This document shows positions 1-46,887 of a stretch of 46,887 nucleotides of DNA, piece by piece. This stretch comes from Spirochaetaceae bacterium (lineage in GTDB: Bacteria > Spirochaetota > Spirochaetia > DSM-27196 > PWMO01). Below the pieces are notes generated by a model. The model worked only from the letters and a program-made list of their open reading frames with translations. It searched no databases and was not told the origin of the DNA. The stretch spans positions 1 to 46,887 of the forward strand of contig REDW01000072.1 in the NCBI GenBank assembly GCA_007693325.1. The letters are read 5' to 3'. Every line of letters begins with the position of its first letter. Positions within the stretch are counted from its first letter, which is position 1. Position numbers and translations under genes: made by a program.

Positions 1-2
1 GG

Positions 3-419
3 TTCATTCCGGCGCGGATCATCAAGACGTTTCTCAACCTGCCGATCTACACCGTGGGAATCTCGCTCTACCTCGAGGATCACACTACGTTGCCGAGCCC
101 CAAAAAGATTCAGTGGATCGACGAAGTTGAACAGAAGCTGGATGGCCGCCGCATTCTCCTGGTGGACGAGGTGGATGACAGCCGCACAACGCTGGAGTAC
201 TGTATTCGCGAACTGCTGAGCAACAACCCGGCGGCGCTGGCGGTGGCGGTGCTACACAACAAGCGCAAAGAGAAACGCGGTGTGATCCCGGCTGAGGTCA
301 GCTACTACTGGGCCGGCCAGGAGTTGCCCGATGCCTGGATCAAGTACCCGTGGGATGCGCTCGATATCGACCTGCAGGACAGCGCTGCACGCGCAAAACC
401 GCTGACGGCCCCGGTTTGA
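3..419 (+). CDS. phosphoribosyltransferase, 3' part only
   Basis: The 5' end lies outside the window; 138 codons are visible, in frame from base 3. The motif ILLVDEVDDSRTTLEY (around bases 153-200) is the PRPP-binding loop of type I phosphoribosyltransferases. The DEVDDSRTTL form resembles purine-salvage enzymes of the xanthine/hypoxanthine (Xpt/Hpt-like) group. The family transfers ribose-5-phosphate from PRPP to a base in the cytosol. The downstream WIKYPWD segment is typical of the C-terminus of this group, where aromatic residues stack on the purine. Substrate (guanine, xanthine or hypoxanthine) cannot be decided from the visible part. The next gene is on the opposite strand, ending 35 bp downstream. 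Confidence 0.8.
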   Translation, partial: FIPARIIKTFLNLPIYTVGISLYLEDHTTLPSPKKIQWIDEVEQKLDGRRILLVDEVDDSRTTLEYCIRELLSNNPAALAVAVLHNKRKEKRGVIPAEVSYYWAGQELPDAWIKYPWDALDIDLQDSAARAKPLTAPV

Positions 420-454
420 GTACGTACCGCCGGTGCTGGTAGCGCGATTGGGCT

Positions 455-1144
455 TCAGTCCGGCGTAGATCCGCTGTAGATCCGGCGCATGTCCGGCACT
501 TCGGTGCAAAAATAGTGCACCCAGATATAGGCGTGCTGAAGCATCGCAGTCCCCAGTGCCGCAGGCGAAGCCAGCAGGATACCCGGGATCCATAGCGCCA
601 GCAGGCCGAAGGTATACATTGCGTTGCCGGTGTAGCGAAAGATACCCTTGCGCACCAGAGGTTTGCTGCGGTAGCTGTGGTCAAAGTGATCAGCTCCTGC
701 TGCCCGGATGACGCCGAAGTGCGCCACAACCGAGTAGAAAACGTACGCGGTGGGAATCATCAGGGCGGCCGCCAGTGGAGCTCGCAAAAGCGCCGGCAGG
801 GCCATCCGCTCGGCATTCGATAGTGCAAGGGCCACCGTTGTTGCCATCCGTGCCACAAAGAGCACGAAGAACCCCACCGTATAGGCGCGGAATGCAACCG
901 ACCCCTCTCTATTGCGTGCGTCGCCAAGCTCCAGTTGTAGCCGCCAGATAACCGCTACGTAGAGTTGGTGGACTATTGGTATCGCTACAGCCAGGGCAAC
1001 CCAGTCAGCGGAAGACAAACCGGCAAAGCGCCCCGCACGCATCGTGTCGAGACGCAATAGCGCCCACGCTGCGGCAATCAAGAGCACTATCCCGAGTGCA
1101 TGATACCCCTGTCTCTCGAACAGGCGCGAGAATCGAGTACGCAT
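455..1144 (-). CDS. membrane methyltransferase-like protein (PEMT/ICMT family)
   Basis: A 229-residue integral membrane protein with about five or six hydrophobic segments. The C-terminal half (FRYTGNAMYTFG, then HAYIWVHYFCTEVPDMRRIY) resembles phospholipid and isoprenylcysteine methyltransferases, which bind SAM at the membrane face through a C-terminal R/H-containing segment. That is family knowledge; the substrate is not shown. The ATG at 1142-1144 was chosen over an upstream in-frame ATG at 1213 because a TATTAT hexamer (1152-1157, minus strand) lies 7 nt before it. No Shine-Dalgarno is present, so the mRNA may be leaderless. It is divergent from the SDR gene at 1281. It could instead be an NnrU-like or otherwise uncharacterised membrane protein. 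Confidence 0.55.
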   Translation of the reverse strand: MRTRFSRLFERQGYHALGIVLLIAAAWALLRLDTMRAGRFAGLSSADWVALAVAIPIVHQLYVAVIWRLQLELGDARNREGSVAFRAYTVGFFVLFVARMATTVALALSNAERMALPALLRAPLAAALMIPTAYVFYSVVAHFGVIRAAGADHFDHSYRSKPLVRKGIFRYTGNAMYTFGLLALWIPGILLASPAALGTAMLQHAYIWVHYFCTEVPDMRRIYSGSTPD

Positions 1145-1151
1145 ACAACAG

Positions 1152-1157
1152 ATAATA
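1152..1157 (-). promoter_or_regulatory. -10 hexamer TATTAT for the methyltransferase-like gene
   Basis: TATTAT on the minus strand ends 7 nt before the ATG at 1144. I see no good -35 at 16-18 nt. It is supported mainly by its spacing, which matches other genes in this window. Confidence 0.35.
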
Positions 1158-1215
1158 GCACATTCTCGATCACGACTGATTCTTTTGCCGAGATGCGCCC
1201 TCGTCGCCTGCACGC

Positions 1216-1244
1216 TTGAAGCCTCCGCTACCGTGACTTATACT
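1216..1244 (+). promoter_or_regulatory. sigma70-type promoter of the SDR gene
   Basis: TTGAAG (1216-1221), 17-nt spacer, TATACT (1239-1244). A start near 1251 would give a leader of about 30 nt that carries the AGGAGG ribosome site at 1268-1273. Confidence 0.55.
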
Positions 1245-1280
1245 GAGTCATAGCGCAGTATGAAATCAGGAGGCACGCGC

Positions 1281-2063
1281 ATGGGGCAGCTGGACGGCAA
1301 AGTGGCATTGGTAACCGGGGGCGGGACCGGAATCGGAGAGGCAATTGCCAGGCGGTTCTATGACGAAGGAGCCTCGGTAGCAATCTGCGGCCGACGTGGA
1401 GACGTGCTTGCATCGACGGCGCGCGACATTGGGCCTGATCGGTCACGCATATTGCACGGCGTAATGGATGTGACCGAGATAAAGCAGGCTGAGAGCTTCC
1501 TTCAGAGTGTGGTGGAGCGCTTCGGGGGCCTCGACATTCTGGTCAACAACGCCGGTATCATGCGGTTCGGTTCATTGGCTGAGTCAACCGACGAGCTCTG
1601 GGGCAGCATGCTGGACACCAATCTGTTGGGTCCCTGGCGGTTGATGTGCCTCGCGCTGCCGCACTTGCGCAAGCGCGGCGGGGGATCGATTGTCAACCTG
1701 TCATCGATTGCGGGGCACAAGTCACTGCCCAACACCGGAGTCTACTGTACCTCCAAGGCGGCACTCAACATGATGTCTCAGGTGGCGGCATTAGAGTGGG
1801 CATGCGACAACATCCGCGTGAATCTGATTGCGCCGGGACTGGTGGAGGACACCGAACTGGCAGACCCAATCTTTGGCCCCGAGGGTGTCCCCGAGTTCTA
1901 CGCCAAACTGCGGGCACTGCATCCGCTCGGGCGCTCCGGTACCCCGCTGGATGTAGCCGATGCCGCACTGTTTCTGGCCAGTGAGCAAAGCTCCTGGACC
2001 ACCGGTGTGATGCTGCCGCTCGACGGAGGGCGTCACCTGGCCACCAACCGGCCGGCATTGTAG
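1281..2063 (+). CDS. SDR-family NAD(P)-dependent oxidoreductase
   Basis: A 260-residue classical short-chain dehydrogenase/reductase. It has the nucleotide-binding TGGGTGIG motif near residue 12, the NNAG motif (VNNAGIMRFG), and the catalytic Ser plus Tyr-x-x-x-Lys (YCTSK). The C-terminus ends with the usual GGxMLPLDGG-type segment. The family reduces or oxidises carbonyl/hydroxyl groups; the substrate cannot be read. I chose ATG 1281 rather than the in-frame ATG at 1260 because a perfect AGGAGG lies 7 nt upstream and the protein then begins in the usual place, a few residues before the first beta strand. It is convergent with the MFS gene and appears monocistronic. Confidence 0.88.
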   Translation: MGQLDGKVALVTGGGTGIGEAIARRFYDEGASVAICGRRGDVLASTARDIGPDRSRILHGVMDVTEIKQAESFLQSVVERFGGLDILVNNAGIMRFGSLAESTDELWGSMLDTNLLGPWRLMCLALPHLRKRGGGSIVNLSSIAGHKSLPNTGVYCTSKAALNMMSQVAALEWACDNIRVNLIAPGLVEDTELADPIFGPEGVPEFYAKLRALHPLGRSGTPLDVADAALFLASEQSSWTTGVMLPLDGGRHLATNRPAL

Positions 2064-2170
2064 ACGCGGCTTCCGGTGCCCCACCACCTTCTGGATTGGG
2101 TTACTGGCATGAACGGATCCGATGGTTCACGGATGCAACAACCAGGCATCGTGTGTGCAGTTTGAATCCG

Positions 2171-3454
2171 TCACGGTTCCTGTTCGGTGAGTAGCGGCTG
2201 ATTCCGGGCTGCGGCGGTTCCCGACAGTACTCCTGCTGCGGTCAAGAGAGCTAACGTGACCACTGCACATACAAACAGCAGCATTGCAGAGAAGCCCCAC
2301 ATCTCGATCAGCTGCCCGGTCAGGCTCGGGGCCACTACTACGCCGAGCGATCCGGCGGCCACTATTGTTGCCACCGATCGAGCCTCGTGGGTAGATTGCC
2401 GCGTCATGTTGACCACTGTTGCCCACACCGGCCCTGCGCCTGCTCCCACCAGGAAGACCGAGACTCCGGCCAGCAGCGGGTTTGGACTTATCATCAGAAA
2501 GACGAGTCCTGCCAGGAACAGCGAGAAACCGGACATGATATTGGTTCGATAGGACAGCCTGAGCGGAAGGAATGCCGCTGATGCACGCGTCACAAGCATT
2601 CCGGTCCAGAACAGCGACAGGTATTGAGCTGCCTCGCTGGCACTCAGTCCGCGTTCGATTTCGAAGAGGGCGACGGTCCAGGTGACCATACTTCCCTCGG
2701 CAAGAACGTACAGGAACATCACCATCGCTATAACGGTGACCTGTGCCCGCGAGAACACGAACGTTTTTTGCTCCCGCTCCGGCGGTTGGGGTGGCAGTAC
2801 ATCGCAGCTGCGCTGCCGCCTCGATTGCATCCACCAGGCGCACGCGTAGCAGGCAGCAATTGCGGCAGTGGATATACCGAAGGCGGAGAACGCGCTGTAC
2901 CATGTGAACCCAAGCCGCAACACGTAGGCCGCTATCTGCGGCGCCAGGACGGCTCCGAGGCAGTAGAAGAACTGAGATAGATTCAGCAACCTGCTGGAGC
3001 CCGGCGTATCGAAGTCCGATATTATCACCGACGAGAGACTCTCGATCAGGCCTCCTCCTCCCCCGAGTACCGCAGCCCACAGGTAGAAGGTCATGATGGG
3101 GCCTGATCTCGGTACCAGAAACAGAGCAAGGCTGATCAGCGAAAGCCCCACGAGGACCAGCGCCATTTCCGGAATTCGAAACCTGTCGACCAGCCAACCG
3201 CCCAGCAATGTGAAGACCGCATACGCCATGAACTGGGCGGTCACGACGGTGCCGAGCAGCGTAACCGGGAAGTTCAGGTCACGCGCAGCGGTAGTAAGAA
3301 TCGACGGGAGCGCATTGGCAGAGACAGCAAAGCTTGCGAGTCCCAGAAGAGACGCAAACAGGATAGGTTCGCGAAATATACCGGCCATCTGGAACTGGAC
3401 CGGTGGGCTGGGACTATGGGCGCTTTGGTTGTCGATAGAATCAGTGTGACGCAT
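2171..3454 (-). CDS. MFS transporter
   Basis: A 427-residue protein with about twelve hydrophobic segments split by a longer central polar loop (RRQRSCDVLPPQPPEREQK), as expected for a major facilitator. The first half carries GGWLVDRFRI, a form of the conserved loop 2-3 motif G-x-x-x-D-R. It is most like the sugar/drug-type MFS of unknown substrate; the cargo cannot be named. The ATG at 3454 is preferred to one at 3490 because TATACT (3462-3467, minus strand) ends 7 nt before it; the longer start would place that hexamer inside the coding region. Start spacing suggests a leaderless mRNA. It is divergent from, and close to, the SGNH hydrolase gene. Confidence 0.82.
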   Translation of the reverse strand: MRHTDSIDNQSAHSPSPPVQFQMAGIFREPILFASLLGLASFAVSANALPSILTTAARDLNFPVTLLGTVVTAQFMAYAVFTLLGGWLVDRFRIPEMALVLVGLSLISLALFLVPRSGPIMTFYLWAAVLGGGGGLIESLSSVIISDFDTPGSSRLLNLSQFFYCLGAVLAPQIAAYVLRLGFTWYSAFSAFGISTAAIAACYACAWWMQSRRQRSCDVLPPQPPEREQKTFVFSRAQVTVIAMVMFLYVLAEGSMVTWTVALFEIERGLSASEAAQYLSLFWTGMLVTRASAAFLPLRLSYRTNIMSGFSLFLAGLVFLMISPNPLLAGVSVFLVGAGAGPVWATVVNMTRQSTHEARSVATIVAAGSLGVVVAPSLTGQLIEMWGFSAMLLFVCAVVTLALLTAAGVLSGTAAARNQPLLTEQEP

Positions 3455-3461
3455 GCAGCGC

Positions 3462-3467
3462 AGTATA
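3462..3467 (-). promoter_or_regulatory. -10 hexamer TATACT of the MFS gene
   Basis: TATACT on the minus strand ends 7 nt before the ATG at 3454 and there is no Shine-Dalgarno. The -35 is poor. Confidence 0.35.
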
Positions 3468-3556
3468 CAACAAGAATCCAACGGCTGCATCCCGCGCAGA
3501 TCGAGCCGGTATTGACCGCAGCCCCCGCCGGGGCGACCTTAGATACAGGAGCGCAG

Positions 3557-4162
3557 ATGTCACACATCGTACTATTGGGGGACTCGGTTTTTGACAACGC
3601 CGTCTATTGCGCGCCGCAGCCGGATGTGGCTTCGCACCTGCGGCAAATTGTGGGGCCCCGGACAGCGGTTAGCCTGCTTGCCGTCGACGGCAGTATCACT
3701 TCCGAGGTGTCGGGTCAGTTGAACGATGTTCCCGACGCTGCAACCGATCTGGTGATCTCCAGTGGCGGGAATGATGCGTTGAGTCATCAAGGGCTGCTCG
3801 ATCTGCCGGTAGATCGGGTTGCTCGGGCTTTGTCCGCGTTTGATGAACCGCTGCGCCGGTTTGGCGTGGACTATCGGGCGCTACTGGATCAAGCGTCTCG
3901 GACTGGTCTGCGGATTACCGTCTGTACAATCTACAATGGCAACCTCGCGCCGGAGATAGCTGTTGCTGCGAGAATAGCGGTGGCGCTGTTCAACGACATC
4001 ATTCAGCGCGCCGCACACGAGGTGGGAGCAGCAGTGATCGAACTGCGTGCAGTCTGCAATAGCCAAGAACACTACGCCAACCCCATCGAGCCGTCGGGTA
4101 GCGGGGGTGCCAACATCGCACGCGCAATAGCCGATGTGTTGCGCGTGCGCGCCGCTCGCTGA
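3557..4162 (+). CDS. SGNH/GDSL-family hydrolase
   Basis: A 201-residue protein starting MSHIVLLGDSVFDN. The GDS nucleophile (block I, Ser10) and SSGGNDAL (block III, GxND) identify the SGNH hydrolase superfamily of esterases and lipases. The expected block V D-x-x-H is replaced by NPIEPSGSGGANIA, so the usual catalytic His is not where expected; a subgroup of SGNH proteins carries this IEPS form. There is no signal peptide, so it is probably cytosolic. The start is set by AGGAG (3547-3551), 5 nt before the ATG; longer in-frame starts would overlap the divergent MFS gene. Substrate unknown. Confidence 0.75.
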   Translation: MSHIVLLGDSVFDNAVYCAPQPDVASHLRQIVGPRTAVSLLAVDGSITSEVSGQLNDVPDAATDLVISSGGNDALSHQGLLDLPVDRVARALSAFDEPLRRFGVDYRALLDQASRTGLRITVCTIYNGNLAPEIAVAARIAVALFNDIIQRAAHEVGAAVIELRAVCNSQEHYANPIEPSGSGGANIARAIADVLRVRAAR

Positions 4163-4224
4163 TCTGCAGCTCGGGTGACCGTTCGAGTCCGGTGACGGCC
4201 TTTCCCCAGTGACCTGGCCTCTGT

Positions 4225-4230
4225 TACAAT
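4225..4230 (+). promoter_or_regulatory. -10 hexamer TACAAT before the DUF362 gene
   Basis: TACAAT lies 9 nt before the ATG at 4240. The same TTACAATGG string occurs before the SDR-like gene at 13912. No convincing -35. Confidence 0.3.
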
Positions 4231-4239
4231 GGACAAGGT

Positions 4240-5388
4240 ATGTCTCCTGACGCAAACAAGTTTGATGTGGCGCTGTTCTACGGATCCGACCCTGAGCCCG
4301 CACTGCGACAGCTTGTGAACGCAATTGACCCCTTCAGCGCGCTGGCGCCCGGCGTGCGCGTAGTGATCAAACCAAACATCGTTGTCTCGCGCCGCCAATG
4401 GCTAGGCGCCAATACTCGCCCTGAAACTGTGGAAGCGCTGATTGTGCTGTTGCGCGAGCACGGCGTGCATGACATTACCGTGGCCGACGGCAGCGGCATG
4501 GGAGAATCCGCTACTCGTGCATTCGAGATCTGCGGTTACACCGAGATAGCGCGCAAACACGGTGTGCGTCTGCTTGACATTGAGCGCGACCGCTTTGTGC
4601 AGCGCGCAACGCGCGCAGCCGGCCCGTTTTCCGAGCTTTCTATCTCGAAGACCGTAGCCGAATGCGACTATCTTATCAATGTGCCGGTGATCAAGGCGCA
4701 CAGCCAGACTCGCGTTACGTGCAGCCTGAAGAATCTCAAGGGGGTGATGCCGCGCAGACTGAAGAGCGGTTTCCACGGGGTTGACCTGGAACGTGCGATT
4801 GCACAGCTGGCCGACCTGGTGGTTCCTGACCTTGTGATTGCAGATGGGACCTACGGCGATCTGACAAGCGAGCTCGGTGGAAGGCCGGTTAACATCGGCG
4901 TTGTGGCTGCCGGATACAATCCGCTGGCTATCGATTGCTTTGCGGCTGCCACTCTGGGGTTTGCGCCGCAGCAAGTACGCCACATCGCCCACTACGCCCG
5001 GACGCGAGGGGTTGATCTGGAGACGTTCCGGCCCAGGCTGCAGGAGTTGAATCGGCCCACCGGGGACCGGGTCTTTCAAACCGATACCCAACCCTTGCGC
5101 AGCTACCCTTGTACGGTGCACAGCGGCGGCGCGTGCTGTACCTGCTACGGTAACCTGCACTTTGCGCTCGAGCGGCTGAGCGAAGCCGGCTTGCTGCAGC
5201 GCGAGGATCACTACTATATTGGGCGCGGCAACACGCCCCACGTGTCCGGCAGCAAAGGCCGCACTGTTGCGGTAGGTGATTGCGCAGGGCGCGAGTTGTC
5301 AGCCGCCGAATCTCCGCTGATCGAGGTACCCGGCTGCCCGCCAAATGCCGACTCGATAGTCCGGACGATACGCGGGGCCGGGCGCTGA
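4240..5388 (+). CDS. DUF362 domain-containing protein
   Basis: A 382-residue protein. The N-terminal two thirds match the DUF362 family: VVIKPNIVV near residue 44, a DGSGMGE segment, LINVPVIKAHSQTRVTCSLKNLKG around residues 144-168 (quoted in part), and a conserved acidic IADGTYGD stretch. The C-terminal part contains GGACCTCYGNLHFAL, a cysteine cluster (C-C-x-x-C) that could bind metal. DUF362 proteins are often linked to iron-sulphur proteins, but no enzyme activity is firmly assigned, so I leave the function open. The start codon follows a poor ribosome site (AAGG immediately adjacent), so the mRNA may be nearly leaderless. It is convergent with the nitroreductase gene, with only 4 bp between the stops. 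Confidence 0.8.
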   Translation: MSPDANKFDVALFYGSDPEPALRQLVNAIDPFSALAPGVRVVIKPNIVVSRRQWLGANTRPETVEALIVLLREHGVHDITVADGSGMGESATRAFEICGYTEIARKHGVRLLDIERDRFVQRATRAAGPFSELSISKTVAECDYLINVPVIKAHSQTRVTCSLKNLKGVMPRRLKSGFHGVDLERAIAQLADLVVPDLVIADGTYGDLTSELGGRPVNIGVVAAGYNPLAIDCFAAATLGFAPQQVRHIAHYARTRGVDLETFRPRLQELNRPTGDRVFQTDTQPLRSYPCTVHSGGACCTCYGNLHFALERLSEAGLLQREDHYYIGRGNTPHVSGSKGRTVAVGDCAGRELSAAESPLIEVPGCPPNADSIVRTIRGAGR

Positions 5389-5392
5389 CCTG

Positions 5393-5983
5393 TTAATCGG
5401 ACCTACGCCACGGTTGCCCCCAGCGCTCGGTGCTGGCCACCGCTTCAAGAGCCTTGCGCCGTTTGCCACCCTGTGGCGAATGGTCCGCCTGCGCCGGGGA
5501 GCCGCTTTCGGGGTAGCCAACGGTGATCAGCAGCACCGGGCGGCGGGACTTCGGCACCTCCAGCAGAGCCCGGGTGCGTTTCTCATCGAACCAGCCGATC
5601 ATGCAGGTGCCGAGGCCGAGTTCGGCAGCCTGCAGGCAGAAGTGCTCCGCTGAGATCCCGATATCGATCAGGTAGAACGGCTTGTTCTTCAGCGCGGCGC
5701 CAATCTGTGAGGAGATGTTGGGCCGCTCGGCTATTACGGCAACTATCAGCGGTGCCTGCACGGCAAAGCGGTTCATGGCACCGACCGGGGGTACGGTCAG
5801 CCGCGCCAGCTCGGTTCGGCGGGCCGTATCGCTGACCACTACGTAGTGCCACGGTTGAGCGTTGCACGCCGAGGGGGCCAGGCGCGCGGCCTGCAGACAT
5901 TGCTCGATTGCCGCCCGCGGCACCGGGGTCTCGGCGTAGGCGCGCACGCTACGCCGTTGTTCGACGAGTGTTGTGAAGTCCAT
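5393..5983 (-). CDS. nitroreductase-family flavoprotein
   Basis: A 196-residue protein with RRSVRAYAETPVPRAAI near the N-terminus, LAPSACNAQPWHYVVV at residues 36-51, a central AEHFCLQAAELGLGTCMIGW segment, and a final VGYPES motif. These are the FMN-contacting segments of the NfsA/NfsB-like nitroreductase fold. The family uses NAD(P)H to reduce nitro groups, quinones or flavins; the physiological substrate is unknown. It is cytosolic. A TACAAT hexamer (5989-5994, minus strand) lies 5 nt from the ATG and a TTGACC (6015-6020) lies 20 nt further up, an unusually long spacer. It follows the aldolase gene on the same strand after 44 nt. Confidence 0.85.
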   Translation of the reverse strand: MDFTTLVEQRRSVRAYAETPVPRAAIEQCLQAARLAPSACNAQPWHYVVVSDTARRTELARLTVPPVGAMNRFAVQAPLIVAVIAERPNISSQIGAALKNKPFYLIDIGISAEHFCLQAAELGLGTCMIGWFDEKRTRALLEVPKSRRPVLLITVGYPESGSPAQADHSPQGGKRRKALEAVASTERWGQPWRRSD

Positions 5984-5988
5984 ACGCT

Positions 5989-6020
5989 ATTGTACCCTAA
6001 CTGGTGCCAAAAAAGGTCAA
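5989..6020 (-). promoter_or_regulatory. candidate promoter of the nitroreductase gene
   Basis: TTGACC (6015-6020) and TACAAT (5989-5994) on the minus strand with a 20-nt spacer. The long spacer weakens the call. The palindrome ACTCGAGT (6020-6027) touches the -35. Confidence 0.3.
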
Positions 6021-6027
6021 ACTCGAG

Positions 6028-6702
6028 TCAGATCAGCCCCACGTTCTTCTTGCCGTAGTGCTGGCGCGCAAACTGCTGCATCGTGTCGATGTCCTTCTGT
6101 TCGAAAAGCCGCGGCGTCCCCAGCAGTTTCGCCAGCAGATATATTTGCGCGTTCTTCTCCAGCACCTGGCTCACTTTGAGCGCTGTTCGAATGTCCGGAC
6201 CTACCGCGAGCGCTCCGTGGTTGGGCAGGATTACTGCGTTGTAGGCACCCAGCGTTGCAACCGCCTCGCGACCGAGCTCTGCGGTACCAGGCAGCTGGTA
6301 GTTGGGGCAGCATCGGGCTTGTGAACCTACAATCTGGGCAAAATCCTCGCTGACGGCGGGCAGGTCCATCCAGACCGCCCCAAAGACACTCGAATAGATC
6401 GGGTGGGTGTGTATGACCGCGCCGACATCGGTGCGCGCCTTGTACACCTCGGCGTGCATGTGCCGCTCGACCGAGGGTTCTGCCTCCCCGTCGATGATCT
6501 CGATGTCCGTGGTCATCACTACGACGTGCTGTGGCTGAATCGAGGTGTAGTCCATACCGCTGGGGCTTATGTAGATATAGCCGGTTTCGAAATCACGGAG
6601 GCTGATATTGCCCCATGTTCCAACCGTCATCCCATCGTGGACCATTTGCAGGCCGGTCTGCTGGATAGTCTGCTTCAGTTCATCTCTTACGGCGTGTTCC
6701 AT
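6028..6702 (-). CDS. class II aldolase/adducin-family protein (fuculose-phosphate aldolase-like)
   Basis: A 224-residue protein of the L-fuculose-1-phosphate/L-ribulose-5-phosphate aldolase family. It shows TWGNISLRD near residue 29 and ISPSGMDY near 45 (phosphate binding). The zinc histidines are in HTHPIYSS and in NHGALAVG, and the preceding ERHMHAEVY segment carries the catalytic acidic residue region. The family cleaves a sugar phosphate to DHAP and an aldehyde, or epimerises at C4. No sugar kinase or isomerase lies beside it, so the substrate is open. The start has AAGGA about 6 nt upstream. Length is normal for FucA-type proteins. Confidence 0.82.
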   Translation of the reverse strand: MEHAVRDELKQTIQQTGLQMVHDGMTVGTWGNISLRDFETGYIYISPSGMDYTSIQPQHVVVMTTDIEIIDGEAEPSVERHMHAEVYKARTDVGAVIHTHPIYSSVFGAVWMDLPAVSEDFAQIVGSQARCCPNYQLPGTAELGREAVATLGAYNAVILPNHGALAVGPDIRTALKVSQVLEKNAQIYLLAKLLGTPRLFEQKDIDTMQQFARQHYGKKNVGLI

Positions 6703-6788
6703 TGCCTGTCCTTGTCGTTATCTCCATCAAGGTTGTGGGTCGCCTGGCCCGCGCCAAGGCTATCACGCGCCGATTCCCGTGTCCAGCG

Positions 6789-7151
6789 TCAACCGCTGAA
6801 CTGCCATGCGGGCAGTTGGTGCAGGAAGCACTGGAACTCGATCCGCCGGCTGTCCGGATCGCGCGCAAAGAAGTTGTAGATGCGGTAGCGCTGGTTGTGC
6901 CGGGGCTCGCTGCTGGCACGGGCCTGCAGCCGCCGGTACATGAGGTCAACCTGTTCACGGGTGGGATAGAAGAAGGTCAGCAGCGCGTCGGTGTCCGCCT
7001 GAAGGTGCTGCTGGAAGCCGACCAGCAGGTTCTCGTGGCGCAGAATGGTGATCTGCGGCTGTTCGAGCCAGAGCTGCATACCTACTTCGCGGCAGTAGAA
7101 CTCAACGATTTGGTCATGATCCGCGGTGCGCAGAAATACGATCCCGGCCAT
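6789..7151 (-). CDS. VOC (glyoxalase/bleomycin-resistance) family protein
   Basis: A 120-residue single-domain protein. It begins MAGIVFLRTADHDQIVEFYC and ends with DPDSRRIEFQCFLH, the two beta-alpha-beta halves of the vicinal oxygen chelate fold. The metal-ligand positions appear to be His12 and the Glu in RIEFQ. The family includes glyoxalases, dioxygenases and resistance proteins, so the reaction cannot be named. The start at 7151 is set by GGAGGA ending 3 nt upstream (minus strand). A longer in-frame start at 7211 has no ribosome site. It is divergent from the MATE gene, and the aldolase gene follows on the same strand after 86 nt. Confidence 0.75.
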   Translation of the reverse strand: MAGIVFLRTADHDQIVEFYCREVGMQLWLEQPQITILRHENLLVGFQQHLQADTDALLTFFYPTREQVDLMYRRLQARASSEPRHNQRYRIYNFFARDPDSRRIEFQCFLHQLPAWQFSG

Positions 7152-7252
7152 CGGTCCTCCGTTGATCAGACTGCCACACTTTGCTTTCGCGCAGCAATAT
7201 ACTATCTTCAACCGATGTATCTACGCTTGTTTGACTACCCGCGGAGTACGGT

Positions 7253-8653
7253 GTGAAACGCCCCAACCTGACTGCCGATCCGGTAGGGCCCACGTTAGTG
7301 AAGCTGGTGGTGCCGATGCTTGCCGGCGCGCTGGGCATCGTCATGTTTAATGTGGTGGATACCTTCTTCGTTGGCCGCTTGGGGGCGCTCGAGCTGGCTG
7401 CCATGAGTTACACCTTCCCGATAGTCATTGTGGCCGGCAGTATCGCCTCGGGGTTGGGGGTGGGAGCTTCTGCCAACGTATCGCGTGCCCTGGGCGCAGG
7501 GGATCGCGCTTCCGCAGAGCGCCTCACCCTGCACGCCTATATTCTGGCTTTCCTGGTGGTGATAGCGATCGCCGGTGTTGGATTGGTAACTATCGATCCT
7601 TTCTTTCGCATGCTCGGTGCCCAGCCGGAGCTTATGGAACTGATACGCAGCTACATGGTGGTCTGGTACCTCGGTATGCCCTTCGTGATACTGCCTATGA
7701 TCGGACAGAACATTCTGCAGGCAACCGGTGACAGTAAGACTCCCAGTGCCGCGATTGTGTTTGCGGTCACGTTGAACATGATCATTGATCCGCTTCTGAT
7801 CTTCGGCCTGGGGCCGTTCCCGGCGCTGGGTATTCAGGGAGCAGCGATTGCCACGGTGATTGCGCGCAGCAGTACGCTGGTAATTGTGCTGCTGGCGGTG
7901 GTTGGCCGTGAGAAACTGTTTCCCGCTCGGCCGCAGCTGGAGCTCTTCTGGGGCAGCGCGCGGCGGATACTGTTTGTTGGCGTGCCGGCGGTATTGACCA
8001 ACCTGGCGCTGCCGATTTCCATGGCGGTGGTGACGCGTCTGGTTTCGCGCTTTGGGTCGGCAGCGGTTGCCGGTTTTGGCGTGGCAACGCGGCTTGAGGT
8101 CTTTTCGTTGGTATTCACCTTTGCGCTCTCGATGGTGTTCACGCCCTTCGTGGGACAGAATCTCGGCGCCGGTACGCTGGAGAGGGTACGCACCGGGCAC
8201 CGAGTAGCTGCGGGTATGTCGCTGGCATGGGGTGCTATGGTTGCGCTGGTGTTTGTCTCTGCCGGGCGCCCGATAGCGGAGCTGTTCAACGACACCCAGG
8301 CGGTAATTGCTACTACCACGCGCTATCTGTGGACCCTCGCGCCGAGCTTCGGCCTGATGGGCGTGGTTACCGTGAGTGCGGCGGCATTCAATGGCTTGCA
8401 GCGCCCGTTCTCAGCCGCAGCGGTGGCCTACCTGCGCCTGGTGGGGCTCTACATACCGCTGGCCGTGCTTGGCCGCGCGCTGGCAGGGCTTCCGGGGCTT
8501 TTTGGCGGTCTGGCCGTGGGAAATATCATTGCCGGGATAACGGCCTACCTTTGGGTTCAGCGTGCAACCGTGACGCTGGCCGCAGGGGGCACCCCGGCAA
8601 CGCCGGTAGGGGCAGCCGCAGCGCCGGTTGCATCAGATCCAGCCACCTGGTAG
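7253..8653 (+). CDS. MATE-family efflux transporter
   Basis: A 466-residue protein with twelve predicted membrane segments in two homologous halves. GPTLVKLVVPMLAG, VVDTFFVGRLG, and an internal ATGDSKTPS after the fourth segment are typical of NorM/DinF-like MATE proteins, which export organic cations or drugs with Na+ or H+. It starts with GTG (7253) behind a weak GGAG at 7243-7246. The C-terminal tail is Ala/Pro/Thr-rich and adds no recognisable domain. It is divergent from the VOC gene. The substrate is unknown. Confidence 0.87.
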   Translation: MKRPNLTADPVGPTLVKLVVPMLAGALGIVMFNVVDTFFVGRLGALELAAMSYTFPIVIVAGSIASGLGVGASANVSRALGAGDRASAERLTLHAYILAFLVVIAIAGVGLVTIDPFFRMLGAQPELMELIRSYMVVWYLGMPFVILPMIGQNILQATGDSKTPSAAIVFAVTLNMIIDPLLIFGLGPFPALGIQGAAIATVIARSSTLVIVLLAVVGREKLFPARPQLELFWGSARRILFVGVPAVLTNLALPISMAVVTRLVSRFGSAAVAGFGVATRLEVFSLVFTFALSMVFTPFVGQNLGAGTLERVRTGHRVAAGMSLAWGAMVALVFVSAGRPIAELFNDTQAVIATTTRYLWTLAPSFGLMGVVTVSAAAFNGLQRPFSAAAVAYLRLVGLYIPLAVLGRALAGLPGLFGGLAVGNIIAGITAYLWVQRATVTLAAGGTPATPVGAAAAPVASDPATW

Positions 8654-8684
8654 CAGCTGGATGCGCCTATTCTGCGCACTGCGG

Positions 8685-8713
8685 TGGACATCGGGCAGCA
8701 GCTGTTCTATAGT
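8685..8713 (+). promoter_or_regulatory. promoter of the secreted-protein gene at 8720
   Basis: TGGACA (8685-8690), 17-nt spacer, TATAGT (8708-8713). The ATG begins 7 nt after the hexamer, so transcription is predicted to start at or next to the A of the start codon. Confidence 0.55.
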
Positions 8714-8719
8714 CGAGTC

Positions 8720-9562
8720 ATGAAGTCATATATAGAGATTCGTTTGGCATCCTGTCGTATTGGGTTGCTCGCGGCCGGACTCTTGCTGTTCTCGGGAGTC
8801 TCCAGCCTGCCGGCTCAGCCGGGTGATATCCGCATTGTTGCGCCCTATGCCGGCTGGGTTACCAGTGTCTACGAGCGTGAAAACGATCCCGATGATATCG
8901 ACCTGAAGGACACCGATCTGATGCTCGGTCTCTACGCGCAGTGGATCCGCCCCGGTAGCTTTCAGGCCAATGTGTTTCTCTACCACGCGCCTGACGTCAA
9001 CCACGCTTCCCTCTGGGGCCTGCATTCCAACCTCGATTTCTATTTCGATGCCGGACCCGTACAGAACCTGGTAGCAGGCGGCGGCCTGGAGCTGATCACC
9101 ATCAACATCGACGCCGGCGACAACGTCGAGCCGCTGCAGGATTTCGAGCTGCAGAACAGCGTGGTTGCTCCGTTTCTGCGCGCCGGCAAGCAGTTCCTGC
9201 TGGCAGGTGACCGGGCCGAGCTGGTGATCTTTCCCTGGGCCGGAGCCGAGCTCGACTTTGTGCGCGGAGATCTGTCGTTTGTCTTACCCTTTCCTCCCGG
9301 AGAGACGGTCAGAACCGACCTCGATGAAACCGACCTCTACGCGCTGGCGGGGATCAACCTGCGCAGCACACTTTTGCGCTTCCTGCAGCTGGAAGCCAAG
9401 TACTCGGCGGCCTTCGACCCGCACAGCTGGTACCCACGCGCCTCGCTGATGACCAACGTCTTCTTCACGCGGCAGCTGGGCATCTCCTATCGCTTCAGCT
9501 ACATGCAGACCAGTGCCGGCAGCACTATGTACAACATCTTCGGCGTAGTGGCGATGTTCTGA
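8720..9562 (+). CDS. secreted or outer-membrane-associated protein of unknown function
   Basis: A 280-residue protein with an N-terminal signal peptide: basic start, hydrophobic core LLAAGLLLFSG, and likely cleavage after SLPAQ near residue 34. The mature part is rich in alternating polar and hydrophobic strands, with repeated aromatic-ended segments (LGLYAQWI, FQANVFLYH, FLQLEAKYSAAF) and a C-terminal YRFSYMQT...FGVVAMF. This suggests a beta-barrel or beta-rich envelope protein. I do not recognise the family. The start at 8720 is favoured because a promoter ends 6 nt upstream and there is no ribosome site. It lies 66 bp after the MATE gene but has its own promoter. Confidence 0.7.
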   Translation: MKSYIEIRLASCRIGLLAAGLLLFSGVSSLPAQPGDIRIVAPYAGWVTSVYERENDPDDIDLKDTDLMLGLYAQWIRPGSFQANVFLYHAPDVNHASLWGLHSNLDFYFDAGPVQNLVAGGGLELITINIDAGDNVEPLQDFELQNSVVAPFLRAGKQFLLAGDRAELVIFPWAGAELDFVRGDLSFVLPFPPGETVRTDLDETDLYALAGINLRSTLLRFLQLEAKYSAAFDPHSWYPRASLMTNVFFTRQLGISYRFSYMQTSAGSTMYNIFGVVAMF

Positions 9563-9605
9563 GCCGCGTAGCCGTTGGCGGGGTGCACGGCAGCGGATAT
9601 CCCGG

Positions 9606-9634
9606 TTGACAGCCGGCTCGCAGCGGTCTATAGA
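9606..9634 (+). promoter_or_regulatory. promoter of the antiporter gene at 9643
   Basis: A perfect TTGACA (9606-9611), 17-nt spacer and TATAGA (9629-9634). The ATG follows after 8 nt with no Shine-Dalgarno. Confidence 0.6.
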
Positions 9635-9642
9635 GTGTCAGC

Positions 9643-11781
9643 ATGAAATCTGCAACCAGGCGCAGACGGTGGGCAGCAATTGCGCTGCTGCTGCTGGCTG
9701 CGTCGCCGCTGCACGCGTTTGAAGGATTGCGGGACATCGCCGTTACTCATGAGATCACGCGGCTGCTGCTGCAGCTGGGAGTCATCATCCTGCTTGCGCG
9801 TCTGGGCGCCGCAGCAGCCAGACGGCTGCGCCTGCCGTCGCTTCTGGGAGAGGTCTCGATCGGTCTGCTGATTGGGCCGTACGCGCTGGGAGCGTTGGCG
9901 GTTCCCGGATTTCCCGACGGTCTGTTCCCGCTGGCCGAAGGGCCGTTCTCGGTCTCGCTGCAGCTGTACGCTTTTGCCGCGGTGGGTGCTGTGATTCACA
10001 TTCTGGCGGTGGGTCTGGAGTCCGATCCGGGGCTGATTCGCCGAATGACGCGGCGCGGTCTGGCGGTAGCGATAGGCAGCAGTGCGGCAGCGTTGCTGGT
10101 GGGAGTTGCCGTAGGTGTGATCTACCTCGACTATCCGATAACCGATCAGCGGGTGCTGTTCTTTGCGGCATTGTCGGTCTCGACCTCGCTGGGGGTCCAG
10201 GCGCGGATCATGGTTTCGCAGCACCGGCTTACCAGTCCCGAGGGTGCGGCAATTATCGGTAGTTCGCTGCTGCAGGACGGCACCGCCATCGTGGTGCTGG
10301 CGGCTGCTATGGCGCTGGATCCGCAGGCCGGTGCGCAGACTTCGTGGGCTCACGCCGCGCCGGTTGCGCTAGTGGCGTTCGTGGTCTGGATGGGCGGATT
10401 TGCTATCGCATTGGCAGCGGCACCGTGGCTGGCGCGTACGTTCCACAGCTCTTCTTCTGCCAATGTCTTTGCCGTGCTGGCGGTGGCCTTGGCGCTGGTG
10501 CTTTCGGCTGTATTTGAGACGTTTGGCGTAGCGGCCATTATCGGGGCCTATATTCTGGGACTGGCGTTCTCGCGGACCGATATTGCCGACATTCTTGAGG
10601 AGAAGATCGCGCCGGTAACGGCGTTCTTCGTACCGGTCCTCTACGTGGTCATGGGTATGCTGATCGATATCCGTGTGCTGATAACTCCGGCGGTATTGCT
10701 GCCGGGAATCAGTTTTGCGCTGGTCTCGGGACTGGCCAAAGTCATAGGCGGCGGCGTTCCGGCGCTGGCCATGGGCTTCAACCGCTGGGGCGCGCTGCGC
10801 GTTGGGCTTGGCACGGTGCCGCGTGGTGAGATTGCGCTGATTATCGGGGCTGTCGGCCTGGCAAGCGGTATTCTCTCACCAACCTCCTTCAAAGTCATGG
10901 CTGTGATGGTAGTGGTTTCGGTGGCTATCGGGTCACCCCTGATTGCCGCGGCCTTCCGCCACGGGGGTGGCGGGACGCGCGGTGCGTGGGCCGGATCGGA
11001 GCGGGTTGTCACCGACCTCGATCTACCCAACGAAGAGCTGACGCAACTGCTAGTTGCCGGTGTTCTGCGCGCCGCCGAGCAGGACGGATTCTACGTGCAC
11101 CGCATGGAGTTGTCGGAAATCGTCTACCGCCTGCGCCGAGACGAGGTATTTCTTACCTTGAAGCACTATCCTGCGCGAGTGGAAGTTTCCTGCGAGGCCA
11201 GGGACAGCGGTCTGGCCAAGACGCTGGTCTACGAAGTGCTGATCCATCTGCGCGATAGAATCAGCCGCTTGACCGAAGTTACGGTTCCCGAAGAGTTGCG
11301 GCGCAGCGTAGCCTCCGGGGAGGGGAGGAGGGAGGTCATGCTCAGTTCATATCTCGAAGCCGACTGCGTTATCGTGCCGGTCAGCGCATCCGAAAAGTAC
11401 GGAGTTATCACCGAGCTGGTTGATGTGCTTGCTGCCGGGGGGAAGCTCAAGGATCGGGACAGGGTACTAAACGATGTGATCGAGCGTGAGCGGTCGGTCA
11501 GCACCGGTATGGAGCACGGCATAGCTATCCCGCACGCCAAGACCGACGGCGCCGAGAAAATCGCCGTGGCGGTTGGCGTTTCGCACAGCGGAATTGACTT
11601 TCAGGCTGTCGACGGGCAGCCGTCAAAGCTGATATTTCTGATTGCTTCACCCACCGTCAGCCGTGGCCCGCATCTGCAACTGCTGGCATCGATAGCCACG
11701 CTCAGCCGGCGGCCCCGGATGATTGCTGCGGCCGTTGAAGCCACGCAACCCGATGAGGTAGTGCAGGCGCTCTCGGGTTGA
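9643..11781 (+). CDS. CPA2-type cation:proton antiporter fused to a PTS EIIA (PtsN-like) domain
   Basis: A 712-residue protein. Residues about 8-25 look like a signal peptide or first hydrophobic helix. Residues about 35-435 contain around twelve membrane segments of the Kef/NapA-type sodium/proton exchanger fold, including GEVSIGLLIGPYALG and the later EIALIIGAVGLASG. A soluble linker (about 440-560) follows. Residues about 565-712 match PTS EIIA type 2: SVSTGMEHGIAIPHAKTDG with the phospho-acceptor His631, and GPHLQLLASIA. Family knowledge suggests ion exchange gated by phosphorylation of the EIIA part. The EIIA is in the same reading frame with no break. The transported ion is not known. 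Confidence 0.85.
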   Translation: MKSATRRRRWAAIALLLLAASPLHAFEGLRDIAVTHEITRLLLQLGVIILLARLGAAAARRLRLPSLLGEVSIGLLIGPYALGALAVPGFPDGLFPLAEGPFSVSLQLYAFAAVGAVIHILAVGLESDPGLIRRMTRRGLAVAIGSSAAALLVGVAVGVIYLDYPITDQRVLFFAALSVSTSLGVQARIMVSQHRLTSPEGAAIIGSSLLQDGTAIVVLAAAMALDPQAGAQTSWAHAAPVALVAFVVWMGGFAIALAAAPWLARTFHSSSSANVFAVLAVALALVLSAVFETFGVAAIIGAYILGLAFSRTDIADILEEKIAPVTAFFVPVLYVVMGMLIDIRVLITPAVLLPGISFALVSGLAKVIGGGVPALAMGFNRWGALRVGLGTVPRGEIALIIGAVGLASGILSPTSFKVMAVMVVVSVAIGSPLIAAAFRHGGGGTRGAWAGSERVVTDLDLPNEELTQLLVAGVLRAAEQDGFYVHRMELSEIVYRLRRDEVFLTLKHYPARVEVSCEARDSGLAKTLVYEVLIHLRDRISRLTEVTVPEELRRSVASGEGRREVMLSSYLEADCVIVPVSASEKYGVITELVDVLAAGGKLKDRDRVLNDVIERERSVSTGMEHGIAIPHAKTDGAEKIAVAVGVSHSGIDFQAVDGQPSKLIFLIASPTVSRGPHLQLLASIATLSRRPRMIAAAVEATQPDEVVQALSG

Positions 11782-11809
11782 ATCGTGGCGCGGCGCGGCC
11801 ACCGCGGCG

Positions 11810-12754
11810 CTAACGCTTGCCGGTAACCTTGATGATGTGATAGCCAAACTGCGTCTGCACCGGATCGCTGACCGATCCTACACCGCTCTTCCTGACCGCA
11901 TCTTCAAACGGCTTGACCATCTTGCCTTCACCAAACCAGCCGAGGTCTCCGCCCTTCGATTTGCTCGGACAGGTCGAGTGCTGCCGCGCTACTTCTTCAA
12001 ACCGCGCACCCTGCTTGATCTCCTGCCTGAGACGGCGCGCCAGGTCCTTGCTCTTGACCAGAATATGACTTGCTCTCCATTCCATCAGGCGATTGTCCGC
12101 AAACAGTGCCCGGAGGTCAAGAAACCGAGGGGCAAACGATTCAAACAGCGCGGCAGCCGCCAGGTCTACAACGGGCCGTGTGCAACGCCCGATAATCCCG
12201 GTATCGCTGCTGGCCAGGCTACCGTCCTGCAATGATACCAGGGTCTCATCCACCCGCTCTACCGCAGAACAGCGAAACTCCCGCCCCCGCCCTTGCAGCA
12301 GGCGAGCGTGTTCGAGGCTCCACGCCACCGGCCTGTCAAACAGCACCTCGCAGTGCTCGATATGGTTTGATCTGACTGCAGCGACCAGCGCATTGTGCAC
12401 CTGCTGCAGCCGTTCGTCGATCGGCAACCGGTTGTGCGTTCCGCCGATGTCGCGCATGAAACTATCGGTTGCCAGAACCAGGGGGCGGCCGGCCAGGTAG
12501 TTTGCCACTGTGAACAGGACATTGAATCCGTCGATGTAGAGTGGAGTCGGCGCGCTCTGCGGCGCTACCCGCCGCTCGCTGTTGCGTGCGGACGCTGCTT
12601 CTGAGAACACCCCGCGGTGCAGTATCGCGCGCTCGGTACTCGACAGCCGGTACCGGTCTCCTACCAGTTTGAGCACGCCCTGATCGGGATAGCCGCGGTC
12701 GAGAAGGTAGCGGTAGTCAAAGCACGCGGCGCGCAGCGAATCGCTGATGAGCAT
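11810..12754 (-). CDS. DUF434 protein fused to a parvulin peptidyl-prolyl isomerase
   Basis: A 314-residue protein of two parts. Residues about 1-50 carry [20 protein letters not shown] and [17 protein letters not shown], typical of DUF434. Residues about 70-220 ([28 protein letters not shown]) match its usual partner domain DUF5616. Residues 224-314 are a complete PpiC-like parvulin, with [29 protein letters not shown] and QFGYHIIKV. Parvulins isomerise Xaa-Pro bonds; DUF434 is uncharacterised. There is no signal peptide, so it is cytosolic. An internal ATG at residue 224 could start a free parvulin, but no good ribosome site precedes it. A promoter with ideal spacing serves the upstream start. 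Confidence 0.8.
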
Positions 12755-12759
12755 AGCTA

Positions 12760-12788
12760 ACGGTAGTGGTGCCGCCGCGGCTGGTCAA
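12760..12788 (-). promoter_or_regulatory. promoter of the DUF434-parvulin gene
   Basis: Minus strand: TTGACC (12783-12788), 17-nt spacer, TACCGT (12760-12765), then 5 nt to the ATG at 12754. No Shine-Dalgarno, so a leaderless mRNA is predicted. Confidence 0.45.
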
Positions 12789-12840
12789 GGCAGCGGCAGA
12801 CGGGTAGCAGAAGCGCGCGGTTTACGGCACAGTAGTCTCT

Positions 12841-13854
12841 GTGAAACATGACCGGTTTTCTGAGGATCTGCTGCGGGAAGTACATCACAGGACACAGCTA
12901 CCGCTCGGGGTCAGCCGCTACTACGCCGGTCTGGCGGCCAGTGAGGATCCCGGCAGCGATCCGATTGCCGCACAGTACGTTCCTCAGCCGGCCGAGCGGG
13001 AGATTCGCGCGTACGAAGATCCGGACCCCATCGGTGACGAGCGCTATGCCGTGGCGCCCCGGCTGGTGCACCACTACTATGACCGTGCTCTGCTGCTGGT
13101 CAATGACCGCTGCGCGGTCTATTGCCGCCACTGTTTCCGGCGCCACTTCACCGCCAACGGTGCCGGCCGAATCACGCCGGCTGAACTGGAGCAGGTCTGC
13201 GATTACCTCGGCCGGACGCCGCAGGTGCGCGAGGTGCTGCTCTCCGGAGGTGATCCGCTGATGCTGGCTGACGCAGAACTGTTCGCGGTGGTCGACCGCT
13301 TGCGCAAGGTCGCTGACTACCTGATCCGGCTGTGCACGCGCATGCCGGTGGTCCTGCCGCAGCGCGTAACCGAGGCGTTTGCCGCGGCGCTGGGAGCGCG
13401 GCTACCGGCGTGGGTGGTGGTGCACGTCAATCATCCGCACGAGATCACGGACTCATTTGCAACGGCTATCGGACGCTTGCTCGGCGCCGGAGTGGCGGTA
13501 GCCAACCAGACGGTTCTGCTGCGCGGCGTCAATAACCGGGCAGCAGTGCTCGAGGCGCTGTTCACCGGATTGCTGCGGCTGGGTGTGCGTCCCTATTACC
13601 TTTTCCAGGGTGATCTGGCCAGCGGAACAGCGCATTTTCGCACCACTATCGCCGAAGGGCTGGAACTGATGCGCACACTGCGCTCGCGCCTGTCCAACCT
13701 CGCGCTGCCGACGTATGCGGTCGATCTTCCCGGCGGCGGCGGCAAAGTAGCGATTGAAAGTGCGTTACTGCGCACGGAACCGGACGCCTACGTTCTGCGC
13801 GGCCCCGACGGCAACGAGTATCGCTATCCACAAGAAAATGCATCGTCGTCATGA
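12841..13854 (+). CDS. KamA-family radical SAM protein (lysine 2,3-aminomutase/EpmB-like)
   Basis: A 337-residue protein. The radical-SAM cluster motif C-x3-C-x2-C is at Cys91, Cys95 and Cys98 (CAVYCRHCFRR). LLSGGDPLML is the SAM-binding GGxP-type segment. PGGGGKVAI near residue 300 keeps the lysine that binds PLP in lysine 2,3-aminomutases. Its short length and loss of the long C-terminal part fit EpmB, which isomerises lysine for modification of elongation factor P, but a free-lysine mutase cannot be excluded. Neither efp nor epmA is nearby. The start is uncertain: GTG at 12841 lacks a clear ribosome site. It is divergent from the DUF434 gene. Confidence 0.82.
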   Translation: MKHDRFSEDLLREVHHRTQLPLGVSRYYAGLAASEDPGSDPIAAQYVPQPAEREIRAYEDPDPIGDERYAVAPRLVHHYYDRALLLVNDRCAVYCRHCFRRHFTANGAGRITPAELEQVCDYLGRTPQVREVLLSGGDPLMLADAELFAVVDRLRKVADYLIRLCTRMPVVLPQRVTEAFAAALGARLPAWVVVHVNHPHEITDSFATAIGRLLGAGVAVANQTVLLRGVNNRAAVLEALFTGLLRLGVRPYYLFQGDLASGTAHFRTTIAEGLELMRTLRSRLSNLALPTYAVDLPGGGGKVAIESALLRTEPDAYVLRGPDGNEYRYPQENASSS

Positions 13855-13863
13855 AGAATTTTC

Positions 13864-13894
13864 TTGACGGAATCGCTCGACTTAGCGTTACAAT
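13864..13894 (+). promoter_or_regulatory. candidate promoter of the SDR-like gene at 13912
   Basis: TTGACG (13864-13869) and TACAAT (13889-13894) with a 19-nt spacer. It overlaps nothing downstream and lies 9 bp after the radical SAM stop codon. Confidence 0.4.
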
Positions 13895-13911
13895 GGGGCG
13901 AGGGGGAGCTG

Positions 13912-14643
13912 ATGAAGAAGCTGAGTGATGCGATTGTGGTTGTAGCCGGCGGAACCGGCAGCGTTGGTGAAGGACTGGTACGTCAGTTCCTGCGTCAAGG
14001 GGCTACCGTTGTGGTTCCGTATCGCAGCGATGCCAGGCGCGAGCGGCTCGAACAGTACGTGAGCGATATTGAGGGCGGTACCCTGAGCTGCATCGCCGCG
14101 TCGGTTTCGGATGAAGAGTCGATGTCACGGTTTCGCGTGGAACTACTCAACCGCCACGGGCGCGTGGATCTCGGTGTCGCCTGCCTCGGTGGCTGGTACT
14201 ACGGATACAGCCTCCACAATATGCCTTTTGAACACTGGCAGCAGGTGATTCACAACAACCTGACAACTCATTTTCTCTGCATACGCGCGCTGGTATCGAT
14301 CATGCAGCAGCGCAACAGCGGCGTGTACGTGATGATCAACGGCGGTGCCGCCGAGCTGATTGCCCCCGAGCAGGGCGTAGTTTCGATTGTGGCCGCCGCC
14401 CAGCTGATGATGTCGCGTGTACTCAAGCAGGAGGCGCACGCTACCAACATCCGTATTCACTCTCTGATGGCGTATCATCCAATCAAGACGCGCGGTCGCG
14501 GCAGCGAGGTTCTGGATGAGTGGCTGACGCCCGAGGAGGTTGGCGATTACGTAATTAAGCTCTACACCGCGGAAGCCGCCAACATCGACAAGACCATCCA
14601 CCGGCTCTACACTCGCAACCAGCCGCCGCGCTACGGCCGCTAG
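13912..14643 (+). CDS. atypical SDR-fold protein lacking the Tyr-x-x-x-Lys pair
   Basis: A 243-residue protein with an N-terminal Rossmann motif (VVVAGGTGSVGEGLV, residues 8-22) and the general SDR layout. HFLCIRALVSIMQQRNSG and VYVMINGGAAELIAP occupy helix alpha-E and strand beta-5. At the place of the catalytic Tyr-x-x-x-Lys it has VVSIVAAAQLMM, so the standard proton-transfer residues are absent. It may bind NAD(P) without ordinary dehydrogenase activity, or use other residues. The start at 13912 is set by GGGGGAG (13901-13907), 4 nt upstream. It is convergent with the nfnB-like gene. Confidence 0.7.
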   Translation: MKKLSDAIVVVAGGTGSVGEGLVRQFLRQGATVVVPYRSDARRERLEQYVSDIEGGTLSCIAASVSDEESMSRFRVELLNRHGRVDLGVACLGGWYYGYSLHNMPFEHWQQVIHNNLTTHFLCIRALVSIMQQRNSGVYVMINGGAAELIAPEQGVVSIVAAAQLMMSRVLKQEAHATNIRIHSLMAYHPIKTRGRGSEVLDEWLTPEEVGDYVIKLYTAEAANIDKTIHRLYTRNQPPRYGR

Positions 14644-14655
14644 GCAGCCCACGGC

Positions 14656-16152
14656 TCACGCGGAGCCGCTGCTGCTGAGCATCTCGTGGATTGCCGCTGC
14701 CGCCTTGCGGCCCTCACCCATGGCCAGGATTACCGTGGCAGCGCCGAGTACGATATCGCCACCGGCAAAAACGCGGTCCATTGATGTTCTGCCGTTTTCA
14801 TCGGTGATGATGTTGCCCCATTTATTGGCTTGAAGCTGCGGCGTGGTCTGGGTGATCAGCGGGTTGGAGTCGTTGCCAATCGATACCAGTACGGTGTCAA
14901 GTTCAATAATGCTCTCGCTGCCGGGAATCGCGATTGGGCGGCGGCGGCCGGATTCGTCGGGGGCACCCAGTTCGTACGACAGGCATTCAATCCCTATCAC
15001 GCGGTCCTGTTCATCCCCCAGGATGCGCTTGGGGCTGCGCAGGAAGTGAAAGATCACCCCCTCTTCTTCGGCGTGGTCGACCTCTTCGGCGCGCGCCGGC
15101 ATCTCCGTGCGGGTACGGCGGTAGATCACGTTGACCTCCGCGGCACCCAGCCGCACCGCGGTCCGCGCGGCATCCATAGCTACGTTTCCGCCGCCGAAGA
15201 CGGCTGCCTTCTTTGGCTGATAGATCGGAGTGTCGGCGTGGCTGCGGTCGTAGGCTTTCATCATGTTGCTGCGCGTCAGGTACTCGTTGGCGGAGAACAC
15301 CCCTACCAGGTTCTCGCCTTCGATACCCAGAAATTTCGGCAGACCGGCGCCGGTTCCGATGAAGACTGCATCGTATCCATCCTTCTCCAGCAGGTCCTGC
15401 AGCTTGCGCGTGCGGCCAACCAGGAAGTTGGTCTTGATCTGGACACCCATCTTCTTCAGGGTCTCAATTTCCTGATCAACGATCGCCTTCGGCAGACGAA
15501 ACTCGGGAATGCCGTAGATCATCACACCGCCGGGGCGATGGAACGCTTCCAGAATAGTCACCGCGTGGCCCTCACGCCTGAGATCGGCGGCTACCGTGAT
15601 GCTGGCGGGGCCACTGCCTACAACCGCCACCCGCTTGCCGGTTTGTGGTTTAACCTCCGGAACGCCGCCGCCGCTGTGCTCCCGGTCGCGATCGGCCACG
15701 TAGCGTTCCAGCCGCCCGATAGACACCGACTCGAAAGGATCCTTCAGCGCCTTGCCAACGGTACAGTTTGCCTGACACTGGTTTTCCTGCGGGCACACAC
15801 GACCGCAGATGGCCGGCAACAGGCTGGCTTCACGGATGATATCAATCGAGGCGCCGTACTCCCGATCTTCAATCGCCTTGATGAAGGCCGGGATATCGAT
15901 GCGCACCGGACATCCGTCGATACACGGCGCGTTCTTGCACTGCAGGCAGCGCATTGCTTCGATCTGCGCCTGCTCTTCGCTGTAGCCGAAGGTCACCTCG
16001 GACATTGTGGAGCGTCGCTCGAGTGGGTCTTGTGCCGGCATCGGTTGCTGCGGCAGCTGCATGCGCTCCTTCCTGGACAGCTCCCGGCCTTCGATCGAGG
16101 CCAGTATATCGAGGGCCTGCTGCTGTAACTGCTGCGGGGTCTGGTGGCTCAT
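14656..16152 (-). CDS. NfnB/GltD-like NADPH-dependent flavoprotein subunit
   Basis: A 498-residue protein of the GltD family. An N-terminal region holds ferredoxin-like cysteine clusters for two [4Fe-4S] centres (CLQCKNAPCIDGCPVRIDIP and CGRVCPQENQCQANC). A first FAD-binding Rossmann motif follows (AVVGSGPASITVAADLRREG), then a second dinucleotide motif (AAVFGGGNVAMDAARTAVR) and a C-terminal FAD contact (DRVFAGGDIVLGAATV). Family members are glutamate synthase small subunits or the NfnB (NfnL) subunit of electron-bifurcating NADH-dependent ferredoxin:NADP oxidoreductase. The adjacent NfnA gene strongly favours the latter. The start at 16152 has GGAGG 8 nt upstream and overlaps the nfnA stop as ATGA, so the two are translationally coupled. 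Confidence 0.85.
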   Translation of the reverse strand: MSHQTPQQLQQQALDILASIEGRELSRKERMQLPQQPMPAQDPLERRSTMSEVTFGYSEEQAQIEAMRCLQCKNAPCIDGCPVRIDIPAFIKAIEDREYGASIDIIREASLLPAICGRVCPQENQCQANCTVGKALKDPFESVSIGRLERYVADRDREHSGGGVPEVKPQTGKRVAVVGSGPASITVAADLRREGHAVTILEAFHRPGGVMIYGIPEFRLPKAIVDQEIETLKKMGVQIKTNFLVGRTRKLQDLLEKDGYDAVFIGTGAGLPKFLGIEGENLVGVFSANEYLTRSNMMKAYDRSHADTPIYQPKKAAVFGGGNVAMDAARTAVRLGAAEVNVIYRRTRTEMPARAEEVDHAEEEGVIFHFLRSPKRILGDEQDRVIGIECLSYELGAPDESGRRRPIAIPGSESIIELDTVLVSIGNDSNPLITQTTPQLQANKWGNIITDENGRTSMDRVFAGGDIVLGAATVILAMGEGRKAAAAIHEMLSSSGSA

Positions 16153-16988
16153 CGCTGGACCTCCGCTATCCTGCAATCGCGCCGTGCTGTCTCCTCCTGC
16201 TCGCGATAGGCGCCCAGGCGCTTGAGCATATTGTCGAAGTCCACCTGATGGCCATCGAACTCGGGGCCATCGACGCATACAAATCTGGTCTGGTCGGCCA
16301 CGGTTACCCGGCAACCACCGCACATCCCGGTTCCGTCAACCATAATCGTGTTGAGCGAGACCACCGTGGGCACGTCGAACGGCCGCGTGGTATCGGCACA
16401 GAACTTCATCATGATCGGCGGGCCGATGGCCAGCGCCAGATCCGGTCTCGGCTCGGCCCGGCAGAGCTCTTTCAACGGATCGGTAACCAGTGCCTTGCGT
16501 CCGTAGCTGCCGTCATCGGTGCAGACTATCAGCTCATCGGCCAGAGCCTGCATCTCGGCTTCCAGGATTATCAGTTCACGGCTGCGCGCGCCGATGACAA
16601 CCGTCAGGCGGTTACCGGCGCGCTTCATTGCCTGTACTATCGGGTAGAGCGGCGCAGCCCCGATACCGCCACCAACGGCAACCACGTGGCCGAAGTTCTC
16701 GATGTGTGTCGGTTTGCCGAGCGGGCCGAGCAGGTTTTCGATTTCGTTGCCCACGCTATAGTCTTTCAGCAGCCCGGTGGTGCGTCCCACCGCCTGAAAG
16801 ATCAGCGTGATCGAGCCTTCATCGGTGTCGGCGTCGGCAATTGTCAGCGGTATCCGTTCTCCGTAGCTGGTATCGAGCTGCAGAATGACAAACTGGCCCG
16901 GCTTGCGTTCCTCGGCTATCAGAGGGGCTTCTATCCGTATGCGGAACACCTGCTGAGACAGCTGCTCTTTGGCGAGAATTCGATTCAC
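16149..16988 (-). CDS. NfnA-like FAD/NAD-binding [2Fe-2S] subunit
   Basis: A 279-residue protein of the ferredoxin-NADP reductase superfamily, in the SudB/NfnA group. The N-terminal FAD domain has GERIPLTIADAD (RxxS/T-like contact), the NAD domain has VVAVGGGIGAAPLYPI, and the C-terminal cluster loop has DGTGMCGGCRVTV followed by FVCVDGPEFDGH, which gives the cysteines for a [2Fe-2S] centre. With the downstream flavoprotein it should form a complex that couples NADH and reduced ferredoxin to NADP+ reduction. I chose GTG at 16988 because AAGGA precedes it by 8 nt. The in-frame ATG at 17024 overlaps a TATAAT promoter element and has no ribosome site. Confidence 0.82.
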   Translation of the reverse strand: MNRILAKEQLSQQVFRIRIEAPLIAEERKPGQFVILQLDTSYGERIPLTIADADTDEGSITLIFQAVGRTTGLLKDYSVGNEIENLLGPLGKPTHIENFGHVVAVGGGIGAAPLYPIVQAMKRAGNRLTVVIGARSRELIILEAEMQALADELIVCTDDGSYGRKALVTDPLKELCRAEPRPDLALAIGPPIMMKFCADTTRPFDVPTVVSLNTIMVDGTGMCGGCRVTVADQTRFVCVDGPEFDGHQVDFDNMLKRLGAYREQEETARRDCRIAEVQR

Positions 16989-17022
16989 AGTGTCCGTCCT
17001 TGGCGTGGATATGGAATGCCAC

Positions 17023-17051
17023 ATTATAGCACGAAACGCGCGCTGCTCCAA
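17023..17051 (-). promoter_or_regulatory. promoter of the nfnA-nfnB operon
   Basis: Minus strand: a perfect TATAAT (17023-17028), 17-nt spacer, TTGGAG (17046-17051). The predicted leader is about 28 nt and includes the AAGGA site before GTG 16988. Confidence 0.5.
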
Positions 17052-17060
17052 GCCTACTAA

Positions 17061-17092
17061 TTGCATGCAACAAACGGGCGATGCAACGTTGC
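17061..17092. promoter_or_regulatory. pair of 10-bp palindromes between divergent promoters
   Basis: TTGCATGCAA (17061-17070) and GCAACGTTGC (17083-17092) are both perfect palindromes built from TTGC/GCAA half-sites. Their centres are 22 bp apart, about two helical turns. They lie just upstream of the -35 of both the nfnA promoter and the promoter at 17105, a place usual for activator sites. Confidence 0.35.
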
Positions 17093-17104
17093 GCTGTGCT
17101 ATGC

Positions 17105-17137
17105 TTGTTTTTGCCGGCGCAGCGCACTATAGTGTGC
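17105..17137 (+). promoter_or_regulatory. promoter with overlapping near-palindrome before the 31-codon ORF
   Basis: TTGTTT (17105-17110), 17-nt spacer, TATAGT (17128-17133). The -10 lies inside GCGCACTATAGTGTGC (17122-17137), which is palindromic except for one pair and could be an operator. Confidence 0.4.
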
Positions 17138-17157
17138 TGCAGTCGGGAGGAACGCAG

Positions 17158-17253
17158 ATGCAGTACGAGATAGTCGGCACTACCATGCCATTGGTGACGG
17201 TGACTCTGGCGCGGGAGGTATATCCCTACCTTCCGATGCCCAAGCGCAAGTAA
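17158..17253 (+). pseudogene. internally deleted AIM24/TIGR00266-family gene (31 codons left)
   Basis: A 31-residue reading frame with an excellent GGGAGG ribosome site (17145-17150) 7 nt before the ATG. Its first 18 residues, MQYEIVGTTMPLVTVTLA, read like the N-terminus of TIGR00266/AIM24-family proteins (usual pattern MxYEIxGxxMPxVxVxL). Its last 12, REVYPYLPMPKR plus K, resemble the C-terminus of the same family, where a xxPYLP segment is common. From memory of the family about 200 residues between them are missing, yet the frame is kept. It may be a relic, an assembly error, or a functional small protein. The hydrolase gene starts 14 nt downstream. Confidence 0.5.
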
Positions 17254-17267
17254 GCGCACGCTGTGCT

Positions 17268-18248
17268 ATGAGCGAAACCGCTGTCAGCCTGCAGCCCCAA
17301 CCGCGGCCGGAGCATCACCTGACATTCAGTGGATTCGGCGGCCAACTGCTGCACGGTTACCGGCTGGCTGAGCCGGCAGCGGCCGAGCTGCCGCGCATGA
17401 TAGCGCTGTTTGTCCACGGCATGGCCGAACACGCACAGCGCTACGCGGCAACCGCGGTAGCGCTGTCTGCAATCGGCGCGGCAGGCTATGGCTACGACCA
17501 ACGCGGTCACGGACCGGCGGCGGCAGCGGACGGTTCCCTGGGATTTATCTCCAGCGATGACGGCTTCACGCTGCTGGTCAAGGATCTGGTCTGTGTCATC
17601 GACCAGCTTCGTTCCGGCTACCCCGGGGTGCCGCTGGTGCTTCTTGGCCAGAGCATGGGATCACTGGTGATCCGCGATTACCTGCAGCGCTACAGTGATC
17701 ACGCAGCGCGGTTGCACGCGGTGGTGCTCTCCGGTACCGTTGGTCATCCCGGTCCGGCTGGAAGACTGGGACTGCTCTACGCACTGGGGCTACGTCATGT
17801 TCGTGGCGCCCGCAGTGCGGCGCGCGAACTGGACCGGCTCACCTTCGGTTCGTACGGCAGGCGATTCCGGCCCGCGCGGACCGCATTTGACTGGCTGTCG
17901 CGTGAACCGTCGGCGGTTGACGCCTACGCAAACGATCCGCTGTGCGGCTTCGTCTGCTCAAGCGGATTCTACGTTGATCTGCTGCGCGCAACACTTCGTA
18001 CCAACAGTAGTCGCGCCGCCGCGGCTACACCCGCATGCGTGCCGATGCTGCTGATATCCGGTGCTGCCGATCCGGTTGGAGGCTTTGGTCGCGCCGTGAA
18101 AGCGGTTGCGGCGCGCTACCGGCGCGCCGGCGGCAGGCGTGTGACGCTGCGGCTGTTTGACGAGGCGCGCCACGAGCTCTACCACGAGACAAACCGAACC
18201 GAGGTCTGGGACCTGGTGAAACACTGGTTGCTGGAGGAAGCGCTGTGA
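17268..18248 (+). CDS. alpha/beta hydrolase, monoacylglycerol lipase-like
   Basis: A 326-residue serine hydrolase of the Hydrolase_4 (lysophospholipase/monoacylglycerol lipase) family. ALFVHGMAEHAQRYA (oxyanion-loop HG), GYDQRGHGPA, the nucleophile elbow LGQSMGSLV with the Ser near residue 133, the acid in SGAADPVGG, and the His in DEARHELYHE complete the catalytic triad. The family hydrolyses acylglycerols or lysophospholipids. No signal peptide is present. No ribosome site precedes the ATG at 17268; translation may be coupled to the small ORF that stops 14 nt before. The small membrane protein gene overlaps its stop codon (GTGA). Confidence 0.83.
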   Translation: MSETAVSLQPQPRPEHHLTFSGFGGQLLHGYRLAEPAAAELPRMIALFVHGMAEHAQRYAATAVALSAIGAAGYGYDQRGHGPAAAADGSLGFISSDDGFTLLVKDLVCVIDQLRSGYPGVPLVLLGQSMGSLVIRDYLQRYSDHAARLHAVVLSGTVGHPGPAGRLGLLYALGLRHVRGARSAARELDRLTFGSYGRRFRPARTAFDWLSREPSAVDAYANDPLCGFVCSSGFYVDLLRATLRTNSSRAAAATPACVPMLLISGAADPVGGFGRAVKAVAARYRRAGGRRVTLRLFDEARHELYHETNRTEVWDLVKHWLLEEAL

Positions 18249-18487
18249 ATCGAACCATCACTGCACTGCTGATTTTTGGAGCCCTGGGTCTGGTAGTGGG
18301 CTATCTGATCTTCGCGCGTAGCGGCGGGTCGTACCTGCCCATTCAAACTCTGCTCACACCGGCCGAGGGCCTGCTGGGGCGTATCGGCGAGGCGGCGCGG
18401 CGTGTCCCGGAGATCCGTCGCAATATCCTGCTCACCGGTGCCGCCGGAGCAATCGGCGGTGTGGTTGTCAGCTCGCTGCGCCGTTGA
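18245..18487 (+). CDS. small membrane protein, unknown
   Basis: An 80-residue protein. Residues about 5-24 (ITALLIFGALGLVVGYLIFA) form one membrane helix, and residues about 58-76 (NILLTGAAGAIGGVVVSS) form a second glycine/alanine-rich hydrophobic segment with a basic end. The segment between is amphipathic. I do not recognise the family. It starts at GTG 18245 overlapping the hydrolase stop as GTGA, so the two are probably made together and it may tether or assist the hydrolase at the membrane. It is convergent with pgi, 22 bp away. Confidence 0.6.
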   Translation: MNRTITALLIFGALGLVVGYLIFARSGGSYLPIQTLLTPAEGLLGRIGEAARRVPEIRRNILLTGAAGAIGGVVVSSLRR

Positions 18488-18509
18488 GACCGTGCAGTTG
18501 AGACCACGG

Positions 18510-20093
18510 CTATACCTGTAGCATCGAGGCGTACGCGCCCAGTGCACCATCGGCGTGGCCGGATAGAAGCTGCTTGGCAAGCAGCTTGCCGAGCTGAACG
18601 CCCTCCTGGTCAAAACTGTTTATGTTCCACAGGAACCCCTGGAACATCACCTTGTTTTCGTAATGGGCCAGCAGCGCGCCGAGCGTGTGTGGCGTAAGAC
18701 GCTCTGCGTAGAGCAGGCTGGACGGGCGTCCACCGCTGAAGCTCTTGTTGGGATCGGCATCGCTCTTGCCGTGTGAGAACGCGACGATCTGCGCCGCCAG
18801 GTTGGCGTTGAGCTTACTCTGGCTGGTGGAACCGTCAACGGTGATGTCGGTTTGCAGTTGCGACGATTGAAAGCCTATGAACTGCAGCGGTACGATGTTG
18901 GTTCCCTGGTGCAGCAGCTGATAGAAACTGTGCTGGCCGTTGGTTCCCGGCTCTCCAAAGATGATCGGCCCGGTGGAGTAGTCGATGGCTTTGCCGTAAC
19001 GGTTGACGCTCTTGCCGTTACTCTCCATGTCCAGCTGTTGCAGGTGCGCCGGGAAGCGCGACAGAGCCTGGCTGTAGGGCAGTACCGCCGTGGCAGGATA
19101 ACCGAGGATGTTACGTTCATAGATGCCGATCAGTGCGTCCATCAACGCGGCGTTGCTGCGCACGTTCCTGTTCAGTGCGCTGCGGTCGGCGTCGTGCGCG
19201 CCGCGCAGAAACTCCGCTACAATTCGTTCGCCGAGAGCCAGCGTCAGAATGGTGCTGCCAACCGCACTGGTGCTGGAGTAGCGGCCACCGATGTAATCGT
19301 CAATGAAGAAGGCGTCGAGATAGCTATCCGATGACGCCAACGGGCTGGTCTGAGAGGTAACCGCTATCATGTGCTTATGCGGCTGGAGCCCTGCAATCTT
19401 TGCGCGCTGCATCAGTTCAACCACAAACGCCTCGTTGGTAAGGGTCTCCTGGGTTGTGCCGCTTTTCGAAACCAGGATAAACAGCGTGGTCTGCGGGTCC
19501 AGTTGTGACATCACCTCGGCGGCATCGTCCGGGTCGACGTTGGAGATGAAGTGCGCCCGCATCTTCAATCCCTCAGCGGAAGCCAGCGCGTAGTTCTTCA
19601 GCGCGAGGTAGATAGCCCGTGGGCCGAGGTCCGATCCGCCGATACCGATCTGCACAACGGTGTCGAACGGTTTACCGGTAGACCCCTTGATCCGGCCCTG
19701 GTGAACCGCTGAAGCAAAGTCTGCAACGCGACGGTGCTGCTGGTCGTAGAACTGCGCCAGCCCGTCGGCGGATTCAAGCAGGGATTGCATCAGTTGCCCG
19801 CGCGTCAGATGATGCAGCACCATCCGCTGCTCACCGCTGTTGATAACTTCGCCGGCCGCCAGGGCCTCAAACTTGTCTATACACTGTTGTTCCTCAGCCA
19901 CTGCTGCCAGCGCGTGCTCAATTTCGGTAGTGACGCCTTTGGCGGCGTAGTTGTAGCGCAGCGCATCGGTGATTGGAATCTCCTGTTCCCCGACCGCTGC
20001 GCTCTCAACCGGTTTCTGCTGCGGACGCGGCAGCGTCCGCAGTCGGGCAAAGCTGCGGCTGTTGCTCAGGTTATTCCAGGTGACACTCTTCAT
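18510..20093 (-). CDS. pgi: glucose-6-phosphate isomerase
   Basis: A 527-residue cytosolic enzyme interconverting glucose-6-phosphate and fructose-6-phosphate. Two SIS domains are visible: IGIGGSDLGPRAIYLAL near residue 147 and ILVSKSGTTQETLTNE near 206 bind the phosphate. MESNGKSV holds the catalytic Glu, GTNGQHSFYQLLHQG the catalytic His, and NSFDQEGVQLGK the signature Lys. Length fits the long bacterial form. AAGGAG lies 7 nt upstream of the ATG. The gene begins 40 nt after argG on the same strand and I see no terminator between them, so it may be co-transcribed with the arginine genes. Confidence 0.95.
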   Translation of the reverse strand: MKSVTWNNLSNSRSFARLRTLPRPQQKPVESAAVGEQEIPITDALRYNYAAKGVTTEIEHALAAVAEEQQCIDKFEALAAGEVINSGEQRMVLHHLTRGQLMQSLLESADGLAQFYDQQHRRVADFASAVHQGRIKGSTGKPFDTVVQIGIGGSDLGPRAIYLALKNYALASAEGLKMRAHFISNVDPDDAAEVMSQLDPQTTLFILVSKSGTTQETLTNEAFVVELMQRAKIAGLQPHKHMIAVTSQTSPLASSDSYLDAFFIDDYIGGRYSSTSAVGSTILTLALGERIVAEFLRGAHDADRSALNRNVRSNAALMDALIGIYERNILGYPATAVLPYSQALSRFPAHLQQLDMESNGKSVNRYGKAIDYSTGPIIFGEPGTNGQHSFYQLLHQGTNIVPLQFIGFQSSQLQTDITVDGSTSQSKLNANLAAQIVAFSHGKSDADPNKSFSGGRPSSLLYAERLTPHTLGALLAHYENKVMFQGFLWNINSFDQEGVQLGKLLAKQLLSGHADGALGAYASMLQV

Positions 20094-20133
20094 AGTACGC
20101 TCCTTGAAGGCTGATTGTGGTCAAGAACCAGCA

Positions 20134-21397
<1,264 letters not shown>

Positions 21398-21405
<8 letters not shown>

Positions 21406-22651
21406 ACAGGTCTCCTTTAAATTGTGCCGCCACGGATTCCAGCACTGATGCCAGTATTGAGCAGCCCTCGTCAATTTCGCCCTCAGAAATCACCAGCGGC
21501 GGGGCAATCCGAATGACATTCGAGCCCGAGCGCAATACCAGCAAGCCGTTTTCGCGCGCGTTGTCCAGGATGGCGGTCATAATATCGGCCAGCCGTTGCC
21601 CGGCGCCGATCGGCAGTCCGCGCAGCAGGCCCATCCCGCACGGTTTGCCCACAAACGGAAACCGCTGCTGCAGCTGCGAGAGCCGGTGTTCCAGATGCGA
21701 CGCGCGATGGCGCACATCGGCCAGAAAGGCCGAATCGTCGACGATCTCCCACACGCGCAGCGCCACCGCGGTTGTCACCGGGCCGCCGCCAAACGTGCTA
21801 CCGTGATCGCCGAGGTTCAGCTGCTGGTTAATGCGGCGGCTGATAAGGGTTGCCGACAGCGGCAGCCCGCCGGCAAGCGGCTTTGACAGTGAAACGATGT
21901 CCGGCCGCAGCGCTACAGTTTCGCTGGCAAAAAGATGTCCTGTACGGCCAAGGCCGGTCTGAACCTCATCGGCTATCAGAATCGCCTTGTGGGTGTGGCA
22001 GAGCCGGTTCAACGCCTGGGCAAACTCGGGCGTCATGTTTGACAGCCCGCCTTCGCCCTGCACAACCTCCACAATCACGCCCGCGAAGCTGTCATCGAGG
22101 ACCTGTTCCAGGGCAGCCGCGTCGTTGAACGGCGCGTAAACGCATCCGGGAACCAGCGGCTCAAACGGCTCGCGGTACTTTGGGTTGTGTGTCAGCGACA
22201 GCGCGCCCATCGTGCGCCCGTGAAACCCGTTGTGAAAACTGAGCAGTTTGTGCTTGCTGCCTCCGTGGCTGCGATGCGCGTAGACCCGCGCGTACTTGAC
22301 CGCAGCTTCATTGGCCTCTGCGCCGCTGTTGCCGAAGTGTACCGCTGCAAAGTCCGGGTCCCAGGCACCGATCCGCGCCTGGCTCAGGCGTTGCGCCAGC
22401 CGCAGTGTTGGTTCAGTAGTATAAAGGTTGGAAACGTGGATCAGCCTGCGCATCTGGGCCGCGGCAATATCGGCCAGGTCGTCACGGCCGTATCCCAGCG
22501 CGTTGACAGCGATACCGGCGCCCATATCGAGATAGCGATTGCCGGCACGATCAAAGAGCCAGACACCGTCTCCGTGGTCGATTGTCAGCAGGTCGGCAGC
22601 GTAGTTGCGCGGCAGGTTGTGCTCACCGGAAAAGGGTGAAGTCTCAGTCAT
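21398..22651 (-). CDS. argD: acetylornithine aminotransferase
   Basis: A 417-residue class III PLP aminotransferase. GNSGAEANEAAVKYAR near residue 109 binds the PLP phosphate, LIADEVQTGLGRTG holds the Asp that contacts the PLP ring, and SLSKPLAGGLPL holds the Schiff-base Lys. Within the arginine operon the reaction is N-acetylglutamate-5-semialdehyde to N-acetylornithine with glutamate as donor. The ATG overlaps the end of argB by 8 nt, and AAGGA stands 6 nt before it. 4-aminobutyrate or ornithine aminotransferases share the fold, but the gene context settles the call. Confidence 0.92.
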
Positions 22652-23432
22652 GCTCGATCCTTGTTCCCGACTGGGCCAGCAACAGGTGCTGCAGCGAGCC
22701 GGCTTGAGTATAGCGGCCTATGATAATCTTTTTTACGCCGTTATTCAAAGCGTGGACGCAAGCCCGTGACTTCACCGCCATGCCGCCGCTGATGGTTCCA
22801 TCTACAATGTGCGCTTCCACGGCGGCAGCCGCAAGGCGCTCGATTGGAGTGCCGTCCCCGGCGAGGATCCCCGCGGTGTCCGACAGAAAAAGCAGCGTGT
22901 CCGCGTGGAGCGCGATAGCCAGTTGAAGCGCTGCGTCATCGGCGTTCAGGTTGAGCCCACCGCCGTCACCATCGGTGAAGGTTGAGGCCATGACCGGCAG
23001 GTAGCCGGCAGACAGCAGCGTGGTCAGCAGCGTTGGATCGCAGCGGTGCACTCTGCCGGTTCGGCTCGGCTCACCGTGGGGATCTGATATCGGCGTTCCA
23101 AGGAAGGTCGCACCGTCAGAGCCCGAGATTCCTACCGCCGGCACGCCGCGCGCAACCAGAGCCCGCACAATCCGCTTGTTGACCGCACCGCACAGGACCA
23201 TGTCGACCACGTCCATCTCGGCCACACTGGTCATGCGAACGCCATCGACAAAAACCGGCTCGATACCGAGTATGCGGCCGAGTGCGCTGACCCTGGCGCC
23301 ACCGCCGTGCACCAGCACTACGGCCGCCTGGCTGCGCAGTTGGCCCAGCTCAGTTAGAAACTCACTGAAGGTCCTCTGATCCTCGGCTGATGATCCGCCG
23401 ACTTTTATGACTACGGTTGGTTTCTCTTTCAT
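22644..23432 (-). CDS. argB: acetylglutamate kinase
   Basis: A 262-residue amino-acid kinase that phosphorylates N-acetylglutamate. TVVIKVGGSSAED at the N-terminus and VLVHGGGARVSALG near residue 39 bind ATP phosphates and substrate. NLNADDAALQLAIAL and LFLSDTAGIL are typical of the family, and GGMAVKSRACVHAL carries the second lysine. It lacks the N-terminal arginine-sensing helix of hexameric, arginine-inhibited kinases, so feedback control by arginine is less likely at this enzyme (inference). It starts 51 nt after argC, with only a weak GAG site upstream. Confidence 0.93.
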   Translation of the reverse strand: MKEKPTVVIKVGGSSAEDQRTFSEFLTELGQLRSQAAVVLVHGGGARVSALGRILGIEPVFVDGVRMTSVAEMDVVDMVLCGAVNKRIVRALVARGVPAVGISGSDGATFLGTPISDPHGEPSRTGRVHRCDPTLLTTLLSAGYLPVMASTFTDGDGGGLNLNADDAALQLAIALHADTLLFLSDTAGILAGDGTPIERLAAAAVEAHIVDGTISGGMAVKSRACVHALNNGVKKIIIGRYTQAGSLQHLLLAQSGTRIEHD

Positions 23433-23483
23433 ACGGGTCTCGTGTTTGTTTGAGATTGATGGCCAGTCCGGCGCGGCAGCCGA

Positions 23484-24512
23484 TCAGAACTCGCCGTAAC
23501 TACGCAAGCCTTCGGATTCATCAAAACCAAAGCGCAGGTTCATGTTCTGCACTGCCTGGCCCGAGGCTCCTTTTACCAGATTGTCGATTGCGGAGAACAG
23601 CAGCAGCTCCTGGTTCTCTACATGCCAGCCTATATCACACCGGTTGGAGTTGCGGACCCAGCGTGTCTGGGGAATACGCTCGCCCAGCAGGCGGATGAAC
23701 GGCCTGGTCCCGTACGCCTCTTTGAACGCCGCGGCTACTGTTTCTGATGTGACGCCTTTACGCAGCGTGCAGCAAGTGGTCACGCCGATGCCCTGCTTGA
23801 TCGGTACCAGGTGCGGTGTGAATAGAACAGACAGCTGTTTGCCCGAGCGCGAAAGGTGAAAATGTATCTCCGACCAGTGCCGATGCAGTGTACCGGGGCT
23901 GTAGGCGTTGACGTTTTCCGTGCGCTCGCTGAACAGCAGGTTGACACTCTCTTTGCGACCTGCACCCGAGATCCCCGAAAATGCGTTGACCACGACTTTC
24001 CCCTGGATGAGACCCTTGCGCGCCAGCGGCAGCAGCGGAAGCAGCGTAGCGGTGGGGTAGCAACCGGGATTGCCAATTATGTCGGCGCTGCGGATCTCTT
24101 TCTCGTACCACTCCGACAGACCGTAGCACGCTTTGAGCTGCAGATCTCTACGCGGTGGCGGCTGACCGTAGGCGCGCGCAAAAAGCGCAGCATCGGATAT
24201 GCGGAAGTCGGCCGAAAGATCTATCACAACGCTGGAGTTGAAGAACGGTTCGCATAACTCGGCCGACTTCAGGTGCGGCAGCGCAGAGAAGACAACGTCG
24301 GGCTGGGCTGCTACCGCGCTTTCGATACTGACCAGAACACCATCGCAACGCGAGCGCAGCGCGGTTGCCAGGCCCGGATCGATCTCGCTCAGGGTGCTGC
24401 CGGGTTTGGAAGACGAAGCCGGTAGCACCGTGCGGACCTGGGGATGCTGCGATAGTATCCTGAGCAGGACCATACCGGTGTACCCGGTAGATCCCAGTAC
24501 GGCAACGCGCAT
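23484..24512 (-). CDS. argC: N-acetyl-gamma-glutamyl-phosphate reductase
   Basis: A 342-residue NADPH-dependent reductase making N-acetylglutamate semialdehyde. The N-terminal VLGSTGYTGMVLLRIL is the Rossmann motif; IIGNPGCYPTATLLPLLPL near residue 142 holds the catalytic Cys. HFHLSRSGKQLSVLFTPHLVP contains the conserved substrate-binding His/Arg segment. The length fits the type 1 family. It starts only 3 nt after the argR stop, so both are surely in one transcript. Its NADPH need ties it to zwf, which lies just upstream. Confidence 0.95.
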   Translation of the reverse strand: MRVAVLGSTGYTGMVLLRILSQHPQVRTVLPASSSKPGSTLSEIDPGLATALRSRCDGVLVSIESAVAAQPDVVFSALPHLKSAELCEPFFNSSVVIDLSADFRISDAALFARAYGQPPPRRDLQLKACYGLSEWYEKEIRSADIIGNPGCYPTATLLPLLPLARKGLIQGKVVVNAFSGISGAGRKESVNLLFSERTENVNAYSPGTLHRHWSEIHFHLSRSGKQLSVLFTPHLVPIKQGIGVTTCCTLRKGVTSETVAAAFKEAYGTRPFIRLLGERIPQTRWVRNSNRCDIGWHVENQELLLFSAIDNLVKGASGQAVQNMNLRFGFDESEGLRSYGEF

Positions 24513-24515
24513 CGG

Positions 24516-24986
24516 CTATTCCTCGAATTCGGGAGCTTTTTCTTTGAGCTTCAGCAGCAGAGCTTCACGCGTTGTACCTTCGCGCAGGATGGCAATCACG
24601 GTGTCGTTGCCGGCAACGGTGCCGAGGATCTCCGGAATACTCAGGTTATCGAGCGCAAAGCCAACGCTATCGGCATGGCCGGTGAGTGTGCGAACAACCG
24701 CGGCCGGCCCCGAGAGCTCTATTGAAACATATCCGCGCAGAAAATCCTGGACGTAACTACGCTCCGACTCGCGGCGCTCCTCCTCGCTCGGAAGCGTATA
24801 GGCGTATCCGGTGGGTCCCTCGGCAATCTTACCCACTTTGAGCAACTTGAGGTCACGCGAGAGCGTTGCTTGCGTCACGTGGAAGCCTTGCTCGTTGAGA
24901 TGGCGCAGCAACTGTTCCTGACTCGTTATGCGGTTTGCACGAATGATCTTCTTGATCGCCTGCAGCCGCAGTGGTCTCTCTTTCAT
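24516..24986 (-). CDS. argR: arginine repressor
   Basis: A 156-residue regulator. The N-terminal winged helix (RLQAIKKIIRANRITSQEQ, then VTQATLSRDLKLLKVGKI) binds ARG boxes. The C-terminal domain with TVAGNDTVIAILREG matches the hexamerisation and arginine-binding region, which in the family includes a conserved Asp for the ligand. It is first in the arginine series, implying autoregulation with arginine as corepressor. The ATG is preceded by CGGAG at about 8 nt. I could not point to a convincing ARG box in the 48-nt gap after opcA. Confidence 0.93.
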   Translation of the reverse strand: MKERPLRLQAIKKIIRANRITSQEQLLRHLNEQGFHVTQATLSRDLKLLKVGKIAEGPTGYAYTLPSEEERRESERSYVQDFLRGYVSIELSGPAAVVRTLTGHADSVGFALDNLSIPEILGTVAGNDTVIAILREGTTREALLLKLKEKAPEFEE

Positions 24987-25034
24987 CGAAAAACTCCGCT
25001 TCGATATCGTCTATAGATTATCACAGTACGGATT

Positions 25035-26050
25035 TTACATAAAAGTATCAATACGCCGCACGGTTTCTGCATAAATATGATCGTGGCGCATTCCGTCGAT
25101 CTCCTTCAGCAGGATTTCGCCGTCGCTGGGCTGCGGCAGTACGCAGGTGGAAGATTCAGTATCGTCTTCAACCTCGGCGCAGCCTCCTGACAGCGCGCGG
25201 ATCTGCAGGTCGGCAGCGCCGCTGAAGCGGATATTCACCTGCATGCCGTCTTCTATCGGTCGTGCCGCGCTGTGCGACAGGCGGACGCGGCGGTTTTCCG
25301 CAGCGCTGAGGTTCCACTGGATCAGCGGTGCTGAACTATCCGGCGCGCTGTCTTCTGCTGCAAGCAGGTGCAGGCGCGATGCAAACCATCCCAGGTAGAG
25401 CGCGGCAAACTGCGGCGGGGCACCGTCGAGCTCCACCGCAGCGATCGATTCAACCTGCTGCTGCAGCTGAGGATTATCGAAACAGTCGGCTGTGACGGCG
25501 CACAGCGGCAGCACGCGGTGCCAGGCGATATCGCACAGCGCAACGTTGTTGTGAGACAGGTCGGCCAGTCGCGCGAACAGCCGCCGCGGATCCTGCTCGA
25601 TACGCAGTGTCCACTCGCTGTCGAATACCAGCGTGTCGGCCAGGTCAACGGTTTTTGGCAACAGATCCCGCTCGCCGGAGATTGTGTCGAGCCACACAAC
25701 GTAGACCGGAATGTCACGGATCAAGAGGGGTGCCCACGATGAAACCGCAGCGCCGATGCCGTCACGCCCATTGCTGATAACAACCTCCTGCAGACAGACG
25801 CTGCGATTGCTGTGGTCGAGGTAGCAGCGCGCAGAGACGGTGACGTCGCTCTCGGGAGTGTCGCTGCCGGTGATGTGGATCACACGCGCGGCGCGCTTGC
25901 CGAGTACCGCATCGAGCATCGCGTCGGCCTGCGGTTTGCTGTCGGCGGTGCTGAAGACTACCAGGTTCAGCAGACTGGCGCGAGCTTCGGTCGGGCTGTT
26001 GCGCACCATGATCTCAGAAAGTTCCTGCTCGATTCGGGCCGGGTCAAAGA

Positions 26051-26054
<4 letters not shown>
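25035..26054 (-). CDS. opcA: OpcA-like glucose-6-phosphate dehydrogenase assembly protein
   Basis: A 339-residue protein matching the OpcA family: RASLLNLVVF near residue 27, a long central region with IPVYVVWLDT, VFDSEW, and LCDIAWHRVLPLCA. OpcA is known in cyanobacteria and actinobacteria as an activator or assembly factor of glucose-6-phosphate dehydrogenase; members also occur in spirochaetes. The ATG at 26054 overlaps the zwf stop as ATGA and has GGAGA upstream, so it is coupled to zwf. The linkage confirms the family assignment. Its last codons are 48 nt from argR. Confidence 0.85.
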
Positions 26055-27535
<1,481 letters not shown>

Positions 27536-27544
27536 GGCGTAGCA

Positions 27545-27573
27545 AGTATGCGGTTTTCACTTGCGAATTGCAA
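27545..27573 (-). promoter_or_regulatory. promoter of zwf-opcA
   Basis: Minus strand: TTGCAA (27568-27573), 17-nt spacer, CATACT (27545-27550), 9 nt to the ATG. The -35 sits in the perfect palindrome AATTGCAATT (27566-27575). Confidence 0.4.
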
Positions 27574-27614
27574 TTGATCGCCGGATTGCCTGCTTTCAGT
27601 TATACTGTAGCACT

Positions 27615-28418
27615 ATGGTCCCGTCGCACTATTCACTCTTTGCTTACTCCTCGGCCTTCCGGACGGCACCGCTATACCACTGCAGCGAAACCGGCTCCAC
27701 TATGGACGATGCGCGCAGCCTGCCGGCCCAGACCGCCGACGGTACCGTGTTGTGGGCGGATCTCCAGCACGCCGGACGTGGCCGCGGAGCCGGCCGCAGC
27801 TGGCACGCCAGGGCCGCTGAAAACCTGCTGCTGACGCTGACGGTATCGCGCGCCGCGGCTACACCGGCCGGCCGACATTCCGAGATCGGCTCGATTCCAT
27901 TGCGCGCGGGCCTTGCGGTTGCCCGCACGGCGGTCGTGCTCGGTGTGGCGGAGACCGACGTTGACATCAAGTGGCCCAACGATGTGCTGGTGTGCGGCCG
28001 CAAGTTGTGCGGCGTTCTGTGCGAAGGGGCCGGCGGCAGGTTCCACATCGGGATTGGACTGAACGTCAACCAGACCGATTTCAGTGAGCTGCAGGCAGAA
28101 TCAGGCCCGGCGGCAGACCGCGCGCCGCCGCCGGGCCCCACTTCGCTGGCTCTGGCTACCGGGCGCACACTCGACCGCGTTACGGTTCTCGATTCGCTGC
28201 TGAGCTGCCTGGAAACGAGCCTGCGTGACCCCGCCTGGCGCTCAGCGGTCAACGGCCGTCTCTACCGACGCGGCCTGACGGCCGGTTTGCGCTGCCGCGG
28301 CCCCGCTGCGCACGTACAGATTCTCGGCGTTGCTGCCGACGGGACTCTGGAGGTGCTGCGCGGTGACGGTAGCCGTGTTGCTCTACTGCAGCCCGATGAG
28401 CTGATCTACACGCGCTAG
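27615..28418 (+). CDS. birA: biotin--[acetyl-CoA-carboxylase] ligase without DNA-binding domain
   Basis: A 267-residue biotin protein ligase. HCSETGSTMDDAR, ADLQHAGRGRGAGRSWHA (biotinyl-AMP loop GRGRxxRxW), DIKWPNDVLVCGRKLCGVL with the catalytic Lys, and IGIGLNVNQT are the BPL catalytic segments; the C-terminal 50 residues form the small BPL_C domain. It lacks the N-terminal helix-turn-helix of E. coli BirA, so it should not act as a repressor. ATG 27615 was chosen because TATACT (27601-27606) is 8 nt upstream and the protein then starts near the catalytic domain. It is divergent from zwf. Its stop overlaps that of the convergent gene by 4 bp. Confidence 0.88.
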   Translation: MVPSHYSLFAYSSAFRTAPLYHCSETGSTMDDARSLPAQTADGTVLWADLQHAGRGRGAGRSWHARAAENLLLTLTVSRAAATPAGRHSEIGSIPLRAGLAVARTAVVLGVAETDVDIKWPNDVLVCGRKLCGVLCEGAGGRFHIGIGLNVNQTDFSELQAESGPAADRAPPPGPTSLALATGRTLDRVTVLDSLLSCLETSLRDPAWRSAVNGRLYRRGLTAGLRCRGPAAHVQILGVAADGTLEVLRGDGSRVALLQPDELIYTR

Positions 28419-30169
28419 CCGGTCTGCTTTGGTTGCAGCAGTGCCGCGCGCAGCCGCTCGGGTGGAGTGCTGACGATATCGGTATCGGGCTCGCCGGGTG
28501 CCAGACAGAGCGTCACACGCTGCTGGCTGGCCCGCGACAGATCCGGCCGCTCCAGGCAACCGGCAACGTGCACCCCTATGCGGCAGCAGCGTTTTCCCGC
28601 CGGGGTCAGCTCTACGGTTACCGGTGCAACAATCGGCCCGTTCAATGCCGGGTAGCCCAGCGACAGTACCCTGTCCTGCCAGCGGATCCGGAAGAGGCTA
28701 CCCCAGATGGTACTGCGCGCCGGCTTATGTCCGGCTTCGATATAGGCGGCTCCCTGGCTGCCGTCGGGGTAGACGCTTTCGATCTCAATCCACTGCCCGA
28801 CCGCGCACTCATAGAGCGCGACCTCGAGCGGTGAAAGCCGCACTACCGGCGCGTCTGAAGCCGCCACCGGCGTGGTGAAGTGCAGGTCCAGCAGCAGCCA
28901 GCCGCTGTTTTCGATAAACAGGGCGTCCATCTGCAGGCTGCCGGGCTGTTGCAGCGCCGGATCCACCAGCGATGCGTAGGTCGATAGCCCGCGCGCGTGG
29001 CGCGATTCAAATGAGAAAGCGCTTTCGACGCTCATGGTGCAGCGCTTGCCGCGGAACTCGATCCAGCCGAGCGATGGGCGGCGCGACAGGAGCGAGTACT
29101 CATCGCTGTCTATGCGGCACAGCGCGCCGTTATCAAACCAGGCGGCAATGCCTTCTTCGCTCAACGTGGCTGACCCCATCATGCTGGCGACATATTCGCG
29201 ATCCGACAAAATGTCCACGTCGGAGACTGCGTGCCGTTCTGCTCCGTTTTCTGCGCCAATGTCGCTGCACAGCAGGCTCAGGATCGAGTGAGTTTGTCCT
29301 GCGGTCTGCCGCCCGTGGCGCTGCTGTGCAGCACGGCGGACCGCGTGCAGCAACTGCGGCGTAACCGGGTCCGGTTGCACCACGTCGATAACCGGCGCAG
29401 CGTGGTGGTCCTCATCACAGGAGGCAATGAAGTCCCGGCTGAGCGGGACCAGCTGCAGCGACGTGCGCTTTGCAACCGCCTGCAGCAGTTGCTGCAGGCG
29501 GCGCAGCGGCAGCCCGTCTTGCGGATTACCAAAGTGAATCAGCAGCACAGCCGACGGGGAGCGCTTTGCAGCGCGTCTCAACGCGCGCGCCAGCCTGCGA
29601 ACCACCCTGGCGGCTGCTGCCTCTGTCATGCCGCTGAGCAGGCCGGTCCAGTCCGCGCCGGCAACACGGTAACGGCGCTGTTCACCGTAGAAAATCAGTT
29701 CTCCCAGTGGAGCGCTTCCGGCGGAATCGAAGCCGGCGGCAACAAAGGCAAAGCTGTCCTGGTAGCGCTGCAGCGTTACTCCCCGCGCGAGGTCTGCGGT
29801 CGCGTGGAAGAATCCGGGGTGCTCAACACCGAAGTGTGCGCCCAGCCCGTCTCCCCAGGCGTTACGCATTGCCCAAGACAGTTCACGCTTGAGCTCGGCT
29901 TCCAGCAGCGCCCCGTGCGGTACACCGCTGTAGCCGCACGCAGCCAGACTGTCGAATCCCTGACGGCAGCGCGAGCGGATCAGGTCAAGCGTGCGGCTGA
30001 TCGGCGTCTGGTGGTGTTCCAGCAGCCTGGTCGGAAAGCTCCACGTTACCCCGGCCTCGGCAAACTTCGGCCACTGCAGCAGCTGCTCAATGGCATCGGA
30101 GCCGGCTGTCGTCTGGGCGTCCGGCTGCTGCGTGTGGAACAGCAGGGCGAGAGCTAAACGCCGTTTCAT
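28415..30169 (-). CDS. large protein of unknown function, possibly carbohydrate-active
   Basis: A 584-residue protein I cannot assign. The N-terminus (KRRLALALLFHTQQPDA) and several segments (LLIHFGNPQDGLPLRR, LVPLSRDFIASCDEDHH) are reminiscent of the beta/alpha fold of GH57/GH38-type hydrolases or deacetylases, but I see no convincing catalytic pair. The C-terminal half (about residues 370-580) is beta-rich and could be a sandwich domain like those following such catalytic domains. No signal peptide is evident. The start at 30169 fits a promoter TTGACT-16-TAGAAA ending 7 nt upstream; no Shine-Dalgarno. It is convergent with birA, with overlapping stop codons. Confidence 0.6.
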   Translation of the reverse strand: MKRRLALALLFHTQQPDAQTTAGSDAIEQLLQWPKFAEAGVTWSFPTRLLEHHQTPISRTLDLIRSRCRQGFDSLAACGYSGVPHGALLEAELKRELSWAMRNAWGDGLGAHFGVEHPGFFHATADLARGVTLQRYQDSFAFVAAGFDSAGSAPLGELIFYGEQRRYRVAGADWTGLLSGMTEAAAARVVRRLARALRRAAKRSPSAVLLIHFGNPQDGLPLRRLQQLLQAVAKRTSLQLVPLSRDFIASCDEDHHAAPVIDVVQPDPVTPQLLHAVRRAAQQRHGRQTAGQTHSILSLLCSDIGAENGAERHAVSDVDILSDREYVASMMGSATLSEEGIAAWFDNGALCRIDSDEYSLLSRRPSLGWIEFRGKRCTMSVESAFSFESRHARGLSTYASLVDPALQQPGSLQMDALFIENSGWLLLDLHFTTPVAASDAPVVRLSPLEVALYECAVGQWIEIESVYPDGSQGAAYIEAGHKPARSTIWGSLFRIRWQDRVLSLGYPALNGPIVAPVTVELTPAGKRCCRIGVHVAGCLERPDLSRASQQRVTLCLAPGEPDTDIVSTPPERLRAALLQPKQTG

Positions 30170-30176
30170 GACTGTA

Positions 30177-30204
30177 TTTCTACCACAGGCAGGCAAAAAG
30201 TCAA
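30177..30204 (-). promoter_or_regulatory. promoter of the large unknown gene
   Basis: Minus strand: TTGACT (30199-30204), 16-nt spacer, TAGAAA (30177-30182), then 7 nt to the ATG at 30169. Confidence 0.4.
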
Positions 30205-30250
30205 TCAATCTTCACGATAGACAACTTTTCTTGCAAAATTCAGTTGATGA

Positions 30251-32011
<1,761 letters not shown>

Positions 32012-32030
32012 TTTGTCGCCGCTTTACAAC

Positions 32031-32058
32031 GGGGAAGCCATTACGGCTTCCCCTTTTT
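32031..32058 (+). terminator. Rho-independent terminator of groEL
   Basis: A perfect 9-bp stem GGGGAAGCC / GGCTTCCCC with a 5-nt loop, followed directly by five T. It lies 20 nt after the groEL stop. Confidence 0.9.
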
Positions 32059-32096
32059 GGTTTTGGGCCGTATCTTTAGGGTAGTGGGTCAGCATA

Positions 32097-32390
32097 ATGA
32101 AGCGTGAAGACTTTGTATTTACGATCGGCTTTGAGGGTAACACGGCCGTGGTAGACGCGCGCAGCCGCAAGCGCTATCGATCGCTCGGAACAATGGAGCT
32201 GGTCGAGAAGGGTCTCTATCGCCAGGCGTTCTGTTCAGCGCTCTACGCTGCAGACGCGCAGGAGATGGAGCAGCTGTTGGCATATATGCGCCGGCACACC
32301 ACTTTTGACGCTTCCTCGGAAATTGCCCTCAAGCGTCTGTTCGGCGTCTTCGAGGTACCCGAGGGAATCACCCGAACCCTGGCGGTCTGA
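32097..32390 (+). CDS. conserved-looking small protein, unknown
   Basis: A 97-residue soluble protein (MKREDFVFTIGFEGNTAVVD at the start). It has a beta-rich N-terminal third, then a basic helix-rich part, and ends VFEVPEGITRTLAV. There is no signal peptide, membrane segment, or cysteine. I do not recognise the family. Codon use and GC look like the neighbours, so it is likely real. It starts 38 nt after the groEL terminator with no clear ribosome site, and 110 bp separate it from yajC. Its role cannot be inferred. Confidence 0.6.
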   Translation: MKREDFVFTIGFEGNTAVVDARSRKRYRSLGTMELVEKGLYRQAFCSALYAADAQEMEQLLAYMRRHTTFDASSEIALKRLFGVFEVPEGITRTLAV

Positions 32391-32439
32391 CCGGGCCGGG
32401 ACTGTCCCGGAGCCCCGGTTTGCAATATCGAGCCCTTTA

Positions 32440-32469
32440 TTGACTGCCGCTGTCGTTGTGTGCTACGGT
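32440..32469 (+). promoter_or_regulatory. candidate promoter of yajC-secD-secF
   Basis: TTGACT (32440-32445), 18-nt spacer, TACGGT (32464-32469). The leader would carry AAGGA (32485-32489) before the ATG at 32501. Confidence 0.35.
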
Positions 32470-32500
32470 TGTCGAAATCTCAACGAAGGACAATATAATC

Positions 32501-32890
32501 ATGGCTACAATCTTTCATAATCTTCCGCTGTTGATGGCGCCGCCGGCCGGTGGAGCTCAAGGTGGGCCGGCTTCAATTGTGCCGACACTGGTAACATTCG
32601 GATTGGTTTTTCTGATTTTCTACTTCCTGATCATCAGACCGCAGAGCAAGCGCCAGAAAGAGACCAAGCAGATGCTCAGTCAGTTGCGCAAGGGTGACCG
32701 GGTTGTGACCATTGGCGGCATGCGCGGCACAATCCAGTCACTCAAAGAAGACAGCGTGGTGCTCAAGGTGGATTCCAATACTTCGATCGAGTTTAACCGG
32801 TCGGCTATCGGTAATGTTGTCGATAAGCGCAGCGGTTCGAAGCCACAGAAGGAAAAGGATACCACTGAAGACGCCTCGGACGAGGAATAG
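32501..32890 (+). CDS. yajC: preprotein translocase accessory subunit YajC
   Basis: A 129-residue membrane protein. One helix at about residues 28-48 (IVPTLVTFGLVFLIFYFLII) is followed by RPQSKRQKETKQM, the classic YajC junction, then GDRVVTIGGMRGTI and a short charged tail. YajC binds SecDF and the SecYEG channel. The order yajC-secD-secF is conserved in many bacteria and confirms the call. The start at 32501 is chosen because it gives the normal short N-terminus, with AAGGA about 11 nt upstream. secD begins 33 nt downstream. Confidence 0.92.
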   Translation: MATIFHNLPLLMAPPAGGAQGGPASIVPTLVTFGLVFLIFYFLIIRPQSKRQKETKQMLSQLRKGDRVVTIGGMRGTIQSLKEDSVVLKVDSNTSIEFNRSAIGNVVDKRSGSKPQKEKDTTEDASDEE

Positions 32891-32923
32891 CCGACATTTT
32901 GGTTTCCGGAGAGATAGAATCAT

Positions 32924-34651
32924 ATGAGTAAGCGAGTCCGGCTCCTCACCGTGCTGGTGTTAATCATCATCGGTGGGTTTTTCGTCTGGCCAACGGTTAA
33001 CTGGTATTTCCTGCTTTCGCCTCAGGAACAGGAATTGGCACGTTTGTCGCGCACCCAGGTGCGCGAGTACGCCCAGGATCAGGCACGCACTACGTTGCTC
33101 GAGCTACGGGAGTTATCTACCGAATCGCCGCAGAGCGAACTGCCCGAGGAGTATCGGTTCCTGATCGATACAGCCCGCGAGAACTACCGCCTGGAAGAAC
33201 GCGATCTGCCTTCAACCTGGGTGGTCCGCGACGTGCTCGCCGGTTTCCGCAGCGAGCGGGAGGCGTTTGAGGCCATCGAGTCGCATCATCGCGACCGCAT
33301 CCAGCAGCTGCAGTCGATCCGTGACCGGATAATCCAGCTGGGGCTCGATCTCTCCGGTGGCGTCAATGTAGTGCTGGAGGCAGACCGGGCCAGCCTGGCG
33401 GAGCGGCTTGGCGAGGACCCCACTCAGGAACAGATGGACGAGGCTGTAAGCCTTGCACTGGAGATTCTTTCTAACCGGATCGACCGCTTCGGGATCACCG
33501 AACCGCAGATTCGGCGTATGGATCAGGCGCGTATTTCGATCGAGATTCCCGGTGATGATGATCGCGAGCGGGTGGACTCGTTCCTGATGGGGCGCGGCAG
33601 CCTCAACTTCCACATCGTGGACGATGAGGCTACCGCCGAGCTGGCGCAGCTGCAGCAGCAGCAGCCGGGATGGTCGCCGGAAGTAGACGGCGTGCCGGAC
33701 TTTGTGCCCGCCGGATCGCGGATTGCCGAGTACGTTACCCGTGACCAGTACGGGATCGACCAGTTTGTGCGCTACATCGTGATTCGCGAAGACGTATCCG
33801 AGCACGGGCTGCCGGGGCAGCATATCACCGAAGCTCAGGTAGGCCGCGATCCGCTGACCAACCGGCCGCTGGTGAACTTTGTGCTCGACGGTGAAGGAAC
33901 GCGCCGCTTCTCGGTACTGACACGAGACAACGTCGGGTCGAGCATGGCGATCGTAATGGATGACCGTGTGCGTGCCTACGCCACCATCCAGGAAGAGATT
34001 CCTACCGGCCAGGTTCGCATCAGCGGGTTCGATCAGGACCAGGCGCAGAACATTGCGCGGGTGCTGCGTACCGCCGCGTTGCCGATCGATCTCAACGTGC
34101 TCAACCAGCAGACCGTTGGCGCCCAACTGGGCGCCGAGACCATCCAGGCCGGGTTGCGCGCCATTGCGCTGGGGTTTGCGCTGGTCATGATCTTCATGGT
34201 GATCTACTACAAGGGAGCTGGGATCATCGCTGACCTGGTGCTGACGCTGAATCTCTTTTTCATTGTGTCGATTCTCTCGGTGTTCAATCTGACGCTGACG
34301 CTGACCAGTATTGCCGGTGTGATCCTGACCGTGGGTATGGCGGTAGACGCCAACGTTATCATTTTCGAGCGCATAAAAGAGGAGTACCGCCTGGGCAAGA
34401 GCCCGCAGGCAGCGGTACGCGCAGGGTTTGACAAAGCGTTCTGGACCGTCATGGACGCAAACATTACCACCTTTATTGCGGCAGTTTTTCTGTCACAACT
34501 TGGTTCGGGTCCGATCCAGGGTTTTGCCGTCACGCTTTCGGTAGGAATCGTTTCGTCCATGTTCACCGCCCTCTTTGTTTCGCGGCTCGTCTTTGATTTT
34601 TCAACCGAAGTGCTGCGGCGCTCCAAGCTGAGCATCGCCTGGGGGCTTTGA
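32924..34651 (+). CDS. secD: protein translocase subunit SecD
   Basis: A 575-residue RND-type membrane protein that helps pull secreted proteins through SecYEG using the proton gradient. One N-terminal helix (about 8-28) is followed by a large periplasmic region beginning with LGLDLSGGVNVVLEAD at about residue 139. Five C-terminal helices include VGMAVDANVIIFERIKEEYR (motif D4 with the conserved Asp and Arg). The length fits the family. GGAGAG is found about 9 nt before the ATG. Its stop lies 2 nt before the chosen secF ATG. Confidence 0.96.
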   Translation: MSKRVRLLTVLVLIIIGGFFVWPTVNWYFLLSPQEQELARLSRTQVREYAQDQARTTLLELRELSTESPQSELPEEYRFLIDTARENYRLEERDLPSTWVVRDVLAGFRSEREAFEAIESHHRDRIQQLQSIRDRIIQLGLDLSGGVNVVLEADRASLAERLGEDPTQEQMDEAVSLALEILSNRIDRFGITEPQIRRMDQARISIEIPGDDDRERVDSFLMGRGSLNFHIVDDEATAELAQLQQQQPGWSPEVDGVPDFVPAGSRIAEYVTRDQYGIDQFVRYIVIREDVSEHGLPGQHITEAQVGRDPLTNRPLVNFVLDGEGTRRFSVLTRDNVGSSMAIVMDDRVRAYATIQEEIPTGQVRISGFDQDQAQNIARVLRTAALPIDLNVLNQQTVGAQLGAETIQAGLRAIALGFALVMIFMVIYYKGAGIIADLVLTLNLFFIVSILSVFNLTLTLTSIAGVILTVGMAVDANVIIFERIKEEYRLGKSPQAAVRAGFDKAFWTVMDANITTFIAAVFLSQLGSGPIQGFAVTLSVGIVSSMFTALFVSRLVFDFSTEVLRRSKLSIAWGL

Positions 34652-34653
34652 CA

Positions 34654-35775
34654 ATGCGCAAGGTGATAGAGTTTACTCGAATTCGCTTCTTCATGATCGC
34701 TGTCTCGGTGATAGTGATCATCGCCGGATTGACCAGTACGGTTCTTCAGCAGGGGTTCAACCTCGGCATAGACTTCCAGGCCGGATCGAGTCAGCGGGTG
34801 GAGATCAGTGCGCCGGCAACCGTGGAACAGGTACGCGCCGCGCTTGAGGGCCTGCCCGGGATCCTGGTGCAGACCGTGGGTGGCGAAGAGCAGCAGCAGT
34901 TCAGTATCCGCGTTCGCGATACCGGTGCAATTGAGGATTTCAGTTCGGTAATGCCCGATCGGGTGATCAGTCAGCTGGAAGCGCAGTTCGGCAGCGGTAC
35001 GGTAGAGGAACTGGAGTCCGCCTACGTTGGTCCGCGCTTTGCGGGGGACCTGGCCGGTCAGGCCGCCATGCTGACTTCGCTGGCACTGGCGCTGATTCTG
35101 ATGTATCTCTGGTTTCGCTTCCGGCTGGGCTACGCGGTGGCAGCTATTGCGACCCTGGTGCACGACGTGTTGTTCATGCTCGGTTTCATCGGCGCGCTGC
35201 AGCTGGAAGTGTCCACTGCTACCATAGCCGCGGTACTGACCATTGTGGGCTATTCGCTCAACGATACTATCGTTATTTTTGACCGCATCCGTGAGAACGA
35301 GACGTTGCTGCGCGACGCTCCGTTCAGCACCATTATCAACACCAGTATCACGCAGTCACTGAGCCGCACGTTGATAACATCCGCCACTACCATGCTGGCG
35401 GTTCTGGCAATCTTCATTTTTGCTACCGGCACGATTCAGGACTTTGCTCTGAATCTTATGGTCGGTATTGTGGTTGGTACCTATTCGTCGATCTTCATCG
35501 CTTCGCCGACCCTGCTCGGCTGGCATCGCAGGCAGCGGGCACGCAGCAAGAAGAAGCAGATGGAGAAATACGGCCGTGCCGCTGCCGCCGAGCCGGCCAA
35601 ACGTCCCGAGAGCGCAGCGGCTGATGTACCCGCGCCGGCCGCTGCTGCGGTAAGTGGTGAACCGCAGCCGGTGACCGTGCCCGACGCCGAAACTGTGAAG
35701 CGCGAGCTGGCCCAGCGAAAGCAGCAGTCGGCCGGCAAGAATGTGCCGCGTTCCAAACGTAAGAAGAAGAAGTAG
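34654..35775 (+). CDS. secF: protein translocase subunit SecF
   Basis: A 373-residue partner of SecD. An N-terminal helix is followed by LGIDFQAGSSQRVEI, then five helices with GYSLNDTIVIFDRIREN and the following QSLSRTLITSATTML, all SecF signatures. The last 80 or so residues form a long Ala/Pro/Glu-rich tail that ends in a strongly basic cluster (SKRKKKK); this is longer than in E. coli SecF and might contact ribosomes or lipids (inference). ATG 34654 is preferred; a TTG at 34648 is possible. The HD-domain gene is convergent. Confidence 0.95.
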   Translation: MRKVIEFTRIRFFMIAVSVIVIIAGLTSTVLQQGFNLGIDFQAGSSQRVEISAPATVEQVRAALEGLPGILVQTVGGEEQQQFSIRVRDTGAIEDFSSVMPDRVISQLEAQFGSGTVEELESAYVGPRFAGDLAGQAAMLTSLALALILMYLWFRFRLGYAVAAIATLVHDVLFMLGFIGALQLEVSTATIAAVLTIVGYSLNDTIVIFDRIRENETLLRDAPFSTIINTSITQSLSRTLITSATTMLAVLAIFIFATGTIQDFALNLMVGIVVGTYSSIFIASPTLLGWHRRQRARSKKKQMEKYGRAAAAEPAKRPESAAADVPAPAAAAVSGEPQPVTVPDAETVKRELAQRKQQSAGKNVPRSKRKKKK

Positions 35776-35791
35776 CCGGAAACGAGGTGAC

Positions 35792-35815
35792 GGCCCCGGC
35801 GCCAGGCGCGGGGCC
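35792..35815. terminator. GC-rich stem-loop between convergent secF and HD gene
   Basis: GGCCCCG (35792-35798) pairs with CGGGGCC (35809-35815). No T-run follows on either strand, so termination would be weak or Rho-assisted. It may act in both directions. Confidence 0.3.
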
Positions 35816-35822
35816 AATAACC

Positions 35823-36398
35823 CTAGTCTATCGATCCGCGCAGACCAATGTCGTCAGCGGCCTCGCGCATCCCCATGATAGTATCTTCAATTGCCTCGTC
35901 GATAGAAACGCCGAGCATTTCCGCGCCCCTCTCGATTACCGAGCGGTTGACCCCGGCTGCAAACCCTTTGTCTTTCCATTTCTTCTTGACCGACTTGGGC
36001 TGCATATCGAGTACGCTCTTGGATGGGCGCATCAATGCGGTTGCCGTCACCAGTCCGGTGAGTTCGTCTATGGTATAGAGCACCTTCTCCATCTCGTGTT
36101 CCGGCTTGGCGTCCGTGAACATCTCCCAGGCGTGAGACAGCACGGCGTGGATGTAGTTCTCCGGCCAGCCCGCGTCGCGCAGAATCTGCTCGGTCCTGCT
36201 GCAGTGTTCGGTCGGATACATCTCCCAGTCGAGATCGTGCACCAGGCCGATTACGCCCCACTGGTCCTCGTCGTAGCCGCGCTTGCGCGCGCAGTAGCGC
36301 ATCACCGCCTCTACCGACCGGGCGTGCTTCAGGAGGCTGTCGGTCCTGGTGTATTGCTGCAGCAGCGCCAGCGCTTGTTCGCGGGTCGGTTCATTCAT
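35823..36398 (-). CDS. HD-domain phosphohydrolase
   Basis: A 191-residue soluble protein of the HD superfamily. The metal site is seen in LLKHARSVEAVMRY (first His near residue 24), VIGLVHDLDWEMYP (HD pair near residue 54), and later THAVLSHAW-like and ELTGLV segments with the further His and Asp residues. This form is common among bacterial putative hydrolases of nucleotides or phosphates; the substrate is unknown. An AGAGGAG site precedes the ATG at about 6 nt. It is convergent with secF (47 bp between stops) and divergent from the HAD gene. Confidence 0.78.
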   Translation of the reverse strand: MNEPTREQALALLQQYTRTDSLLKHARSVEAVMRYCARKRGYDEDQWGVIGLVHDLDWEMYPTEHCSRTEQILRDAGWPENYIHAVLSHAWEMFTDAKPEHEMEKVLYTIDELTGLVTATALMRPSKSVLDMQPKSVKKKWKDKGFAAGVNRSVIERGAEMLGVSIDEAIEDTIMGMREAADDIGLRGSID

Positions 36399-36573
36399 AG
36401 TGTGCTCCTCTTACTCTCTGTTTTGCTCTCTGTTTGGCAGCTCGGTGCCGCCTCATAATGGCAGGCCGCGCCGTTCAAGGTCAACTCGGCGTGCAGCGTC
36501 AAAATCTGGACGCGTGTGTGTACGCGGCATCTGATTCGCGATATATTGTAGCATTGACGATAAAGGATACCCG

Positions 36574-37365
36574 ATGGATCTGCGCGACAAGTTACTACAG
36601 CGAAAGGGCTTCATCTGCGATATGGACGGCGTGATCTATCACGGAAACCGCCTGCTTCCCGGTGCGGTGCAGTTTGTCGACTGGCTCAAACGTGAGAACA
36701 AGAAGTATCTCTTCCTGACAAACTCCAGTGAACGGTCGCCGCGCGAACTGCAGCAGAAACTGCAGCGTCTCGGGATCGAGGTGGAGCCCGAACACTTCTA
36801 TACCAGCGCACTGGCCACGGCTACGTTTCTGGCGTCGCAGTGTCCCGGCGGTTCGGTGTATGTCATCGGCGAGGCAGGATTGATCAATGCGCTCTACGAT
36901 GCCGGTATGTCAATCAACGATATGAACCCGGATTACGTTGTGGTGGGAGAGACCCGTTCATACAGCTTTGAAAAACTCGAGCAGGCTATCAACCTTGTGC
37001 GCGCCGGCGCCAGATTGATCGGCACCAACCCCGATCTCACCGGTCCGGTGGAGCAGGGAATAGTGCCGGCGTGCGGCGCGCTGGTATCTCCGATTGAGCT
37101 GTCCACCGGTTTCAAAGCCTACTTTGTGGGAAAGCCCAACCCGCTGATGATGCGCCATGCCCTGAAACGACTGGCTGTGCGACGCGAAGAAGCGTTTATC
37201 ATTGGCGACAGAATGGATACCGATATCATCGCCGGGATCGAGTCGGAAATCGAGACAATCCTGCTGCTCAGCGGGGTAACCGCCCGCGAGGACCTGCGCA
37301 GCTTCCCTTACCAACCGCACCACGTGCTCGATGGCATCGGCGGTGTACCGGAGAGCTGTGAGTGA
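36574..37365 (+). CDS. HAD-IIA family phosphatase (NagD-like)
   Basis: A 263-residue HAD hydrolase. Motif I is FICDMDGVIYHGN (catalytic Asp pair near residues 16 and 18), motif II LTNSSERS, motif III the Lys in VGKPNPLMM, and motif IV IIGDRMDTDIIAG. The C2-type cap between motifs II and III makes it IIA, as in NagD and phosphoglycolate or 4-nitrophenyl phosphatases. The substrate is not shown. AAAGGA lies 7 nt before the ATG. The stop overlaps the next start as GTGA, so it is coupled to the esterase. Confidence 0.87.
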   Translation: MDLRDKLLQRKGFICDMDGVIYHGNRLLPGAVQFVDWLKRENKKYLFLTNSSERSPRELQQKLQRLGIEVEPEHFYTSALATATFLASQCPGGSVYVIGEAGLINALYDAGMSINDMNPDYVVVGETRSYSFEKLEQAINLVRAGARLIGTNPDLTGPVEQGIVPACGALVSPIELSTGFKAYFVGKPNPLMMRHALKRLAVRREEAFIIGDRMDTDIIAGIESEIETILLLSGVTAREDLRSFPYQPHHVLDGIGGVPESCE

Positions 37366-38132
37366 TCCTAAAGTCTCGACGCAACGGTAGCGGACCTCCG
37401 CTGATAATTCTGCACGGTCTGTTCGGTTCGGCGGACAACTGGCGTTCGGTAGCCGCGCAGCTGGCAACGCGCTTCACTACCGTTACGCTGGATCTACGCA
37501 ATCACGGCGACTCGCGGCACGCAGGCAGTATGAGCTATCGAGAAATGGCCCGTGACGTGGGCGATACGCTTGACGAGCTGAGAATCCACGCGGGGCACCT
37601 GCTGGGGCATTCAATGGGAGGCAAGGTGGCAATGCAATTTGCCCTCGATGTGCCGCAGCGTACGCTTTCGCTGCTGGTAGTCGATATCGCACCCAAGCGC
37701 TACCCGGCGCACCACCGGCAGATCCTGCGCGCCATGGCAGAACTGGAGTCGGCGCAGGCTCGCTCGCGCAAGCAGGCGGACCGCTTTCTGGCCGACTACA
37801 TCGAGAACCAGATGGTTCGTGCGTTTCTACTCAAGAGTGTGGCGCCAGGCGAGGACGGTGTCTACCGCTGGAGACTGAACGCTGCAGCCATTATCAGTAA
37901 CTACGACACCATTTCCGACTGGCCGCAGCAAACGGCGGTCTACCAGGGGCCGGCACTGCTGTTGCGCGGCGCTGCCTCCGACTATGTTGATAACCATGAT
38001 TTGAACGCAGCCAGGCGCTGGTTCCCCGCGCTGCAGCTGCAGCAGATCGATGGAGCCGGGCACTGGGTGCACGCCGAGAGACGCGATCAGTTCTGCGATG
38101 CGGTCATCCGGTTCCTCGATTCGAGTACGTAA
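37362..38132 (+). CDS. alpha/beta hydrolase, YbfF-like esterase
   Basis: A 256-residue serine hydrolase. LIILHGLFGSADNWR, TLDLRNHGDS, LLGHSMGGKVAMQFAL (nucleophile Ser) and VVDIAPKRYPAHH closely follow the YbfF pattern; the catalytic His is near the end in GAGHWVHAE. YbfF cleaves short acyl esters including acyl-CoA analogues; the natural role is unclear. It starts with GTG 37362 within the HAD stop. glgX follows after 6 nt, so the three genes form an operon. Confidence 0.85.
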   Translation: MILKSRRNGSGPPLIILHGLFGSADNWRSVAAQLATRFTTVTLDLRNHGDSRHAGSMSYREMARDVGDTLDELRIHAGHLLGHSMGGKVAMQFALDVPQRTLSLLVVDIAPKRYPAHHRQILRAMAELESAQARSRKQADRFLADYIENQMVRAFLLKSVAPGEDGVYRWRLNAAAIISNYDTISDWPQQTAVYQGPALLLRGAASDYVDNHDLNAARRWFPALQLQQIDGAGHWVHAERRDQFCDAVIRFLDSST

Positions 38133-38138
38133 TCGCCT

Positions 38139-40274
38139 ATGCAGAGAGTAACACCCGGAAAACCAAAGCCACTCGGCGCAACCATCACCGAGAACGGGGT
38201 GCAGTTTGCCCTGTTCAGCCGCGACGCCACTGCGGTTCACCTGGCGCTGTTCCAGAATTCCAGCGACGCCCGGCCGTACGACGAGATAACCCTTGACCCG
38301 CAGCGTCATCGCAGTGGCGATATCTGGCACGTGAACGTGGAGGGGTTGAGTGCCGGTGCACTCTATCTGTTCCGCGTCGACGGGCCCTACGAGCCCGAAG
38401 AGGGCTTGCGGTTCAACGCCAACAAGTTTTTGCTTGACCCCTACGCCAAAGCGCTGACCGCCGATCATCGCTGGGACTTTTTGCACTCGCTGGGCTACGA
38501 CGTCAACGCCGATGACGGTGACCTGTCGTTCTCTGAGACTTCCAATGGTGAGTATGTGCCCAAGTGCATCGTTGTAGATGACTCCTTTGACTGGGAAGGC
38601 GATCAGCCGCTGAACTATCCGTTGCGCTTCAGCGTGATCTACGAGACCCACGTGCGCGGACTGACGCGCCATCCCTCTTCGGGTGTTGAACACCCGGGAA
38701 CCTACCGCGGCGTCACCGAGAAGATCGGGTACTTCAAAGAGCTCGGTATCACCAGCCTGGAGCTGCTGCCGATCCACGAGTTCGACGAGCACGAGCTGCA
38801 CCGCACGCATCCGCAAACCGGCGCAGAGCTCACCAATTACTGGGGTTACAGCAGCATCGCGTTCTTCGCGCCCAAGGCGCGCTACGCCGCCGACCCGGTT
38901 GCCGGAGGGCAGGTTCGCGAGTTCAAACAGATGGTCAAGGAGCTGCACGCCGCCGGTATCGAGGTAATCCTGGACGTGGTGTTCAACCACACCGGCGAGG
39001 GTAACGAGTACGGTCCAACCGTATCGTTTCGCGGCATCGATAATCGCGTCTACTACATACTGGATGAGCGCCGCCGCTACTATAAGAACTATTCGGGCTG
39101 CGGCAACACGCTGAACTGTAACCACCCGATTGTGCGCACCCTGATCCGCGATTGCCTGCACTACTGGGTGGTGGAGATGCACATCGACGGTTTTCGCTTT
39201 GACCTGGGATCGATCCTCGGGCGCGACCAGAAAGGCAACCTGATGGAGAATCCGCCGATGCTGGAAGGCATCGCCGAGGACCCGATTCTGCGCAACACCA
39301 AGATCATCGCCGAGGCGTGGGATGCCGGTGGAGCCTACCAGGTGGGCTGGTTTCCCGGCGGACGCTGGGCCGAGTGGAACGACCGCTTCCGCGACGATGT
39401 ACGCCGTTTCGGGCGCGGCGACAAGGGCGTGGTGGCCGATTTTGCCACGCGGATCTCCGGCAGTTCAGATCTCTACCTGCGCGACGGCCGCAAGCCGTTC
39501 CACAGCATCAACTTTGTCACCTCTCACGACGGGTTCACCCTGCGTGACCTGGTCAGTTACGCCAGAAAGCATAACGAGATCAACGGTGAGAACAACCGCG
39601 ACGGCCACAACAGTGAGTACAGCCACAACTACGGTGTTGAAGGTGACACCACCAACCGCAGCGTCCTGCGGGTGCGCCGGCGGCAGATCAAGAACTTCAT
39701 CGCATCGCTGCTGTTATCGCTGGGTACGCCGATGCTGCTCGGCGGCGATGAGTTCGGCCGCACGCAACGCGGCAATAACAACGCGTACTGCCAGGACAAC
39801 GAGATCTCGTGGTACGATTGGGGATTGCTGCAGCAGTACGACGATATCCAGCGCTTCACCCGCATGCTGATCCGCTTCCGGCTTGCGCATCCTGCGTTTC
39901 TGAGGCCCGAGTTTTTTACCGGCAAGGATTACTCGTACAACGCGATTCCCGATATCAGCTGGTCGGATGAAATCGGCAAGCCGATGGACTGGTCCTCACC
40001 GCGCAACCTGCTGGCGGTGCGCATCGACGGCAGCAAGGCTGAGATCCGTGCCGACCGCGATGATAACGATTTCTACATCATGTTCAACTCCACCACGCGC
40101 GAACGCAACTTTACCGTCTGCGACCCGGCCGCCGGACGCCGCTGGTACCGGGCGGTAGACACCGCGCTGGACCCACCCGAGGATATTGTAGAGCCGGGCG
40201 CAGAGGCTCCACTGAGTGATCCGTCGTGTTACGTGGTGCGGGCGCGCTCGATCGTGGTGCTGCTGGCGCGCTGA
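38139..40274 (+). CDS. glgX: glycogen debranching enzyme GlgX (GH13)
   Basis: A 711-residue isoamylase-type enzyme that cleaves alpha-1,6 branches of glycogen. Residues about 1-115 form a CBM48-like domain (PKPLGATITENGVQFALFSR). The catalytic barrel has the four GH13 regions: DVVFNH (279-284), GFRFDL with nucleophile Asp355, IIAEAWD with acid/base Glu392, and TSHDGF with Asp464. The C-terminal domain is beta-rich. It starts 6 nt after the esterase gene without a strong ribosome site, which suggests coupling. No other glycogen gene is in the window. Confidence 0.93.
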   Translation: MQRVTPGKPKPLGATITENGVQFALFSRDATAVHLALFQNSSDARPYDEITLDPQRHRSGDIWHVNVEGLSAGALYLFRVDGPYEPEEGLRFNANKFLLDPYAKALTADHRWDFLHSLGYDVNADDGDLSFSETSNGEYVPKCIVVDDSFDWEGDQPLNYPLRFSVIYETHVRGLTRHPSSGVEHPGTYRGVTEKIGYFKELGITSLELLPIHEFDEHELHRTHPQTGAELTNYWGYSSIAFFAPKARYAADPVAGGQVREFKQMVKELHAAGIEVILDVVFNHTGEGNEYGPTVSFRGIDNRVYYILDERRRYYKNYSGCGNTLNCNHPIVRTLIRDCLHYWVVEMHIDGFRFDLGSILGRDQKGNLMENPPMLEGIAEDPILRNTKIIAEAWDAGGAYQVGWFPGGRWAEWNDRFRDDVRRFGRGDKGVVADFATRISGSSDLYLRDGRKPFHSINFVTSHDGFTLRDLVSYARKHNEINGENNRDGHNSEYSHNYGVEGDTTNRSVLRVRRRQIKNFIASLLLSLGTPMLLGGDEFGRTQRGNNNAYCQDNEISWYDWGLLQQYDDIQRFTRMLIRFRLAHPAFLRPEFFTGKDYSYNAIPDISWSDEIGKPMDWSSPRNLLAVRIDGSKAEIRADRDDNDFYIMFNSTTRERNFTVCDPAAGRRWYRAVDTALDPPEDIVEPGAEAPLSDPSCYVVRARSIVVLLAR

Positions 40275-40301
40275 CAGCCGTGACGTGCGGTGCCGCGCGG
40301 T

Positions 40302-40330
40302 TGACAGGCGGCCGAAAATTGGCAAGATGA
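40302..40330 (+). promoter_or_regulatory. candidate promoter of thrS
   Basis: A perfect TTGACA (40302-40307) with a weak AGATGA or AAGATG 16-17 nt downstream. The leader carries GGAGGG before the ATG at 40367. Confidence 0.35.
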
Positions 40331-40366
40331 ACCAAACAAGCACAGTCCAGCACAGCGGAGGGACAA

Positions 40367-42136
40367 ATGGCCGAAACAGAGGCGGTTGCCTTGGAGCAGC
40401 TTCCCGTTGACGAGAGACTCTACCGGATCAGACATTCAACTGCCCACGTAATGGCCGAGGCGGTATTGCGCATATTTCCCGAGGCCAAAGTGGCAATCGG
40501 GCCACCGATCGAAAACGGCTTCTATTACGATTTCGATCTGCCGCGCAACCTTACACCCGAGGATCTGGAACAGATCGAAGAGCACATGCGCGACATCGTT
40601 GCCGGTGATCACCAGTTTATCCGTGAGGTGCAGAGCAGGGAAGCCGCGGCCGGGCTGTTTGCCGATCAGCCGTACAAACTGGAGCTGATCAGGGAGCTGC
40701 CCGACGATCAGGAAATATCGACCTACACCCAGAACAGTTTCACCGATCTGTGCCGCGGGCCGCACGTGGATTCTACGCGTCGCATCCACCCCAAGGCGTT
40801 CAAGCTGCTGTCTGTGGCCGGTGCGTACTGGCGCGGTGATGAGAAGCGGCCGATGCTGCAGCGCATCTACGGTACCGCCTGGGAGAACCCCAAAGAGCTG
40901 CGCGCGCACCTGGAGCATCTCAAGCAGGTCGAGAAGCGCGATCACCGCCGTCTCGGCAAGGAGCTCGATCTCTTCTCTACCCACGAGGAGGCCGGTTCCG
41001 GTCTGATCTACTGGCATCCGAAGGGCTCCAGGGTGCGTATCGCAATTGAAGACTACTGGCGCGCGGTGCACCGCGAGGGCGGCTACGAGATGCTGTTCAC
41101 GCCGCACGTCGGTAAGGCGTGGTTATGGCAGACCTCGGGGCACCTCGATTTCTACAAAGAGAACATGTACGCACCAATGGTGCTGGATAACGCCGAGTAC
41201 TTTGCCAAGCCGATGAACTGCCCGTTCCACATCATGATCTACAAGACGCAGATGCGCAGTTACCGCGATCTGCCGCTGCGCTGGGGTGAGCTCGGTACGG
41301 TCTACCGCTACGAACGCAGCGGTGTATTGCACGGGCTGCTGCGCGTACGCGGATTCACCCAGGATGACGCGCACATCTTCTGTACGCCGGCGCAGATTGG
41401 TGACGAGATCAAGGAGGTGCTGCGCTTCAGCCTCAAGGTGTGGGACGACTTTGGCTTCAAGCAGATCAAGGCCTACCTGGCTACGCGTCCGCCCAAGAGC
41501 GTTGGCGACGAGGATCGCTGGCTGACCGCGCAGGCGTCGCTGCAGCGGGCAATTGAAGATCAGGGGTTGGACTACGAGCTCGACGAGGGCGGCGGCGCCT
41601 TCTACGGTCCCAAGATCGACATCAAAATCAAGGATGCGCTGGGGCGCGAATGGCAGATGACCACGATCCAGTTTGACTTCAACCTTCCCGACCGCTTCGA
41701 CATGTCGTTCATCGATTCCGACGGCAAGGAGAAGCGCCCCTACATGGTGCATCGCGCGCTGCTCGGATCGCTGGAGCGCTTCTTCGGCGTGCTTATCGAG
41801 CACTACGGCGGCGCCTTTCCGCTCTGGCTGGCGCCGGTTCAGGCGCTGGTAATCCCGGTTGCATCGGCATTTGACGGTTATGCGCGCGAGGTCGCCGAGC
41901 TGCTGTTCCGCGCCGGATTGCGGGCCGAGGCCGATTTGTCGGATGACCGCATGAACGCCAAGATCCGCAACGCCCAGGCTGCCAAGATCCCGTACATGGT
42001 GATCGTGGGCGAAAACGAAGCCCAGGCGCGTTCGGTTTCACTGCGGACGCGTACCGGCGAGCGATCGGCCGGCATTGCCGTGGATGATTTTGTGCGGCAG
42101 ATGCGCGACAAGGTCGACAGCAGAGCTGAGATCTGA
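40367..42136 (+). CDS. thrS: threonine--tRNA ligase without TGS domain
   Basis: A 589-residue class II aminoacyl-tRNA synthetase. It begins at the editing domain: HSTAHVMAEAVLRIFP near residue 24 and DLCRGPHV carry the editing histidines. The catalytic core holds MNCPFHIMIY (zinc Cys), YRYERSGVLHGLLRVRGF (motif 2) and HRALLGSLERFFG (zinc His, motif 3); the last 110 residues form the anticodon-binding domain. The N-terminal TGS domain, about 60 residues in E. coli, is absent. GCGGAGGG lies 4 nt before the ATG. It leads a four-gene run. Confidence 0.96.
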   Translation: MAETEAVALEQLPVDERLYRIRHSTAHVMAEAVLRIFPEAKVAIGPPIENGFYYDFDLPRNLTPEDLEQIEEHMRDIVAGDHQFIREVQSREAAAGLFADQPYKLELIRELPDDQEISTYTQNSFTDLCRGPHVDSTRRIHPKAFKLLSVAGAYWRGDEKRPMLQRIYGTAWENPKELRAHLEHLKQVEKRDHRRLGKELDLFSTHEEAGSGLIYWHPKGSRVRIAIEDYWRAVHREGGYEMLFTPHVGKAWLWQTSGHLDFYKENMYAPMVLDNAEYFAKPMNCPFHIMIYKTQMRSYRDLPLRWGELGTVYRYERSGVLHGLLRVRGFTQDDAHIFCTPAQIGDEIKEVLRFSLKVWDDFGFKQIKAYLATRPPKSVGDEDRWLTAQASLQRAIEDQGLDYELDEGGGAFYGPKIDIKIKDALGREWQMTTIQFDFNLPDRFDMSFIDSDGKEKRPYMVHRALLGSLERFFGVLIEHYGGAFPLWLAPVQALVIPVASAFDGYAREVAELLFRAGLRAEADLSDDRMNAKIRNAQAAKIPYMVIVGENEAQARSVSLRTRTGERSAGIAVDDFVRQMRDKVDSRAEI

Positions 42137-42166
42137 CCGATATCACGGCAACACCGGGGGCAGCGT

Positions 42167-43699
42167 GTGAGCAGTCAGTCGTTTGCGGCCACTATTGAGA
42201 AACTCAAGGCAGCCGATCGTGAGATCGTGCTGCTGTCGCACAGTTCGGCGCTGTTGAGCTGGGACCAGGAAACCTACATGCCCAGAAGGGCTATCGACGA
42301 GCGGTCAGCCCAGTTATCGCTGTTGCAGGGCTTGATCCACCAGCGTATTACCGCTGAAGACAACCGGCGGATGCTGGACCGGCTCGGCTGCAGCGCTGAC
42401 AACCCCGGCGGGGATGCCTCGCTGGCCGATGATGACCGCGCGTTTCTGCGGCAGTATCAGCGCCGCTATCAGCGCGCCGCCCGGCTGCCGCAGGAGCTGG
42501 TGGTCAAGCTGGCAGAGAGTACCAGCCGCTCGCAGGCAATCTGGGCTGAGGCGCGCGCAGCCGACGACTACGCTTCCTTTGCTCCGCACCTCACCACGCT
42601 GCTGGATCTGCTGCTGGAGGTTTCCGACCGCATCGGCTACACCGAGCATCCCTACGACGCGCTGCTGGATCAATACGAGCCGTTTATGCTCACCTCGGAG
42701 GTTGACCGCGTATTCGCTGAGCTGCGCGCCGAGCTGGTGCCGCTGGTGAAGGCAATCGGGGCTGCGCCGCAGGTAGACGCCGCGCTGCTGCGGCGCGAGT
42801 ACCCGGTCCAGCAGCAGGCCGCCTTCGGCGCAACGGTGATGCAGGCGTTGGGCTACGACCTCGAGCGCGGCAGGCTTGATACTTCGGCGCACCCGTTTAC
42901 CACCACGCTCGGCGCCCACGATGTGCGCATAACTACGCGCTATGATCCTCACTTCTTCAACGGTGCCATCTTCGGCACTATTCACGAAGTCGGCCACGCG
43001 CTCTACGAGCTCGGTATCGACGAAAAATACCACGGCTCGCTGCTGGCCGAGGGTACCTCGCTGGGTATCCACGAGTCTCAGTCGCGCATGTGGGAAAACA
43101 TGGTTGGCCGCAGCCGCCACTTCTGGCACCACTTTTACCCGCAGCTGGCGCGTCTGTTTCCCGCAGCGCTTGTGGATGTCAATCCGGAGAGCTTCTACCG
43201 CGCGATCAACCGCGTTGAGCCGTCGCTGATCAGGGTCGAGGCCGACGAGGTTACCTACGGCCTGCACATCGTGCTGCGTTTTGAGCTGGAAAAAGCTCTG
43301 CTGTCGCGTACGATGACGGTTGCAGAACTGCCCGAGGCGTGGCGTGCCGGCAGCCGCCGGCTGCTGGGAATCGAACCGCGTTCGGATGCCGAGGGCGTGT
43401 TGCAGGATATCCACTGGTCGATGGGTGGAATTGGTTACTTCCCAACCTACGCGTTGGGCAACCTCTACGCCGCTCAGTTTATGCGCGCCATCGAGGCCGA
43501 GCTGCCCTCACTCTGGGACGACGTACAACGCGGCGAGTTTGCACCGCTGCTGAATTGGCTGCGCGTCAATGTTCACGCCCACGGGCGCGCCCGCACAGCA
43601 CAGGAGCTGTGCAGCAGCATAACCGGTTCCGAACTGAGTGCCGCGCCGTTTATGGACTATCTCAGAGCCAAGTACGGCGATATCTATGGGCTACGCTGA
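42167..43699 (+). CDS. M32-family carboxypeptidase
   Basis: A 510-residue zinc metallocarboxypeptidase. HEVGH at His273-Glu274-His277 is the metal motif; a downstream Glu in TSLGIHESQSRMWENMVG completes the site. Other M32 markers are LSWDQETYMP near residue 31 and DVRITTRYDP. The family trims C-terminal residues from peptides in the cytosol, with broad specificity. It starts at GTG 42167, behind a GGGGG stretch, 30 nt after thrS. The next gene overlaps its end by 14 nt. Confidence 0.93.
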   Translation: MSSQSFAATIEKLKAADREIVLLSHSSALLSWDQETYMPRRAIDERSAQLSLLQGLIHQRITAEDNRRMLDRLGCSADNPGGDASLADDDRAFLRQYQRRYQRAARLPQELVVKLAESTSRSQAIWAEARAADDYASFAPHLTTLLDLLLEVSDRIGYTEHPYDALLDQYEPFMLTSEVDRVFAELRAELVPLVKAIGAAPQVDAALLRREYPVQQQAAFGATVMQALGYDLERGRLDTSAHPFTTTLGAHDVRITTRYDPHFFNGAIFGTIHEVGHALYELGIDEKYHGSLLAEGTSLGIHESQSRMWENMVGRSRHFWHHFYPQLARLFPAALVDVNPESFYRAINRVEPSLIRVEADEVTYGLHIVLRFELEKALLSRTMTVAELPEAWRAGSRRLLGIEPRSDAEGVLQDIHWSMGGIGYFPTYALGNLYAAQFMRAIEAELPSLWDDVQRGEFAPLLNWLRVNVHAHGRARTAQELCSSITGSELSAAPFMDYLRAKYGDIYGLR

Positions 43700-44510
43700 G
43701 TTTCTGGTGCACTCGCCGTGGTTCTGGACCGCTCTTGCGGCGCTGAGCCTGGCCGCTGCAGTTCGCTGTCTGCTGGCAGCGCTGCTGCCGCGTGGACGCT
43801 CGCGGCGCCGGCGCGGCCGCCTGGTGGCCGCGGCGTTAGTGCTGCTGAGCGCCGCGCTGGTGCTGTTGACCCTGGCGATTTTTGTCCCCGGACCGACTGA
43901 AATTCTTGATCCTGCGCTCTGGTTGTTTGCGCTGCTGACCGCGATAGTAACGCTGGTTGCGCTCATGTTTCCGCTGCTGTGCGGCGTGCCGCTGGTTCTG
44001 CTGCTATCGGCGCTTATGGTCCTGTTCAGCGGTTACCTGCAGTCCTGGACCGCGGTGCATCCACCGGCGGACCTTGCCGCGTTACGCGTAGTGGCGGCGC
44101 ACGATGGGACACTACACGTAGAGCTGCTCGGTAGCCGGCGGTACGACCGGGATCAGCTGCTGGCGGGGCCGTTTGAGATTGCGGGTGCGGCACTTTCAAT
44201 AGAGGTAGAGCTGCTGGAGCTTCACCGGGCGCTGTTTCTGCTGGGACAGCGCTACGCGATCCGGTTGCGCGCGGTGCACGGTTATCGCTTTGACGCTGAA
44301 CAGACCGACTTCACGCTGCTGGCCACGCATGACCTGAGCCGGACATCAGACGATGTGGCGAGCTGGAGTGATTCGCTGCTATACGCCGGGCGGATTCCCG
44401 GTGTCACGGTTGCTACGCTGGCTACCGATGCACGTCGAGTTGCAGTGCTGTCGCGGTACGTTGTGCACATGCCGGAGGGCGACAGGTTGGTTCTGGAGGC
44501 GCGCAGATGA
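43686..44510 (+). CDS. membrane protein of unknown function
   Basis: A 274-residue protein. Three hydrophobic helices are seen at about residues 10-32, 46-70 and 75-125 (the last may be two helices), with an Arg-rich loop (RGRSRRRRGR) between the first and second that should lie in the cytosol. The remaining 140 residues are soluble, beta-rich, and probably outside the membrane or in the periplasm. I do not recognise the family. The ATG at 43686 overlaps the carboxypeptidase end by 14 nt and the last codons overlap the next gene (ATGA), so it is a tightly coupled operon member. Confidence 0.6.
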   Translation: MGYAEFLVHSPWFWTALAALSLAAAVRCLLAALLPRGRSRRRRGRLVAAALVLLSAALVLLTLAIFVPGPTEILDPALWLFALLTAIVTLVALMFPLLCGVPLVLLLSALMVLFSGYLQSWTAVHPPADLAALRVVAAHDGTLHVELLGSRRYDRDQLLAGPFEIAGAALSIEVELLELHRALFLLGQRYAIRLRAVHGYRFDAEQTDFTLLATHDLSRTSDDVASWSDSLLYAGRIPGVTVATLATDARRVAVLSRYVVHMPEGDRLVLEARR

Positions 44511-44872
44511 CCGCCAGGCTGCGCTTTTTGGTCATGCCGGCAACAGATTGCGACGATACACGTAGAGACATGATGATCACGTTCTATAAGACAGATGCGG
44601 CTCGTCGTCTCTACTATTATTGTATCAGCGACCGGCAGTGGCATCTGTTTGCGCCCTACAGTTTCACGGTTTCGTGGGGGGTGGCGCTGACCCAGGGGCG
44701 TGAAAAGACGTTTGCCTTTGAAACCGAGGAAGAGAAGCAGCAGAAACTGAAGCAGGTGATTTCCGAGCGGGTTGGCGCCGGTTACAAGGTTCTCTACACC
44801 TACTTCCGCCGCAGCGAGTACGGTAGTCTGCAGGAGGCACTGCGCTATCCACAGCTGTCCGAGGCCGGTTAG
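44507..44872 (+). CDS. WGR-domain-like small protein
   Basis: A 121-residue protein. After about 22 variable residues it reads MITFYKTDAARRLYYY, then VSWGVALTQGREKTFAF, KQQKLKQVISERVGAGYKVL. This follows the WGR domain pattern (aromatic strand, W-G-x, F-x-F, helix, GY). WGR domains bind nucleic acid ends in PARP-like proteins and occur alone in many bacteria. It may start at 44507 (GGAGG, 5 nt upstream, ATGA overlap) or at the internal ATG 44570, which would leave just the domain. The convergent phosphatidyltransferase ends 4 bp inside it. Confidence 0.6.
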   Translation: MTARLRFLVMPATDCDDTRRDMMITFYKTDAARRLYYYCISDRQWHLFAPYSFTVSWGVALTQGREKTFAFETEEEKQQKLKQVISERVGAGYKVLYTYFRRSEYGSLQEALRYPQLSEAG

Positions 44873-45672
44873 TCCGGCGGTGCCGCGCGCTGCAGCGAAT
44901 CACGAAACTCTCTGAACAGCGTCAATCCCTTATCGACTATTGAGACCGCAATCAGGACCGCTGCTACCGGCTCCAGCGTGGCGTAGAGCGTCCCGGCGAG
45001 CCGGCTGAACCGCGGCAGCAGCTTCAGCAGCGCAACCGCGTAGAGCGACATGGCGGCAAAGACCGATACCTTGCCCCACAGTGTTGACCTGGGCTCTACC
45101 GAGCCGCGCACCACCAGCAGCAACCCCATCCCGACCCACTGGAACAGCAGCCGTAGCATCATAAGTCGGAAGAACCAGCGCGATATCAGCGCGTAGTGCA
45201 GGAAGGCAATCGAAATCGCTATCAGCATCGCGTAGTCGCTCATACTGTCGAGATACTGCCCGATACGGGTTACCTGGCCGGTCTTGCGCGAGACGTGCCC
45301 GTCGAGCAGGTCGGTCAGGAAGATCAAGGCGGTGAACGCCACCGTGATGCCGGTAATCGGATAATCTCCGCTCAGGATCAGCAGGTAGAGAATCGTTGGA
45401 GTGGAGCTTATGCGAGTCAGTGTCAAGACGTTGCAGAAGTTGACACGCTCAAGGTGGCGGTGCGAAGGCATCAGGTAGAAGCTGTCCTGCATCACAACCA
45501 GGAAGATGAGCAGTGCCCCATGAACCATCAACAGCACGGTAATGAAGTAAGAGACTTCATTCCTGCCGATTGCGTAGGTCAGCATCAGCGCCGACAACAG
45601 GGTTGCCTGAAGCACAAAGAGTGCTGCCACTGTGATTGCTATACTGAGGACCAGGCGCTGAGAGCTGGACAT
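44869..45672 (-). CDS. CDP-alcohol phosphatidyltransferase-like membrane protein
   Basis: A 267-residue membrane protein with about seven or eight helices. The motif DGHVSRKTGQVTRIGQYLD with a following Asp four residues on is the CDP-alcohol signature D-G-x2-A-R-x8-G-x3-D-x3-D, with Ser in place of Ala. Such enzymes join CDP-diacylglycerol or a CDP-alcohol to an acceptor during phospholipid synthesis. An extra pair of N-terminal helices (residues about 7-60) precedes the catalytic core. The substrate is not evident. GGAG lies 5 nt before the ATG. It is divergent from a second family member at 45780. Confidence 0.82.
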   Translation of the reverse strand: MSSSQRLVLSIAITVAALFVLQATLLSALMLTYAIGRNEVSYFITVLLMVHGALLIFLVVMQDSFYLMPSHRHLERVNFCNVLTLTRISSTPTILYLLILSGDYPITGITVAFTALIFLTDLLDGHVSRKTGQVTRIGQYLDSMSDYAMLIAISIAFLHYALISRWFFRLMMLRLLFQWVGMGLLLVVRGSVEPRSTLWGKVSVFAAMSLYAVALLKLLPRFSRLAGTLYATLEPVAAVLIAVSIVDKGLTLFREFRDSLQRAAPPD

Positions 45673-45683
45673 CTTCGCTCCAC

Positions 45684-45711
45684 TCTATGGAACCGCTGCC
45701 CGGTCTGTCAA
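45684..45711 (-). promoter_or_regulatory. promoter of the minus-strand phosphatidyltransferase
   Basis: Minus strand: perfect TTGACA (45706-45711), 16-nt spacer, CATAGA (45684-45689). The short leader carries GGAG (45678-45681). Confidence 0.45.
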
Positions 45712-45744
45712 CGAGGCTTGGCCAACCGGCAGCTGTGGCGCAAC

Positions 45745-45773
45745 TTGACAACCGCGGGGGCGCTCAATACCAT
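45745..45773 (+). promoter_or_regulatory. promoter of the plus-strand phosphatidyltransferase
   Basis: Perfect TTGACA (45745-45750), 17-nt spacer, TACCAT (45768-45773). Start is predicted at or next to the ATG at 45780, so the mRNA should be leaderless. Confidence 0.55.
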
Positions 45774-45779
45774 GGCGCA

Positions 45780-46364
45780 ATGAATATCGCCCTCTACCTG
45801 ACCGTTTCCCGGCTGATTCTGGCGCCGGTCTTCTTCGTTCTGTTTTTCCTGCCGGTCTGGACCGGATCGTTCTTTGTTGGAACCACGGTACTGCTGTGGA
45901 TCGCGATGGTAGTAATTGAAATCAGCGATGCCATAGACGGCACAATTGCGCGGGCGCGCAACCAAGTGACCGATCTCGGTAAGCTGCTCGATCCGTTTTC
46001 TGATGTAATCAGCCGCCTGACGTTTTTCATCTGCTTTGCGGTTGTTGGCATCATGCCGGTCTGGGTCTTGATTGTGATATTCTACCGCGAGTACGGTATT
46101 GTTTTTCTGCGCATGATCATGTATCGCGACGGTATCGCTTTGGCGGCCAGGAAGGGCGGTAAGCTCAAGGCGCTGTTCTATTTCCTGAGCGGAGTCGGCG
46201 GACTGGCGCTGCTGACCGTGCAGCGCACCGGTCTCCTGGCTGCCGCTGAACCAACCATACGCGCAATAGTGCTGGTGGTTTTCAGTGTTGCGGCGTTGCT
46301 CTGCGTTGTCTCGTTTGCTGATTATATCAGCGTGTTTCTGAAGTCGCGCCGCAGCAGCGCTTGA
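45780..46364 (+). CDS. pgsA: CDP-alcohol phosphatidyltransferase (PgsA-like)
   Basis: A 194-residue membrane protein with about five helices and the motif DGTIARARNQVTDLGKLLD followed by an Asp four residues on, a perfect CDP-alcohol signature. GKLLDPFSDVISR is typical of PgsA, the CDP-diacylglycerol--glycerol-3-phosphate phosphatidyltransferase that makes the phosphatidylglycerol precursor. A sister activity such as a cardiolipin synthase of the CDP-alcohol type is possible. ATG 45780 is chosen from the promoter position; upstream in-frame starts would cross the promoter. It is divergent from a second family member and followed by an FMN riboswitch. Confidence 0.82.
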   Translation: MNIALYLTVSRLILAPVFFVLFFLPVWTGSFFVGTTVLLWIAMVVIEISDAIDGTIARARNQVTDLGKLLDPFSDVISRLTFFICFAVVGIMPVWVLIVIFYREYGIVFLRMIMYRDGIALAARKGGKLKALFYFLSGVGGLALLTVQRTGLLAAAEPTIRAIVLVVFSVAALLCVVSFADYISVFLKSRRSSA

Positions 46365-46387
46365 CTCTTGTCGCAGAATAGTACAAC
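46361..46387 (+). promoter_or_regulatory. candidate promoter of the FMN riboswitch transcript
   Basis: TTGACT (46361-46366), overlapping the stop codon of the previous gene, and TACAAC (46382-46387) with a 15-nt spacer. Start is expected near 46394, just before the riboswitch. Confidence 0.35.
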
Positions 46388-46395
46388 TTCCGGGT

Positions 46396-46520
46396 ATCTT
46401 CGGGGCGGGGTGAAAGTCCCCACCGGCGGTAAAAGCCCGCGATTCTGCCTCAATCCAGAACAGGCAGATTGAACCGGTGGAATTCCGGTGCCGACGGTTA
46501 TAGTCCGGATGGGAGAAGAT
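46396..46520 (+). promoter_or_regulatory. FMN riboswitch (RFN element)
   Basis: The conserved core is plain: CGGGGCGGGGTGAAAGTCCC (46401-46420) running into CACCGGCGGTA, then AGCCCGCGA. A variable hairpin follows (TCTGCCT...AGGCAGA). The core closes with the GGTGGAATTCCGGTGCCGAC segment and ACGGTTATAGTCCGGATGGGAGA. P1 is ATCTTC (46396-46401) with GAAGAT (46515-46520). FMN binding should stabilise P1. The ribosome site GGGAGAAG (46511-46518) is inside the closing strand and the start codon is 3 nt further on, so control is likely at translation: FMN bound means ribosome site hidden. No terminator hairpin is seen. Confidence 0.93.
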
Positions 46521-46523
46521 GCA

Positions 46524-46745
46524 ATGAACAGTGTCACGCCACACTTTGACTACGTTGCCGCAGAAGTCTCCAAGGGTGTGGCAACGGTTGGACTGGAAGC
46601 CGACAGGCCGGTGATCTTCGGTGTCATCACATCCGATACAATAGAACAGGCTATCGAACGCGCCGGCACCAAGGCCGGCAACCGCGGTTGGGATGCGGCG
46701 CTGTCGCTGCTGGAAATGGTGGATCTGTTACGCAAGGTAGGTTGA
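46524..46745 (+). pseudogene. ribH: truncated 6,7-dimethyl-8-ribityllumazine synthase
   Basis: A 73-residue frame, about half the usual 150-160. After MNSV it enters the family at [20 protein letters not shown] and runs to a normal C-terminus ([36 protein letters not shown]). The His of TPHFDY, the proposed general acid/base, is kept. About 80 N-terminal residues are missing, including the substrate-binding Phe, the GAxE segment and GTVIRG. No room exists upstream: the ATG lies 3 nt after the FMN riboswitch. The frame is intact. It may be a deletion relic, an assembly error, or a reduced protein. As seen it should not form an active site. Confidence 0.8.
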
Positions 46746-46788
46746 TTGCTGCGGCAGCAGAATTCATTGCGAATATTTGCCCAATGTG

Positions 46789-46818
46789 TTGACGCACAGG
46801 CGCACAAAGTGGTAGATT
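46789..46818 (+). promoter_or_regulatory. promoter near the window end
   Basis: TTGACG (46789-46794), 18-nt spacer, TAGATT (46813-46818). Start is predicted near 46825, with no start codon in the remaining 60 nt that has a ribosome site. Confidence 0.5.
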
Positions 46819-46824
46819 CACGCT

Positions 46825-46887
46825 TGCCGCCGGTCAGTCGCGAAGCGGCTCAACGGGAAGCCGTGGAGCCGGAGAGAGTGAAACCGC
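46825..46887 (+). ncRNA. 5' part of a probable structured RNA, cut by the window edge
   Basis: Downstream of a good promoter the sequence is G/C- and purine-rich, with CGGCTC (46847-46852) able to pair with GAGCCG (46867-46872) around AACGGGAAGCCGTG, and no coding start. The string AACGGGAAGCCG recalls the GGGAA box of cobalamin riboswitches, but the GGTG-x-AA part does not match, and the element is incomplete. It could also be a plain leader. The class is undecided. Confidence 0.3.

Follow-up and report, generated by a model that had tools for sequence, protein, structure and literature searches.

A DUF434-DUF5616 protein fused to a complete parvulin in one spirochaete genus, with a promoter-like site before the parvulin start

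Introduction

When a protein of the DUF434-DUF5616 family runs in frame into a complete parvulin, are two genes seen shortly after an accidental joining, or one established gene, and does that gene make one product or two? This question is raised by a locus in contig REDW01000072.1 (assembly GCA_007693325.1) of a Spirochaetaceae bacterium, whose 46,887 nucleotides form the window analysed here. A preliminary description of the locus considered both a recent stop-codon loss and an established fusion, and proposed that an internal ATG could also give a separate isomerase. Here we analysed the gene, its relatives and its neighbours, and weighed the explanations that they allow.

Results

One open reading frame carries both halves

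The minus-strand ORF from 12754 to 11810 started with ATG and comprised 314 codons with zero internal stops, so that the in-frame joining of a DUF434-DUF5616 protein to a full parvulin was confirmed (Table 1). Pfam matched DUF434 at residues 7-57 (E 1.3e-18), DUF5616 at 71-200 (8.8e-21) and Rotamase_3 at 234-313 (4.1e-24). The scores were 66.8 bits for PF04256 (DUF434; gathering score 27), 75.1 bits for PF18481 (DUF5616; 27.6), and 84.5 and 85.8 bits for the PpiC-type parvulin families PF00639 and PF13616 (cut-offs 21.7 and 22.5). By these scores residues 224-314 are a PpiC-type parvulin and a predicted prolyl isomerase. The neighbouring kefB-EIIA antiporter (window 9643-11781) ended in a PTS EIIA type 2 domain.

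Table 1. Coordinates of the fusion gene, its parts and its neighbours, and of methylase genes beside related DUF genes
Feature	Position	Strand	Basis or remark
Fusion gene DUF434-DUF5616-parvulin, 314 aa	11810..12754	minus	ORF, Pfam; also whole in G003 and interrupted by a contig end in G004
DUF434 domain, residues 7-57; four helices in the model (5-61)	12584..12736	minus	Pfam and model
DUF5616 domain, residues 71-200; predicted PIN/FEN-like alpha/beta fold	12155..12544	minus	Pfam, alignment, model
DUF C-terminal tail and linker, residues 201-223; equal length in three of three fusions	12086..12154	minus	Codon comparison
-35-like hexamer TTGACC, inside the FLDL codons	12115..12120	minus	Promoter scan
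-10-like hexamer GACAAT, codons D220 and N221	12092..12097	minus	17 nt after the -35, 6 nt before the ATG
Internal ATG (Met224), position of the stand-alone parvulin start Met	12083..12085	minus	Alignment
Complete PpiC-type parvulin, residues 224-314	11813..12085	minus	Pfam, alignment
kefB-EIIA: Na+/H+ exchanger with C-terminal PTS EIIA, convergent with the fusion	9643..11781	plus	Neighbour
Radical-SAM lysine-2,3-aminomutase-like (kamA-like) gene, divergent from the fusion	12841..13854	plus	Neighbour
SpoU-type RNA methylase loci beside a DUF434-DUF5616 gene	L030 2160-2879; L034 1962-2651; L039 1027-1722; L041 737-1432		

The genus was represented in the searched set by six genomes, G000 to G005, G000 being that of the window, and three of them (G000, G003 and G004) carried the fusion. 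The G003 protein was 78% identical to that of G000, with 314 codons in each and without an indel. That of G004 was 94% identical and met a contig end after residue 289, and residues 271-314 of the fusion were found at the start of another contig. In G001 the DUF and parvulin halves were encoded by distinct genes, each on its own contig; G002 had a DUF fragment alone, cut by a contig end, and neither half was matched in G005 at E 1e-5.

The parvulin half is complete and begins at the start position of stand-alone relatives

At the position of Met224, the 19 aligned stand-alone parvulins all had the Met of M-[EQ]-[WF]; these were taken from loci returned by the searches and had been chosen by a motif that itself requires a Met shortly before [AS]SHI. 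Many of their frames are open further upstream, by up to 104 codons. The Met224 equivalent is likely to be the start of the stand-alone proteins, as had been proposed, and translation from it in the fusion would give a product of the 91 residues first described. The columns of H230, M279, F303 and H306 were invariant in 21 aligned parvulins, and we take these residues to have the roles of the parvulin active-site His, Met, Phe and His. Two active-site residues of PpiC, Met57 and Phe81, are named in PMC7353009. The fused copy was the sole small parvulin found in G000, a genome 97.5% complete; the only other parvulin match there, at E up to 1, was 36% identical and lay inside a 516-aa frame.

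A promoter-like site precedes Met224

TTGACC-N17-GACAAT was the only promoter-like site on either strand between positions 11600 and 13000 (mean of 0.2 in shuffled sequences), and hexamers so spaced reached at least 5/6 for the -35 and 4/6 for the -10 at 0.12% of random window positions. The site was kept with equal spacing in all three fusions, the -10 reading GACAAT in G004 (read from L001) and GAAAAT in G003. Similarly, the stand-alone parvulin of G001 was preceded by TTGACG-N17-GACAAT-N8-ATG. Among the stand-alone parvulin genes, 14 of 19 had a hexamer matching TATAAT in at least four positions and ending 5-9 nt before the ATG, compared with about 6.5% of random positions. L017, L018, L020 and L021 had Shine-Dalgarno-like words instead, and the hexamer of L015 reached only 3/6. 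With the spacing seen in the stand-alone genes, transcription would begin at the ATG or close to it and give a leaderless mRNA.

We then compared the 45 nt immediately upstream of Met224 in each fusion with the corresponding stretch of G001. The alignment score was matched by 1 (G000), 17 (G003) and 2 (G004) of 20,000 random 45-mers from the window, corresponding to fractions of 5e-5, 8.5e-4 and 1e-4. The upstream regions of four other relatives' parvulins aligned worse, scoring 15-22 against G001 and 20-27 against G000, compared with 36 between G000 and G001. As far as tested, this upstream stretch is common only within the genus.

These observations suggest that Met224 may start a separate 91-residue parvulin, transcribed from a candidate leaderless internal promoter. 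The proposal of such a second product thus gained a promoter-like site at leaderless spacing, and the product itself stays a prediction. The main alternative, somewhat less probable than two products and still a serious one, is that the gene makes a single 314-residue protein; the site would then be a chance feature of the coding sequence or a relic in decay, and Met224 would be kept only for the first strand of the parvulin. This alternative would explain why the -35 lies in codons for F-[LIP]-DL, a tail motif common to several unfused DUF proteins, and why the -10 is weak (4/6, with G replacing the first T). It is also compatible with the codon-by-codon conservation of synonymous sites over the promoter, which draws on three sequences from only two well-separated lineages and cannot show constraint on the site. 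It does less well with the presence of a sole promoter-like site in 1.4 kb, with its retention in every fusion at the distance from the ATG that most stand-alone relatives examined show and that suits a leaderless transcript, and with its alignment to the sequence preceding the parvulin of G001.

The junction seems to lie at a synteny break

In G001 the stand-alone parvulin gene was convergent with kefB-EIIA, with 6 bases between the ORFs; 28 bases separate the fusion from kefB-EIIA in the window. The DUF fragment of G002 was divergent from a kamA-like gene, as in the window, and the kamA-like genes of G001 and G005 had other neighbours within the stretch read. From these neighbours, the junction of the two protein halves seems to coincide with a break in synteny, and we infer that the parvulin stayed in place and that the DUF gene, flanked on its far side by kamA, arrived upstream of the parvulin. 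In G001 and G005 the kamA-like gene was adjoined by a small separate ORF of 153 aa that resembles kefB-EIIA. At L011 (G001:C239, upstream of 1504), the frame preceding the stand-alone parvulin differed from the upstream neighbour in the window; its end reads, presumably, like that of an ABC-transporter ATPase.

In a tree of 38 DUF proteins, the three fusions formed one clade (100/100) and the G001 DUF protein belonged to the sister group of 12 (98/93). Being not itself sister to the fused proteins, it may not be their unfused ortholog. A permissive blastx search for a DUF remnant ahead of the parvulin in G001 returned RPV.DL...FLD....F.DN at the right place with an E of 2.2, accompanied by many chance rows, several of them with a better E. 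When 90 nt of G001 were aligned with 120 nt of the fusions with long gaps, the score was matched by 7 (G000), 3 (G003) and 0 (G004) of 5000 random segments; when only sequence upstream of the -35 block was aligned, 253, 851 and 55 of 5000 scored as high, which is not convincing. Two routes are accordingly compatible with these scores: a joining of the DUF gene to the promoter region of the parvulin at a short common TTGAC-like word, or the loss of an older DUF neighbour from G001.

The DUF half is predicted to have a PIN-like fold

Alignment A2 covered 22 of the 24 DUF loci read (three fusions and 19 unfused proteins), L047 having been missed by the start-finding pattern and L053 excluded for a long insertion. 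Both Pfam domains were matched in all 22 proteins, and 21 residues were invariant, every one of them kept in the fusions. The invariant Asp residues were D13 in DUF434 and D75, D97, D102, D140, D169, D184 and D197 in DUF5616; the seven of DUF5616 are candidates for an acidic metal-binding cluster as in PIN/FEN-like nucleases. A model of residues 1-222 (mean pLDDT 94.2) consisted of the four DUF434 helices followed by an alpha/beta domain. A full-length model from alignment A5 reached a pLDDT of 91.8 and a pTM of 0.72; joint alignments A1, A5 and A6 put DUF segments wrongly onto the parvulin, A5 served for the full-length model only and A6 was unused.

FEN-1 (one row), ExoIX (seven) and Rae1/YacP (two) made up the top ten rows of VIA-align for the model, with Z of 9.1-8.0, and MCPIP1 had a Z of 6.6; VIA-align only re-ranks the list of Foldseek, and a best Z of 7-8 is typical of models without a clear match. 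FEN-1, ExoIX and Rae1/YacP belong to one PIN/FEN-like superfamily. Foldseek on the PDB gave no match at E 0.001 or better, the best being Csm6 at 0.079, and a PDB profile search returned one chance row only (E 1.1). In a Pfam search at E up to 10, whose filters drop most matches above about 0.1, no PIN or NYN family was matched, nor did PF05991 (NYN_YacP) match any of five DUF5616 domains, including that of the window. On the strength of the model, DUF5616 probably has a PIN-like nuclease fold, and the DUF part may thus be active as a nuclease.

At residue 189 (window 12188-12190), all 19 unfused proteins of A2 had Asp and all three fusions Gly. Ser or Ala occurred there in some other spirochaetal DUF proteins, so that Gly189 need not abolish activity. 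Another DUF434-DUF5616 protein of the class, L130 (G225:C10, 1093-2310), carried a C-terminal extension of about 120 residues, in which Pfam found nothing at E 0.001; we assume that its HPYEEPAV stretch recalls NIF3/YqfO-like proteins.

Both halves are constrained and the fusion is established

Between G000 and G003 (NG86), residues 1-210 gave a dS of 1.33 and a dN/dS of 0.15, the DUF half ranging from 0.10 to 0.16, and the parvulin gave 0.77 and 0.034. Both halves are therefore under purifying selection in this comparison, and the fusion is old enough for selective retention, because G003 keeps it at a dS of about 0.8-1.3 with both halves constrained. In the close pair G000-G004 the parvulin gave a dN/dS of 0 (NG86), and the constraint on the DUF half is much weaker, with 0.42 over residues 1-210 from few changes (14 synonymous, 17 not). 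That figure, the Gly189 of all fusions and the patchy occurrence of DUF5616 within the order (24 of 46 genomes), where it appears dispensable, could be taken to mean that the DUF half is an inactive passenger and that the parvulin alone works. We regard this as improbable, given the low dN/dS of the DUF half between G000 and G003 and the retention of every residue invariant among the 22 proteins.

A search of 394 genomes of the class at E ≤ 1e-40 returned 34 rows, and none of the 31 non-fusion rows spanned both halves; several parvulin rows of the same search started at query residues 190-220, upstream of Met224, and some contained stops. DUF5616 was detected in 34 of 392 genomes of the phylum, and also in the Methanocaldococcus, Sulfolobus and Methanosarcina controls. 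Among 30 DUF loci of the phylum, the DUF frame was located by motif in 24, and a parvulin was seen in none of these, L118 showing a loose parvulin word only. The remaining six had open frames of 237-251 aa, too short for both parts. The fusion is therefore established and lineage-restricted, being confined to part of one genus as far as searched (genomes of the class Spirochaetia and loci of the phylum). A recent stop-codon loss or an assembly artefact in this one genome is hardly credible and was ruled out as an explanation, for although the halves are encoded apart in G001, a member of the genus, which is one half of the refuting result named in the preliminary description (two genes in relatives together with reads showing a missed stop codon or frameshift), the fused gene recurs in three separate assemblies, indel-free in diverged G003 and again in G004.

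Neighbours and partners that may point to RNA

A SpoU-type methylase gene adjoined the DUF gene in all four DUF-bearing genomes of one related genus, one of them assigned by Pfam and the other three being 67-71% identical to that one. A calcineurin-like phosphoesterase gene lay on the other side of the DUF gene at L030, L034 and L041. According to PMC6613710, B. subtilis rae1 is co-transcribed with yacO, a 23S rRNA methyltransferase homolog, and loss of rae1 or yacO suppresses the lack of EF-P. A pull-down with E. coli PpiC, as described in PMC7353009, recovered BipA, EttA, NusG, Rho, ProQ and ribosomal proteins, and also FabH, RbsB and AhpC. YacP was found in none of 41 genomes, including that of the window, at E 1e-5, with positive B. 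subtilis and Synechococcus controls. The methylase neighbour, observed in a single genus, the parallel with Rae1, the PpiC partners and the absence of YacP make an RNA or ribosome role plausible, each link being weak, and by this analogy we hold such a role for the nuclease-isomerase fusion to be possible but rather doubtful.

Discussion

The explanation that we favour, at about even chances, is that a predicted PIN-like nuclease and the sole small parvulin found in the genome have become an established fusion, restricted to this lineage, and that the one gene gives two products. A DUF434-DUF5616 gene would have landed directly before the parvulin, which stayed beside kefB-EIIA, and the stretch that carried the parvulin's promoter would now be translated as tail and linker. 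From the upstream start, a 314-residue nuclease-isomerase would be made, and from the promoter-like site 6 nt before Met224 a leaderless mRNA would give the free 91-residue parvulin. Some PpiC partners, and the ribosome-dependent Rae1, suggest by analogy that the fused parvulin would direct the nuclease to clients containing proline, whether at the ribosome or on proteins that bind RNA. Use of the internal promoter, the route of origin and nuclease activity are put forward conditionally, as is the ribosome or RNA role, which is the weakest step. A bolder extension, which we consider unlikely, is that DUF434-DUF5616 proteins form a ribosome- or RNA-directed nuclease family that takes the place of Rae1/YacP in the spirochaetes studied here, and perhaps in archaea too, that the tethered isomerase inspects ribosomal partners or nascent chains that have stalled and contain proline, and that the old parvulin promoter, now coding, would still yield free isomerase.

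Altogether, these results describe a real, selected, lineage-restricted domain fusion in which an embedded promoter is plausible. For a family without described function, this provides metal-dependent nuclease action as a testable activity and a PpiC-type isomerase as a physical partner. The locus also offers a readable case of how a fusion may be tolerated: the promoter region of the downstream gene is now translated and has seemingly been retained, and the fusion and the original parvulin product may thus both stay available. In the open-licence literature searched, we found no mention of DUF434, DUF5616 or COG2454; the literature search also found no parvulin/PIN-domain fusion protein and, judged from the listing, nothing like a leaderless internal promoter in a gene fusion.

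Compared with known systems, residues 224-314 match the stand-alone parvulin PpiC (E. coli PpiC, 1jns) as a complete copy and reach 89% identity with the stand-alone parvulins of relatives; unlike these, the fused parvulin follows in frame on 223 residues that belong to a different family. For the DUF434-DUF5616 proteins known from spirochaetes and archaea, the 22 aligned here have both domains, and the 19 unfused ones among them differ from the three fusions in being without a parvulin. The best structural matches of the DUF5616 model, at the Z values given above, have the flap nuclease fold of FEN-1 and ExoIX, with 105-135 residues aligned at 14-16% identity and without a match at the sequence level. 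The model also matches Rae1/YacP (NYN_YacP, PF05991), a ribosome-dependent endoribonuclease of B. subtilis, over 114 residues of 5mq8 (Z 8.1, rmsd 3.6), but the family differs from Rae1/YacP in lacking a sequence match to PF05991, in its extra helical DUF434 domain and, in three genomes, in the fused parvulin. The fusion is thus built of known kinds of parts, and what is new here is the prediction of a PIN/FEN-like fold and the promoter-like site before Met224.
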